The notes below the pieces were generated by a model. The model searched no databases. It was not told where the DNA came from and saw only the letters and a list, made by a program, of their open reading frames with translations. Source: Elusimicrobiota bacterium (GTDB taxonomy: Bacteria; Elusimicrobiota; Elusimicrobia; Elusimicrobiales; UBA9959). Taken from it: a DNA stretch of 51,123 bases. Of this stretch, positions 1 through 51,123 are shown one piece after another (the first letter of the stretch is position 1; each line of letters opens with the position of its first letter). A program made the position numbers and the translations under genes. The stretch is taken from the NCBI GenBank assembly GCA_016234365.1, contig JACRER010000058.1:1-51123 (forward strand). The letters run 5' to 3'.

Positions 1-858
1 CACCTGCGCGCCCAGGTCGCCCACACCGATGTTGGCCGCGGGCACGGATGAGGCCACCACCAGGGCCCCCAGCGTACCGGCCGTCACGTTGCCGGCCGCC
101 ACGGCGGCAGCGGTAACGCCGGTCAGCGACGCGCCGCTGATAGCCGGCAGCGCGCCGCTCAGCTTGGAAGAAGTCATCCCAACTATGGAATTATCTTGTA
201 CCGCGTTAACGGCTACCGAAGAGGCAACCACTTGTGCGCCCAGTTTGCCTACGCCGATATTGGCGGCAGGCACGGACGAGGCCACCACCAGGGCTCCCAG
301 CGTGCCGGCCGTCACATTGGCGGCGGTCACCGCCGATGCGGTAACGCCGGTCAGCGCCGAGCCGTCCAGAACGGGCAACGCGCCGGACAGCTTGGAGGAC
401 GACAGCCCCACTATGGAATTATCCAGCACGGAATTCACGGCCACGGAAGAGACCGGGACATTGGCCAGCAGGCTGTCCGCCACGGCGGAGCGGAAGCTGT
501 ACGCCCCGGTGGCCAGCTGTTCGCGAGGCAGCAGCGTCTCGGCCCCCACGGTTATTTCCAGGTAGCGGGTGTCGGCGGAAAATACCGACGGCGTCAACGG
601 CGAAACCGCCCCCAGCTGCACGGCGAACAAGCCGTTGGTCACGGTGACTGCGGGCTGAACCTCGCTCCACAAGGGCGATGAACAGTCCGAGGCGGACGAG
701 CAGATCTGGAACGTCATGGCGTAACTGCCGCTACGGGGCAGCTTATTATTATCCAGAAGCCGGCCCTGGAAATTTATCAGGCCAGGCACCGCCGCCAGGG
801 CGCCCCCGGCGCAGCCCAGCAGCAGCGCCGCTAATATCCGTATAGTTTTCTTGGTCAT
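1..858 (-). CDS. Exported repeat-containing protein (tail-fibre-like), C-terminus beyond window
   Basis: The reading frame is open from an ATG at 858 to the window edge (286 codons, no stop), so the protein is cut off at its C-terminus. It begins with a Sec signal peptide (TKK, then a Leu/Ala-rich stretch ending in GGALA). A beta-rich module of about 80 residues follows, with the motifs FQGRLLD, LWSEVQ and VTNGLFAVQLG. This module is common at the N-terminus of large exported proteins that continue into tail-fibre-like repeats. From about residue 140 it contains a 76-residue repeat (DNSIVG...SSKLSGALP...LTGVTA...AANIGVG), of which one full copy and part of the next are visible. A weak purine-rich ribosome site (AAGGGGAAG) precedes the ATG. 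The gene lies 40 bases downstream of the Rrf2 regulator on the same strand. Probably a surface structure; its function is unknown. Confidence 0.75.
   Translation of the reverse strand, partial: MTKKTIRILAALLLGCAGGALAAVPGLINFQGRLLDNNKLPRSGSYAMTFQICSSASDCSSPLWSEVQPAVTVTNGLFAVQLGAVSPLTPSVFSADTRYLEITVGAETLLPREQLATGAYSFRSAVADSLLANVPVSSVAVNSVLDNSIVGLSSSKLSGALPVLDGSALTGVTASAVTAANVTAGTLGALVVASSVPAANIGVGKLGAQVVASSVAVNAVQDNSIVGMTSSKLSGALPAISGASLTGVTAAAVAAGNVTAGTLGALVVASSVPAANIGVGDLGAQV
8..460. repeat. 228-bp in-frame tandem repeat within the partial exported-protein gene
   Basis: Matching blocks recur exactly 228 bases apart. ACTATGGAATTATC starts at 182 and its counterpart at 410. The GGCACGGA(T/C)GAGGCCACC block near 38 recurs near 266. 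The period is 76 codons, so the repeat is protein-coding, and the copies differ by many silent changes. More copies probably lie beyond the window start. Confidence 0.75.
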
Positions 859-898
859 ATGCTTCCCCTTAAGAATTACGCGTTTTCGCGTTCAAGAT

Positions 899-1348
899 CT
901 ACTCTTCCGCCGGGCCAATATCCCCGGTGGGCGCGCCTTTGGCTTTGCGCGCCTTTTCCTCTTTCTGGCGGTCCTCTTCCTTCATCATCTCTACGATGTC
1001 CTGCACGGTAAGCCCCACCAGCCAGTTGTTCACTTCTTCCCGCAGTTTCTTGTAAAGCCGGCCCGGTATCTCCTCGCGCTCCGGAGCCGGGGCTCCGTTG
1101 AAAGTAAAAGCCTCCATCAAGGCCCAGACGCTGATATTATCCAGGTCCTTGCGCAGGCGGCACCCTTTGCCTTTCTGCGACTCCACAAAACCGGCGTGCA
1201 CCAGCGCCTGCAGCACCTTGTTGCAGTAAGGCGCCGGCAGGCCCTGGAAACGTGCGATGTCCACGACCTGGTTCCAGGCTCCGCCGTTATTCTGCCCCAG
1301 GTATTGCAGGCAGGCCAGGCCGTAAGCTAGAGTGCGGTTCATTCTCAT
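899..1348 (-). CDS. Rrf2-family winged-helix transcriptional regulator
   Basis: A 149-residue protein starting MRMNRTLAYGLACLQYL, the usual Rrf2 opening. It has a winged helix with a recognition region (PAPYCNKVLQALVHAGFVES) and the wing QKGKGCRL. The three Cys residues (about 13, 42 and 63) do not form the tight C-x5-C-x7-C iron-sulfur motif of IscR/NsrR, so a canonical cluster is not evident. The charged C-terminal tail (KEEDRQKEEKARKAK) is an extension. ATG at 1348 or at 1342 could be the start; neither has a clear Shine-Dalgarno sequence. A strong nested palindrome sits just upstream (1380-1437), suggesting autoregulation. Rrf2 proteins usually repress DNA targets in response to redox or metabolic signals; the signal here is unknown. 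Confidence 0.85.
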   Translation of the reverse strand: MRMNRTLAYGLACLQYLGQNNGGAWNQVVDIARFQGLPAPYCNKVLQALVHAGFVESQKGKGCRLRKDLDNISVWALMEAFTFNGAPAPEREEIPGRLYKKLREEVNNWLVGLTVQDIVEMMKEEDRQKEEKARKAKGAPTGDIGPAEE

Positions 1349-1379
1349 AATAGTCGTCTAAAAAAACCGTTCCGGACCA

Positions 1380-1437
1380 TTTTTGTCCAGTGACCAACAG
1401 CCATTGGATATTTTTTATCCAATGACCGGACAAAAAA
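1380..1437. promoter_or_regulatory. Nested inverted repeat, probable Rrf2 operator
   Basis: An inner perfect 9-bp inverted repeat, CATTGGATA (1402-1410) and TATCCAATG (1416-1424), is separated by TTTTT. An outer pair flanks it: TTTTTGTCC (1380-1388) and GGACAAAAA (1428-1436). The site lies between the Rrf2 gene (start 1348) and the end of the radical SAM gene (1506), where the promoter of the regulator should be. Two-fold symmetry of this size is typical of a dimeric repressor site. The inner stem followed by A/T could instead form part of a terminator for the upstream operon. Confidence 0.5.
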
Positions 1438-1505
1438 TAAACGGCGCCGCGACTGCTCTGCCGTTGATATCAATAGTATAGCAGGCCTAATCCAGCAGTC
1501 AAGGC

Positions 1506-2552
1506 CTATTTTTGTAACTTGCGATACGCCGCCGCCAGGGCGCAGGCGGGCTTGTTGGGGGCAAAAACATCCCCCTCCTCCACCAGGCTTACCCCGGGGC
1601 AGCGGCTGCAGTAGGCCGCGTCAGGGCAGGCGGCGCAGGCTTTCACATCCTCCTGCCCGGCCTTGCGCCACCGCTTAAGCCAGGGCGCGGAGCGCCAGAT
1701 AGCGCCAAAACCCCGGCGCGACAAATTCCCCAGTTTAACCGGCAATTGCAGGCAAGGGTAAAGCGTTCCGTCAGGGGCTATAGCGCAGATGTTGCGCCCC
1801 GCCCCGCAAAGAAAATCATACCGAGGCGAAGCCTCGACAGGCGCGCTGGAGGCCGTATAAGGGGCCGCTTCGCCGGCGGCCAGCAGTTTTACGGCCCGCG
1901 CCAGTTGCGTGCGGGAAAGGCGCAGGGCGAGCGCCGCTACGCCCCCGTCGTTGGCGGCGGTTATTACCGGGTCGAAAGCTATGCTAAAAACTTCCCGCCG
2001 GGCCATGGCGCGCAGCCTGGCGGCGCTTCTTATGTTCCCCTTCATCAGCGGCACTTTCATCCTCACAGGGATACCGGTTTTTTTAAGCAGCTGCGCGGCG
2101 CTAAGGCTGGCGGCGTACGAGCCGGCTTTACCCGTAACGCCATCGTGGAACCGGGCGCCCCCGTAAAAGCTTATCTCAAAACCCGCCACGCCTGCAGCTT
2201 TCAACTGCCGCGCCAGTTCAGGGGTAAGGCCGTGGCCGGAAGAAAATACTCGCACGCCGAACCGGCGGCGCACGGCATACGCGCAAAGTTCGGCCAGGTC
2301 GGGCCGCAGCAGGGGCTCCCCGCCGGTGAAAACAAGGTAAAGCCCGCCGGCAGCCGCCAGTTGGTCCAGTATCTTTTTCCAGCAGGCGGTATCAAGCTCC
2401 CGGCCAGGGCGGGCCCGCCCGCGGGTTTCCGGCAGGTAGCAATGCCTGCAGGACAGCGGGCAGCGCCGCGTAAGTTCTATGGTAATGGAAACGGGGATAC
2501 TCCGCTCAAGCGTCAGCAGGTTGAGGCGGGCGGAAGGTGCGACGTCAGTCAT
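1506..2552 (-). CDS. Radical SAM/SPASM peptide-modifying enzyme
   Basis: A 348-residue protein. The radical SAM cluster motif is C31-x3-C35-x2-C38 (CPLSCRHC), followed by the GGEPLL SAM-binding motif near residue 77. The C-terminal third has a SPASM-type Cys array: CGAGRNICAIAPDGTLYPC, then CAACPDAAYC and SRCPG, then a last Cys near the end. This could hold auxiliary Fe-S clusters as in PqqE, AlbA and sactisynthases. Such enzymes form carbon-carbon or thioether links in ribosomal peptides. It overlaps the S26-type peptidase gene by 8 bases and is the last gene of a kinase, PqqD, peptide, peptidase, radical SAM set, so its likely substrate is the 45-residue peptide at 2880-3017. The chemistry cannot be read from sequence; heme or quinone maturation-type roles remain possible. 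Confidence 0.88.
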   Translation of the reverse strand: MTDVAPSARLNLLTLERSIPVSITIELTRRCPLSCRHCYLPETRGRARPGRELDTACWKKILDQLAAAGGLYLVFTGGEPLLRPDLAELCAYAVRRRFGVRVFSSGHGLTPELARQLKAAGVAGFEISFYGGARFHDGVTGKAGSYAASLSAAQLLKKTGIPVRMKVPLMKGNIRSAARLRAMARREVFSIAFDPVITAANDGGVAALALRLSRTQLARAVKLLAAGEAAPYTASSAPVEASPRYDFLCGAGRNICAIAPDGTLYPCLQLPVKLGNLSRRGFGAIWRSAPWLKRWRKAGQEDVKACAACPDAAYCSRCPGVSLVEEGDVFAPNKPACALAAAYRKLQK

Positions 2553-2877
2553 TTACAAAAAAACGGAAAACGGCGCGGCGCACGCGGGAATAAACCAGGC
2601 CGGGCAGGCCGGAAGATAGGGGCCCGCCCAACGCCCGGCCGCGCACGTCGTCCCAGGGCACAAAGTGTTCCTCGATGCGCCCGGCGTCGTCCGCCAGCCA
2701 GGCCCCGCCGGAGTCCGTGCGCAGCACGCGGTGCAGCAGCAGCCTTCCTTCATAGGAGTATACGGCGCAGTCGCCGGGGAGCGGCCGCGAGGGGGAGAGC
2801 AAAGTGGTGCCGCCGGCCTTGAAGATCGGCAGCATACTGGTCCCCTCCAGGTGAAAAATCCGCGGCGCCTGCGGCAT
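2545..2877 (-). CDS. S24/S26-type serine peptidase, probable leader peptidase
   Basis: A 110-residue protein. GTSMLP near residue 12 carries the catalytic Ser of the S24/S26 fold. PGDCAVYSYEG is followed by LLLHRVL, where a His takes the place used by the general base in SipW/Sec11-type (S26B) enzymes rather than the Lys of bacterial LepB. No N-terminal membrane segment is visible, unlike secretory signal peptidases, so the enzyme is probably cytosolic. Its ATG is 2 bases after the stop of the small peptide (TGACCATG), giving tight translational coupling, and its end overlaps the radical SAM gene. The context suggests it cleaves the leader from the modified peptide. A role in processing another protein, or as a LexA-like regulator without a DNA-binding domain, cannot be excluded. 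Confidence 0.78.
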   Translation of the reverse strand: MPQAPRIFHLEGTSMLPIFKAGGTTLLSPSRPLPGDCAVYSYEGRLLLHRVLRTDSGGAWLADDAGRIEEHFVPWDDVRGRALGGPLSSGLPGLVYSRVRRAVFRFFVND

Positions 2878-2879
2878 GG

Positions 2880-3017
2880 TCAGGAGGTTTTTTTCAGCGA
2901 TTTGCAGGCCAACTGGCTAATGGGCCCGGTCTGGCATTTGCCGCAGGCCAGCGCCGCCGTCTCAAAGACCTTCTCGGTCTTCATTTGCGGTTTCTCGTAA
3001 ACCTTTTTCTTTTTCAT
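2880..3017 (-). CDS. 45-residue Cys-containing peptide, candidate RiPP precursor
   Basis: This small gene was found by reading between the peptidase and PqqD genes. The ATG at 3017 has a strong ribosome site (GGAGG, then AAAA, then ATG) that lies inside the end of the PqqD-like gene, and the start overlaps that gene's stop (ATGA). It encodes 45 residues: a Lys-rich start (MKKKKVYEKP), a leader-like block KTEKVFETAALA, then a putative core with three Cys (25, 28 and 38) beginning ACGKCQTGP and ending SLKKTS. Charged leader, helix-prone recognition block and Cys/Ser/Thr core match the architecture of precursors handled by PqqD-like domains and radical SAM/SPASM enzymes. Its stop is 2 bases before the peptidase start. 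The precursor role is inferred from position and architecture. An alternative is a small structural or regulatory protein. Confidence 0.75.
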   Translation of the reverse strand: MKKKKVYEKPQMKTEKVFETAALACGKCQTGPISQLACKSLKKTS

Positions 3018-3274
3018 TTTTCCTCCAGGAGTCCGGCGCGGCGCAGGCCGGAAACAAATTCCTTCACATCCGCGCGCGCCTCCGCTTCCCCCACTTCAAA
3101 TTCTCCGGCCAGGCCGGCGGCCAGCTCCGCCTCAGAGAGTCCTTTATCCAGGCCCTCCCAGATAATGGCGGCCGTACCGTTCAGTTCGTGCAGGCGCGCG
3201 CCGGCCGCGTCCACCACGAACAATTCGCCGCCCACCCGCCTGTAAGCCAGGTCTTTTCTTATCTTAAAGGCCAT
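3014..3274 (-). CDS. PqqD-like peptide chaperone (RiPP recognition element)
   Basis: An 86-residue protein with the PqqD signature: an N-terminal beta region (YRRVGGELFVVDAAGARLHEL), NGTAAIIWEGLD, then a helical half ending RRAGLL. PqqD-type domains bind leader peptides and present them to radical SAM enzymes. It starts 2 bases after the kinase stop, and its own stop overlaps the ATG of the 45-residue peptide (ATGA), so its translation is coupled to both. It lacks fused domains. A PqqD protein paired with an HprK-like kinase resembles the two-gene sets called HPr-rel-A in some family collections; this pairing is recalled rather than checked. Confidence 0.87.
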   Translation of the reverse strand: MAFKIRKDLAYRRVGGELFVVDAAGARLHELNGTAAIIWEGLDKGLSEAELAAGLAGEFEVGEAEARADVKEFVSGLRRAGLLEEK

Positions 3275-3276
3275 AG

Positions 3277-4095
3277 TTATCCCACTAGTTCCAAAAATCC
3301 GGCGTCCTTCTTAGAGAATTCCAGCCTGTGCGGCTCGGCCGCCAGCAACCGGGCCGCGGAACTCATAACGGCCGCGGCCTCCCGGTTCTCCCTGGAAAAA
3401 TTCACCGCGCAGCGCAGCAGCACCCTGAAAGCCTCGGCCTTGCCGCATGGCGCTACCCTGTGCCGCGCGGCTTTTTTAGGCAGGAAGACCCCGCCCAGCG
3501 GCCAGGAACCCTGCCGCCCGCCGGAGCGCATTTCCCCCCAGAACGGGGACCCGTAAACCCGCCAGCGGCCCCGCTCGAAACGCAGCATATTTATCTCGTC
3601 GCTTATCACCTCGGCTCCGGCCGCGGCGGCCAGTTTCGAGAGCGTGGACTTGCCAGCCCCGGACTTGCCAGGGAACAGCCAGGCTTTGCCGCTTTTGAGG
3701 ATCCCGGCCGAGTGCAGCATCAGGCCGCCGTCGCGGATCAACAGCGAACTTATTAAAGAACGTAAAAAAGCATCCAGGCACTGTTCGTTAGGGGCCGCCG
3801 TAAGCGTGCCGCGGCCGGAACGCGTATCAAGGGCCGCCCTGAAGTCCCCCCTGGCCAATTCCAGCCTGGAACCGGCCCATTTCACCTCCGGCCTGAAAGG
3901 AGATAGCCTGGCCGGACCCTCTGAGCAGTCAAATTGCAGCCCGCCAAAGCCTGAAACAATAAAAGGCGCGTACCGCCGGCCCAAAACAGAAATGATACCT
4001 TTGAAGTCCGATTTAAAAGACAGCCCCGAACCGGCTATTTTCAATACGGCACGGCTCATGGCCATGAGATGGAGCTCGGAGAGGTCTCCTGCCAC
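3277..4095 (-). CDS. HprK-like P-loop kinase
   Basis: Taken from the GTG at 4095 this is 272 residues. A Walker A motif GKSGAGKST lies near residue 145, preceded by LMLHSAG, and a Walker B-like ISDE lies about 20 residues further on, as in the C-terminal domain of HPr kinase. The N-terminal 100 residues do not resemble HprK. In-frame ATGs at 4065 and 4059 are alternative starts; the 4059 ATG overlaps the stop of the pseudopilin gene (ATGA). The longer start is kept because the block LSELHLMAMSRAVLKIAGSG fits the N-terminus I recall for HprK-related kinases. HprK homologues in some lasso-peptide clusters phosphorylate a C-terminal Ser of the precursor. The adjacent peptide ends in Thr-Ser, so it is a plausible substrate. 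No HPr gene is in the window. Confidence 0.78.
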   Translation of the reverse strand: MAGDLSELHLMAMSRAVLKIAGSGLSFKSDFKGIISVLGRRYAPFIVSGFGGLQFDCSEGPARLSPFRPEVKWAGSRLELARGDFRAALDTRSGRGTLTAAPNEQCLDAFLRSLISSLLIRDGGLMLHSAGILKSGKAWLFPGKSGAGKSTLSKLAAAAGAEVISDEINMLRFERGRWRVYGSPFWGEMRSGGRQGSWPLGGVFLPKKAARHRVAPCGKAEAFRVLLRCAVNFSRENREAAAVMSSAARLLAAEPHRLEFSKKDAGFLELVG

Positions 4096-5351
4096 GACTG
4101 CTTCACCAGCACTACGTTGAGAGTTGGCAATTTAAGGGAGCCATCATAGAAAACCGTGGCGTTGCCGGCGCCGGCCACATTGCCCACCACCCAGAGCGCG
4201 CCGTAAATATCGCTGTCGCCGGCCCTGTCAAAATCCCCGCCCACATACAGGAACCCGTAAACCCCCAGGTCCGAGCCGGTGGCGCCGCCCTCGCAGGAAC
4301 TGCCGCAGGAGCCCAGCGTATAAGTTGCAGCGTTGGATTTAAGCCCGGTGTCCCCTGGGTACTGGTTGCTGGCGGAGGTGTCTATTTTCTGATATTCCTG
4401 CCAGGCCGTAGAGGGCACTGCCATCACGCAGTTGGGGCAGTACTGGTCGCTGCCGGTTATCCCCAGGTTGCCGCGCACTATAATGGTTCCGCGCAGGCCG
4501 TTCTGTCCGCTCCAGCTGGTATTGTTATCCCAGTACCAGGTGTAGTTCTTGTTAATGCGCGAATCGTTGTTCAAATTCTGCACGCCGCAATTTGTGCAGG
4601 CCGCACCGGAGTACGTGCAGGAGCTGGCGAAACAACACTTCACGCTGCCGCCGCTGGTCTGGCAGTTGAGCGTGCCCGTGGCCGCGGCGGAGGAGCGCAT
4701 AGTGGTAAAATCGAACTGCGGCAGCTCCGGCACGTCATAATTCGACCACCACTCGAGATTGTCGGTATTGGGCGGGTTCAGGTCGTTGGTGGTGTCCAAC
4801 GGACGCACCACGTTCTTGGAAAGTTTTCGCGGAAAATGGGTGGATAGCGCCGCGCCGGACACCGTTATATCGTTCATGGCCATGATGGGGCCCCAATGCA
4901 CCACGCTGTTGCCGGTGGCCGAAAGCATGCCGCCGGAAATGATGGCCCCGGGGATGCTGGTATTGGCGTAGACCACCTTTACGGACCGAGTTTCCGTCTT
5001 ATTGCTGTCGCGCCCTTCGCCAACTACAGTGATCATATCTGCGCTTGGGCCGGAAGAGATGGAGATCCGGTAGCTGCCGCCCGGCACGTCGTAATAGGTG
5101 GTATCGAAACGGTACCCAGCCAGGGTGGTGCCGGCGCGTATGGATTCGAAGGTGGTGGTGGAACTCTTCACCTTCCAGTAAGCCCGGTCGACCGCGGCCT
5201 CGGCCAGGTTAAAAGCGGAGCTGGACTTCTGGTCCTTGGTGGAGATCTTTGTATCGTCCTGTACCCACCTGACCATGGCGGGGACTATAAGCAACAGCAG
5301 CACAAAGGCCATAATTACGGCCGGCAGGATGAAACCTTTTTTGTTCTTCAT
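4056..5351 (-). CDS. GspK/PilX-like minor pseudopilin
   Basis: A 431-residue protein with a short class III prepilin leader: MKNKKG, cleavage before Phe7, then a hydrophobic segment FILPAVIMAFVLLLLIVPAM. The +5 Glu found in most pilins is absent, as in GspK of type II secretion, which caps the pseudopilus tip. The soluble part has about 14 Cys in clusters (CCFASSC, ACTNCG, YCPNC, SCGSSCEGG), suggesting disulfides or metal binding outside the cell. It follows the GspJ/PilW-like gene by 16 bases, and its last codons overlap the HprK-like gene. Together with the two upstream genes it makes a GspI-J-K-like tip set. Confidence 0.8.
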   Translation of the reverse strand: MKNKKGFILPAVIMAFVLLLLIVPAMVRWVQDDTKISTKDQKSSSAFNLAEAAVDRAYWKVKSSTTTFESIRAGTTLAGYRFDTTYYDVPGGSYRISISSGPSADMITVVGEGRDSNKTETRSVKVVYANTSIPGAIISGGMLSATGNSVVHWGPIMAMNDITVSGAALSTHFPRKLSKNVVRPLDTTNDLNPPNTDNLEWWSNYDVPELPQFDFTTMRSSAAATGTLNCQTSGGSVKCCFASSCTYSGAACTNCGVQNLNNDSRINKNYTWYWDNNTSWSGQNGLRGTIIVRGNLGITGSDQYCPNCVMAVPSTAWQEYQKIDTSASNQYPGDTGLKSNAATYTLGSCGSSCEGGATGSDLGVYGFLYVGGDFDRAGDSDIYGALWVVGNVAGAGNATVFYDGSLKLPTLNVVLVKQSWQETSPSSISWP

Positions 5352-5367
5352 AATCGCGCCTCGCCGC

Positions 5368-5862
5368 CTAATTCATCACGCGCACCTTTTCCGAAGCCAT
5401 ATGCAGCGCTTTTTTCCGCCCTTCGAAGATCTGCTTCTCCAGCGTAAGGGAGACCGAGATTATCCCCATATCGTCGGAGCGCGGGAAGGTGAACGCAAGA
5501 TATTTAAGGTTCTTGCTGAGCGGGCGCCGGACGCCGTTTATGACCTGGTAAAGGTATTGCCCTTCCTGTTGAAAAACCAGAATGCTCCCCTGCTGCTTGG
5601 TGAACGAGATCTTGGAATAGAACGGCTGGCTGGTACTGGCCCGGTTGATGGTTATGGAGGCGGCCTGCGCCTGCCGCAGGTTACGCGTAACCACGTACAT
5701 CACGGCGCGCGCCTCCTGCTGCAGCTCCACGCGGCTGCGGTTCATGATGAATTGCCGGTTGGCCTGCATCAGGATAGGAGCGGAGATGGCGAAAACGGCG
5801 CTGACGATACTGATGGTGATCATCAGTTCCATCAAGGTCACGCCGGAGCGGCGGTTCACCAT
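5368..5862 (-). CDS. GspJ/PilW-like minor pseudopilin
   Basis: A 164-residue protein with a prepilin N-terminus: MVNRRSG, cleavage before Val8, then VTLMELMITISIVSAVFAIS with Glu at +5 (residue 12). A long amphipathic helix with QEARAVMYVVTRNLRQAQ follows, typical of PilW/GspJ. The globular domain is short, and there is no Cys. It overlaps the preceding large pseudopilin gene by 7 bases, so translation is coupled. It is probably processed by a PilD-type peptidase encoded elsewhere; no assembly ATPase, PilC or secretin gene is in the window. Confidence 0.85.
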   Translation of the reverse strand: MVNRRSGVTLMELMITISIVSAVFAISAPILMQANRQFIMNRSRVELQQEARAVMYVVTRNLRQAQAASITINRASTSQPFYSKISFTKQQGSILVFQQEGQYLYQVINGVRRPLSKNLKYLAFTFPRSDDMGIISVSLTLEKQIFEGRKKALHMASEKVRVMN

Positions 5863-8426
5863 GAGAAATTCACCCCCGTGGTGGTCTGCCCCGCGGTGAC
5901 CGGGATGTTGGCGGTAGAGGAGGAGATAAGCGTGACGGCGGCCCCGTAAGGCGAGGGATAATAAGCGTAGACGTTATACTTGGGATTGGTGCTGTTGCGC
6001 ACCTCCGCCAGGTAAGTGCCGTCCTCCATGCTGGAAACTATATAAAAGGGAGTGCCGCTAAGCGTGGCCGTACTGAGCGAGGGCGGCGCGGGAGGACTGC
6101 CGGCCAGCGTGGAAGTGGTGACCACTATCAGCACCCCGGTCTTTATGGGTTCTCCGCCCGACTTCACAGTGCCGGAGATATAGCCCATGGCGCCGCTCAC
6201 GGTGAAGGTGGTGGAAAAAACGGTAAGCCCCTGCGTAACCAGCGAAACGGCGTGCGTGCTGGGGGTCACCAGCTCATGCGAACCTACCGCTGGAGTTATG
6301 GTATAGGAGCCGGTACTGATGTTCATGCTGGTAAATCTGCCGTCCAGCCCGGAAACCTGCTGGTCGCGGGCCGAACCGTTAGCGTCTATAATGGCCACCG
6401 CAACTCCCGGCAGGGGATTGGTGCCGTCCCTGGTCACGTAACCCGAAACGCGCCCGCCCTGATACAGAATAAAGTCCACCCCGGAATGCACCTCCCCGGC
6501 CGCCACGGAAATGCTGTTGGAAGACATGGAAACGTAGGAAGCTGTACCTCCCACCGTCGGATTTGCCGTCACGTCCAGCGTCCCGGGGCTGACGCGCAGC
6601 GTGTAGCGGCCGTTGGAGGTATTGCTGGTCTGTGGCGTGCCGGCCGCGCCGGGGCTCACCACTATGCCGGGGCTTATAACCGCGCCCAAGGCGCTAATGA
6701 TGCGGCCGGTAACGATACCGGTGGTGGCGGCGGAGGAAAGTACCGTGGTGCTGCTGACAAAGGTGTAGATGGAACCGGCCGAGGCTATTGTGATGGTATC
6801 GTTCTGCAGGCTGTAAGTGCTGCTGGTTATCATTACGGTCCAGGTGCCGGTGGCTACGTCCACCAGCGTAAAAGAGGACACGCCGTTTATCATCCATGCC
6901 GTTGTGGAATTGGAAACTCCGTCGGAAGCCGTCACCACGGCGCCCACGGCCGGCGTGCCGGTAACCACGGGGAAGTAGCCGGAAAGCGTGTAGAGCGGGG
7001 CTACCGACGCCGGGTTAAGGAGGTTGAAGTCCACATCGTTGTTGTTGGAATCGTAAGCGCGGCCGTAAGCGAGGGTGGTGTGGAGGTACTCGCTGTTGCG
7101 CTGCAGTTGCGCGCCTATGGGGAACCCGCCCCACATGGAGATCGGCGTGCCTTCCCAGGCGGGCGCCTGCTTGCCGGCCGAACCGTGCGTCCAGCCGACC
7201 GTGTCCAGCACCCTATCGTCCTGATCCAACAGTTGCAGGGCGCCGGCCTTTTCGGCCACTATACAGCTCAGGATCATGCCGAACAGGTCGCAGGGCGGAC
7301 TGTTGGAAGCCGCAAATTGAGCGTCGGTTATAGGGGAACCGCCGGCCACGGTAAGCGGGAAAGTGTTGGCTATAAGGTAGTACCGGCCGGGGCCTACCGA
7401 CTGGTTGATATAGGAGAGGTCGAACTCGTCTATATCCTTGCCGGTGCCGGATTCGCCCAGGTAGCGCAGTTTTATCAAATTCCCGCCCGCGCCGTCGCCG
7501 ATGTTTATGGTGCTGGTGGTGGGATTGAAGAGTTCCACGTATTCGACGTTAGTGCCGCTGACCATGAACGTGGATGCCACCACCTGGCTTATCACCAGGT
7601 GGTCGCGCAGCCAGACGCTGCCGGTGATAGTGCCGGTGGCGATCTTTACAAGGTCGAAACCCTGCGTCTGCTGCGTATTGGCCGAAATAGAAACGTTGCG
7701 CACCTGCGTGTAATAACCGTCCGCGGAAGCTACCAGCGTGTAATTGCCGGGGGAAACGTTTATGTTGTACTGCCCGGTAACGTCCGAAGTGTCCCGCCAG
7801 CCCATGTTCTCCGCGACGTTGACCAGCGCGCCGCTTATGCCGGCCAGAGAAACGGAGTTACGGATCTGCCCCTTAAAAATGGCGTTCGCCATAACAGTAT
7901 CGGGGTTCGCCATCAGGCTGCGAAGGGCGAACTTGCGCTTGGTGCCGCCCTGCGACCAGACTATGGTCACACTGATAAGCCGCATGCCCGTATCCGGAAT
8001 ACTGGGAGCAAGCGTCACTATCTCTCCGGAATCTTCACGGGCCACCTGCACGTACGTATAGCGGGTATAGGTGACCCCGGCCTCGGTAATGTACTCGGGA
8101 GGGAAATAGCCGGTATCGTAGGCGATATCCACCGGGGCAAAATCCGTGGTGTTGTGAGCCGGGTCCGTGGTGACCAGCACCTGGTAGTAGGACTTCTGCT
8201 TGAGGATCTGCATTTTCTCCTGGGCCAAATTGGACGCCAGGGTGCGGTTCTTGGAGGCTTGTATGCCCTTCTGGATGAACCCGAACGACTGTACCATGGC
8301 CAGGATGCCGATGCTGACCAGCGCCAGCGCTATCATCAGCTCCACCAGCGTCAGGCCGGGGCGCGGCCCGGCGGCCGCGGCGCAACGGCGCGTAAAATAT
8401 GTTCTGAATGACTTGTAAATCGGCAT
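5856..8426 (-). CDS. Giant GspI/PilV-like pseudopilin with carboxypeptidase-regulatory-like and LTD-like domains
   Basis: An 856-residue protein. The prepilin motif is late: a 24-residue leader ends PRPG, then LTLVELMIALALVSIGILAM with Glu at +5. A normal GspI/PilV-like domain runs to about residue 180. It is followed by a carboxypeptidase-regulatory-like domain (ISGALVNVAENMGWRDTSDV, then GNYTLVASADGYYTQ). Next is a region resembling a lamin-tail domain (VEYVELFNPTTSTINIGD, later LLDQDDRVLDTVGW). At least three more regulatory-like beta domains follow (GIVTGRIISALGAV, GRVSGYVTRDG, GYISGTVKSGG). Pseudopilins are normally 120-250 residues, so this is a fusion of a pilus subunit with an adhesin-like ectodomain. 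A GGGGGAGG ribosome site lies about 9 bases before the ATG. First gene of the run that ends at 1506. Confidence 0.83.
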   Translation of the reverse strand: MPIYKSFRTYFTRRCAAAAGPRPGLTLVELMIALALVSIGILAMVQSFGFIQKGIQASKNRTLASNLAQEKMQILKQKSYYQVLVTTDPAHNTTDFAPVDIAYDTGYFPPEYITEAGVTYTRYTYVQVAREDSGEIVTLAPSIPDTGMRLISVTIVWSQGGTKRKFALRSLMANPDTVMANAIFKGQIRNSVSLAGISGALVNVAENMGWRDTSDVTGQYNINVSPGNYTLVASADGYYTQVRNVSISANTQQTQGFDLVKIATGTITGSVWLRDHLVISQVVASTFMVSGTNVEYVELFNPTTSTINIGDGAGGNLIKLRYLGESGTGKDIDEFDLSYINQSVGPGRYYLIANTFPLTVAGGSPITDAQFAASNSPPCDLFGMILSCIVAEKAGALQLLDQDDRVLDTVGWTHGSAGKQAPAWEGTPISMWGGFPIGAQLQRNSEYLHTTLAYGRAYDSNNNDVDFNLLNPASVAPLYTLSGYFPVVTGTPAVGAVVTASDGVSNSTTAWMINGVSSFTLVDVATGTWTVMITSSTYSLQNDTITIASAGSIYTFVSSTTVLSSAATTGIVTGRIISALGAVISPGIVVSPGAAGTPQTSNTSNGRYTLRVSPGTLDVTANPTVGGTASYVSMSSNSISVAAGEVHSGVDFILYQGGRVSGYVTRDGTNPLPGVAVAIIDANGSARDQQVSGLDGRFTSMNISTGSYTITPAVGSHELVTPSTHAVSLVTQGLTVFSTTFTVSGAMGYISGTVKSGGEPIKTGVLIVVTTSTLAGSPPAPPSLSTATLSGTPFYIVSSMEDGTYLAEVRNSTNPKYNVYAYYPSPYGAAVTLISSSTANIPVTAGQTTTGVNFSW

Positions 8427-8467
8427 CCTCTCGGCCTCCCCCGCCGGTAATATAGCCTACCAGGCAG

Positions 8468-8481
8468 GGATACGCTTATCC
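8468..8481. promoter_or_regulatory. GGATA-N4-TATCC palindrome upstream of pseudopilin operon
   Basis: A perfect 5-bp inverted repeat GGATA-CGCT-TATCC lies about 45 bases upstream of the operon's first ATG. Its half sites equal the inner half sites (GGATA/TATCC) of the palindrome in front of the Rrf2 gene, although the spacer is 4 rather than 5. On the minus strand TTGACG (8498-8493) precedes it by a plausible promoter distance. This may be a regulator site; the evidence is short-sequence similarity only. Confidence 0.3.
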
Positions 8482-8519
8482 TCAAAAAATCGTCAAATTT
8501 CAGTCAAACCGGACTCCGT

Positions 8520-8544
8520 CCCGGCGCGGCCCAGCCGCGCCGGG
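8520..8544 (-). terminator. Strong GC hairpin downstream of CpxP/Spy-like gene
   Basis: A perfect 11-bp stem (CCCGGCGCGGC at 8520-8530, GCCGCGCCGGG at 8534-8544) with a 3-base loop sits 11 bases after the stop of the 8555-9358 gene. It lacks an immediate U-run on the minus strand, so it may be an mRNA-stabilising or attenuating hairpin rather than a full intrinsic terminator. Confidence 0.45.
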
Positions 8545-8554
8545 AAAAGGAGCG

Positions 8555-9358
8555 TTACGGGTAGGAAGCGCCGTCCTCATCGGCGGCGGCTTCCTTGCCG
8601 GTAGGCTGCGCGCCGGCGGGGCCCGCGGGCTGCGCGGCCGGGGTAACGGGCGCGGCCTGCACCTTGCGCTTGAGCCGGAGTTTCTTGGCCTGCGGCTGCG
8701 CGCCGGCCGGCTCCTTGTCCACCATCACCTGCCCGGCCTCGTCTTCAGCCGGGGCAACGGCTCCGGCCGGGGCGGCGCCTTCGGCCGGCGCGCCGGCGGC
8801 GGGCTGCTGCACCTTCTTGCGGCGCAGCATGCGCTTCTTCTTGGCGGGCTTGGCCACTTCTCCGGGGGCCGGCTGAGCCGCCTGCTCCACGGCCGGGGCT
8901 TCCGGCCTGGGCGCGGGCTTGTTCTTTTCGGCCACTATGGCGTCGAACTCCTGGCGCTGCTCGTCGTCCAGGTATTCGCGCACGGTGTCGGGGAGGTCGC
9001 GGTGGATCTTTTCCATGGCGTGGCGCGAGTCGTTCATCTTATAGCGCCACTTGCGTTCCTCGGCGGAGCTCTTCTCGTAATCCTTCATGAGCTTGTCGAA
9101 CTCGGCCGCTTTCTTATTGATGGCGGAAGAAATGCGCTCCTCCTGCTTGGAACTGAGGCGCAGGGCGGAGGAAACCTCGCCCATGATCCTTCCCGAGTCG
9201 GGGCGCTGTACCGGCTCCAGGGTCTCGCCGGCTTCAGGAGCGGCGGCCTCCTGTTTCATCTCGCTCAGGCCCGGCAGACCGGCCAGGTCGGGCCGCTCGG
9301 CCTGCGCCAAAGCCGCCGCGGGGGCGGCCAGCAGCGTCAGAATAATAAGTTTTTTCAT
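8555..9358 (-). CDS. Secreted CpxP/Spy-like protein with Ala/Pro-rich basic tail
   Basis: A 267-residue protein with a Sec signal peptide (MKKLIILTLLAAPAAALAQA). Residues about 55-145 form a charged helical domain (LRLSSKQEERISSAINK, then MEKIHRDLPDTVREYLDDEQ) reminiscent of periplasmic LTXXQ/Spy-like proteins, a weak resemblance. The C-terminal half is low-complexity Ala/Pro/Gly interrupted by two basic blocks (KKKRMLRRKK and KKLRLKRK). A clear ribosome site (GGAGG) precedes the ATG. It lies 30 bases after the glycosyltransferase gene and is probably in its transcript. Function unknown; the basic blocks could bind envelope polyanions. Confidence 0.75.
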   Translation of the reverse strand: MKKLIILTLLAAPAAALAQAERPDLAGLPGLSEMKQEAAAPEAGETLEPVQRPDSGRIMGEVSSALRLSSKQEERISSAINKKAAEFDKLMKDYEKSSAEERKWRYKMNDSRHAMEKIHRDLPDTVREYLDDEQRQEFDAIVAEKNKPAPRPEAPAVEQAAQPAPGEVAKPAKKKRMLRRKKVQQPAAGAPAEGAAPAGAVAPAEDEAGQVMVDKEPAGAQPQAKKLRLKRKVQAAPVTPAAQPAGPAGAQPTGKEAAADEDGASYP

Positions 9359-9388
9359 CCGTATCCTCCAGTGCGTAAGTTAACCACT

Positions 9389-10624
9389 TCACTGATCAAC
9401 CAGATCGGCTATGGCCACGCGGCTCGTGTGCTCGGTGCGCCCCCAGAAATCCGTACCGCGCAGCACTCCGGCCACAAAGACCGGCAGGCGCAGCGGGCCC
9501 AGTACCGGCTGCAGCAGGTACGCGGCGAAAAGCGCGGGCGGGGCTTTTTCAAGGAGCAGCGCCACGGCCGGGTACAGCAACAGCGGCAGCAGCGCCAGCA
9601 GTTTCATGGCCAACTCGGCGCCGGGCAGCGAAGAATAAAGCCAGACCACGATATTAAAGGAATCCCGGCTTACCCAGACCAGCGCGGCCGCGGCCGCCAC
9701 CGCGGCGAAGCGGTAGGTCTGCGCGCAATAGATCCCGCCCTCCAGCGCGCGCAGGTCGCCGTGGCGCAGCGCCCGCAAGAACAGGCCCAAAAGATGCCGG
9801 CGGGCCGTGTCCAGCGAGCCGCGCGTCCAGCGGATGGTGCGGCAGAGGTACTGCGTCAAAGTCTCTGGTTCCTCGTCGTAAACCACGGCCTCCCGCGCCC
9901 ACTCTATGCGCACGCCGTGGCGGATGAGCCGCATCTGCATCTCCAGGTCCTCGGTCAGGCAGGTCTCGTCCCAATGGAACTTGGCGGCTATGGCCGCCGT
10001 AAAACACATGCCCTTGCCGTGCAGCGTGGCCGACAGGCCCAGCGCCTGGCGCGGCAGCTGCGCGAACCGGTTGGAAACTATGTGGCCCGAGGCCAGGATG
10101 CGGGCCAGCCAGACGTTGGCGTTCTTGGCTATCTGCCGGCCCTGCACGGCTTGCGCGCCGTCGGCCAGGTGCGCGTTCATCTGGCGCAGGAAGGCGGGGT
10201 GAGCCAGCGAGTCCGCATCGAAATAACACAGCGCGTCCCAGCCGCCGGGCAATATCTTTTCGGTGGCCCACTTCAGCGCGCGGCCCTTGCCGGCCTTCAA
10301 ACCCGGGCCGGAATGGTCCAGCACTTTGGCGCCGGCGGCCTGGGCGGCCTGGGCGGTGCCGTCGGAACAGTGGTCGGTTATCACAAAGATCTCGAAGAGC
10401 TCCGCCGGGTAATCCAGGCGGCGCAGGCTTTCCACGGCCAGCCCTATTACGCCTTCCTCGTTGTGAGCGGGCACCAGCAGCGCAAAGCGGCGCAGCCGGG
10501 CGGCGGCCGCGGCGGGGCGCAGCCCGCCCAGCCCGCGCAGGCTCAATAAAAGGTAAAACAGCCCGCTCAGAAAAATGAAGAGCTGCAGCAGGTTGGAAAG
10601 CGCCGTTAACGTCAATTGCCCCAT
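9389..10624 (-). CDS. Membrane-associated family 2 glycosyltransferase
   Basis: A 411-residue protein from the ATG at 10624. An N-terminal membrane segment (residues 8-30) is followed by the GT-A fold: LLVPAHNEE (49-57), the metal-binding FDADS (Asp136, Asp138), TEDLEMQMRL (Glu225/Asp226 region, probable base) and RTIRWTRG near 262-269, equivalent to the QxxRW acceptor/processivity motif. C-terminal hydrophobic segments follow (about 310-390). This resembles cellulose synthase- or NdvC-like enzymes that make or extend beta-linked surface glycans from nucleotide sugars. The reading frame stays open far upstream, but that part is antisense to the divergent gene and is not coding. A divergent promoter lies at 10671-10699. 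The substrate is not predictable. Confidence 0.88.
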   Translation of the reverse strand: MGQLTLTALSNLLQLFIFLSGLFYLLLSLRGLGGLRPAAAAARLRRFALLVPAHNEEGVIGLAVESLRRLDYPAELFEIFVITDHCSDGTAQAAQAAGAKVLDHSGPGLKAGKGRALKWATEKILPGGWDALCYFDADSLAHPAFLRQMNAHLADGAQAVQGRQIAKNANVWLARILASGHIVSNRFAQLPRQALGLSATLHGKGMCFTAAIAAKFHWDETCLTEDLEMQMRLIRHGVRIEWAREAVVYDEEPETLTQYLCRTIRWTRGSLDTARRHLLGLFLRALRHGDLRALEGGIYCAQTYRFAAVAAAAALVWVSRDSFNIVVWLYSSLPGAELAMKLLALLPLLLYPAVALLLEKAPPALFAAYLLQPVLGPLRLPVFVAGVLRGTDFWGRTEHTSRVAIADLVDQ

Positions 10625-10670
10625 AGAATACCAGCCGGCCGCCCTGCGGCTCCGGCTATGGATATCGTTA

Positions 10671-10699
10671 ATAATACAAACGATAGGGGAAAAATGCAA
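10671..10699 (-). promoter_or_regulatory. Sigma70-type promoter for the glycosyltransferase gene
   Basis: On the minus strand, TTGCAT (10699-10694), a 17-base spacer, then TATTAT (10676-10671). The predicted transcript start near 10664 gives a leader of about 40 bases before the ATG at 10624. Confidence 0.6.
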
Positions 10700-10709
10700 T
10701 GCCGGCCTG

Positions 10710-10738
10710 TTGACTATCCGCTCTTTCGGTGTTATATT
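10710..10738 (+). promoter_or_regulatory. Sigma70-type promoter, possibly giving a leaderless mRNA
   Basis: TTGACT (10710-10715), exactly 17 bases, then TATATT (10733-10738). The expected +1 is at 10745, the A of an in-frame ATG. No Shine-Dalgarno sequence precedes either candidate ATG (10739 or 10745). Confidence 0.6.
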
Positions 10739-11647
10739 ATGGATATGGAAGGGGAACAAAGAAAATCCGGCTGGAAGATCTGGCTTTATCTTACGCCCGT
10801 GTACATCATACTCGCGGTGCCGCTCTATAAATGGACGGTGCGGGTTAACTCCGGGGACGTTAAACTTTCCAAGGACGAATACGGCGCCTTCAACGCCGAA
10901 GAAGGCGAGATAAAGAAGCCGGCCTCCGGCAATTACGACCCCGGCCTGAACGACCAGGGCTACAGCATCCGCTACCGCACCGGCCATGACGCCCAGGAAG
11001 AAGGCTCGTTGGACTCCGGGGAAGGTTCCGCCGGAAAAACCTCCGGCACAGCCGGCGCCGCCGCCGACTCCGGCCATGACGGCCGGCAGGCGCAGCGCCC
11101 GCAGGGGCAGCCTGGCCAGTACCGCGCCCAATCCGCCAACCAGGCCGCTCTCACCTCGGATTCCACCAAGGCCAAGGAGTCCATGGCCTTCGGCTATCAG
11201 AAGGGCCTCATGACGCAGGCCATCGGCAAAGTGATGGGCAGCCCCAAAGCGGTGGGGGCTATCCTCAACAACAAGTACGTCGTGGAAGGTTTCATGGCGC
11301 GCGGCACGGTAAAGGCCGCGACCTCCAGCCCGCAGGGGCTTGCGAACTACCTGAAAGGCTCCGGCCCCGCCAATTTCCTGGGCAATCCCGTAGTTCAGGC
11401 CGCGCTCAACAACCCGGCCATCGTGAGCGCGGTGGCCAACAGCGGCATAGTCTCGGCGATGCTCAGCTCGCCGGCCGCGCAGGCGCTGATGAAGGACCCG
11501 CAGGCCCTTGGAGACCTTGTTTCCAGCAACCCGCAATTGATGTCGCTGGCCATGCAGAACCCCCAGCTCCTCACTTCCCTGATGGCCAACCCCGACGTAT
11601 CCAGCAAGGTCAATAAATTCGACACCAGCAAGATCCCCAAGTATTAG
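10739..11647 (+). CDS. Membrane-anchored protein of unknown function
   Basis: 302 residues from the ATG at 10739; 300 from the ATG at 10745, which fits the promoter better. A cytosolic start (GEQRKSGWK) leads into one membrane segment (IWLYLTPVYIILAVPLY). A charged, Gly/Ser/Gln-rich disordered linker (about 45-125) follows. The C-terminal domain of about 170 residues is Ala/Asn/Pro-rich with repeating helical units (NNPAIVSAVANSGIVSAM, SNPQLMSLAMQNPQLLTSLM). It runs divergently from the glycosyltransferase gene. I do not recognise the family. The Asn-Pro spaced short helices look like a helical repeat scaffold, possibly periplasmic. Confidence 0.75.
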   Translation: MDMEGEQRKSGWKIWLYLTPVYIILAVPLYKWTVRVNSGDVKLSKDEYGAFNAEEGEIKKPASGNYDPGLNDQGYSIRYRTGHDAQEEGSLDSGEGSAGKTSGTAGAAADSGHDGRQAQRPQGQPGQYRAQSANQAALTSDSTKAKESMAFGYQKGLMTQAIGKVMGSPKAVGAILNNKYVVEGFMARGTVKAATSSPQGLANYLKGSGPANFLGNPVVQAALNNPAIVSAVANSGIVSAMLSSPAAQALMKDPQALGDLVSSNPQLMSLAMQNPQLLTSLMANPDVSSKVNKFDTSKIPKY

Positions 11648-11682
11648 CCGCCGCCTGATCCAGGCCCCGCGCCGCCCCGCAG

Positions 11683-11712
11683 TTGACACTTATCAACCAA
11701 AAGTCCTATATT
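11683..11712 (+). promoter_or_regulatory. Sigma70-type promoter for first subtilase
   Basis: A consensus TTGACA (11683-11688), an 18-base spacer and TATATT (11707-11712). The predicted start near 11719 leaves a 43-base leader that includes a GGAGG ribosome site before the ATG at 11762. Confidence 0.7.
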
Positions 11713-11761
11713 CCCCTTAGGTCCAAAGGCCTACCCTTTGGAAAAGCCATACGGAGGTTCC

Positions 11762-12958
11762 ATGAAGAAATTATTCGGCTTGACGGCCGCGCTGTTGTTC
11801 ACCGCAGGCGCCGCAAGCGCTTCACAGAAGATCGTCAGCTTTGAGCACGCCTACAAGGGCGGCTCCATAGACCGCAGCATCGAAAGCGTGGGCGGCAAGG
11901 TCACCAAGAAATTCGAACTTATTGACGCGCTCGTTGCAGTCTTCCCCGACAACCTCAAGGACGCGGCCATTTACTCGCTGAAAGGCGTTACCGCCGTGGA
12001 CGAGGACCGCTATATAAGGTGGATAGAGGAAGCCGCGGCCCCGCAGCTGCCCTCCATGGAAAGCGCGCTTAATATGGTGCGCACCGGGGAAGGCTGGGAC
12101 GCCCCCGTTTTCGCCGAGGTCCGCCCCGCGGCCGACCCCGCCGAGCAGGAGATACCCTGGGGCGTAAAGCGCGTCAACGCAGCCTCCGCGTGGGACTACA
12201 CCGCCGGCAAGGGCGTGAAAGTGGCCGTAGTGGACACCGGCGTGGATTTTAAGCACGCCGACCTCGCCGCCAACTACAAGGGCGGTTATAACGCCATCGT
12301 TTCCACCGCCTCCCCCATGGACGACCACGGCCATGGCACGCACGTTTCCGGCACCATCGCCGGCGTGAAGGACCTTAAGGGCGTGGTGGGCGTAGCCCCC
12401 CAGGCCGACCTCTACGGCGTGAAGGTGCTCGACAAGAACGGTTCCGGCCAGTATTCCTGGATAGTGGACGGCATAGAGTGGGCCATCAAGAACCACATGG
12501 ACGTGATCAATATGAGCCTCGGCGGGCGCTCCGGCACGGACGCGCTGGCCCAGGTAATGAAGAAGGCCAAGGAAGCCGGCGTTACGGTGGTCTGCGCCGC
12601 CGGTAACGACTCCGGCCCGGTCAACTACCCGGCCAAGTACCCCGAAGCCATCGCCGTCTCCGCCTCGGATTCCGCCGACAAGCTGGCGTCTTTCTCCTCC
12701 AAGGGCGCCGAGATAGCCGTCATAGCCCCCGGCGTCAACATCACTTCCTGCAAGAAAGGCGGCGGCCTCACCACCATGTCCGGCACCTCCATGGCCTCCC
12801 CGCACGTGGCGGGCCTGGCGGTACTGGCCGTAGGCGCCGGCGCCAAGAACCCCGACGAAGTGCGCGCGATGCTGCAAAAAGCCGCCTCGCCGCTGCCCGG
12901 CCTCAAGCCCACCGACCAGGGCGCCGGCCTGGTGGACGCCTTCAAGCTGGTCCGCTGA
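11762..12958 (+). CDS. Secreted S8 family subtilisin-like serine protease
   Basis: 398 residues from the ATG at 11762, chosen over an upstream in-frame ATG because of its GGAGG ribosome site and signal peptide (MKKLFGLTAALLFTAGAASA). An I9-type inhibitor propeptide covers about 22-90. The catalytic domain has Asp158 (VVDTGVD), His191 (HGHGTHVSGTIAG), oxyanion Asn282 (AAGNDSG) and Ser343 (SGTSMASPHVAG), so the triad is complete. No C-terminal sorting domain is seen. It has its own strong promoter and terminator. The next gene is a paralogue in the same direction. It is probably an exported, self-maturing endopeptidase. Confidence 0.95.
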   Translation: MKKLFGLTAALLFTAGAASASQKIVSFEHAYKGGSIDRSIESVGGKVTKKFELIDALVAVFPDNLKDAAIYSLKGVTAVDEDRYIRWIEEAAAPQLPSMESALNMVRTGEGWDAPVFAEVRPAADPAEQEIPWGVKRVNAASAWDYTAGKGVKVAVVDTGVDFKHADLAANYKGGYNAIVSTASPMDDHGHGTHVSGTIAGVKDLKGVVGVAPQADLYGVKVLDKNGSGQYSWIVDGIEWAIKNHMDVINMSLGGRSGTDALAQVMKKAKEAGVTVVCAAGNDSGPVNYPAKYPEAIAVSASDSADKLASFSSKGAEIAVIAPGVNITSCKKGGGLTTMSGTSMASPHVAGLAVLAVGAGAKNPDEVRAMLQKAASPLPGLKPTDQGAGLVDAFKLVR

Positions 12959-12976
12959 AGAACGTCGGCTCCATAA

Positions 12977-13008
12977 AAGACCCCGCGGAGAACTCCGCGG
13001 GGTTTTTT
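12977..13008 (+). terminator. Intrinsic terminator after first subtilase
   Basis: A perfect 10-bp stem (CCCCGCGGAG at 12981-12990, CTCCGCGGGG at 12993-13002) with a 2-base loop is followed by TTTTTT, 22 bases past the stop. Confidence 0.9.
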
Positions 13009-13032
13009 ATTTTGTAAAATATAACCTTCAAG

Positions 13033-14292
13033 ATGAAAAAATTAATCCTTTTAATTTCAGTCCTGGCCTGCGCTCCGGCTTTCGCCGCCCAGCAGCTTAT
13101 AACCTTCGACGCCTCCCTGGATACGGCGGCCCGCAAGCGCCTGGTGGAAAGCCGCGGCGGCATGGTGGTAAAAGATTTCAACTTCATAGGCGCCGCCCTG
13201 GCCCAGTTCCCGGACAGCCGCCGAGCCGAGGACCTGGCCCGCCTGCCCGGAGTGGCCACGGTGGAGGACGACGAGGAAATTTACTGGCTGGGCAGCGAAG
13301 ACGCCCCGCTTACGCCCGAAGCTGCGGCCGCGCAGTTTTCCGCCCTGCTGGCGGACACGCCCGCCCCCGCGGTCCCGCCCGCCGCTTCCACGCAGGCGCC
13401 AGTAGCCCCCATTTACGTCACCACCGCGAGCGTAGAAGGCAAGGCCGACCACATGTCCTGGGGCACCGCCAAAATGCGGGCCTTCGACGTGTGGCCGGTA
13501 ACCAAAGGTGCGGGCGCGCGCGTGGCCGTGCTGGACACCGGCGTGGACTGCGCCCACCCGGACCTGGCCCCCAATTGCGTAGCCGGCTACAACGTCCTCA
13601 ACCCGCGCCTCCCCCCGGACGACGACACGGGCCACGGCTCGCATGTTTCCGGCATCATAGCCGGCGCCCTGAACTGGAAAGGCGTGGTGGGCTTTGCCCC
13701 CGAAGCCTCCATTATCCCGGTAAAAGTGCTCAACAGCAGCGGCACCGGGAAAGTTTCCGAGATCATAGCCGGCATTGAGTGGGCCATGGGCCAGCGCCCC
13801 GACATCATCAATATGAGCCTGGGCTCGTCCAAGTATTCCGAAGCGCAGGCCAAAGCGGTAAAGGCCGCCCGCAACGCCGGCATCCTGGTGGTCTGCGCGG
13901 CCGGCAACGACGGCGGCACCGTTAACTTCCCCGCGGCTTTCGACGGCGCCACGGCGGTGACGGCGCTGGCTTTCGACAACACGCTGGCCCCGTTCTCCTG
14001 CAAGGGCCCCGAAACCGACTTCATCGCCCCCGGAGTAAAGATATTCTCCGCCGCGCCCGGCGGCGGTTTCATCGCGGCTTCGGGCACGTCCCAGGCAGCG
14101 CCGCACGTTTCCGGCCTGGCCGCGCTGGCCGTGGGCCTGGGCGTAAAAGGCGCCGACGCGCTGGAAAAAGCGCTGGCCCGGGCCTCGGTAAGCCTTGGCC
14201 TGCCGGCCTATTACGAGGGGTACGGCGTGCCGGTAGCCTCGCGGCTGCTCAAGAACGTCCTGACCCCGCCGCAGCCCAAACAGCTCCCATAA
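13033..14292 (+). CDS. Second secreted S8 family subtilisin-like protease
   Basis: A 419-residue protein with a signal peptide (MKKLILLISVLACAPAFA), an I9-like propeptide (about 20-88), and an Ala/Pro-rich linker (about 91-130) not present in its neighbour. The catalytic residues are Asp168 (VLDTGVD), His201 (GHGSHVSG), Asn292 (AAGNDGG) and Ser353 (SGTSQAAPHVSG). Four extra Cys (Cys173, 182, 288, 323) may form disulfides. It starts 25 bases after the previous gene's terminator and has no obvious Shine-Dalgarno sequence. It is a diverged tandem duplicate of the preceding protease, implying separate substrates or timing. Confidence 0.94.
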   Translation: MKKLILLISVLACAPAFAAQQLITFDASLDTAARKRLVESRGGMVVKDFNFIGAALAQFPDSRRAEDLARLPGVATVEDDEEIYWLGSEDAPLTPEAAAAQFSALLADTPAPAVPPAASTQAPVAPIYVTTASVEGKADHMSWGTAKMRAFDVWPVTKGAGARVAVLDTGVDCAHPDLAPNCVAGYNVLNPRLPPDDDTGHGSHVSGIIAGALNWKGVVGFAPEASIIPVKVLNSSGTGKVSEIIAGIEWAMGQRPDIINMSLGSSKYSEAQAKAVKAARNAGILVVCAAGNDGGTVNFPAAFDGATAVTALAFDNTLAPFSCKGPETDFIAPGVKIFSAAPGGGFIAASGTSQAAPHVSGLAALAVGLGVKGADALEKALARASVSLGLPAYYEGYGVPVASRLLKNVLTPPQPKQLP

Positions 14293-14300
14293 AAAAAGAA

Positions 14301-14328
14301 AGCCCCGCGTACAGCCGCGGGGCTTTTT
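14301..14328. terminator. Bidirectional intrinsic terminator
   Basis: A stem of AGCCCCGCG (14301-14309) and CGCGGGGCT (14316-14324) with a 6-base loop. T-runs lie on both outer sides (TTTTT at 14324-14328; an A-run before 14300). It separates the convergent second subtilase and the Gly/Met-rich gene. Confidence 0.88.
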
Positions 14329-14343
14329 AGCGCAGGGCGGTTT

Positions 14344-15087
14344 TTACCAGCCCACGCCCTCGCCCGTCATCTGCTCCAGGCGCTGCTGCACTATTTTATC
14401 CTTACTGGCTTTGCGCGTCTCCAGGTTCTTGCGCAGTTTGGCTATCTCCGTCTCCATGTGCTTGAGGCGGAGCTCCTGTCCCCTGGTCTTAAGGTCGAAC
14501 AGCTCGCCCAGCTTGCCGCGCAGCGTGTCCTTTAAGGCCTTCTTCTCGGCGTCCGGGGCCTTATTGCACTTCATCGACAGCTCTTTGGTCTCGAACTCCA
14601 GCGCCAGGGCGCGCACCGCGTCCTTCTCTATGGACAGGTCGTTCTCCATCTTGGCCACGGTGAAGAGCTTGCCGGACATCTGCAGCACCATCCGGTATTT
14701 ACCGGGCGCCGCCGTTTTAAGCCCTTCCAGTTTCTTGGCGAAGTCCGTATCATGCTTCTTAATTATGGCTATGGTGTCTTCCTCCGAGAGGAAGCCGGGC
14801 CCGCCGCCCATGCCGCCGGGGCCCATGCCCTGGCCCATACCGCCGCCGCGCATCATCATTTTTTTCTTCCCCACCATCTGCTGTTGACCCATCCCGCCGC
14901 GGCCGCCCTGCCCCTGGCCAAAACCCGCGCCCGGGCCCGCGCCGCCGGCCATCCCGGGCCCGCCGCCCTCGTCCATCATCTCGGTGTCGGGCCCGTCCGC
15001 TTCGGGACCCTCCTGCGCCAGCGCACTGACCGCGGGCGCCACCGTAAGCGCCAGCACACCTGCCCAAAACACGAATTTCCTGTTCAT
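14344..15087 (-). CDS. Secreted Gly/Met-rich helical protein in ECF sigma operon
   Basis: A 247-residue protein with a signal peptide ending ALAQ. Residues about 35-98 are strongly enriched in Gly, Met and Gln (GGAGPGAG, KKKMMMRGGG, GQGMGPGGMGGG). A charged helical domain follows (about 100-240) with LSEEDTIAIIKKHD and a coiled-coil-like C-terminus (LRLKHMETEIAKLRKNLE). This resembles periplasmic Spy/CpxP or zinc-resistance-type proteins. A GGAGGA ribosome site precedes the ATG. It starts 8 bases after the anti-sigma gene, so it is the likely effector of the sigma/anti-sigma pair. Met-rich segments often bind copper or silver; that link is a guess. Confidence 0.75.
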   Translation of the reverse strand: MNRKFVFWAGVLALTVAPAVSALAQEGPEADGPDTEMMDEGGGPGMAGGAGPGAGFGQGQGGRGGMGQQQMVGKKKMMMRGGGMGQGMGPGGMGGGPGFLSEEDTIAIIKKHDTDFAKKLEGLKTAAPGKYRMVLQMSGKLFTVAKMENDLSIEKDAVRALALEFETKELSMKCNKAPDAEKKALKDTLRGKLGELFDLKTRGQELRLKHMETEIAKLRKNLETRKASKDKIVQQRLEQMTGEGVGW

Positions 15088-15095
15088 ATATCCTC

Positions 15096-15563
15096 CTACA
15101 CGTTCTCCGCCGCTCCCAGCCCCTCGGCTTCGAGGTCGCTGAGGCTGTAATCCCAGTCGCCGGCCGACGCGGCTTCCGGCTGCTCCTGGTACACCGAGTA
15201 TTCCACCGAATCCAGGCCGGAGTCCAAACCGCTGTTCCAGGCCAGGTCCGTGCGGGCCGGCCCGGCCGACAGGGCGAAAACGCCCGCCAGCACCGAGGCC
15301 AGCGCGCAGCCCAGCAGCGCCTCTCTCCAGCTGAAGACGAGGCCGCGCCGCGCCGACCTGGCGGCGCTCAGCACGGCCTCAAGGACGGCCTCCCGCGGAC
15401 CCGCGGAAAAAACGTCCAGCCTGCCCGCCGCCAGCCGGAGCGCGTCGAGCTCCTCCCGGCAGTCCGCGCAGGTTCCCAGGTGGGCCTCAACCCCGGCCTT
15501 CAGGCCGGCGTCGGCTTCCCCGTAGAAGTAAAGGATGAGTTTTTCTCCGTATCCGCAGTTCAT
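15096..15563 (-). CDS. Membrane anti-sigma factor with zinc-finger (zf-HC2)
   Basis: 155 residues from the ATG at 15563, chosen because AGGAG lies 6 bases upstream; an in-frame ATG at 15614 would add 17 unlikely residues. The N-terminal anti-sigma domain has Cys3 and H28-x3-C32-x2-C35 (HLGTCADC), the ZAS zinc motif. One membrane helix (about 80-101) is followed by an acidic extracytoplasmic tail rich in Asp, Ser and Glu. It lies downstream of the ECF sigma gene and upstream of the Gly/Met-rich secreted protein. It should hold the sigma factor at the membrane until an envelope signal releases it. Confidence 0.85.
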   Translation of the reverse strand: MNCGYGEKLILYFYGEADAGLKAGVEAHLGTCADCREELDALRLAAGRLDVFSAGPREAVLEAVLSAARSARRGLVFSWREALLGCALASVLAGVFALSAGPARTDLAWNSGLDSGLDSVEYSVYQEQPEAASAGDWDYSLSDLEAEGLGAAENV

Positions 15564-15647
15564 AACCGTCTCCTGGCCGTCTGATGCGCACAGCGCCTGA
15601 TACGGCACCGACACTGTCTTGTATATGTAACGCGCCCGGCCCGGCTT

Positions 15648-16220
15648 TTATTGCACTTCTTTTTTAAGGGCCTGGCGCAGTTTTTCACCTGCGCGGCTCA
15701 TGCGGGCCAGCACGGTGCCTATGGGCAGGCCCAGTATTTCGGCTATCTCTTTAAAAGAAAGGCCTGAATAGTGGCGCAGCGAAAAAACTTCCCGCTGGTC
15801 CTCGGAAAGGGCGGCAAAGGCGGCGTCTATGCGCGCGCCCAGTTCGCGGTTGGCGGCCGCGCCCTCGGGGCCCGGCTCCGGGGAAGCGGCAAAATCGGCT
15901 GGGCCGGTTTTTTCCCCGTCCCCCTCCAGCGGCACTTCGGCGCGCGCGCCGCTGCGGCGGAAATGGTCCATGGCCGCGTTGTGCGCCACGGTGAACAGCC
16001 ACGATCGGAATTTTTCCCGCTCGTTATAGGAAGAGGGATTTTTTACGAGTTTGAGGAAAACTTCCTGGAACAGGTCCTCGGCGGCGTCGGCGCGCCCGGT
16101 GAGCCGCAGCAGGTAGCCGTACAGCGCGGCCTTGTGCCGCTCCATCAGCGGGCCCAGCGCCTCCGCGTCGCCGGCCTTAAAGGCGGCCACCAGCGCGGAG
16201 TCGGTAATTTCTTCAGTCAT
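15648..16220 (-). CDS. ECF-type RNA polymerase sigma factor
   Basis: A 190-residue protein. Region 2 (about 15-85) includes AAEDLFQEVFLKLVKN and FRSWLFTVAHNAAMDHFRR. A Gly/Pro/Glu-rich linker follows. Region 4 (about 130-185) has LSEDQREVFSLRHYSGLSFK and a helix-turn-helix (IAEILGLPIGTVLARMSRA). It heads an operon with the zf-HC2 anti-sigma factor. The start shares bases with the ATG proposed for the divergent SpoIID gene (CATG at 16218-16221). A TATAAA box lies about 10 bases upstream on the minus strand, so the mRNA may have almost no leader. Confidence 0.92.
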   Translation of the reverse strand: MTEEITDSALVAAFKAGDAEALGPLMERHKAALYGYLLRLTGRADAAEDLFQEVFLKLVKNPSSYNEREKFRSWLFTVAHNAAMDHFRRSGARAEVPLEGDGEKTGPADFAASPEPGPEGAAANRELGARIDAAFAALSEDQREVFSLRHYSGLSFKEIAEILGLPIGTVLARMSRAGEKLRQALKKEVQ

Positions 16221-18312
16221 GCGAATTAATTTTATACGATATCTTATCTTGCGCCGTCTAAATACTATTCTTTTATTCTTCGTCTTTCAATGCCGGGCGG
16301 CGCACGGCGGCCAGGCGGCCTACGACCTTTACCTGCAGGGCGACCTGAGCAAAGCCGCCTCCTCCTATTTCCAGGAAGCCGCGCTGTCCCCGGCCGAGGC
16401 GCGCCCGCTGATGAACGCCGCCATGTGCCTGCGCCAGGCCGGCCGCTACCGCGACGCGGCCGCAGCCCTGCTGCGCGCCCTGGAGCGCGAACCGCACAAC
16501 CCCGACATCTACTCCGAACTGGGCTGGCTGCGCTTCCACCTGGCCGACTATTCAGGCGCCAGCTCCGCTTTCGAGAACGCCATCCGCATCCAGGAACTGC
16601 ACCCGCGCGCCGAGCTGGGCCTGGCCAGCGTGTACGCCAACCTGGAAGAAAAGGAACGCACGCTTACGCATCTGGAAAAGTTCCGCCAGCTGCGCCCGGA
16701 CTTCGCCGGCGTGGATTATATCCTGGCCTGGAACTACATGAATTTCAAGATGGCCAAAGAGGCCGAGGAATCCCTGATAGAGGCCCTGCGCAAGGATCCG
16801 TCGTTCACCGAGGCGCGCCTGCCGCTGGCCGGCATTTACGCGCGGCAGGGCAAGTTCGACGAGGCCTGGAACCAGTACTACCGCGTGCTGGACTACGCGC
16901 CCGGCCACCCGGTGGCCTCCAAGATGATGAAGGTGCTGGAAGGCAAGCTCTCCAAACAGCCGGAAGACATCCGCCCGCCGTTCCGCATAGCCAAACCCCT
17001 GGTGATGGAGCCGCTGGACGCGTTGGCCACGCTCTCTTCCTCCGTGAAGATCCGGGTGGGCATAGGCACCACCATGACCGGCAAACAGGGCCGCAACAAT
17101 TTGCTGCGCATAAAATCCTTCGAAGGGCTGAAAGTCACCGGCAAGGCCAGCGGCAAGCTGTTCGCGGAGATCCCGCCCGACGAGCTGTGGTACGCCGTCT
17201 TCGAGGATGGCCGCGTGGTGCTTAAGAACCCCGACGGCAAAGTGTGGGGCCGCTTTACCGGCACGCTGGAAGTGAAGCCGGCCAAAAAGAACGGCTCGGT
17301 CATCTTCGACGCTTCGCCCAAAATAACCAATCCCTGGTTCCGCGGCGCGGACCGGCAGTACCGCGGCTACATAGAACTCAAACCGCTGGCGGGACGCGGC
17401 ATCGGCGTGGTGAACGTGATAGAGAACGAGCTTTACCTGCTGGGCGTGGTGCCCAGCGAAGTAGCGCCGCAGTGGCCTTACGAATCCCTGAAAGCCCAGG
17501 CGGTGCTGGCGCGCACCCAGGTGCTGATCCGGCGGGCGCGCGGCGGCATCCATAAAAAGGACGGCTACCACATCTGCGACGGTCAGCATTGCCAGGCGTA
17601 CAAAGGCAAGTCCATAGAGGCCAACACCACCACGCGCGCCGTGGCGGAGACCGAAGGCGAGATCCTCACCTACCACGGCCGGCCCGCCTACACTTTCTAT
17701 CACTCCAACTGCGGCGGCTGGATACAGGCCTCCAAAGAAGTCACCGGCTGGGGCGACTCGCCTTACCTGGTCACCAAGCCCGACGTGGAACCTTCCAAGC
17801 CGCAGACCCCGCTGGACCCGTGGGACTTCCAGCTCTGGATCACCGGCAACCCCATGGCCAACTGCAACTACCCCGGCCGGGTGCGCTCTTCGGAATTCCG
17901 CTGGATGAAGATAATCCGCCAGAAGGACATGACGTTCCGCATCAACAGGGATTACGGCATAGGCGAGGTGCAGGACCTGGTGCCGCTGCGGCGCAGCCCG
18001 TCGGGCAACGTGAACTCCATAAAACTTGTCGGCTCCAAAAAGTCCGTCATCGTTACCAAAGAACACCTCATCCGCAACGTGCTCGGCTTCAGCTCGCTCA
18101 AGAGCACGCTGTTCGAAGTGGAGGTGAACCGCTTCAAGAACGGCCGCGTGCGCAACTACTGGATCTACGGCGGAGGCTGGGGCCACGCCATAGGCATGTG
18201 CCAGAGCGGCGCCGCGGGCCTGGCCGGCAAGTACAACAAGGATTACAAAGAGATCCTGGAATTCTATTTCCCCGGCACCGACCTCCGCCACATCAAATAC
18301 GTAAAAAAATAG
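16219..18312 (+). CDS. TPR and SpoIID/LytB-domain exported protein
   Basis: 697 residues from the ATG at 16219. A signal-like N-terminus (RYLILRRLNTILLFFVFQC) is followed by about six tetratricopeptide repeats (residues 30-250, e.g. ALLRALEREPHNPDIYSELG). The C-terminal SpoIID domain (about 270-695) has GVVPSEVAPQWPYESLKAQA, HSNCGGW and GGWGHAIGMCQSGA. SpoIID enzymes are lytic transglycosylases acting on peptidoglycan stripped of stem peptides; the TPR part probably docks partners. A TTG at 16249 is an alternative start that would avoid the overlap with the divergent sigma gene and gives a compact signal peptide. No clear ribosome site supports either. Confidence 0.85.
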   Translation: MRINFIRYLILRRLNTILLFFVFQCRAAHGGQAAYDLYLQGDLSKAASSYFQEAALSPAEARPLMNAAMCLRQAGRYRDAAAALLRALEREPHNPDIYSELGWLRFHLADYSGASSAFENAIRIQELHPRAELGLASVYANLEEKERTLTHLEKFRQLRPDFAGVDYILAWNYMNFKMAKEAEESLIEALRKDPSFTEARLPLAGIYARQGKFDEAWNQYYRVLDYAPGHPVASKMMKVLEGKLSKQPEDIRPPFRIAKPLVMEPLDALATLSSSVKIRVGIGTTMTGKQGRNNLLRIKSFEGLKVTGKASGKLFAEIPPDELWYAVFEDGRVVLKNPDGKVWGRFTGTLEVKPAKKNGSVIFDASPKITNPWFRGADRQYRGYIELKPLAGRGIGVVNVIENELYLLGVVPSEVAPQWPYESLKAQAVLARTQVLIRRARGGIHKKDGYHICDGQHCQAYKGKSIEANTTTRAVAETEGEILTYHGRPAYTFYHSNCGGWIQASKEVTGWGDSPYLVTKPDVEPSKPQTPLDPWDFQLWITGNPMANCNYPGRVRSSEFRWMKIIRQKDMTFRINRDYGIGEVQDLVPLRRSPSGNVNSIKLVGSKKSVIVTKEHLIRNVLGFSSLKSTLFEVEVNRFKNGRVRNYWIYGGGWGHAIGMCQSGAAGLAGKYNKDYKEILEFYFPGTDLRHIKYVKK

Positions 18313-18455
18313 CCTTTGACGGGCATCAATAGGCACTCCGGTCAAACGGGGTAGGTCTTTTTTTGCCTGAAAGGCGGCCCTTGGCCTCATACGGCACGGC
18401 GCCGCAAGCGCTAGACTATCAGGGTAGAAGCACGCTTATGGGAGGGAATCACAGA
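18313..18455 (+). other. Leader region before Pro-rich repeat protein
   Basis: This 143-base stretch has TTTGAC (18314-18319) matched by GTCAAA (18341-18346), a T7 run after GGGGTAGGTC, and a small GCC-TGAAA-GGC hairpin. The first elements could terminate the SpoIID transcript. GGGAGGG 9 bases before the ATG at 18456 is the ribosome site. I do not recognise a known riboswitch. Confidence 0.3.
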
Positions 18456-19487
18456 ATGAAAAAATTCAATGCGCTTACGCTGATCTCGGCGTTGGCGGTT
18501 TCCTATTGCGCGGGCACGGTTTGCGCCGTGGCCGCCACGTTCGAAGAAGAGTTGTCCGCGGTCGAGGCGCAGGTAAAGGCGCCGCCCCCGGGCGGCTTCC
18601 AGCCGGGCCAGCCCGGCCATCAGTTCCCCGGCCAGCCCGGCCATCCGCCGGTGCCGCAGCCTCAGCCGGCGCATCCGCAGCATCCGGGCGACAATCCCGG
18701 CTGGGATAACGGCCACAACAACCATAACGACCACGACGGCCCCAACCACCCCGGCCCGTGGCATCCCGGTCCCCAGCCTCAGCCGTATCCCAACCCGGGC
18801 CCTCTGCCTCCCGGTCCTTGGAACCCCGGCCCTGTGCACCCTCAGCCGTATCCTAATCCTGGCCCTCTGCCCCCCGGCCCCTGGAACCCCGGCCCGGTGT
18901 ATCCGCCCCAGCCTCAGCCCCAGTACGGCGACCTCTCCGGCTATTGCCAGGACTTCGACCACTCGCAGTTCATGGCGGCCAAGAACTTCGCCTACAGCGG
19001 CAGCGGCATAAACTACAGCGACTCCGAAGCCACCAGGTGGGCGCTTAACTATAACAACACGCACGCCTGCGGCACCATACAGGAATACGCCAACCGCTAC
19101 CGCGGCCTGTACGAGTACGCCTACAGCGGCTCCTTCATGAACATGAACTCCACCGCCGCGCGCGACTACGCGCTGCGCTACGCGGACTACATGAACATGC
19201 GGCAGATCCAGGACTGGAAGGACTCTTACCGCGCCGTCTACGAGCTGTTCTACTCGGGCACCTACATGAACGGCAATTCCACCGACGCCCAGGCCGGCGC
19301 CCGCATGTGGAACGAGCGCGGCTACTGCGGCACGCTGCAGACCGTGCAGCAGATGAAGGACGAGTACCGCCGCCAGTACCAGTTCGCCTACAGCGGCTCG
19401 GGCCTTAACTACAACTCGCAGAACGCCAAAGAATTCGCCCTCGGCCCCCTGCGGCGCATGACCCCCTGCGGGGACCTGCTGAAGTAA
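18456..19487 (+). CDS. Secreted protein with Pro-rich stalk and four YSG repeats
   Basis: 343 residues from the ATG at 18456 (GGGAGGG upstream; a longer frame adds an implausible N-terminus). A signal peptide (about 1-25) is followed by a His/Pro/Gly-rich stalk (about 45-160) that includes two 21-residue copies of a QPYPNPGPLPPGPWNPGP unit. The C-terminal part has four units of 43-46 residues, each opening with YSG(S/T) and a (M/L/I)N-x-(N/Y)S motif (YSGSGINYSD, YSGSFMNMNS, YSGTYMNGNS, YSGSGLNYNS). A paired-Cys pattern (HACGTI, GYCGTL, TPCGDL) recurs. The protein ends soon after the fourth unit begins. Function unknown; it looks like a cell-surface or matrix protein. Confidence 0.8.
   Translation: MKKFNALTLISALAVSYCAGTVCAVAATFEEELSAVEAQVKAPPPGGFQPGQPGHQFPGQPGHPPVPQPQPAHPQHPGDNPGWDNGHNNHNDHDGPNHPGPWHPGPQPQPYPNPGPLPPGPWNPGPVHPQPYPNPGPLPPGPWNPGPVYPPQPQPQYGDLSGYCQDFDHSQFMAAKNFAYSGSGINYSDSEATRWALNYNNTHACGTIQEYANRYRGLYEYAYSGSFMNMNSTAARDYALRYADYMNMRQIQDWKDSYRAVYELFYSGTYMNGNSTDAQAGARMWNERGYCGTLQTVQQMKDEYRRQYQFAYSGSGLNYNSQNAKEFALGPLRRMTPCGDLLK
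18777..18902 (+). repeat. 63-bp tandem repeat (two copies) in the Pro-rich stalk
   Basis: CCTCAGCCGTATCC recurs exactly 63 bases later (18777 and 18840). The copies encode near-identical 21-residue Pro/Gly units with silent differences, a recent but not identical duplication. Confidence 0.85.
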
Positions 19488-19506
19488 AAAGTCTCCGTAA
19501 ATAAAA

Positions 19507-19540
19507 AAGCCCCGCGGCCAAAACCGCGGGGCTTTTCTTT
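19507..19540. terminator. Bidirectional intrinsic terminator
   Basis: An 11-bp stem AAGCCCCGCGG (19507-19517) and CCGCGGGGCTT (19524-19534) with a 6-base loop. T-rich sequence follows on the plus strand and an A-run precedes it, serving the convergent repeat-protein and korB genes. Confidence 0.9.
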
Positions 19541-19555
19541 GGGGTCAGGCCCCCG

Positions 19556-20557
19556 CTACTTTACTTCCCAGGCGTCGGGGCCGGCGAGGAGGGCTTCCAG
19601 TTCGTGCTCGCGGGTGTGCGCCACGTTCCTGACCTGGTCGTAGTACAGTTCCTCGAAGGACGGCTTGCTGGTGGAGCGCAGCACGCCCAGCGGCACCGGG
19701 AAACCCGGCTGCGTGAAACCGGCTATCAGGTAGGCCATTTCCGCGTTGGTCTCGTCGTAAACGGCCACTTCGGCGGGCGGCTTGCCGGCCGGGAACGTAA
19801 CTATCTCCGGCCTGAAATTCCTGAAAACTATGCCCTTGTCCTTATTGGTGCCGAACACCAGCGGTTTGCCGTGCGCCACGCGCAGCAGCACTTCTTCGCG
19901 GGTGGCCGGATCCTTTATGGGGTCGAATTCCTTGTCGGAGAACGGCACGCATTTCTGGAGTATCTCCACGAACGTGGTGCCGTTATGCCTGGCGGCGCGT
20001 TCCAGGATGGCCGTGGTGCCGGGGATATCGGTGTCTATGCCGCGCGCCACGAACGTGCAGTCCAGCCCCACGGCGAAGCGCGCCGGGTTGAACGGGTAGT
20101 CTATGGACCCCGCCGGCGTGCTCTTGGTCTTGGTGCCGGGCTGCGTGGTGGGTGAGGCCTGCCCCTTGGTAAGCGCGTAGATGCGGTTGTTGAACAGCAC
20201 GATCTTGAGCCCGATGTTGCGGCGGATGGCGTGCATCATGTGGTTGCCGCCGATGCTCAGGCCGTCGCCGTCGCCGGTAACCACCCAGACCGCCAGGTCC
20301 GGGTTGGCCAGCTTTACGCCGCTGGCCACCGCGGCCGCGCGGCCGTGGATGGAGTGGAAACCGTACGTGTTGACGTAGTACGGGAAGCGGCTGGAGCAGC
20401 CGATGCCCGAGATCACGGCGTACTTTTCGTGCGGCAGGCCCATGCCCGCCAGCACTTTCTGCATCATATTGAGGATGGCGAAGTCGCCGCAGCCGGGGCA
20501 CCATTTAACCGGCAGGCCCGAAGCGAAATCCTTGGCGGTAAGTTTAGCGTTTTCCAT
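19556..20557 (-). CDS. korB: 2-oxoacid:ferredoxin oxidoreductase beta subunit (2-oxoglutarate type)
   Basis: A 333-residue thiamine-pyrophosphate-binding subunit. Cys20 and Cys23 (WCPGCGDF), Cys54 (GIGCSSRF) and Cys203 (QKCVPF) supply the 4Fe-4S cluster. The TPP/Mg motif is GDGDGLSIGGN (95-105), followed by LFNNRIYALTKGQ and SPTT, typical of KorB. With KorA it oxidatively decarboxylates 2-oxoglutarate to succinyl-CoA, passing electrons to ferredoxin, or runs in reverse for CO2 fixation. It starts 1 base after the korA stop. Pairing with divergent sucCD supports 2-oxoglutarate over pyruvate as substrate, though related 2-oxoacids are possible. Confidence 0.93.
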   Translation of the reverse strand: MENAKLTAKDFASGLPVKWCPGCGDFAILNMMQKVLAGMGLPHEKYAVISGIGCSSRFPYYVNTYGFHSIHGRAAAVASGVKLANPDLAVWVVTGDGDGLSIGGNHMMHAIRRNIGLKIVLFNNRIYALTKGQASPTTQPGTKTKSTPAGSIDYPFNPARFAVGLDCTFVARGIDTDIPGTTAILERAARHNGTTFVEILQKCVPFSDKEFDPIKDPATREEVLLRVAHGKPLVFGTNKDKGIVFRNFRPEIVTFPAGKPPAEVAVYDETNAEMAYLIAGFTQPGFPVPLGVLRSTSKPSFEELYYDQVRNVAHTREHELEALLAGPDAWEVK

Positions 20558-20558
20558 G

Positions 20559-22409
<1,851 letters not shown>

Positions 22410-22450
22410 AGGTATACCCTTGAAATTTTACCGGCCCGCGCCCGCTAGAC

Positions 22451-22490
22451 TTGCAGCCGAGATTTATACTACAAATTATAATATAAATCT
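22451..22490. promoter_or_regulatory. Divergent korA/sucC promoter region with 9-bp palindrome
   Basis: AGATTTATA (22460-22468) and TATAAATCT (22482-22490) form a perfect inverted repeat with a 13-base spacer. The spacer holds TATAAT (22477-22482) on the plus strand. On the minus strand TTGAAG and TAGTAT boxes 17 bases apart can be read across the same segment. A dimeric regulator bound here would control korAB and sucCD together. Confidence 0.5.
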
Positions 22491-22527
22491 TCAAACCCGC
22501 CGCAACGCGGCCGGAAAAGGACTTTTG

Positions 22528-23688
<1,161 letters not shown>

Positions 23689-23704
23689 ACACCAGAGGAA
23701 AGAT

Positions 23705-24622
23705 ATGTCCATACTTCTCAACAAAAAGACCAGGCTGATAGTACACGGCTTTACCGGCGCGCAGGGCACGTTCCACGCGCAGCAGTGCCTCGAGTACGGC
23801 TCCAACATAGTGGGCGGCGTAACGCCGGGCAAGGGCGGCACGGAACACCTGGGCCGGCCCGTGTTCGACACCGCGCGCGACGCCGTGAAGGCCGTAAAGG
23901 CCAACGCCTCGCTCATCTTCGTCCCGCCGCCTTACGCCGCGGACTCCATCCTGGAGGCGGCCGACGCCGGCATCTCCGTAATTATCTGCATCACCGAAGG
24001 CATCCCGGTGCTGGACATGGTACGCGTGCACAAGCGCCTTAACGCCCTGCGCGCCGCCGGCCGCGGCGTAACGCTGGTGGGCCCAAACTGCCCCGGCGTC
24101 ATCACGCCCGGCGAGTGCAAGGCGGGCATTATGCCCGGCTATATCCACAAGAAAGGCTCCGTGGGCGTGGTGTCGCGCTCCGGCACCCTCACCTACGAGG
24201 CCGTGTGGCAGGTAACCAGCCAGGGCCTGGGCCAGTCCACCGTGGTGGGCATAGGCGGCGACCCGGTGCAGGGGCTGAACTTCGTGGATACGCTTAAACT
24301 TTTCCAGGCCGACGCGCAGACCAAGGCCGTCATCATGATAGGCGAAATAGGCGGCTCCGCCGAAGAGGACGCCGCGGCCTACATAAAGAAACAGATGACC
24401 AAACCGGTGTTCTGTTTTGTGGCGGGCAAAACCGCCCCCCCCGGCCGCCGCATGGGCCACGCCGGCGCCATAGTAGAGGGCAACGCAGGCACGCACGCCT
24501 CCAAGGTAGAGGCGCTCAAGAAGGCCGGCGCCACCGTGGTGGACAACCTTTCCGAGATAGGCGCCGCCGTAGCGAAGAAACTGAAGGGCACGAATCCCAA
24601 GACCAAGGCCGCGCGCAAATAG
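23705..24622 (+). CDS. sucD: Succinyl-CoA synthetase alpha subunit
   Basis: A 305-residue protein. The CoA-binding domain has [13 protein letters not shown] and [35 protein letters not shown] and [13 protein letters not shown] are conserved, and the phosphorylated His lies in [10 protein letters not shown] (about residue 250). The C-terminal tail is short and basic. A ribosome site (AGAGGAAAG) precedes the ATG. It forms an operon with sucC and completes the enzyme. Confidence 0.96.
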
Positions 24623-24652
24623 TAGAATACCCGTAAGGGCCGCGGCCCGTTT

Positions 24653-25579
24653 ATGATAAAGCGCTATAAAATAGAAGAGCACCAGGTAAAACAGGTTGAG
24701 GCAGAAACGCCCGACATCTGGGTGGTGGTCAACCCCACGGAAGACGAGAAAAAATGGCTGGTCGAGAACTTCAAGCTCGACGAGCACAACTTCGCCTCCA
24801 CCTTCGACCCGGAAGAACCGTCCCGCCTGGAATTCGAGCCAGACCACCTGGAACTGATCTTCAAGCGCCCCAAGAACTATTCTTCCAAGGACCACTTCCT
24901 CTTCAAGGTCAATTCCATGGGGCTGTTCCTTTTCAAGGACAAGCTCATCATGGCGCTCTCCGAGGACATCAACATGTTCTCCGGCAAGTACTTCAAGCAC
25001 GTGGACGGCATCCGCGAAGTGTTCCTTAAGCTGGTCTACAACACCATCTTCCATTTCATGGAACATCTCAAGGTGATCAACATGATCGCCGACGAGCTGG
25101 AGAACAAGATCAACGCGTCCATGGAGAACAAGCACCTGCTCAACCTCTTCACCCTGGAGAAGAGCCTGGTCTATTATCTCAACGCCATCAACGCCAACTC
25201 CTACGCCATAGACCGCCTCAAACACAACACCGAGAAGATCGGCTTCACGGCGCGCAGCTCGGAGTTCCTCGACGACATCATCATCGAGAACAACCAGTGC
25301 ATGCGGCAGGCCGAGATCTACTCCAACATTTTAGCCGGCCTCATGGACGCGCGCGCCTCCATCGTCAGCAACAACCTCAACGTGATGATGAAGAACCTCA
25401 ACGCGCTGGTCATCGCCATCGCGGTGCCCAGCTTCTTCGCGGGCGTGGGCGGCATGTCGGAACTGACCACCATCACGCACATCGCCGACCCGCACTGGGC
25501 CTACCCGGCCTTCATCCTGCTGATGGCCTGCATCGGCGCCTTTACCTACTGGCTGATAAAAAAATTCGAGCAGCACTAA
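24653..25579 (+). CDS. CorA-family divalent-metal transporter-like protein with GMS motif
   Basis: A 308-residue protein with the CorA layout: an alpha/beta cytosolic domain (about 1-110), a long helical stalk (about 115-240, e.g. VSNNLNVMMKNLNALV) and two C-terminal membrane helices (about 243-262 and 275-300). The pore-loop signature normally reads GMN; here it reads GVGGMSE, so Asn is replaced by Ser. GMN is usually required for Mg2+ selection, so the ion may differ. The start follows a perfect GGGCCGCGGCCC palindrome 3 bases before the ATG, and no Shine-Dalgarno sequence is seen. It probably reads through from sucCD (30-base gap). Confidence 0.87.
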   Translation: MIKRYKIEEHQVKQVEAETPDIWVVVNPTEDEKKWLVENFKLDEHNFASTFDPEEPSRLEFEPDHLELIFKRPKNYSSKDHFLFKVNSMGLFLFKDKLIMALSEDINMFSGKYFKHVDGIREVFLKLVYNTIFHFMEHLKVINMIADELENKINASMENKHLLNLFTLEKSLVYYLNAINANSYAIDRLKHNTEKIGFTARSSEFLDDIIIENNQCMRQAEIYSNILAGLMDARASIVSNNLNVMMKNLNALVIAIAVPSFFAGVGGMSELTTITHIADPHWAYPAFILLMACIGAFTYWLIKKFEQH

Positions 25580-25599
25580 GACCACCCGCAACCTCTTGA

Positions 25600-25692
25600 G
25601 GGGACGTTCTTAACTATTGGACTATTTGCCCCGATAACGCTCTTGAACGCCTTAAAACATTCTAAAATAGTCCAATAGTTAAGAACGTCCCC
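25600..25692. repeat. Perfect 28-bp inverted repeat (REP/MITE-like) abutting rimO
   Basis: The left arm (25600-25627, starting GGGGACGTTCTTAACTATTG) is the exact reverse complement of the right arm (25665-25692), with a 37-base AT-rich spacer. The right arm ends at the base before the rimO ATG. GGGGACGTTC-type ends are, from memory, common in REP-like elements mobilised by IS200-like (RAYT) transposases. As RNA it would form a long hairpin directly in front of the start codon. Confidence 0.8.
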
Positions 25693-27000
25693 ATGCCTAA
25701 ACTCTTTATTGTTTCGCTTGGCTGCCCCAAGAACCTCACTGACGCCGAGGTTATGGCCGGCGAACTGGCCGCCTCCGGCTGGGAGCTGACGTCCGAGGAA
25801 GAAGGCGCCGATGCCGCGCTGGTGAACACCTGCGCGTTCCTGGGCTCGGCCGTGGAAGAATCCGAAGGCGAGATCCGCCGCCTGCTGGCCCTGAAGGCCC
25901 GCGGCCGGCTGAAGAAAGTCCTGGTGGCCGGCTGCCTGGTGGAGCGCGAGAAGCGCAAACTGCTGGAACGTTTCCCCGGCCTGGACGCGGCGGTGGGTAT
26001 CCACGCCCTGGCCGATGCCGCGCAAGCCCTGGAGACGGGGCGCAGCTTCATGGCGCCGGCCGGCGCCCCGCTGGGCTCCCCCCGCCTCAAGGCCCGCCTT
26101 ACCGCGCAGCACAGCGCCTACCTTAAAGTGGCCGACGGCTGCGACAACCGCTGCGCTTACTGCCTTATCCCGTCCATCCGCGGCGCTTTCCGCTCCAAAC
26201 CGCTGGAGGCGCTGGCCGAAGAAGCCGCGCGCCTGGCCGACAGCGGCGCCAAAGAGATTTCCCTCATAGCGCAGGACACCACCTCTTACGGGCTGGACCT
26301 GTACAAGCAGCCCCGGCTTGAGGAGCTGCTGCGCGAACTGTTGAAAATAAAGGGCGTAGCCTGGTGGCGCCTGATGTACGTTTATCCCGAGCGCCTGTCA
26401 CCGGGCCTGCTAAAACTGATGCGCGGCAGCGCCCGCGTATGCCGCTACTTAGACATGCCGCTGCAGCATGTTTCGGACCCCGTCCTTAAACTTATGCGCC
26501 GCAAGTCCACCGAGAGTTCCATCCGCGCCAAGCTGGAAGAACTGCGCCGCCTGATGCCGGATATGGCCATCCGCACCAATTTCATAACCGGTTTCCCCGG
26601 TGAAACCGACGCCGACTTCGAGCGGCTGCTGGGCTTCGTCAAAGAAGCCCGCTTCGACAACGTTGGCGTTTTTGCCTATTCGCGCGAGCCCGGCACCCCG
26701 GCGGCAAGCCTTCCCGGCCAGCTGCCCGAAAGCGTAAAGAAGGACCGGGTGGAAGCGCTGGTGCGCGCCCAGAGCGAAGTGGTGGACGGGCTCAACGCGG
26801 CCATGAAAGGCAAGACCGTGGAAGTTTTAATGGATTCGCCCGTCTTCGGCCGCACCTACCGCGACGCGCCCGACATAGACGGCCGCCTGGAAGTGGCCGC
26901 GGGGCGCGGCCCGGCCCCAAAGGCCGGCGACCTGGTGCGCGTAAAGATCACCGGCGCCACCGGCTACCTGCGCCGCGGCAAACTTATCATAAAAAAGTAA
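25693..27000 (+). CDS. rimO: Ribosomal protein S12 methylthiotransferase RimO
   Basis: A 435-residue radical SAM methylthiotransferase. The N-terminal UPF0004 domain carries Cys11 (SLGCPKNLTD), Cys47 (VNTCAF) and Cys81 (VAGCLVE) for one 4Fe-4S cluster. Radical SAM Cys150, 154 and 157 (CDNRCAYC) bind the second. A C-terminal TRAM domain (about 365-435) follows. SLGCPKNL distinguishes RimO from MiaB. It modifies an Asp of ribosomal protein S12. The ATG at 25693 matches the family start but has no Shine-Dalgarno sequence, because an inverted-repeat element ends one base before it. A second element starts one base after the stop. Confidence 0.94.
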   Translation: MPKLFIVSLGCPKNLTDAEVMAGELAASGWELTSEEEGADAALVNTCAFLGSAVEESEGEIRRLLALKARGRLKKVLVAGCLVEREKRKLLERFPGLDAAVGIHALADAAQALETGRSFMAPAGAPLGSPRLKARLTAQHSAYLKVADGCDNRCAYCLIPSIRGAFRSKPLEALAEEAARLADSGAKEISLIAQDTTSYGLDLYKQPRLEELLRELLKIKGVAWWRLMYVYPERLSPGLLKLMRGSARVCRYLDMPLQHVSDPVLKLMRRKSTESSIRAKLEELRRLMPDMAIRTNFITGFPGETDADFERLLGFVKEARFDNVGVFAYSREPGTPAASLPGQLPESVKKDRVEALVRAQSEVVDGLNAAMKGKTVEVLMDSPVFGRTYRDAPDIDGRLEVAAGRGPAPKAGDLVRVKITGATGYLRRGKLIIKK

Positions 27001-27155
27001 CTGACCCGGACGGGGGACGTCTTCTCCGGGTACGCGCGGCCACACCGTGGCCGCGCTCTCGCACACTGCGGTGTCGCTACGCTCCACCCGGGCTCGTCGC
27101 TTCGCAAGCCTCGCCCTCGTGAGGCCCCTGCGAAGGCATCCCCCGCCCGGGTCAG
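27001..27155. repeat. 155-bp structured element with 17-bp terminal inverted repeats
   Basis: CTGACCCGGACGGGGGA (27001-27017) matches the reverse complement of 27139-27155 with one mismatch. Inside is a perfect 10-bp hairpin (GCGCGGCCAC at 27034-27043, GTGGCCGCGC at 27047-27056) and several GCTTCGC/GCGAAG-type short palindromes. It starts directly after the rimO stop and its right end includes the stop codon of the convergent zincin gene. It could be a palindromic repeat element, possibly also acting as a bidirectional terminator. Confidence 0.65.
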
Positions 27156-27508
27156 TAAAGTCCCTTCTGGCGCAGTTCGTCGTCGTCCATGCCGAAGTGG
27201 TGGGCCAGTTCGTGCATTACGGTAAGCCGCACCTCCTCCGCCATCTCCTCCGGAGTGGCAAAGTCCTCTTCGATGAACTTCCGGAAAATAGTTATCTTGT
27301 CGGGCATGGCCCCGCTGTAGTCCGTGCCCCGCTGGTCCAGCGGCACGCCCTCATAAAGCCCGTACAGGTCTTCCCCGAATTTTTTCGCCTGTTCCCGCGT
27401 GGGCCGCGCCTTCACTACCACGGCCACGTTGCGCATCTTTTCCAGAAAAAAAGGAGGCAGCCCTTTCAGGGCGGCCTCCACCAGCGCCTCGAACTGCTTC
27501 TGCGTCAT
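27152..27508 (-). CDS. Small zincin-type metallopeptidase family protein
   Basis: A 118-residue protein. The motif H99-E100-L-A-H103-H104 (VMHELAHHFGMDDDEL) is an HExxH zinc site, with acidic residues downstream as a possible third ligand. It matches the short bacterial Zincin_1 family (about 110-130 residues, no signal peptide), whose substrate is unknown. It starts 7 bases after the half-EamA gene stop and is the last gene of the operon running from about 31951. Its stop codon lies within the arm of the repeat element at 27001-27155. Confidence 0.82.
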   Translation of the reverse strand: MTQKQFEALVEAALKGLPPFFLEKMRNVAVVVKARPTREQAKKFGEDLYGLYEGVPLDQRGTDYSGAMPDKITIFRKFIEEDFATPEEMAEEVRLTVMHELAHHFGMDDDELRQKGLY

Positions 27509-27515
27509 ACGCGGA

Positions 27516-27944
27516 TCACTTGGAAATAAAGTAGATGCCCCCGGTCAGCAGCAGCGTGCCCAACAGCCGGTTCAGCGTGAAGCTCTCGCCCAGGAACATT
27601 ACGGCGAGCACGAACGTCACAAAGGGATAAGCGGAACTGAGCGGCACGATGCGGCTGGCCTCGCCGCCGGACAGCGCCTTCAGGTAGAAGAACACGCCGC
27701 CCATGGAGACTATCACGCTGCCCAGCACGAACAGCGGCCCCAGTTTATCGGACCCCAGCAGCGCGGCCCTGGTCTGGGAATACTTCCAGGCCACCAGCGG
27801 CCCGAAGATGCCTATCATGAACAGCGACCGCACGTAGAACGCGCCCGACGGGTCCATGTGCTTGAGGCAGGCCTTGTCGAAGAAGGCGCCGAGGCCCCAG
27901 CCCAGGATGGCCAGCAGCAGGTAAATTACGGTCGAAAGTTCCAT
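27516..27944 (-). CDS. EamA/SMR-type single-domain membrane transporter
   Basis: A 142-residue protein with five hydrophobic segments (about 5-22, 36-53, 70-88, 97-115, 121-140). Typical EamA features are ILGWGLGAFFDK at the start and SAYPFVTFVLAVMFLGESF near the end. Full DMT transporters have two such halves (about 300 residues), so this protein must dimerise or pair with another half, like SMR proteins. It starts 3 bases after the TPR gene stop. The substrate is unknown. Confidence 0.82.
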   Translation of the reverse strand: MELSTVIYLLLAILGWGLGAFFDKACLKHMDPSGAFYVRSLFMIGIFGPLVAWKYSQTRAALLGSDKLGPLFVLGSVIVSMGGVFFYLKALSGGEASRIVPLSSAYPFVTFVLAVMFLGESFTLNRLLGTLLLTGGIYFISK

Positions 27945-27947
27945 GAG

Positions 27948-29144
27948 TTACGGCGGGGGCATCTGCCCCGGCAGCTCCATCTCCGCGAACGGCTTCTTGA
28001 GGTAAAGCGAAATGGATTCGGAGAAGCCCCATTCGTCCTTGTAACCCCTGGCCTCTTTATAATACTCCAGCGCCTTTTCGCGTACGCCCTTAAGGTCGTA
28101 GACGTTGCCCAGGCGGACTATGGCCCAGACGCCCCAGCGGGCCGGGTGCAGGGCGGGGTCTTCTTTCAGCGTGGCGGCGGCGCGGCCGAAATAGTCGGCG
28201 GCCTCGTCGTATTTTTTCTCCACCAGGTAGGTGGTGCCTATGGCGGTCAGCACTCGCGGCAGATAGCGCTTGCGGTAAGCGGGCCGGCCCTCGTTAACGG
28301 CCTTCAGATACTCCATAGCTTCTTTGCGGGACTCGTCGTACTGCTTATCTTCGAACAGCGAGACTATCTCCACAAAGTGCATCTGCGGGTGGTTGGGGTA
28401 AGCGGCCCGCAGCTCTTTGGACCACTTAACGGCGGTGGCGGAATTTACGTAAGGGCTGCCGGTAGTGGTGTAAATTTCTATCAGCAGCAGTTTGGCCGCC
28501 AGGGCGTTAAAATAGCCCTTATCCTTGCAGATATTAAGCAGCTCTATGCCTTTTTTGGAGTCGCCGTTCATGATCAGCTTGGCGAACAGCTTTATTACGC
28601 CCGGCAGGGTCCCGGCGTAATACTCGTACATACCCAGCCCCAGGTAGGCGTCGTAAAGCTCGGGGTCGATCTTCAGCGCGGTGCGCGTGCTGGAAATGGC
28701 TTTGCTGCCGTCGCGGTAAGCCCGCCACCAGCGGTGCTGCAGCACGGCCAGGCGCGCGCGCAGGCCGTACATGCCGCCCATGCACAGGTAGGCGTTGGCG
28801 TCGCCGGGGTGTTTCTTCAGCCAGGCCTGGCCCACGTTTATGGCTTTATCGGTCAGCTCGCCGTATTCTTTGTCCAGCTTCGGGTCCGACTCGTCCTCGA
28901 GATATTCCAGGGTGGCCCATTTCGTCATGGCAATGCCGAAATGCGGAAAAGGGTGCTCCGGGTATTTGGCCAGGGCTTCTTCGAAATTCTTCTTGGCCTC
29001 CGGCAGGTCCACCGCGTAAATGGCGTCTATGCCTTTCTTGGAGAGGAGGCGCAGCTCCTCGGGGAGCGGCTCGGACTTGGGCGTGGCGGCCAGGGCCGGC
29101 AGCGCGCAGACGGCGAAGCAAGCGGCGAGAAAGAGTTCTTTCAT
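27948..29144 (-). CDS. Exported tetratricopeptide repeat protein
   Basis: A 398-residue protein with a signal peptide (MKELFLAACFAVCALPALA). The rest is helical, with TPR-like units (e.g. LPEAKKNFEEALAKYPEHPF, ALKIDPELYDAYLGLGMYEY, KKYDEAADYFGRAAATLKED). The order and spacing of the Tyr-rich units (YLGLGMYEYYAGTLPGV) resemble periplasmic TPR proteins often found near lipoprotein or polysaccharide functions. Its start overlaps the serS stop by 4 bases (ATGA). Probably a scaffold in the periplasm; no specific partner is evident. Confidence 0.82.
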   Translation of the reverse strand: MKELFLAACFAVCALPALAATPKSEPLPEELRLLSKKGIDAIYAVDLPEAKKNFEEALAKYPEHPFPHFGIAMTKWATLEYLEDESDPKLDKEYGELTDKAINVGQAWLKKHPGDANAYLCMGGMYGLRARLAVLQHRWWRAYRDGSKAISSTRTALKIDPELYDAYLGLGMYEYYAGTLPGVIKLFAKLIMNGDSKKGIELLNICKDKGYFNALAAKLLLIEIYTTTGSPYVNSATAVKWSKELRAAYPNHPQMHFVEIVSLFEDKQYDESRKEAMEYLKAVNEGRPAYRKRYLPRVLTAIGTTYLVEKKYDEAADYFGRAAATLKEDPALHPARWGVWAIVRLGNVYDLKGVREKALEYYKEARGYKDEWGFSESISLYLKKPFAEMELPGQMPPP

Positions 29145-30430
29145 AACTTTATTTTATCGGCTCCCATATATTTGCGCAGCGCCTCCGGCACCTCCACGGA
29201 GCCGTCGGCCTGCTGGTAATTCTCGAGTATCGCCGCGAAGGTGCGCCCCACGGCCAGGCCGGAACCGTTGAGCGTATGCACGAACTCGGTCTTTTTCCCG
29301 TCGGCCCGCTTGAACCGCGTGTTCATGCGGCGGGCCTGGAAATCCACGCAGTTGGAGCAGGAGGAGATCTCGCGGAAGGCGTTCTCGCTGGGGAACCAGA
29401 CCTCGAGATCGTAGGTCTTGGCCGAAGAGAACCCCATGTCGCCGGTGCACAGTTCCAGCACGCGGTAGGGGATCTTGAGCAGCTTCAGGATCTTTTCGGC
29501 GTCGGCGCGCATGGTCTCCAGCGCGGCCATAGACTCCTCGGGGCGGGTCAGCCAGACCAGCTCCACCTTGTTGAACTGGTGGTTGCGGATAAGGCCGCGC
29601 GTGTCCTTGCCGTAGGTGCCGGCCTCCTGCCTAAAGCACGCGGTGTAAGCGGTCAACTTTTTAGGCAGGTCCTCTTCTTTCAGGATGTCGCCGCGGTACA
29701 TATTGGTGAGCGGCACCTCGGCGGTGGGGATCAGGTACATGGGCGGCTCGGAGGCCACCTTGTAAAGTTCTTCCTCGAATTTAGGCAGCTGGCCGGTGCC
29801 GGTCATGGTCTCGGCGGTCACCAGGAAAGGCGGGAAGATCTCGGTGTAGCCGTTCTCCAGGGTCTGGACGTCCAGCATGAATTGCGTGATGGCGCGTTCC
29901 AGGCGCGCGCCCTGGCCTTTGAGCAGCGCGAAGCGCGAGCCGGAAAGCTTGGTGGCGGTCTCGAAGTCCAGTATCCCCAGCTTCTCGCCCACCGCGTGAT
30001 GGTCCAGCGGCTTGAAATCGAAAGTGCGCCTGTTGGAAACGTCCTCGAAGACCACCTTGTTGTCCTGCGGGCCGCCGCCTTTTATAACGCTCTCGTGCGG
30101 CGGGTTGGGGACGCTGAGCAGCAGGGCGTTGAGTTCCTTATCCAGCGCGGCGGTGTTCTCCTCGCGCGCCTTTACCGCCTGCTTCGCGGCGGCGGCCTCG
30201 GCCATGGCGGCCTGCGCGGCCGCCTCGTCCTTGGCGGCTTTGGCCACCCGGATCTTTTTGGAAACCTCGTTGCTCCTGGAGCGCAGCGCTTCTATCTCGG
30301 CGAGCGCGGCGCGGTAAGCTGCGTCTTTTTCTATTATCTGTTCGAGGGCGGGCAGGTAGCGGCCCCCTCGGTCGGCCATGGCGGCCTTCGCCTTCTCGGG
30401 GTTGGCGCGGACGAATTTAATATCGAGCAT
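29141..30430 (-). CDS. serS: Seryl-tRNA synthetase
   Basis: A 429-residue class II synthetase of normal length. The N-terminal coiled-coil arm (about 25-105; ALRSRSNEVSKKIRVAKAAK) recognises the tRNA-Ser long arm. The catalytic core has LIPTAEVPLTNMYRGDIL, motif 2 (FRQEAGTYGKDTRGLIRNHQ) and motif 3 (LAVGRTFAAILENYQ). It charges tRNA-Ser with serine in the cytosol. It lies 4 bases after the secreted-protein gene at 30435 and overlaps the TPR gene, within an operon of seven genes. Confidence 0.97.
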   Translation of the reverse strand: MLDIKFVRANPEKAKAAMADRGGRYLPALEQIIEKDAAYRAALAEIEALRSRSNEVSKKIRVAKAAKDEAAAQAAMAEAAAAKQAVKAREENTAALDKELNALLLSVPNPPHESVIKGGGPQDNKVVFEDVSNRRTFDFKPLDHHAVGEKLGILDFETATKLSGSRFALLKGQGARLERAITQFMLDVQTLENGYTEIFPPFLVTAETMTGTGQLPKFEEELYKVASEPPMYLIPTAEVPLTNMYRGDILKEEDLPKKLTAYTACFRQEAGTYGKDTRGLIRNHQFNKVELVWLTRPEESMAALETMRADAEKILKLLKIPYRVLELCTGDMGFSSAKTYDLEVWFPSENAFREISSCSNCVDFQARRMNTRFKRADGKKTEFVHTLNGSGLAVGRTFAAILENYQQADGSVEVPEALRKYMGADKIKL

Positions 30431-30434
30431 ACGT

Positions 30435-30971
30435 TCAGGGTTTGATCTCTATCACGGCTTCGCGCAGGATGGCGGCCGGGTCGTCGCCAAGCCGCGGGCA
30501 GACCATGATCTCCAGCTTCAGGGCCTGCGCGGTAAAGCCGGTGCCGCGCAATTTGCGCAGCTGTTCGGGCAGGTCGAAATGGATCACCCTGGCCTGGCGT
30601 TCCGCGCCTTCGCTTATTTTAGAAACGCGCACCTCTTCGGTGTAGAACGGGACGCCCCAGAAAGCCTTCTCGGGCGCGTCGCCCTTGCGCAGCAGCCGCA
30701 GGCTGACGGCGTAGCGCAGCACCAGGCCTTCCACGGACTTGGCGGAAGGGTTGCGCAGCGTAATTATGGCGCGCAGGCGGTCGGCGAATTTAACGTCGGG
30801 GGAGGCGCGGAGTTCCGTCACGGGCGCGTAAGGCGCGCGCTGCTTGCCCTGGAGCCGGGAAAGTTCCCAGTCCACCTTAAGGATCTCGGATTGGGCGGGG
30901 GCCCCGGCGGGGAACCCGGCGCAAAGGGCCAGCAGTAAAGCCGCAAAGGCGGCGGCGCGGTGCATTTTCAT
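30435..30971 (-). CDS. Secreted protein of unknown function
   Basis: 178 residues from the ATG at 30971 (GGAG 7 bases upstream); the frame is open further upstream only as the antisense of the CheC-like gene. A signal peptide (MKMHRAAAFAALLLALCAG) ends near PAGAPAQS. The mature part looks beta-rich and immunoglobulin-like (VKFADRLRAIITLRNPSAK, VEGLVLRYAVSLRLL). One Cys (MVCPRL) remains. It sits between the CheC-like gene (11-base gap) and serS. I do not recognise a family. Confidence 0.75.
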   Translation of the reverse strand: MKMHRAAAFAALLLALCAGFPAGAPAQSEILKVDWELSRLQGKQRAPYAPVTELRASPDVKFADRLRAIITLRNPSAKSVEGLVLRYAVSLRLLRKGDAPEKAFWGVPFYTEEVRVSKISEGAERQARVIHFDLPEQLRKLRGTGFTAQALKLEIMVCPRLGDDPAAILREAVIEIKP

Positions 30972-30982
30972 GATATCTCCAG

Positions 30983-31585
30983 TTAGTTTTGGGCCGGGGC
31001 GGAGGAGAGGATGGCCTTCTCCATGCCTTCCGGTATGAGGGCCACCAGCTCGCTGCGCGTCACGCTCCTGTCGCACTGCAGGTCCAGCGTAACCGACACC
31101 AGGCTGTGGCGGCCGAGGCCGACCGCGGTCCACAGGGCCTCCAGCAAGAACTGCGTCTCGCCTTGCACGCACTTCGGCGCCGACGGCAGGAAGGCGCGGT
31201 GCAGCGCGTTGGAAAGCGAACTGATGAGCGAATTTACGATGATATTGCCCAGCTCGGAAAGCAGCAGCTCCTGGGCCTGGTTGAGCGTGTTGGGCATCTT
31301 CGAGAACGAGAAACCCAGAAAGCCCTTGGAAATGGTCTCTATGTCGCCGGGCCTGAAAACTATCATCGCCGTGAAAGGGAACTCCCCTTTCACCTCGAAA
31401 TACACGGCCGCTCCCGTACCGCGCTGCGAGGCGTGGTCCTTTATGGCCTCCTGCATGGTGCGGCAGGAAACCCCGACGTCGGCCACGGTCCATTTCCCGG
31501 CGGAGATGCGCGACAGCTTTGCCACGCATTTCTCAAGGCTGGAAACCGTTATCTGCTCCAATATCTTACCGGCTTTATCGTCCAT
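30983..31585 (-). CDS. CheC/CheX-like chemotaxis phosphatase-type protein
   Basis: A 200-residue protein. The CheC-like signature sits in LLLSELGNIIVNSLISSLSNAL (about 108-129), with the Glu and Asn that act in CheY-P hydrolysis. A second such motif is not clear, as in CheX and many single-site homologues. Membrane segments are absent. It follows the CheY-like gene by 12 bases, so this regulator and possible phosphatase probably form a two-protein module. No CheA, receptor or flagellar gene lies in the window; the output may be pili or an unrelated process. Confidence 0.8.
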   Translation of the reverse strand: MDDKAGKILEQITVSSLEKCVAKLSRISAGKWTVADVGVSCRTMQEAIKDHASQRGTGAAVYFEVKGEFPFTAMIVFRPGDIETISKGFLGFSFSKMPNTLNQAQELLLSELGNIIVNSLISSLSNALHRAFLPSAPKCVQGETQFLLEALWTAVGLGRHSLVSVTLDLQCDRSVTRSELVALIPEGMEKAILSSAPAQN

Positions 31586-31597
31586 GCGGGTCCAGTG

Positions 31598-31951
31598 TCA
31601 GGCCAGGTCCTTCATCAACGTCTTAAAATCCTCGTACGAGAACGGCTTGCGCAGGATGGCGTTAACGCCCTTATCCGCCAGGCGTCTGTCTATCTCGTCC
31701 TGTTCCACGGCGGTCACCACCACTATCTTCGCGTCCGGGTCCACCGCGCGCAGCTCGCCCAGTATCTCAACCCCGGACTTCCCGGGCAGGATCAGGTCCA
31801 GGAAGACCACATCGGGCTTCAGCCTTTTAAAGCACTCGAGCGCCTCGGCGGCGTCCTCCGCCTCCCCCACCACCTCGTGCCCGATCTTATCCAGCAGGGA
31901 CTTTATGGTGAACCTGGTCAGCGCGTTATCTTCTACAAGCAGAACTCTCAT
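31598..31951 (-). CDS. Stand-alone CheY-like response regulator
   Basis: A 117-residue receiver domain with no output domain. The acidic pocket is Glu7/Asp8, the phospho-acceptor is Asp52 (FLDLILPG), with Thr80 (VVVTA) and Lys102 (LRKPF). A ribosome site (GGGGGAG) is close to the ATG. It is the first gene of the run leading through the CheC-like gene, the secreted protein and serS. The cognate kinase is elsewhere. Confidence 0.92.
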   Translation of the reverse strand: MRVLLVEDNALTRFTIKSLLDKIGHEVVGEAEDAAEALECFKRLKPDVVFLDLILPGKSGVEILGELRAVDPDAKIVVVTAVEQDEIDRRLADKGVNAILRKPFSYEDFKTLMKDLA

Positions 31952-31981
31952 ACTCTCCCCCTATTTGGCGCGGAACGCGCC

Positions 31982-32004
31982 CCGGGCGGACCCCCTCCGC
32001 CCGG
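31982..32004 (-). terminator. GC hairpin between metK and the cheY-like gene
   Basis: A perfect 9-bp stem CCGGGCGGA (31982-31990) and TCCGCCCGG (31996-32004) with a five-base loop lies 18 bases after the metK stop. There is no U-run on the minus strand, so termination is uncertain. Confidence 0.4.
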
Positions 32005-32022
32005 AACGTTCCCTGCCCACGG

Positions 32023-33222
32023 TCAGCCGCAGCAGCAGGCGCACTCGGCCTTCGGAGCGCCGGCGGCTTTCTTCGCCAGCGTCGAGGCCATATCGGTCTT
32101 CTCCCAAGCGAACCCGCTGCGGCCGAAGTGGCCGTAGGCGGCGGTCCGGCGGAAAACGGGCGCGCGCAGCTTCAGCGTCTCGATGATGCCCTTGGGCGTC
32201 AGCTTGAACGTGGAGCGCACTATCTGCACCAGTTTCTCGTCGGCTATCCTGCCGGTGCCGTGGGTGTCCACGTACAGGCCCACGGGCTCGGCCACGCCGA
32301 TGGCGTAGGCCAGCTGCACGGTGCACTCGCAGGCGAGCTTGGCCGCCACGATGTTCTTGGCGATGTAGCGGGCCATGTAGGCCGCGGAGCGGTCCACCTT
32401 CGTGGGATCCTTGCCGGAGAACGCGCCGCCGCCGTGCGGGGCCACGCCGCCGTAGGTGTCCACTATGATCTTGCGGCCGGTCACGCCGGTATCGGACTGC
32501 GGGCCGCCCACCACGAACTTGCCGGTGGGGTTAATGAAGATCTTGGTGTTCTTGTCCATCATCTTCTTGTCCACGATGGGCGCGATCACGGCTTCGATGA
32601 TCTCCCGGCGGGACTTCTCGGTGATCTGGTGGCCGGACTTGTCCAGGATCTCCTCGGTGTGCTGCGAGGAGACCACGATGGTCTCTATGCGCACCGGTTC
32701 GCCGTCGTGGTATTCCACGGTCACCTGGGTCTTGCCGTCGGGGCCGAGGTAGGGCAGGATGTTCTTCTTGCGGACCTCGGTGAGGCGCATGGAGAGGCGC
32801 TGGGCCAGCTGCAGCGGCAGCGGCATCAGTTCGGGCGTCTCGTCGGAAGCGTAACCCACCATAAGGCCCTGGTCGCCGGCGCCGCCGGTGTCCACGCCCT
32901 GGGCGATGTCCGGGCTCTGCCGGCCGATCACGTTGATGACCGCGCAGGTCTCGTAGTTGAAGCCGTATTTGGCGTGCGTGTAGCCTATGTCCTTTATGAC
33001 ATTGCGGGCCAGGGTGTCTATGTCCACGTAGGTCTTGGTGGTTATTTCTCCGCCCACCACCACCATGCCGCGGGTGATGAAGGTCTCGCAGGCCACGCGG
33101 CCCATCTTGTCGTCCTTCATGATAGCGTCCAGCACCGCGTCCGAGATCTGATCGCAAACCTTGTCGGGATGCCCCTCGGTCACCGACTCCGAACTAACGT
33201 ACCTCTTGCCTTTGAAGTTCAT
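32023..33222 (-). CDS. metK: S-adenosylmethionine synthetase with Cys-rich C-terminal tail
   Basis: A 399-residue protein of normal MetK architecture: [16 protein letters not shown] near the start, [20 protein letters not shown], and the P-loop-like [20 protein letters not shown]. It makes SAM from methionine and ATP. The tail is unusual: after [12 protein letters not shown] it ends CACCCG, four Cys in the last six residues. Such a tail could bind metal or be redox-active. An AGGAG site precedes the ATG. It lies 12 bases after the phosphohexomutase gene. SAM supply suits the many radical SAM enzymes in the window. Confidence 0.96.
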
Positions 33223-33234
33223 TTTCTTCTCCTT

Positions 33235-34647
33235 TTACTTCTGTTCTACCAGCTTGAACGCCAAGTCCAGGAATTTCTTGGTATTTTCCTGGCTGTCAGT
33301 CTCGGCGTAGGTCCGAAGCAGCGGCTCGGTGCCTGACGGGCGCATGAGCACCCACCAGTCGTTGTCGAGCACTATCTTCAGGCCGTCTATCGTGTTTGTC
33401 TCGGTTATCTTGTGACCGAGCAGAAGCTTGGGCAGCTTCTTTTTTATCTTCACCGCGAAAGAGTGTTTATTGGGGATGGCCTTTTCCAGCGTGAAGTCGC
33501 GGCGCACAAAGGTTGACTTGCCGTACTTCTTCTCTATCTCGGCGTACAGCGCGGACACCGGTTTGCCGGTCTTCACGGCCATCTCCATCACGAACAGGGC
33601 CGTCAGGGCGCCGTCGCGCTCGGGCAGGTTACCCTTCCACGCGTAGCCGCCGGATTCCTCCACGGCAAAGGTCACGTCCTCATGCAGCATCTTCTCGGCC
33701 AGGTATTTAAAACCTACCGGGGTCTCCTCAAAAGGCAGGCCCGCCGCGCGCGCTATGCGCTTGGTCAGAAAGCCCATCGATACGGCCTGGGCCACCTTGC
33801 CCTTATAAGTCCCCTTGGAAAGCAGGTAATTGAGCAGCAGCGGGCCGGTCTGGCAGGGCGTCATATACTGGCCCCTGTCGGAGACCAGCGCAAAGCGGTC
33901 CGCGTCGCCGTCCAGCGCCACGCCGAACAGGGCCTTGTTCTTCTTCACGGCCTCCACCAGTTCCTGCAGGTTCTTCTCCACCGGTTCCGGGGCCATACCG
34001 CCGAACAGCGGGTCGTGCCGGTCGCGCAGCTTTATGACGTTCTTGCCGGTAAAAAGGTCTTCGGCGGTCTCGGCGCCCACGCCGTACATGAAGTCCACCA
34101 CCACCTTGCCCGGCAGCTTGCCCAGCACCTTGGCGGCGGGCACCTTGGAGTTGAGGTAATCCACATAGGTCTTGCGGAAATCCTTCATTACCAAAGGGGC
34201 GCCCGTGGGCTTCATAGGCGTGGCCTTGGCCACATAGTTCTCAATTTCGGCGGTCACCGAAGGCGGCGCGGAACGGCCGTTCTGTTTAACCTTGATGCCG
34301 TTGTAATAATGGCGGTTGTGGCTGGCGGTGATCACCACGCCTATGCCGTAGCCCTTGGCGGTCAACAGGCTCACGGCCGGGGTGGCCAGCGGCGTGGAGG
34401 ACAGCGTTACGTTAAGCCCGTTGGCGGCCAGCACTTCGGCCACCGTGCGGGCAAAACGGTCCGACATGAAGCGCCGGTCGTAGCCCACGGCCACGGTGGG
34501 CTTGTCCGTGCGCATGTATTTATAGGCGATGTAATCGGCCATGCCCTGCGCGGTCTTGCGCACGACATCGTAAGTGAAATCCCTGGCTATGATCCCGCGG
34601 AAGCCGTCGGTCCCGAAAGAGATATGATTTGCCTGGTGGGAACTCAT
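33235..34647 (-). CDS. Phosphoglucomutase/phosphomannomutase family enzyme
   Basis: A 470-residue protein with the four-domain alpha-D-phosphohexomutase pattern: FGTDGFRG at the start, catalytic Ser109 in TASHN, metal-binding DGDADR (247-252), sugar-specificity loop VEESGGYAW and C-terminal RPSGTEP. It converts hexose 6-phosphate to hexose 1-phosphate for glycogen or surface sugar synthesis. Substrate (glucose, mannose or glucosamine) cannot be fixed by sequence alone. A GAGAGGA ribosome site precedes the ATG. It is the first gene of an operon with metK. Confidence 0.93.
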   Translation of the reverse strand: MSSHQANHISFGTDGFRGIIARDFTYDVVRKTAQGMADYIAYKYMRTDKPTVAVGYDRRFMSDRFARTVAEVLAANGLNVTLSSTPLATPAVSLLTAKGYGIGVVITASHNRHYYNGIKVKQNGRSAPPSVTAEIENYVAKATPMKPTGAPLVMKDFRKTYVDYLNSKVPAAKVLGKLPGKVVVDFMYGVGAETAEDLFTGKNVIKLRDRHDPLFGGMAPEPVEKNLQELVEAVKKNKALFGVALDGDADRFALVSDRGQYMTPCQTGPLLLNYLLSKGTYKGKVAQAVSMGFLTKRIARAAGLPFEETPVGFKYLAEKMLHEDVTFAVEESGGYAWKGNLPERDGALTALFVMEMAVKTGKPVSALYAEIEKKYGKSTFVRRDFTLEKAIPNKHSFAVKIKKKLPKLLLGHKITETNTIDGLKIVLDNDWWVLMRPSGTEPLLRTYAETDSQENTKKFLDLAFKLVEQK

Positions 34648-34715
34648 TAATTATCCTCTCTTTAAAAGTAAACAAAACCCGGCAGGCGCCGCCGCCGCCA
34701 GAACAATGTATTTAT

Positions 34716-34745
34716 ATATTATTAAAAATATAGGGGGAACTTCAA
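34716..34745 (-). promoter_or_regulatory. Probable promoter for phosphohexomutase-metK operon
   Basis: On the minus strand, TTGAAG (34745-34740), an 18-base spacer, then TAATAT (34721-34716), in the only AT-rich part of the 200-base gap. The rest of the gap (34750-34800) holds a short CGGCCGG/CCGGCCG inverted repeat. Confidence 0.45.
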
Positions 34746-34796
34746 ATCGCAGAAAGCGGCACGGCCGGCCTTACCGGCCGCAGGCGGCCTGGCGAA

Positions 34797-34828
34797 ATAA
34801 AAAGGGACGCCGGATCCCGGCGTCCCTT
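34797..34828 (-). terminator. Intrinsic terminator for the secreted protein gene at 34849
   Basis: A 12-bp stem AAGGGACGCCGG (34802-34813) and CCGGCGTCCCTT (34817-34828). On the minus strand it is followed by TTTTTATTT, 20 bases after the stop codon. Confidence 0.88.
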
Positions 34829-34848
34829 CTTATTTGAGGCGGCGCGCG

Positions 34849-35211
34849 TTACGGCTTGGCCGGAGCGGCGGGCTTGGCTTCGGAGAAGGACTCCACCTTC
34901 AGCGCGGCCAGCGGGTACTTGGGCGGCCTGGCCGGCAGGAACTCGCCGAGGACGGTGATGGTCTTGCCCGCCATGCCCTCGAGGGTTTTAAAGGACTTCT
35001 TGTCCTTGCCGGGGAGCAGCTTTATGCTGTCCGCGCCGACGACGAGGAGGACGGTGTCGTACTTTTCCTTCTTGGCCGTGTCGGCCTTCTGCACCTGGAC
35101 GACGCCGGTCTTTTCCACCAGCTCCGCCTTCTTCTCCTGCTTGGGGGCCTGCGCGGAGGCCGCGCCGGCCAGCAGGGACGCCATTACCAGACCGCCGAAT
35201 ATTTTTTTCAT
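34849..35211 (-). CDS. Small secreted protein of unknown function
   Basis: A 120-residue protein with a signal peptide (MKKIFGGLVMASLLAGAASA) and a ribosome site (GGAGAG). The mature part opens with charged residues. A likely small beta domain follows (VLLVVGADSIKLLPGKD, GMAGKTITVLGEFLPA) that resembles OB-like folds. It ends in a Lys/Pro/Ala tail. It is monocistronic, with its own terminator. No enzyme motif is visible. Confidence 0.78.
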   Translation of the reverse strand: MKKIFGGLVMASLLAGAASAQAPKQEKKAELVEKTGVVQVQKADTAKKEKYDTVLLVVGADSIKLLPGKDKKSFKTLEGMAGKTITVLGEFLPARPPKYPLAALKVESFSEAKPAAPAKP

Positions 35212-35330
35212 GTTCTCTCCTTTCTACCGACTATTAGGTGAATGATACATCTTTGTCCGAACCGCAGGAAACATAAGGCGAAGGATCCCCTCACCTGTTC
35301 AAGCATGTTCCCATGCTTGCCAGTTCTATC

Positions 35331-36422
35331 CTAACTAATTATTTTATTCATCAACGCCACCATGACAGCTTTTTCCAGGCTGGCGGCGGGGGCGGTTTTG
35401 CCGGGGGCTTGTATAATGGCGGTTACGCCGCGCGGGCGGCGGGAATTGCGGAAAGCGGAACTGCCGCAGACCACGAGCGCGGGAATGCCGGCCGCCCGGG
35501 CGGCGGCTATGGCCGCGCCGGGGGCCTTGCCGTAAAAGGTCTGTTCGTCGAAACGCCCCTCGCCGGTGATCAGCAAGTCCGCGCCGGCCAGCGCCCGGGC
35601 GAAGCCGATCCGCCCCAGCACGAAGGCAGAGCCGTCGCGCAGCTCCGCGCCGAAGAAAGCCGCCAGCCCCGCTCCCAGGCCGCCGGCGGCGGCGCCGCCC
35701 GGCAAGCGGGCTATGTCCGCGCCCAGGCAGCGCTTCAGCACGCGCGCGTAGTTATGCAGCGCCGCTTCCATAAATTCCACTTCGGCCGGACCGGCGCCTT
35801 TTTGCGGGCCAAAAACGCGGGCCGACCCCAGCCGGCCGCAAAGCTTGTTCTTAACGTCGGCCAGGCCGACGACACTCACCCCGGGGAGCGCCCTCCGGGG
35901 CGCAACTATTTCCCGCAGCGCGGCCAAGCCGCGCGCGCCGCGAGGCACCGGGCGGCCCTGGGCGTCCAGCAGTTTAAAACCTAAAGCTTCGGCGCAGCCG
36001 GCCCCCCCGTCGTTAGAGGCGCTGCCGCCCAGCCCCACGGCTATCTCGCGCGCGCCGCGCGCCGCGGCCGCCGCCATAAGCTGGCCAACGCCGTAAGTAG
36101 AAGCGTCCAGCGGGCGCAAGCCGGAATTTCCCAGCAGGCGCAAGCCGGCGGCTTCGGCCATTTCCACAAAGGCGGTTTTTCCGGCCAGCAGCCACCGGGC
36201 CTTTACGGGCCGGCCGAGCGGGCCTTCCACCAGGCAGCGCGCAAGCCGGCCGCCCAGGTCCGAGCGCAGCGCGTCCAGCAGGCCGTCGCCGCCGTCGGCT
36301 ATGGGCAGCGTGCGCACCTCCGCCCACGGCCTGGCGCGCCGCGCGCCGCGCGCCAACGCCGCGGCCGCGGCCGGCGCCGTAAGCGTTCCTTTGAACGCGT
36401 TGGGGGCTATCAAAACTTTCAT
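35331..36422 (-). CDS. Glycerate 2-kinase (GarK/GlxK family)
   Basis: 363 residues from the ATG at 36422; the longer open frame upstream is antisense to the divergent radical SAM gene. Family motifs: APNAFKGTLTA at the N-terminus, LPIADGGDGLLDAL, VGLGGSASNDGGAG, VFGPQKGA, and ITGEGRFDEQT near the end. It phosphorylates glycerate to 2-phosphoglycerate, feeding lower glycolysis. It stands alone between intergenic gaps. No glyoxylate or tartronate genes are adjacent. No ribosome site is evident. Confidence 0.94.
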   Translation of the reverse strand: MKVLIAPNAFKGTLTAPAAAAALARGARRARPWAEVRTLPIADGGDGLLDALRSDLGGRLARCLVEGPLGRPVKARWLLAGKTAFVEMAEAAGLRLLGNSGLRPLDASTYGVGQLMAAAAARGAREIAVGLGGSASNDGGAGCAEALGFKLLDAQGRPVPRGARGLAALREIVAPRRALPGVSVVGLADVKNKLCGRLGSARVFGPQKGAGPAEVEFMEAALHNYARVLKRCLGADIARLPGGAAAGGLGAGLAAFFGAELRDGSAFVLGRIGFARALAGADLLITGEGRFDEQTFYGKAPGAAIAAARAAGIPALVVCGSSAFRNSRRPRGVTAIIQAPGKTAPAASLEKAVMVALMNKIIS

Positions 36423-36473
36423 TGCTAAATGATAGAATAAATACGGGCCGCGGGAGAACGCGGCCGCACCAAC

Positions 36474-37130
36474 ATGAGCGGCGAAAAACCAACCATAGTC
36501 TACCGCTATAACGGCGGACTTTACGTAAACCTGACCAACAGGTGTCCCACGGCCTGCGTCTTCTGTATCAAGAACGCGTGGAAGATGGACTACCGCGGCA
36601 GCGACCTCAACCTCGGCGGCAACGAGCCCACCCCCGCCGACGTGCTGGCCGCCGCGAAGAAGGAATGGGAAGCCGCCGCTTTCACCGAACTCGTTTTCTG
36701 CGGTTACGGCGAGCCCACCATGCGCCTGGAGGCGCTGCTCGCCTGCGCGCGCCTTATCCGCAACGGCAAGGCCGACCCCCTGCCCCGCGACCTCAAGATC
36801 CGCCTCAACACCAACGGCCTGGCCAACGCGGTCTGGGGCCGCAACGTGGTGCCGGAAATGAAGGGTCTCATAGATTCCGTCCATGTGAGCCTTAACACCG
36901 CCGATCCCGCCCAGTGGGCCGCCGTAATGCGCCCCATGGAACCGTGGGCCGCCACCGGGTTCGAGAAGGTAAAAGAATTCATAAGGGAAGCCTCCCTGCT
37001 GCTGCCGGAGGCATACGCCACGGCGGTGGATAGCGGCGACGTGGACCTGGAAAAATTCAAGGACCTGGCCGCCAAACTGGGCGCCGAGCCGCGCGTGCGC
37101 CCGCGCCTGGACGAGGGGGAGGGCCGGTGA
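36474..37130 (+). CDS. Radical SAM protein of the TatD-linked type
   Basis: A 218-residue protein. C24-x3-C28-x2-C31 (NRCPTACVFC) binds the 4Fe-4S cluster, and GYGEPTMR is the SAM-binding motif. LYVNLTNRC and the following NAWKMDYRGSDLNL match a family usually found fused or next to TatD-like hydrolases; none is in this window. There is no SPASM domain. A GC hairpin (36446-36465) lies directly upstream. Its stop overlaps the next gene's GTG start, so it is the first gene of a three-gene operon. Function unknown. Confidence 0.85.
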   Translation: MSGEKPTIVYRYNGGLYVNLTNRCPTACVFCIKNAWKMDYRGSDLNLGGNEPTPADVLAAAKKEWEAAAFTELVFCGYGEPTMRLEALLACARLIRNGKADPLPRDLKIRLNTNGLANAVWGRNVVPEMKGLIDSVHVSLNTADPAQWAAVMRPMEPWAATGFEKVKEFIREASLLLPEAYATAVDSGDVDLEKFKDLAAKLGAEPRVRPRLDEGEGR

Positions 37131-37591
37131 TAGAACGCAAAGCCTGGCTGATGGCCGCGGCGCTGGCGGCGCTGGTGCTGGTGAGCGTGCCCAGCGTGCT
37201 GTTCAACAGCGCCGTGCAGAAGTATTTCTCTTTTATCGGCCACTGGAACGTGGTCATGCCCAAACCCGGCCGCGCGGCCTCGCTGCCCCCCCCCCACCCC
37301 CGGCACGACCGCCGGGCGGAGCCGCAGCAGCCGGAACTGCGCTTTGTGCGCTTCTCGGTAAAGGTTGCCGGCGCCAAAGAGGTAAAGATCGCCGGGGATT
37401 TCAATAAATGGAGCCCGGACGACCTGCCTCTCGCCAAACAGGACGGAGACCGCTGGGAAGCCCTGGTGCCCCTGCCGCCAGGTAAATACAGGTACATCTG
37501 CCGCATAGACGGCCAGGACGTGCTGGACCCGCTCAACCCGGACACCGACCTGGAAGCCGGCAGAAAAGTCTCGGTGCTTACGGTCCGATAA
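37127..37591 (+). CDS. Membrane-anchored protein with CBM48/AMPK-type glycogen-binding domain
   Basis: 154 residues from a GTG that overlaps the preceding stop (GTGA), with a GGGGGAGGG ribosome site. One N-terminal membrane anchor (about 6-25) and a Pro/His-rich linker (about 45-65) are followed by a C-terminal domain with VRFSVKVAGAKEVKIAGDFN and KWSPDDLPL, then GDRWEALVPLPPGKYRYICR and IDG, the isoamylase-N/AMPK glycogen-binding fold. It probably binds alpha-glucan at the cell surface or in the periplasm. It is followed without a gap by a putative glycoside hydrolase. Confidence 0.85.
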   Translation: MIERKAWLMAAALAALVLVSVPSVLFNSAVQKYFSFIGHWNVVMPKPGRAASLPPPHPRHDRRAEPQQPELRFVRFSVKVAGAKEVKIAGDFNKWSPDDLPLAKQDGDRWEALVPLPPGKYRYICRIDGQDVLDPLNPDTDLEAGRKVSVLTVR

Positions 37592-39271
37592 ATGCCCAAA
37601 AAAATATTAGCCGCCGCCCTGCTGCTGGGCCTCTGCGCCGCCGCCCGCGCGCAGCAAGCCATGCTCTGGATCCCCGCCGACGGTAAGCCGGCCCCTGAAA
37701 TACTTTCGCTGATGGAAGGCGACAAGGCGCTGCGCCTCACCGCCGCCTTCTCCGACCTGCCGGCCGACCTGGCCGAGCGCGTGCGCAAACTGGAGAAGGA
37801 CGGCCGGCTGGAACTGGCGCTGCGGCCCGCCGGCGACCCGCCGCTGCCGCTGCTTTACGGCGCCGCCGCGCCCGAGGTGAAATGGGCGGGCAAGCCGTCC
37901 ACCTCCACCCTGCCCTCCGACCAGTATTTCATGGGCCTTCGCATCGGGCTGGCCCGCGAGGCCGCCCTGAAAGACCTTAAAAAAGTCCCGGCCGGCTTTG
38001 TGTCCGTACCGGGCGGGCTCTCCCCCGACTATTTCCCCCTGGCCAGGGCCATGGGCGTGAAGTGGCTGGCCTGCGGCCCGCTGGCCTCCACCGCCGCGGC
38101 CGCGCTGTCCGCCGACGGCGTCTACGCCGTGCCTTTCGTCCCGGCCTCCACCCAGACCGCCGTGGCGCCCCCCCTCTTTGTGGTCTTCGACGAAACAGCC
38201 GTCCCCGACCCCGCGCCGCTGCGCGCGCAGCTCGCGGCGGAACTTGCCCCTTCGTCGCCGGTGCGGCGCGCGACCGTTTCCGAAGCGCTGGCGCAGGTCG
38301 TTGTGACCACCGCGTCACCCGCCGAGGCCTCGGCGCTGGCCGCCCCCTGGAGCGGCGACTATACCCCCTGGGCCTCCGCCCCGGGGCAGGCCGGCGCGCT
38401 GGCCGCCTTCGCGCGCACCCGCGCGGACCTGATGCTCCACCTCAATTCCCAGCAGGGCAACTACAAGCAGGCGGCCGGCCCCTTCGAGGAATATTTCTCG
38501 GCCGAAGCGGGCCCGGGACTGCGGGCGCTGGGGGACGCGGGGACCACCGCCGCGCAGGAGAGGGAAGCCGAGATACAGGCCTCCCTGGCCAACGCCTACC
38601 GCCTGATGCAGCGCACGCCGCCGCCCTGGGTTTTCTCGGGCCTGGCCGACGCCTCCGGCGCTCCGGAGCGCTCCGACAAACTAAAGATAACCCTGAAGGC
38701 CGGCGGCTTTGAACTGTTGAACGTGCAACGCAAGCCGGAACTCCCTTCGTCGCTGCGTTCGCCGCCCAACGCCGACCCTTACAAACTCTGGCGGCTCGCC
38801 TCTTTGCGCGTGGTTCCCTCGCCGGAAGACATCGCTTTCCATTTCACGCCCGAAGCGCTGGCCGTCCCGCTCCGTTCCAAAACCGGCTTCGGCTATATCC
38901 GGCTGGACCTCTACATAGACATCAACCACCGGCCCCGCGCCGGCATGACGCGCCCGCTGGACGGCCGGCCGCTGCGCTTCTTCCCGGACAACGCCTGGGA
39001 ATACGCCCTGGAGATCACTCCGGAAAGAGCGTCGCTCTATTCTATAACCCCCAAGGGACCCGTAGTCGCCGGCACTTTTGCGCCAAAGGCCGAGAACGGC
39101 GAGATAGCGGTGCGCGTGCCGCGCGCCGTACTGAAAGGCAACCCGCTGCTTTGGGGTTACGCCGCGCTGCTGCTGGCGCCCAAGGACGACAAAACTTTCG
39201 CGATAGCGGATTACGCCGCGGCGGAGATCGCCAACGGCTACATCTACGCGGTGCGCCCGGGCAAAAAATAG
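37592..39271 (+). CDS. Secreted GH57-like protein with glucodextranase-type C-terminal domain
   Basis: A 559-residue protein with a signal peptide (MPKKILAAALLLGLCAAARA). The first 320 residues look like a diverged polysaccharide deacetylase/GH57-type barrel (SVPGGLSPDYFPLARAMGVK, YTPWASAPGQ), but clear catalytic Glu and Asp are not certain. Residues about 340-555 match the glucodextranase C-terminal binding module (RLDLYIDINHRPRAGMTRPL, DNAWEYALEI). It starts on the base after the CBM48 gene stop. Together they suggest extracytoplasmic alpha-glucan handling. It may be a binding protein rather than an active enzyme. Confidence 0.75.
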   Translation: MPKKILAAALLLGLCAAARAQQAMLWIPADGKPAPEILSLMEGDKALRLTAAFSDLPADLAERVRKLEKDGRLELALRPAGDPPLPLLYGAAAPEVKWAGKPSTSTLPSDQYFMGLRIGLAREAALKDLKKVPAGFVSVPGGLSPDYFPLARAMGVKWLACGPLASTAAAALSADGVYAVPFVPASTQTAVAPPLFVVFDETAVPDPAPLRAQLAAELAPSSPVRRATVSEALAQVVVTTASPAEASALAAPWSGDYTPWASAPGQAGALAAFARTRADLMLHLNSQQGNYKQAAGPFEEYFSAEAGPGLRALGDAGTTAAQEREAEIQASLANAYRLMQRTPPPWVFSGLADASGAPERSDKLKITLKAGGFELLNVQRKPELPSSLRSPPNADPYKLWRLASLRVVPSPEDIAFHFTPEALAVPLRSKTGFGYIRLDLYIDINHRPRAGMTRPLDGRPLRFFPDNAWEYALEITPERASLYSITPKGPVVAGTFAPKAENGEIAVRVPRAVLKGNPLLWGYAALLLAPKDDKTFAIADYAAAEIANGYIYAVRPGKK

Positions 39272-39285
39272 GGCGGGAGGGACCC

Positions 39286-40041
39286 ATGGCAGACAGGGAC
39301 AAAATAGTCGCTTTCACCGACGCCTACCTGGCTTCGGCGCGGATAAAAGATTCCTCGCAGAACGGCCTGCAGGTGGAAGGTTCGCCGGAAGTGAAAAAAA
39401 TAGCTTTCGGCGTTTCCGCCTCGCTGGAATGCATAAAACGCGCGGCCGACTGGGGCGCGGATATGCTGGTAACGCACCACGGCCTGCTGTGGGGCCGGCC
39501 GGTTTCCGTCACCGGCCCGTTCAAGCGCAAGCTGGCCGCCCTGTTCGGCGCGGACATGTCCTTGTGCGCGTGGCACCTGCCGCTGGACATGCACCCCGCC
39601 TGCGGCAACAACGCCCGCCTGCTGGCCCTGCTGGGCGCCAAAAAACAGAAGCCCTTCGGCTCCTACGACGGGGAGACCATCGGCTTCAGCGGCACGCTGC
39701 CCAAGCCGCTGCCGATAGGCGCCATCGCCGCGGCGCTGGCCATAAAGCTGGACGCCGAACCGCTGTGCTTGCGCTTCGGCAGGGAAAAGATCCGCACCGT
39801 GGGCGTGGTAAGCGGGGGCGCCGCCCGCATGTTCGACCAGGCCATAGCCGCCGGGCTGGACCTTTACATCACCGGGGAAGCCGCCGAGCCCGTGCAGGAA
39901 CTGGCGCGCGAGACCAAGGCCAACTTTATAGCCGCGGGCCATTACAATACCGAGAAGCCAGGCGTTATGGCCCTCGCCGCCGTGCTGGAAAAAAAATTCG
40001 GGGTAAAGACGAAATTCATAGACATTCCCAACCCTGCCTGA
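39286..40041 (+). CDS. Nif3-like dinuclear metal centre protein
   Basis: 251 residues from the ATG at 39286 (GGGAGGG upstream). Metal ligands: His64/His65 (THHGLLW), Asp100 and His102 (HLPLDMHP), and the late GHYNTEKPG His and Glu. This matches the YbgI/Nif3 family, GTP cyclohydrolase I type 2-like in name, whose real activity is unsettled. The usual middle insertion domain is absent (short form). It starts 14 bases after the glucan-related gene and is probably co-transcribed. Confidence 0.92.
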   Translation: MADRDKIVAFTDAYLASARIKDSSQNGLQVEGSPEVKKIAFGVSASLECIKRAADWGADMLVTHHGLLWGRPVSVTGPFKRKLAALFGADMSLCAWHLPLDMHPACGNNARLLALLGAKKQKPFGSYDGETIGFSGTLPKPLPIGAIAAALAIKLDAEPLCLRFGREKIRTVGVVSGGAARMFDQAIAAGLDLYITGEAAEPVQELARETKANFIAAGHYNTEKPGVMALAAVLEKKFGVKTKFIDIPNPA

Positions 40042-40062
40042 CCTTTTTACGCGGGTAAGACC

Positions 40063-41223
40063 ATGAAAACAAAACACTTAGCCATAATGCTGACCGACAT
40101 AAAGGGCTTCACCTCCCGCACGGCGGCCTCGTCCCGCTCGGAAACGCTGGAGATGCTGCAGCGCCACAAGGACCTGGTGCTGCCGGTCATAGAAAAGCAT
40201 TCCGGCCGCGTGGTAAAGACCATCGGCGACGCTTTCCTGGTGGTCTTCGAAAGCCCCACCGACGCCGTGCTTTGCGGCGTGGAAGTGCAGGACGCGCTGA
40301 AGGCGCATAACGCGGAGAAGGCCGGCGCCGACCGCATAGAGATCCGCATCGCCATCAATTCCGGCGAGGTGACCGTGGCGGACGACGGCGACATCTTCGG
40401 CGACGCGGTCAACATCACCGCGCGCCTGGAAAGCATAGCCGAGGTAGGGCAGGTGTTCTTTACCGAAGCCGTCTACCTGGCGATGAACAAGAAGGAAGTG
40501 CCGTCCAGCGAGATAGGCTACCGCCAGTTCAAAGGCGTACCCGAGAAAATAAAGGTTTTCCGCGTGCTGCGCGAGGTCCCCGTGGGCGCGCAGCCGTTAG
40601 GCGACGAACTTGCGGAGGCCGGCGCCGCGCCCGCCGCCGCGCCCAAAGCCGCCGGCTTTTTTCACCGCCTGCTCTCCCTGCTGCTGGACGTGACCATCTT
40701 CATGATCCTCGCGGGCACGCTCGGCCTGCGCTCCTGCGGCCCCGACGCCATGGTATCCTCCGAAGAGGCCAGGGAAGCCGCCCCGCCCGCGATCGGCGTG
40801 AATAACGTCCGCATAGACAAGACCGGCATCAACATAACCGGCGACAAGGGCGAGACCATAGCCATAGGCAAGGCCGGCACGGTGATAAAAGGCCCGGACG
40901 GAAAGATCTGGGCCAAAAAGACCAGCACCAGATTCGCGGTAAACAAGGATAAGAAAAAAATACCGCTTTCGATGCTGATCTGGGTGATCTACGGCGCGAT
41001 CTTCATGTGGCGCCTCGGGTTCACCCCGGGCATGAAGATCATGAAGCTTAAGATAGTGGACCCGGCTACGGGCGGCCCGGTGCCGGCGGACAAGATCTTC
41101 CTGCGCGCGTTCTTCTCGCTGGTGTCGCTGTTCGGCTTGCTGGGCTACGTCTGGGCGCTCTGGGAAAAGGACCACCGCACCTGGCACGACATCATAGCCG
41201 GCACTACGGTAGTCAGGACCTAG
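40063..41223 (+). CDS. Class III adenylate cyclase domain fused to RDD membrane domain
   Basis: A 386-residue protein. The cyclase domain (about 1-170) has metal Asp12 (LTDIKGF) and Asp56 (TIGDAFLVVF), Lys52 positioned for adenine selection, and Asn117/Arg121 (GDAVNITARLE) for the transition state, so it looks active. After an Ala-rich linker an RDD domain follows: a first helix (about 205-228), a polar insert of about 90 residues with short IT-G repeats, then two helices ending in HRTWHDIIAGT. RDD proteins have transport or sensor roles. The layout suggests membrane input directly controlling cAMP synthesis. It ends 4 bases inside the convergent MFS gene. Confidence 0.87.
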   Translation: MKTKHLAIMLTDIKGFTSRTAASSRSETLEMLQRHKDLVLPVIEKHSGRVVKTIGDAFLVVFESPTDAVLCGVEVQDALKAHNAEKAGADRIEIRIAINSGEVTVADDGDIFGDAVNITARLESIAEVGQVFFTEAVYLAMNKKEVPSSEIGYRQFKGVPEKIKVFRVLREVPVGAQPLGDELAEAGAAPAAAPKAAGFFHRLLSLLLDVTIFMILAGTLGLRSCGPDAMVSSEEAREAAPPAIGVNNVRIDKTGINITGDKGETIAIGKAGTVIKGPDGKIWAKKTSTRFAVNKDKKKIPLSMLIWVIYGAIFMWRLGFTPGMKIMKLKIVDPATGGPVPADKIFLRAFFSLVSLFGLLGYVWALWEKDHRTWHDIIAGTTVVRT

Positions 41224-42449
41224 GACCCGCGCTCCACGCGCGGAATAAGCAGGATAACGAAAGACAGGGCCAGGATGGCCGCGGCGTTCACTCCGAGGCA
41301 GAACCCCACCGAAAATTTATCGGCCAGCAGGCCGTTGGTCATAAAGGCCAGCGGCATCACCGCGTAGGCCAGCGTGGTCAGCACCGAAAAGAACCGCCCC
41401 TTCATTTCGTCCGGGACCACGGACTGGAACAGCGTTATGGCCAGCGTATTGCCGCCGCCCAGCGCGGCGCCGCCGGCGAGCAGCAGCAGGCAGTCGGCGT
41501 ATTTGTTCCCGGAAAAATAGAGCCCGGCAAAACACCCGCCCATCACCAGCAGCGAAACGAAGAGCCAGCGGTAAATACCGCCTTTCAGTTCCCTGAAGCT
41601 CAGCATGAGCGCCAGCAGGGCGGAGCCCAGCGCGAAAAAGGTCTCGAAAACGGCCAGCCAGGTAACAGATTCCTTCAGCGAGAACTTCACTATCATAGGG
41701 ATGAGGATCAGGATGGGCGAGACGAAGAAGTTGAACGCCGCGAAGGTAAGGATAAGGTACAGCAGCGGCTTGTTGCCGAAGGTGTACGCCAGGCCTTCGC
41801 GGAACTCGGCCATAAAAGAACTGTCCGTCCGGGCCTCCGGGTCCAGGCGCGTGCGGATGCCCCGCACCGCCGCGAAAGAGGCGGCATAACCGCCCGCGTT
41901 GAACAGGAAGGCGCCGGCCACCCCGGCGGCGGCCATCAGCACGCTGCCCAGCGCCGAGCCCACCACGTTGGAGACCTGCAGCACGGACGCATCCACGGCC
42001 ACGGCCTGCGGCATCTTTTCCGGCGAGGTCAGCCTGGCGATGGACGCGGCTACGGCGGACTCGAACAGCGGCCCGAAGCCGGAAATAAGGAAGCAGACCG
42101 AGTAAAGCCAGTACAAGTTCAGCCGGCCGCTCCAGAGCAGGCCCGACAGCAGCAGCACCAGGCCGGCGCGCGCGGCGTCGGCCGCCAGCATAACGGAGCG
42201 CTTATTGGACCGGTCCGACAGCGTGCCCAGGAGCGGCCCGAAGATCACCACCGGCAGCACGTTCACCGCCATCACCAGACCGAGATGCAGCTTGGAAGCT
42301 TCGCCCGCCGACGACAGCACCCACCACGCTATAGCGATGGAGAAGAACTTGTCGCCCACGGCGGAAATGACGCGGCCCGCGAAGAGCCGCCGGAAATCCG
42401 GGAACAGCGCAAGCGGGTGGCCCTTGGCCGCCGTGATCAGCGCCTGCAT
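41220..42449 (-). CDS. MFS transporter
   Basis: A 409-residue protein with 12 hydrophobic segments. The loop 2-3 motif reads GPLLGTLSDRSNKRSVM, as in drug/lipid-type MFS exporters (MFS_3 or Bcr-like). The N-terminus is FRRLFAGRVISAVGDKFFSI. The substrate is unknown. Its start overlaps the end of the GT-C-like gene by 13 bases, so the two share a transcript; the 3' end overlaps the cyclase gene tail to tail. Confidence 0.9.
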   Translation of the reverse strand: MQALITAAKGHPLALFPDFRRLFAGRVISAVGDKFFSIAIAWWVLSSAGEASKLHLGLVMAVNVLPVVIFGPLLGTLSDRSNKRSVMLAADAARAGLVLLLSGLLWSGRLNLYWLYSVCFLISGFGPLFESAVAASIARLTSPEKMPQAVAVDASVLQVSNVVGSALGSVLMAAAGVAGAFLFNAGGYAASFAAVRGIRTRLDPEARTDSSFMAEFREGLAYTFGNKPLLYLILTFAAFNFFVSPILILIPMIVKFSLKESVTWLAVFETFFALGSALLALMLSFRELKGGIYRWLFVSLLVMGGCFAGLYFSGNKYADCLLLLAGGAALGGGNTLAITLFQSVVPDEMKGRFFSVLTTLAYAVMPLAFMTNGLLADKFSVGFCLGVNAAAILALSFVILLIPRVERGS

Positions 42450-44203
42450 TTCGCCCCCTTGGCGCCGCAGAGTTTTTCCAGCCCGGCCGCAAAATTAGCC
42501 ACGTCCGCCGCCGGGGAATTATCTATACCGGCGGGCACGGCGCGCAGGTAAAGCGCCGTTTCACGGCGGATCTCGGAAAGCGGGATGTCGCCGGACAGCA
42601 GCGGCGCCACGAGGTTAAGGGTATCCGCGGGGCGCAGCCAGCGGAACTCCCTGGCGGCCAGCCAGCCGGCGGGAACGGCTTTGCGGCGCACCACCGCGAC
42701 AATGGAATAATCCCAGTAGATCACCGCCCAGTCACGGCGCGGCAGGTAGAACAGGTATGCGGGCCGCCAGAAGATATCGTTCCGGCCGTCGGCCAGGCGC
42801 TGCCGCACGGGGACCTTGGGTTCGTCCAGCGTTATCAGCATCAGGTCGAAGCCGTATTTGTTTATCAGCCCGTCCCAATTCTTGGAACCGTTTCGCGCCT
42901 CCACCACTTCGCTTATCTTGTCGTGGAACAGGTAGCGGCCATCGATAAAAACTTTATAGTCCGGCCCCAGCTCCCAGCCCAGCCACCCGCCCCAGCCCCA
43001 GGGATTGTAGAGCCGCAGGCCCGCCAGTTCTTTTTTATTGGCCTTAAGGAAGGACGCCAGGCCGGGCGACCCCCACTTGAACAGCGCCGGTTTGCCCGTG
43101 TACTGGGTCCAGATAAAACCGGAGTAAAACCAGAAAGTAGCCGCCGCCCAGAGCGCCGCCGCGGCCAGCACCGCCGACCGGCGAAGTTTTGCCGCCGGCA
43201 ACTCTCCCCACGGCAGCGCCAGCGTGAACACCAGCCCCGTCATTATAAAGAACGGGATATGCCGCGCGTGGTTGGCGGACGCCCACCCGAAGAAAAGCAG
43301 CGCCGCGAAATGCGCATAGACCACGTGGCGGCGGCGCAGCAGGAACCAGGCGAAAGCCCCGAACACGCCGGCCAGCGCCAGCACATACGGCCACTGGTAG
43401 GCGTTGGTCAGGTCGAAAGTATTCCACTCCTGGATATACTCCTGCAGGGTCGCGATGTACTTCTGGTGGTTGGCGATCACGGAATACACCTTCCAGCCGT
43501 AGGGCGTGGCCAGGCTGGCGGCGAGGCCGCTGCAGAACAGTACGAACAAGCGCACGCTCTTTACCGGGTGAGCGAACGGCGCGCGGCCATAGATGAACGG
43601 CAGCTGTTCCTCGAAAAATTCCCCGGCCGAATACAGCCCTATCAGCGCGAGGCCGTAAAGGTAGCCGGCATGCAGGTTGGCCCAGAGCGCGAAGAAGAGG
43701 AAGACCGCCGCCGCCGGACGCCAGCCGCGCGGGACGTCCCCCGAGAGGCGCCGTTCCTCAAGCTGGTACAGCGTCACGGCGAAGAAGAGCAGCGTAAAAT
43801 TCTCCGGCCGCAGGTCGCTGTTGGTCACTATAGCCGCGGCAAAGAACGGCAGGGCCAGCGGGAGGGCGGCCGGGCTGGCGTAGAGCAGCGCGGTGCGCCG
43901 GAAGACCAGCAGCGTGGCGATAAGCAGCGCGGCCTTGAACAGGAGCAGCGCCCAGAAACCGCCGGCCTGGTGCAGCAGGTAGTAGGCCACCTGCGGCAGC
44001 CACTCGAAGTCTATCCATTCCGCGCCAGCCAGCGGCCACGACAAAAAATCCGTGGCCGGCGGGCGCAGGTGCGCCAGCGCGTAGCGGCCCGCGGACAGGT
44101 GCCAGAACACGTCGGGGTTGATGACCGGCAGGAAAAATACGGAAACGGAGAACGCGAAGGCGCCCCAGCCAAGGATATTCAGTACCCTGTCTTGTTCAAG
44201 CAT
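42437..44203 (-). CDS. Polytopic membrane protein, GT-C glycosyltransferase-like
   Basis: 588 residues from the ATG at 44203; a frame open to 44263 would collide with the divergent promoter. The first membrane helix is followed by NPDVFWHLSAGRYALAH and LSWPLAGAEWIDFEWLPQ, an acidic first loop of the kind found in GT-C enzymes. About ten helices follow, then a soluble C-terminal domain (about 420-588) with KVFIDGRYLFHDK and DVANFAAGLEKLC. The family is related to large unannotated proteins of Deltaproteobacteria and Planctomycetes that transfer sugars from lipid donors. Enzymatic function is not shown. Confidence 0.78.
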   Translation of the reverse strand: MLEQDRVLNILGWGAFAFSVSVFFLPVINPDVFWHLSAGRYALAHLRPPATDFLSWPLAGAEWIDFEWLPQVAYYLLHQAGGFWALLLFKAALLIATLLVFRRTALLYASPAALPLALPFFAAAIVTNSDLRPENFTLLFFAVTLYQLEERRLSGDVPRGWRPAAAVFLFFALWANLHAGYLYGLALIGLYSAGEFFEEQLPFIYGRAPFAHPVKSVRLFVLFCSGLAASLATPYGWKVYSVIANHQKYIATLQEYIQEWNTFDLTNAYQWPYVLALAGVFGAFAWFLLRRRHVVYAHFAALLFFGWASANHARHIPFFIMTGLVFTLALPWGELPAAKLRRSAVLAAAALWAAATFWFYSGFIWTQYTGKPALFKWGSPGLASFLKANKKELAGLRLYNPWGWGGWLGWELGPDYKVFIDGRYLFHDKISEVVEARNGSKNWDGLINKYGFDLMLITLDEPKVPVRQRLADGRNDIFWRPAYLFYLPRRDWAVIYWDYSIVAVVRRKAVPAGWLAAREFRWLRPADTLNLVAPLLSGDIPLSEIRRETALYLRAVPAGIDNSPAADVANFAAGLEKLCGAKGAKCRR

Positions 44204-44242
44204 GTCCGTTAATTCTATAAAATCGGCGTCGCGGTTTTTTAA

Positions 44243-44248
44243 TATAAT
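44243..44248 (+). promoter_or_regulatory. Consensus -10 box (TATAAT) upstream of DUF2157 gene
   Basis: TATAAT at 44243-44248 in the 64-base divergent gap, predicted start near 44255, leaving about 13 bases before the ATG at 44268. No good -35 box is visible. Confidence 0.4.
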
Positions 44249-44267
44249 TATCCGGGGTAACAAACGG

Positions 44268-45593
44268 ATGTCTTATTACAAAAAACTGAAGAAAGATCTG
44301 GACGCGGCCGCGGCGGCCGGCGTCATCTCCGCGGAGCAGGCCGGACGCGTCTGGGACCTTTCCCGCTCCTCCGGCACCTTCGCCAATTTCCGCGCCGCGC
44401 ACTGGATAGCCGCGGCGGCGGGGCTCTTCGTAGCGCTGGGCGTCATACTGGTAGTGGCCAGCAACTGGGACAAGATAGGCCCGATGGCCAAGATCGGCGC
44501 TTTCCTTATGCTGTTCTACGCGGCCGGCGACGCCACCCTCCGGCTGGAAGAAAAACCTTCCGCCGCCATCCCGCTCGAAACCCTCTGGTTCTTCATGCCG
44601 GTCATAGGCATAGGCCTTTACGCGCAGATCTTCCAGCTCAGCGGCGACCCGGTAAAGCCGTACCTGGCCTGGGCGGCGCTCTCGGCCCCGCTGGCAGTGT
44701 TCTCCAAACGCCCGCTGGCAGGCTACCTGTGCGCCATCCTGCTGACCATCGTGCTCTACACGGGCACCCTCAACTCCGGCAACATGCTTTCGCTCGTCTC
44801 CCTGTCCCGTTACGCCAAGGAAGGCCAGCCGCTCTGGCACTGGCCGCTGGCGCTGGGCGTGCTGGGCGGCGCGGCGGCGCTTTACCCCGGGCAGCGGCTG
44901 GGCATGCCGCTGGGCGCGGCCGTGGTCTGGCTGTTCTGCATGCTCCTTGGCTCCGCCGATATTGCGGTGGGGTCCACCGCGCTGCTGGTGCTGGCCGGCA
45001 TGTCGCTGGCCGTGCTCTGGCTCACCTACGGCCTCGCACCGGAAGACGACAAGGCGGGCCTGGCCCTCAAGGTCTGGCTGGCCGCCGTCTACGTAGCCAC
45101 TTTCTTCTGGCACTACAGGGCAGGCTCGCTGGATTCCGCGTGGAGGCATGACACCACTCCGGGCGCCGTAATCACCTGGCTGCTGTTCGCCGGCGCGTTC
45201 ATCTCCGTCCTGTTCCGGCCGCAGCGCCTGCTGTCCGGCGGCAAGGAAGAGGACTACACCGCAAAAGCGCTGCTGGCCGTTTCCCTGCTCTGCGCGTTCC
45301 TGCTCTTCGATACCACCGAGTCCTCCGCCAAACTGCTGGCGGTGATAGCCAACCTCATCCTGGCCGTCTTCGGCGTGGCCAATATCCTGGGCGGCGCCAG
45401 GAACTCCAGCGAAAAACAGATAAACCTGGGCGTGGCCGTTATCACGCTGACGGCCGTCACCCGCTTCGTGGACATCTTTGGCAGTATGCTCAAGAGCGGC
45501 GTAGCTTTCATCATAACCGGCCTCGCCTTCGGCGCGCTGGCCTGGGCCGTCAACAAGGGCCGCAAAGCCCTTATAGAGTCGGTGAAGAAATGA
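44268..45593 (+). CDS. DUF2157 polytopic membrane protein
   Basis: 441 residues from the ATG at 44268. The cytosolic N-terminal domain (MSYYKKLKKDLDAAAAAG, then ISAEQAGRVWDL) is the DUF2157 signature, followed by about 11-12 membrane helices. It overlaps the next gene, a GDYXXLXY protein, by 4 bases; the pairing is common in bacteria and suggests a complex. Function unknown, probably in the inner membrane. Confidence 0.87.
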   Translation: MSYYKKLKKDLDAAAAAGVISAEQAGRVWDLSRSSGTFANFRAAHWIAAAAGLFVALGVILVVASNWDKIGPMAKIGAFLMLFYAAGDATLRLEEKPSAAIPLETLWFFMPVIGIGLYAQIFQLSGDPVKPYLAWAALSAPLAVFSKRPLAGYLCAILLTIVLYTGTLNSGNMLSLVSLSRYAKEGQPLWHWPLALGVLGGAAALYPGQRLGMPLGAAVVWLFCMLLGSADIAVGSTALLVLAGMSLAVLWLTYGLAPEDDKAGLALKVWLAAVYVATFFWHYRAGSLDSAWRHDTTPGAVITWLLFAGAFISVLFRPQRLLSGGKEEDYTAKALLAVSLLCAFLLFDTTESSAKLLAVIANLILAVFGVANILGGARNSSEKQINLGVAVITLTAVTRFVDIFGSMLKSGVAFIITGLAFGALAWAVNKGRKALIESVKK

Positions 45594-46099
45594 ACAAACT
45601 CCGCATAGTCCTCATCCTCCAACTGGCCCTTTTCTTCGGGTGGGCCTCCTACCTGCTGGTTTCAAAGAATTCCGACTCGCCGGAATTCTGCCTGGAGACC
45701 GAACCGGTGGACCCGCGCGACCTGATCTCCGGAACCTACGTGGCGCTGAACTACCGCATTTCGTCCCCGCAGGCCCCCTCCTGCACGTACCTGACGGCCA
45801 ACGCGCTGTCCATGTACGTGCGCCTGCAGGACAGCGGCCGCACCGTTAATACCGTCAATGGCCCGGTGCCCGTCTACGACGCCGCCGAGTGTTCCGCCGA
45901 AGCGCGCGACGGCCTGGGCTGGGTGCGCGCCGCCATACAACCGTCTTCCGGGCGGGCCGCCGTAACCTACGGCATAGAAAGATTTTTCCTGAACGAGAAC
46001 GATCCGCGCAAGGACGCGCGCAGCGGCTCGGTGGTGGCCAGGGTCAAGATAGGCGCCAACCGCCAACTGGTCCTGCTGGACCTGGCAAACAAGATTTAG
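45590..46099 (+). CDS. GDYXXLXY-domain membrane protein
   Basis: A 169-residue protein with one N-terminal membrane helix (about 5-24) and a soluble domain. The signature appears as DLISGTYVALNYRIS (G-x-Y-x-x-L-x-Y) near residue 45, with Thr in place of the Asp of the family name. It overlaps the DUF2157 gene by 4 bases. The two proteins are presumed partners. Function unknown. Confidence 0.85.
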   Translation: MNKLRIVLILQLALFFGWASYLLVSKNSDSPEFCLETEPVDPRDLISGTYVALNYRISSPQAPSCTYLTANALSMYVRLQDSGRTVNTVNGPVPVYDAAECSAEARDGLGWVRAAIQPSSGRAAVTYGIERFFLNENDPRKDARSGSVVARVKIGANRQLVLLDLANKI

Positions 46100-46225
46100 C
46101 CCGCCAGCCGGCGCACCGCCGTACAGCCGCCCGCTGGCGCAGCCGCCTGAAGGGCATAGCCCTTGATGCGGCACGCGCATAGCGCAGACCGCCCGGGCGG
46201 TTTGCCCTCAGCACAAGGAGCCCAC
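46100..46225 (+). promoter_or_regulatory. pyrB leader with short palindromes
   Basis: The 126-base gap contains AAGGGC-ATA-GCCCTT (46150-46164) and a perfect 14-bp palindrome ACCGCCCGGGCGGT, which ends about 25 bases before the ATG. AAGGAG is the ribosome site. The hairpins could regulate pyrB, but no known pyrimidine leader was recognised. Confidence 0.35.
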
Positions 46226-47287
46226 ATGAAGAGAACGCAGGAAATGACCAGCGTGCAGCCGGATTGGGAGAATTTCCTCCCGCGCCCCATCTCGGACAAG
46301 ATCCCCTTCTTCTCACGCGACGGCCGCGTCTACGACTGCCTGTTCGCGCAGCAGTTCAGCCGCGACCTGCTGGCCCACCTTTTCAGGACCGCCGACGCCC
46401 TGCGCGAGGTCACGCAGAAAAAAGGCGGCGCGGACCACGTTTCCTCGCTGCTGTCGGACAAGCGCGCCATGCTTTACTTCGCGCAGCCTTCCACCCGCAC
46501 GTTCATGTCCTTCCTTAACGCTTGCCACATCCTGGGCATGAAGACCAGCGAGATCCGCGACACCAGCACCTCTTCCGAAGTGAAGGGCGAAACCCCCGAA
46601 GACACCGTGCGCACCTTTTCCAGCTACGTGGACATGATCATCATGCGTCACCCCACGCCCGGCTTCGTGGAAAAGACCGCCTGGCTCATGAACCGCACCG
46701 GCCGCCCCGTCCCCGTGGTCAACGGCGGCTCCGGCAAGGACCAGCATCCCACGCAGGCCCTGCTGGACACCTACACGCTCTACCGCAGCTTCAACGGCGA
46801 GCTGGACAACAAACACATCGTAATGGTGGGCGACCTGAAGCGCGGCCGCACGGTACGCTCGCTCTCTTACCTGATGAAGAACTACAAGAACATCTCGCTG
46901 TCTTTCGTCTCCCCGAAAGAGTTCCGCATGGAGGCCGACATCCTGGACTTCCTAAAGCGCCACGGCATCCCCTACCAGGAAACCGAGGACTTTGCGGGCG
47001 TGATGCGGACCGCCGACGCCATCTACATGACGCGCATTCAGGACGAGCACGACAAGGCCGGGGAATCCAAAGGCGTGGATTACTCCCCCTTCTACTTCAG
47101 ACAGGAACACCTGAAGCAGATAAAGAAGACCTGCGTGATCCTGCACCCGCTGCCGCGCCGCCACGAGATAGAGGTTTCCGTGGACGACGACCCGCGCGCG
47201 GTGTTCTGGCGCCAGGAGCGCAACGGCATGTGGGCGCGCGCGGCCCTGATGGCCCACATTTTTGGCGTGGATGAAAAGATAGCGTAA
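46226..47287 (+). CDS. pyrB: Aspartate carbamoyltransferase catalytic chain
   Basis: 353 residues from the ATG at 46226 (AAGGAG 5 bases upstream). Carbamoyl-phosphate site: QPSTRTFMSF; DQHPTQALLDTYTLY; aspartate side: HPLPRRHEIEVSVDDDPRAV. VVNGGSGKDQHPTQ fits aspartate rather than ornithine carbamoyltransferase. It is longer than E. coli PyrB (about 310 residues), owing to an N-terminal extension and an insert, as in the larger unregulated type. It makes carbamoyl aspartate in pyrimidine synthesis. No pyrI follows; a terminator does. Confidence 0.92.
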   Translation: MKRTQEMTSVQPDWENFLPRPISDKIPFFSRDGRVYDCLFAQQFSRDLLAHLFRTADALREVTQKKGGADHVSSLLSDKRAMLYFAQPSTRTFMSFLNACHILGMKTSEIRDTSTSSEVKGETPEDTVRTFSSYVDMIIMRHPTPGFVEKTAWLMNRTGRPVPVVNGGSGKDQHPTQALLDTYTLYRSFNGELDNKHIVMVGDLKRGRTVRSLSYLMKNYKNISLSFVSPKEFRMEADILDFLKRHGIPYQETEDFAGVMRTADAIYMTRIQDEHDKAGESKGVDYSPFYFRQEHLKQIKKTCVILHPLPRRHEIEVSVDDDPRAVFWRQERNGMWARAALMAHIFGVDEKIA

Positions 47288-47302
47288 GCCGCGCCGGCCA
47301 TA

Positions 47303-47334
47303 AAAAAACCCTCCGGGAGGCCGGAGGGTTTTTT
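47303..47334. terminator. Bidirectional intrinsic terminator
   Basis: A 14-bp stem AAAAAACCCTCCGG (47303-47316) and CCGGAGGGTTTTTT (47321-47334) with a GAGG loop sits between convergent pyrB and the large secreted protein gene. Confidence 0.92.
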
Positions 47335-47350
47335 ATTCTCAGGAACGCTC

Positions 47351-49660
47351 TTAGTCGCTCAGCACGGACGGGTCCGCAAAGCGGTCCCGCATGGCGTTGG
47401 CGGCGTTGAGCTGGTTGTTATAGCCGGCCTGCAGGTTGGTGTTGTAGACGTTATAGTTGCTGGCTATGTTCGCTTCGTCCTTGATGCGCTTATCGGTCTG
47501 GATGTTGAGGGAGGCGAAGATGTCCTTGGTGCTGACCAGCTGCACCATCACCTGCAGCATGTTCTCGTAGCCCACGCCGCTCTTGCCCTTGCCGCCCATG
47601 ATCGCGGCCAGCCGCTCGGAACGGGCCTTCTGGTCGGAGATGCGGCCAAGGCCGGAGATGTCGGAGATCACCTGGGACACGTTGCGGCAGAAGTTGTTGA
47701 CCGCGGTGAGGGGGTCGAACTTGTCGTCGCCGTTGTCGCGCTCATACTTGGCCAGCAGCTTGCGGGCGGCTTTCCAGTCGTAATCTATCTTGCCGGCCGC
47801 GTCTATTTTGAAGAGGTGCTGCACGGTGGCGACTATTTCTTTCTCGATGCCGTCCATCACGTTGAGCACGGCCTTCATGATGACGGCCGGAGGGGCCGCC
47901 ACGATGCTGCGCACGGCTTCCTGGGTGAACACCATCGTGAAGGACATGATGGCGGATTTGTAGCGGCGCGTATCGGGGATAGGATTGCCTTCCGAATCCT
48001 GGCCGGTGGGGTTGGCTTCTTCGCCCGCCAGGTGCGGGAACAGGGCGTTCTCATCTATCGTGAATTCGCTGTTGATGCCGTTGCCCTGAGTGCCGGCGTA
48101 CTTCAGGATCTCGTTCATCTCGCGGACCATGCCGCGGGCGTTGGTCTCGTCGTGCTTGATGTAGCCTTCGTAGCGCTGGTACACCATGGCCGCGTCGCCC
48201 ACCTTGCCGTCCCTGCCTTCGTAGTTGGCCACGTAGAAGTTCTGGTTGGTGTTGTGCTTGAAGACCTTGCCCACGAACGGGACGTTGATGTTGCTGACCG
48301 AAACGTTGCGCGACACGTTCTGCACGTGCAGCACCTGGTCGCTGCCGCTGGTCTGGTAGCGGTCGTAGCGCTGGCCGGAGCTGGACTCGCGGTCCATCAC
48401 CACGGGCAGCACCACATTCATGGCGTGCGAGGTACCGTTGAAGTGGTTGGCGCCGGCGAAGGTGGAGTTGAGGCCGAGGGCCTGCTGGGCCACTTCGTCC
48501 ACGCTCTGCATGGCCGCCTGGCCTTCGGCGTTGTCGGCGGCGCTGGAGAAGTCGTTAAAGCGCACGCCCATTTCTATGAGCTTCTTTATGATGCCCAGGT
48601 CGCCCTTCAGGAAGTCCACGAGCTTTTCAACCTGCTCGGGATTCGTGGGGTCTATGACGAACTCAAGAAGGATCTTCTTACCCTTGGCGCGGCTGGTGGA
48701 AAGGCCCATGCGCAGCGCTATGTATTTGTTGAATTCCTTGACCAGGGTGCGGTTGACCTGTTTGCCGAGCGCCGCCACGAAGTATTCTTCGGCTTCGGGC
48801 AGGCCTATCATACCGGCGTCGAAAGAGGTGCCCGCGGACACGCCCGCGCTCTGCACGGTGATGCGGTCCAGGCGGATGCGCATGCGCAGGTGCTTCTCGT
48901 CCATCCGGAAAAGCGTTACGGAGGGCTTCAGTTCCTTAGAGGTGCCCAGGGAGAAGCCAAGGTTGAGCCAGGGGGTCACGGGGTAGCCAAGGCCGCCGCT
49001 CACGCCCATGTAGATCCTGGCGGGGAACTTCCAGATCTCGTTGACCTTCATTTCGGAGATGCGCTTCTCGTTGACGGGGAGGATGGTCTTGACCTTGCGC
49101 AGGTCCAGGATGGTCAGCAGGTTCTTGCAGTACTTGGTCTCTTCGGTCTTGCGGATAACAACGGACTTGCCCTCGAGGCCGCCCGAGAAGCCGATGTTAA
49201 AGGTGTTGCCGTTAACGTTAAAGATGTCGGTAAAGGTATGGCCGGCCTTGAGCTTTACGCCCACTTCGTCTATCACGGCTATCTTGTTGTCGGGGTACTG
49301 CTTCATGTAGCGCTTAAAGTTGCCCTCTATCCCGCCAACCTGGGCAACGTCAAAGCCCTGGTCCAGCGGAAGTTCCACACCTTTGCAGATGTCGTCCAGG
49401 GTGTCGGCTTTGAGGTCTTCCCAGAAATGGAGGAGTTCGTTATTGCCGGTCTGGGGCTGTATGGGCTGGGCCTCGGGATTTTTCTCATCCACCTTGGCGC
49501 TTTCAGCGCGCATCCCTTTTACCATGTCGGCAAGGGAACCTCCGGCGTTTTCGAAGAAGGAGCTAAGGTCGTCGCCGGCGAAGGCCGGCGCCGAGGTGGC
49601 GCAGTTCAGCGAAAGGAGCAGGGCGGCTACTACGGTCGAGGTGGTTTTGTGGTAGTTCAT
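47351..49660 (-). CDS. Large secreted protein of unknown function
   Basis: A 769-residue protein with a signal peptide (about 1-28, ending APAFA). Residues about 30-75 are charged and probably disordered. A beta-rich middle region follows (VGVKLKAGHTFTDIFNVNGN, IGFSGGLEGKSVV, GVSGGLGYPVTPWLNLGFSL), possibly part of a barrel-like or lipid-binding fold. The C-terminal half is mainly helical, ending in Asn/Ala-rich coils. No known catalytic motif is seen. Single-gene unit with its own terminator; no Shine-Dalgarno sequence before the ATG. Probably lineage-specific; the envelope location is inferred only from the signal peptide. Confidence 0.8.
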   Translation of the reverse strand: MNYHKTTSTVVAALLLSLNCATSAPAFAGDDLSSFFENAGGSLADMVKGMRAESAKVDEKNPEAQPIQPQTGNNELLHFWEDLKADTLDDICKGVELPLDQGFDVAQVGGIEGNFKRYMKQYPDNKIAVIDEVGVKLKAGHTFTDIFNVNGNTFNIGFSGGLEGKSVVIRKTEETKYCKNLLTILDLRKVKTILPVNEKRISEMKVNEIWKFPARIYMGVSGGLGYPVTPWLNLGFSLGTSKELKPSVTLFRMDEKHLRMRIRLDRITVQSAGVSAGTSFDAGMIGLPEAEEYFVAALGKQVNRTLVKEFNKYIALRMGLSTSRAKGKKILLEFVIDPTNPEQVEKLVDFLKGDLGIIKKLIEMGVRFNDFSSAADNAEGQAAMQSVDEVAQQALGLNSTFAGANHFNGTSHAMNVVLPVVMDRESSSGQRYDRYQTSGSDQVLHVQNVSRNVSVSNINVPFVGKVFKHNTNQNFYVANYEGRDGKVGDAAMVYQRYEGYIKHDETNARGMVREMNEILKYAGTQGNGINSEFTIDENALFPHLAGEEANPTGQDSEGNPIPDTRRYKSAIMSFTMVFTQEAVRSIVAAPPAVIMKAVLNVMDGIEKEIVATVQHLFKIDAAGKIDYDWKAARKLLAKYERDNGDDKFDPLTAVNNFCRNVSQVISDISGLGRISDQKARSERLAAIMGGKGKSGVGYENMLQVMVQLVSTKDIFASLNIQTDKRIKDEANIASNYNVYNTNLQAGYNNQLNAANAMRDRFADPSVLSD

Positions 49661-49892
49661 TACCTATAGTTTAGCCCAAACGCGTCGTTTTCATAAGAGG
49701 CCATAGACCCAGAGGCTCCACGTTTTAATGCCCACCCGGGCCTAGGCCCGCCTCTAGGCCCTATCTGGGACCTTAGGCCCCACGCCCCCCTATATATAAG
49801 GAAAGAGAAAGGCAGTCCTTGTGGACAGCCTAATTCATTAAATCTGGAGTTGGCGACACGCGAGCGGTAGCGAGCTTCCCTTAATAAGGAAA
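49661..49892. other. Non-coding gap with short direct repeats
   Basis: No credible gene is present; the small open frames here translate tRNA-flank sequence. TAGGCCC occurs three times (49743, 49755, 49774). A GCGAGCGGTAGCGAGC palindromic motif lies near 49859. The promoter for the minus-strand secreted protein should be in this gap, but no clear boxes were found. Confidence 0.5.
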
Positions 49893-49966
49893 TTCCCATT
49901 GCCCGCTCCAAATTTAAAAACCGGCCCAAATAAGCCGGTTTTTAAATTTGGAGCGGGCGATGGGAA
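49893..49966. repeat. 33-bp inverted repeat duplicating the tRNA-Gly 3' end and its terminator
   Basis: Left arm 49893-49925 and right arm 49934-49966 are reverse complements with one mismatch (49900 against 49959) and an 8-base loop. The inner part (AAAAACCGGC / GCCGGTTTTT) is a typical intrinsic terminator. The outer part copies the acceptor and half the T-arm of the tRNA-Gly fragment in inverted orientation. Confidence 0.85.
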
Positions 49967-49994
49967 TCGAACCCACGTCTCAACCTTGGCAAGG
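49949..49994 (-). pseudogene. 3' fragment of tRNA-Gly(GCC), probable attachment site
   Basis: On the minus strand: anticodon loop TTGCCAA (49992-49986, anticodon GCC), 3' anticodon stem GGTTG, T-arm GTGGG-TTCGAAT-CCCAT (49976-49960), acceptor 3' strand CGCCCGC, discriminator U and encoded CCA (49951-49949). The 5' half is missing: no D-arm and no GCGGGCG acceptor strand lie upstream, and pairing fails from about 49995. This is the usual remnant at one end of an element integrated into the 3' half of a tRNA gene. Confidence 0.75.
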
Positions 49995-50068
49995 CTCCTG
50001 GACCAGTTTGACGGTTTTTGTCACTTTATGTTCTTCATTGGGGAAATCCCCAAAACCGCCTAAAACTC

Positions 50069-50120
50069 TTTGTCCAAGTTTGTCCATTTTGGACACCCGA
50101 TGGACACCTATATGGACACC
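50069..50120. repeat. Short spaced repeats resembling integrase arm sites
   Basis: TTTGTCCA occurs at 50069 and 50079. TGGACACC, largely its reverse complement, occurs at 50090, 50101 and 50113. The 10-12 base spacing is one helical turn. The array lies about 75 bases inside the tRNA fragment on the AT-rich side. Confidence 0.6.
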
Positions 50121-50133
50121 AAAGAAGAATGAC

Positions 50134-50973
50134 TTATGCCACCAATCTCACATATTTTAGCGGCAACCTGGAAACGCTACCACACAATGGACAGCGTATT
50201 TTTCCACCTTCATATAATATGCCAGTAAGCTTTAAATCCGGGGAATAGACCTGGGAACATTTTGGACACTCAGTTTTTAAATATTCTTTTAATTTTTCAC
50301 TAAATCTTTCGATGTCCCATCCACAATGGGCCGGATCAAGACTTTGTGCCCAGATAGTAAGCCCAGCCAGTCGCCTTAACCGCATTGACTCAATATATGC
50401 GGAATCTGTTTTCTCAATATTCTCCAAGAGAGATTCCATAACCTCCACGACATAATTCAAAAGATATGGCAGTCTCGTATACAGAAATCTTAATTGAGTA
50501 TCTCGCTCCGCTTCTCCACCAAAAACAAAATTAAAGTTTTGGGCTTCTGTTTTAAAATCATGAAATGTTGTTATCAAGTGATTCGCTTTATTCCAATTCC
50601 CCTCAAATCCAAAGTTTGCAGATTTCTTGTATCTAAAATCATATATCAAATCAGAACCATAAAGTCCGGGAGTAGCGATTGAATCCACTGCAAGTTTTAT
50701 AACACCTCGCCTCGCATCCGTAGTCGGCTCAGATAAGCCATCTTTAAACATTTTCAGGAATTCCGGCCTATTAACAAGTAACCATTCAAGATAAAAAAGG
50801 TTATCTTTCAAAGGTTTCCTTAACAAAGCAAAGGCTACTGTAAGTTTTAATTTTTTTGAGCATTTTAAAGCTTCGTAAATAAAATGGCAGAAATCGGAAA
50901 GAAGCGCCACAGTTGCTTGCCTTAGCACCAAGTCATCGAGCACATATTGATAATTATTTTCCTCCAGCCACAC
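50134..50973 (-). CDS. AT-rich accessory gene, probably truncated at 5' end by an insertion sequence
   Basis: A 279-residue reading frame from a GTG at 50973. The frame stays open upstream only to about 51010, across the presumed insertion-sequence end, so the true N-terminus is probably lost. Base composition is clearly more AT-rich than elsewhere. The protein is helical (e.g. LDDLVLRQATVALLSDFCHF), with no membrane segment, and ends in a zinc-ribbon-like C-x2-C...C-x2-C (CPKCSQVY, then RCPLCGSV). I do not recognise a family; mobile-element cargo is likely from the context. It may be a non-functional remnant. Confidence 0.65.
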   Translation of the reverse strand: MWLEENNYQYVLDDLVLRQATVALLSDFCHFIYEALKCSKKLKLTVAFALLRKPLKDNLFYLEWLLVNRPEFLKMFKDGLSEPTTDARRGVIKLAVDSIATPGLYGSDLIYDFRYKKSANFGFEGNWNKANHLITTFHDFKTEAQNFNFVFGGEAERDTQLRFLYTRLPYLLNYVVEVMESLLENIEKTDSAYIESMRLRRLAGLTIWAQSLDPAHCGWDIERFSEKLKEYLKTECPKCSQVYSPDLKLTGILYEGGKIRCPLCGSVSRLPLKYVRLVA

Positions 50974-51021
50974 CCAAAGTTCTGCGGTGGCCGGGGAAAT
51001 CAGGACCGATTTTTAGCCTAA

Positions 51022-51053
51022 CTTAAGGTGTATTTTGGGTAAAATACCTTAAG
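51022..51053 (+). promoter_or_regulatory. Stem-loop overlapping the transposase ribosome site
   Basis: CTTAAGG (51022-51028) and TATTTT (51031-51036) pair with AAAATA (51041-51046) and CCTTAAG (51047-51053). The 3' arm covers the first bases of AAGGAGG, the ribosome site for the ATG at 51062, so the hairpin could block translation from outside transcripts. Confidence 0.55.
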
Positions 51054-51061
51054 GAGGCAGT

Positions 51062-51123
51062 ATGCGCAAGAAGATAGACCCGGCGATCAAGGCCAAAGCA
51101 GCTTTGGACGCCCTGAAAGGCGA
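51062..51123 (+). CDS. IS3-family transposase OrfA, N-terminal fragment
   Basis: The first 20 codons are visible, reading MRKKIDPAIKAKAALDALKG, the usual opening of IS3-type OrfA helix-turn-helix proteins (compare RRKFDAEFKAKVALEAIKGE). A strong AAGGAGG ribosome site precedes the ATG. The gene runs off the window; OrfB, if present, is beyond it. Confidence 0.75.
   Translation, partial: MRKKIDPAIKAKAALDALKG

Follow-up and report, generated by a model that had tools for sequence, protein, structure and literature searches.

A conserved five-gene cassette of Elusimicrobiota, Acidobacteriota and Planctomycetota as a likely branch of the phosphopeptide RiPPs with an HprK-like kinase and a radical SAM enzyme

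The window, which is the whole 51,123-nucleotide stretch of Elusimicrobiota bacterium DNA that was analysed, contains five open reading frames (ORFs) on the minus strand between positions 4095 and 1506, which along that strand encode an HprK-like kinase, a PqqD/RRE protein, a 45-residue Cys-containing peptide, an S26-type peptidase and a radical SAM/SPASM enzyme. An initial annotation, made from the sequence alone, had claimed five close-set genes on one strand at these coordinates, and all five ORFs were confirmed. The distances between consecutive genes are 2, -4, 2 and -8 bases, and with gaps and overlaps of so few bases the genes appear to be translationally coupled. The features of the locus are as follows.

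4056..8426, minus strand: upstream pilin-like exported genes (4056-5351, 5368-5862 and 5856-8426; N_methyl pilin motifs and homologues), context and not part of the cassette
3277..4095, minus strand: putative HprK-like peptide kinase (homologue alignment, AlphaFold, Foldseek and a weak NCBIfam match)
3014..3274, minus strand: PqqD/RRE leader-binding protein, lasso B1-like (PF05402, 6e-16; solved relative TfuB1)
2880..3017, minus strand: 45-residue precursor peptide, MKKKKVYEKPQMKTEKVFET followed by AALACGKCQTGPISQLACKSLKKTS, with the predicted cleavage site between them (conservation, pN/pS)
2958..3017, minus strand: predicted leader, residues 1-20, ending in F-E-T (conservation matched to the leader and cleavage site of linear polyphosphorylated peptides, LPP; lppA/K/B/S/D/N; Popov et al., 2026; PMC13381572)
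2988-2999, minus strand: YxxP RRE-binding motif within the predicted leader (conservation matched to the LPP leader)
2883..2957, minus strand: predicted core of 25 residues with three Cys (conservation)
2883-2885, minus strand: codon of the invariant C-terminal Ser of the core (conservation)
2545..2877, minus strand: putative small S26/SipW-like leader peptidase without an evident transmembrane anchor (alignment, PDB sequence hits, model fold)
1506..2552, minus strand: putative radical SAM/SPASM peptide maturase (Pfam, conservation in 38 homologues, PDB relatives)
899..1348, minus strand: downstream Rrf2 regulator (PF02082, neighbour counts), context only

The kinase more likely starts at the ATG at 4059. 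There the start codon and the TGA of the upstream pilin-like ORF (4056-5351) share an ATGA, so that the operon may begin further upstream. N_methyl pilin motifs are present in 5368-5862 and 5856-8426, and the pilin-like genes have homologues in about 10 other loci with the same gene order. Homologues of the Rrf2 regulator are found at 14 related loci, and it is possible that this protein regulates the cassette.

Pfam recognizes PqqD (6e-16), Radical_SAM (2e-22) and SPASM (2e-10) domains, while the kinase and peptidase gave only sub-threshold Pfam matches; fold and relatives nevertheless settle their identities. The AlphaFold model of the kinase (pLDDT 93.8) matches PEPCK and HprK/P in Foldseek searches, and by this similarity of a predicted fold the protein is a member of the HprK/PEPCK P-loop superfamily. 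Alignment of 36 homologues identified R112, H128, G148, K149, D166, E167 and F185 as invariant, where K149 is the Walker-A Lys and H128, K149, D166 and E167 form a His-Lys-Asp-Glu set, in contrast to the His-Lys-Asp-Asp set required by lasso-tailoring kinases (PMC9266682). The kinase also matches NCBIfam HprK_rel_A/ScmC weakly. Its identity as a classical HPr kinase was rejected, given that there is no Pfam HPr kinase match and only similarity to the HprK/PEPCK fold, and a profile search of solved structures was uninformative, returning mostly P-loop matches of ABC proteins. The closest solved structure to the PqqD protein is the lasso RRE TfuB1.

For the peptidase, alignment of 27 sequences identified S14, H49 and D64, which match in order the S29/H68/D93 triad of LppS, the SipW-like peptidase of the LPP pathway. 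The initial description of a Ser/His S26-type peptidase without a membrane anchor thus held. Profile matches in the PDB were to SEC11A/C and signal peptidase I, and the model (pLDDT 91) has an S24/S26 fold, with which Foldseek also finds SipA, a pilus-assembly signal peptidase homologue. The nucleophile is Cys in 9 of 36 homologues, and in four loci of a second gene order, order B below, the S26 domain is joined to a large exported protein (L070, L071, L072 and L078); together these suggest that the S26 protein may do more than remove leaders. The radical SAM enzyme carries a CxxxCxxC motif (C31, C35 and C38) and six SPASM cysteines (C249, C267, C306, C309, C315 and C318), all kept in at least 95% of 38 homologues, and its nearest solved relatives are PqqE and SkfB. 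A maximum-likelihood tree of this family, whose outgroup branches are long, lacks resolution at its deeper nodes and leaves undecided whether all cassette enzymes form a single clade.

The precursor is the most constrained member of the set. All 45 Elusimicrobiota peptides contain YxxP, the motif [FIL]E[TQKS]/xxLxC (slash, predicted cleavage site; the residue before Cys is A, G or S), exactly three core Cys and a C-terminal Ser. The core encoded in the window starts A-A-L-A-C and also contains a CGKC motif. The same motifs and C-terminal Ser, with two core Cys, are found in 8/8 peptides of the Acidobacteriota and Planctomycetota loci L147, L150 and L155, and the intact peptides found later in these two phyla likewise end in Ser. 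One copy, at L228, appears frameshifted. Cores vary outside Elusimicrobiota, and the planctomycete locus L155 alone encodes six different precursors, all ending in Ser. Within the window's family, the peptide has a pooled pN/pS of 0.21 (0.24 in the core and 0.17 in the leader), compared with 0.43 for the radical SAM enzyme, 0.46 for PqqD, 0.51 for HprK and 0.46 for S26, and mean amino-acid identity over the same ten genomes of the family is 0.86 for the peptide vs. 0.62 for the radical SAM enzyme. Strong purifying selection acts on the peptide ORF, which in this family is constrained roughly twice as tightly as the enzymes. In nearly all Elusimicrobiota it occurs as a single copy per genome.

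Among 295 Elusimicrobiota genomes, the kinase query matched 60 and the peptide query 47. A scan of the collection with a DNA pattern derived from the leader together with the start of the core returned 47 loci, including two of Acidobacteriota and one of Planctomycetota. PqqD, the radical SAM enzyme and S26 accompany the peptide in 37/37 Elusimicrobiota loci examined (one genome being split over two loci), and HprK is in the same locus in 32 of them; of the five others, three have HprK elsewhere in the genome and two lie on contigs that start too late to tell. Gene order varies: HprK-PqqD-peptide-S26-radical SAM (order A) in the window's family, HprK-PqqD-radical SAM-peptide-S26 (order B) in other Elusimicrobiota families, peptide-S26-HprK-PqqD-radical SAM in five Acidobacteriota loci (L217, L218, L219, L220 and L229) and peptide-HprK-S26-PqqD-radical SAM in two Planctomycetota loci (L221 and L222). 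In about ten Acidobacteriota and Planctomycetota loci, a precursor lies beside leader-binding and modifying enzymes. In one genome (G041), peptide and S26 lie together and apart from HprK-PqqD-radical SAM, an arrangement that ties S26 to the peptide. The association of the five genes is far beyond chance, because it recurs in dozens of genomes and across three phyla around a peptide under strong purifying selection. The initial proposal that the five genes form a biosynthetic unit is thus supported by recurrence, while a modified product remains inferred; the proposed check for co-occurrence in the same order was met within the window's family, with other orders elsewhere, and the condition that would have refuted the proposal, a peptide not conserved beside homologous PqqD/radical SAM pairs, clearly did not hold.

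A further gene probably belongs to the pathway. NTP_transf_5 (PF14907), which we take to be a PsmN/LppN-like family although membership of LppN in PF14907 is unchecked, adjoins HprK in L104, L147 and L150, and the window's genome carries such a gene on another contig (C98). Strong matches (50 bits or more) are found in 42/47 peptide-positive vs. 26/248 peptide-negative genomes (Fisher p 2e-27, not corrected for phylogeny). The initial five-part set is therefore in need of correction, as NTP_transf_5 is likely a sixth pathway gene that is usually encoded elsewhere in the genome. An HD_5 gene lies directly upstream of HprK in order-B loci (15 loci), and an HD_5 homologue adjoins NTP_transf_5 in 11/12 genomes checked of the window's family, three of them without a detected cassette. 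The HD_5 protein carries an H-E-x-x-D-G-x-G-Y-P motif, read in the sequences, which hints at an HD-GYP domain, an inference that rests on sequence alone.

Beyond the cassette, order-B loci encode giant exported proteins that bear Ig-like domains, together with NTP_transf_5, a PorV/UPF0164 protein and a propeller protein that has a Por_Secre_tail domain; some also contain ABC-2 transporter or Poly_export/Wzz genes. The company of the cassette thus includes pilin-like genes, giant exported proteins, the HD_5 protein and, in some genomes, polysaccharide export. These neighbours and the S26 fusions may point to a role at the cell surface, without proving it. The window cassette itself contains no exporter.

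We propose that the cassette is a RiPP pathway which, among the phosphopeptide RiPPs with HprK-like kinases, represents a branch that uses a radical SAM enzyme and is related to LPP and paeninodin. We consider this reading likely, with a probability of roughly 0.77; what the sequences show is the anatomy, the motif conservation, a recurring gene set and a peptide held by purifying selection, while each chemical step, the order of steps and the modified product are inferred. In LPP biosynthesis, the RRE binds YxxP, LppK polyphosphorylates Ser3 of the core, and LppS, which needs the RRE, cuts after F-3 E-2 T-1, where F-3 E-2 T-1/A1 is the site tested by experiment (PMC13381572). In paeninodin-type systems, the kinases PadeK, ThcoK, SyanK and PsmK modify the C-terminal Ser of lasso peptides (PMC9266682). 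By analogy, the PqqD/RRE protein would bind the leader via Y-x-x-P, and the radical SAM/SPASM enzyme would modify the Cys-containing core, presumably before leader removal, for which a Cys-based thioether is the likeliest product. The HprK-like kinase would phosphorylate the invariant C-terminal Ser, the NTP_transf_5 protein encoded elsewhere in the genome may elaborate the phosphate, and the S26/SipW-like peptidase would cut after F-E-(T/Q), freeing a core some 25 residues long. Phosphorylation of the terminal Ser is inferred because the LPP landmarks and three LPP-like proteins are present and a PadeK-type terminal Ser is found where Ser3 is missing; without Ser3, assignment of the kinase target rests on the analogy to paeninodin. 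Several observations count against the proposal, among them the missing Ser3, the Cys nucleophiles and fusions of S26, the lack of an exporter in the window cassette and the unresolved radical SAM tree. At L155, the precursors end in Ser with neither kinase nor S26 found within its 12 kb, both being encoded elsewhere in that genome. The NTP_transf_5 association is also uncorrected for phylogeny, and the HD-NTP pair persists in G119, G153 and G208, where no cassette was detected.

Other explanations were considered. The peptide might be converted, like the PqqA and mycofactocin precursors, to an intracellular redox cofactor or metal ligand, with the kinase in a minor tailoring role. The far greater conservation of the peptide than of its enzymes, its single copy per genome in nearly all Elusimicrobiota, the relationship of the radical SAM enzyme to PqqE and the CGKC of the core would all fit. 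Nevertheless, we regard this as unlikely, because cores vary outside Elusimicrobiota, with six different precursors at L155, neighbour counts revealed no dedicated oxidoreductase recurring beside the cassette, and the kinase, SipW-like peptidase and NTP_transf_5 fit phosphopeptide pathways instead. It is equally unlikely that S26 is a signal peptidase or assembly factor for the neighbouring pilin-like or giant exported proteins, leaving a pathway of PqqD, radical SAM enzyme, peptide and kinase only. In its favour, order-A operons overlap with pilin-like genes, the four order-B loci carry S26 fused to large exported proteins and Foldseek also finds SipA; but the S26 protein of the window lacks an evident transmembrane anchor, the gene adjoins the peptide or is part of the set in Elusimicrobiota, Acidobacteriota/Planctomycetota and the split G041 genome, and the precursor carries the LppS cleavage motif.

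A Cys-rich core together with a SPASM enzyme that has SkfB and PqqE among its relatives could also indicate a secreted antimicrobial, a sactipeptide- or ranthipeptide-type bacteriocin. This was rejected as a first choice and appears very unlikely in view of the strict conservation of a single-copy core across a phylum and of a cassette without a recognized immunity gene or bacteriocin-type exporter. Finally, MAG data and a short ORF leave room for chance neighbours or a spurious peptide, but recurrence in shuffled order in three phyla and a peptide pN/pS of 0.21 all but exclude this.

We infer that the product is likely a single conserved molecule with a housekeeping or surface-linked role, and not a variable toxin, and a precursor more conserved than its enzymes suggests a specific cellular role kept by uncultured bacteria across a phylum. 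A bolder version, which is only possible, is that the cassettes form a RiPP class of their own, present in three or more phyla, with a radical SAM enzyme and a C-terminal-Ser kinase both acting on the same peptide; that in Elusimicrobiota the product is a fixed, nearly invariant phosphopeptide working with the cell surface and not a toxin, whether as partner of a surface protein, partner of a polysaccharide or signal; and that the leader peptidase has been fused to the adjacent exported protein in some lineages and has exchanged its Ser nucleophile for Cys in others. With five genes and one 45-residue substrate, the system is compact enough for radical chemistry, phosphorylation and leader removal to be tested separately.

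Several described systems share parts of this gene set. To the extent of the open-access literature searched, which left most subscription-journal papers and bioRxiv preprints outside its scope, no description of the five-gene combination was found. The initial view that it has no named class held only in part: NCBIfam already lists HprK, PqqD and radical SAM proteins together as SynChlorMet (TIGR04248-TIGR04251; HprK-like ScmC, PqqD ScmD and radical SAM/SPASM ScmE and ScmF). Membership was rejected, as scores were far below all cut-offs (35/125, 14.5/100, 96/400 and 55/400 bits), and the cassette has one radical SAM gene instead of two. The HPr-rel-A system (TIGR04352 and TIGR04353) also pairs an HprK-related kinase with a PqqD chaperone, and scores were again below cut-offs (37.5 of 200 and 25.2 of 35 bits). 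GeoRSP was likewise excluded by NCBIfam cut-offs. The mycofactocin and PQQ pathways share a PqqD-type chaperone, a SPASM enzyme and a conserved short precursor, with TIGR03962 and TIGR02109 scores below cut-off; they are not known to include an HprK-like kinase or S26 peptidase, and their precursors are unrelated to the cassette peptide. Sactipeptides and ranthipeptides share a radical SAM/SPASM enzyme and a Cys-containing core, a Cys-carbon thioether being only inferred for the cassette product. The nickel superoxide dismutase maturation protease (TIGR02754), weakly similar to a planctomycete S26, is a small S26-type processing protease that differs in substrate and gene context.

The closest systems are LPP and the paeninodin-type lasso peptides. 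A kinase, RRE and S26-type peptidase without a radical SAM enzyme are the published LPP family, which corrects the initial annotation on this point; the first description of SpI-type leader peptidases in RiPPs, from 2026, concerns these linear phosphopeptides (PMC13381572). LPP and the cassette share the combination of a discrete RRE, an HprK-like kinase and a SipW-like Ser/His/Asp leader peptidase, a YxxP leader, the F-E-T/A cleavage motif, association with polysaccharide loci and, if LppN belongs to PF14907, an NTP transferase. In contrast, the leader motifs in the cassette peptides stand two residues closer together than in the LPP consensus YxxPxVLxHQxIxFETxxS, core Ser3 is missing, and the MsbA-like core transporter of LPP was not found among the cassette or flanking genes scanned. 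LPP, reported from Bacillota, have variable cores and no radical SAM enzyme in the core set, whereas the cassette has a radical SAM/SPASM enzyme and a conserved Cys core with an invariant C-terminal Ser. With paeninodin-type systems (PadeK, ThcoK, PsmK/PsmN), the cassette shares an HprK-like kinase, a conserved C-terminal Ser, a B1-type RRE and, if NTP_transf_5 is PsmN-like, a nucleotidyltransferase, but its genes include no lasso (macrolactam) cyclase or B2 cysteine peptidase and instead encode the radical SAM enzyme and S26. Lacking Ser3 and the transporter, lacking lasso enzymes and failing the SynChlorMet cut-offs, the cassette falls outside LPP, lasso peptides and SynChlorMet proper; because it would work like LPP and paeninodin tailoring, we file it as a phosphopeptide-RiPP variant with a radical SAM step. 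With it, an LPP-like front end reaches Elusimicrobiota, Acidobacteriota and Planctomycetota, combined with a terminal Ser as in paeninodin and with a SPASM enzyme, and a short gene set unites the logics of three kinds of RiPP.

Outside the family to which the window belongs, a locus of a Planctomycetota MAG (L155:5738-7163) contains six precursor genes whose cores differ, followed by one gene each for the radical SAM/SPASM enzyme and PqqD; a kinase gene and an S26-type peptidase gene are found elsewhere in this MAG, adjoining each other at L190. A related group of precursors, found at loci L199, L202, L203, L204, L224 and L225, is characterized by a KPAVVYREKIEA-type leader, two-Cys cores and a C-terminal Ser, and its members at L224 and L225 adjoin genes for HprK, PqqD and the radical SAM/SPASM enzyme. 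An orphan copy of the precursor, in which the second half of the core is apparently frameshifted, was observed at L228:8211-8693, and no complete cassette was found around it in 17 kb of sequence.

In the window's own genome, the satellite genes NTP_transf_5 (PF14907) and HD_5 are convergent (L157:6955-9398), and their linkage is maintained across the window's family, including three genomes in which no cassette was detected. The window itself also contains:

1-858: exported protein, rich in repeats, truncated by the contig end
11738-14292, plus strand: two adjacent subtilase (S8) genes

A giant exported protein occupies the position equivalent to 1-858 in several other loci with the order HprK-PqqD-peptide-S26-radical SAM.

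The S26 leader-peptidase domain also occurs as an N-terminal fusion to very large exported proteins (L070, L071, L072 and L078). Comparison of the S26 homologues revealed Cys as the nucleophile (GGCMRP) in 9 of 36, at the following loci:

L069, L073, L075, L077, L079, L081, L082, L083, L085

These Cys-type homologues are a natural Ser-to-Cys form of a signal-peptidase-like enzyme.
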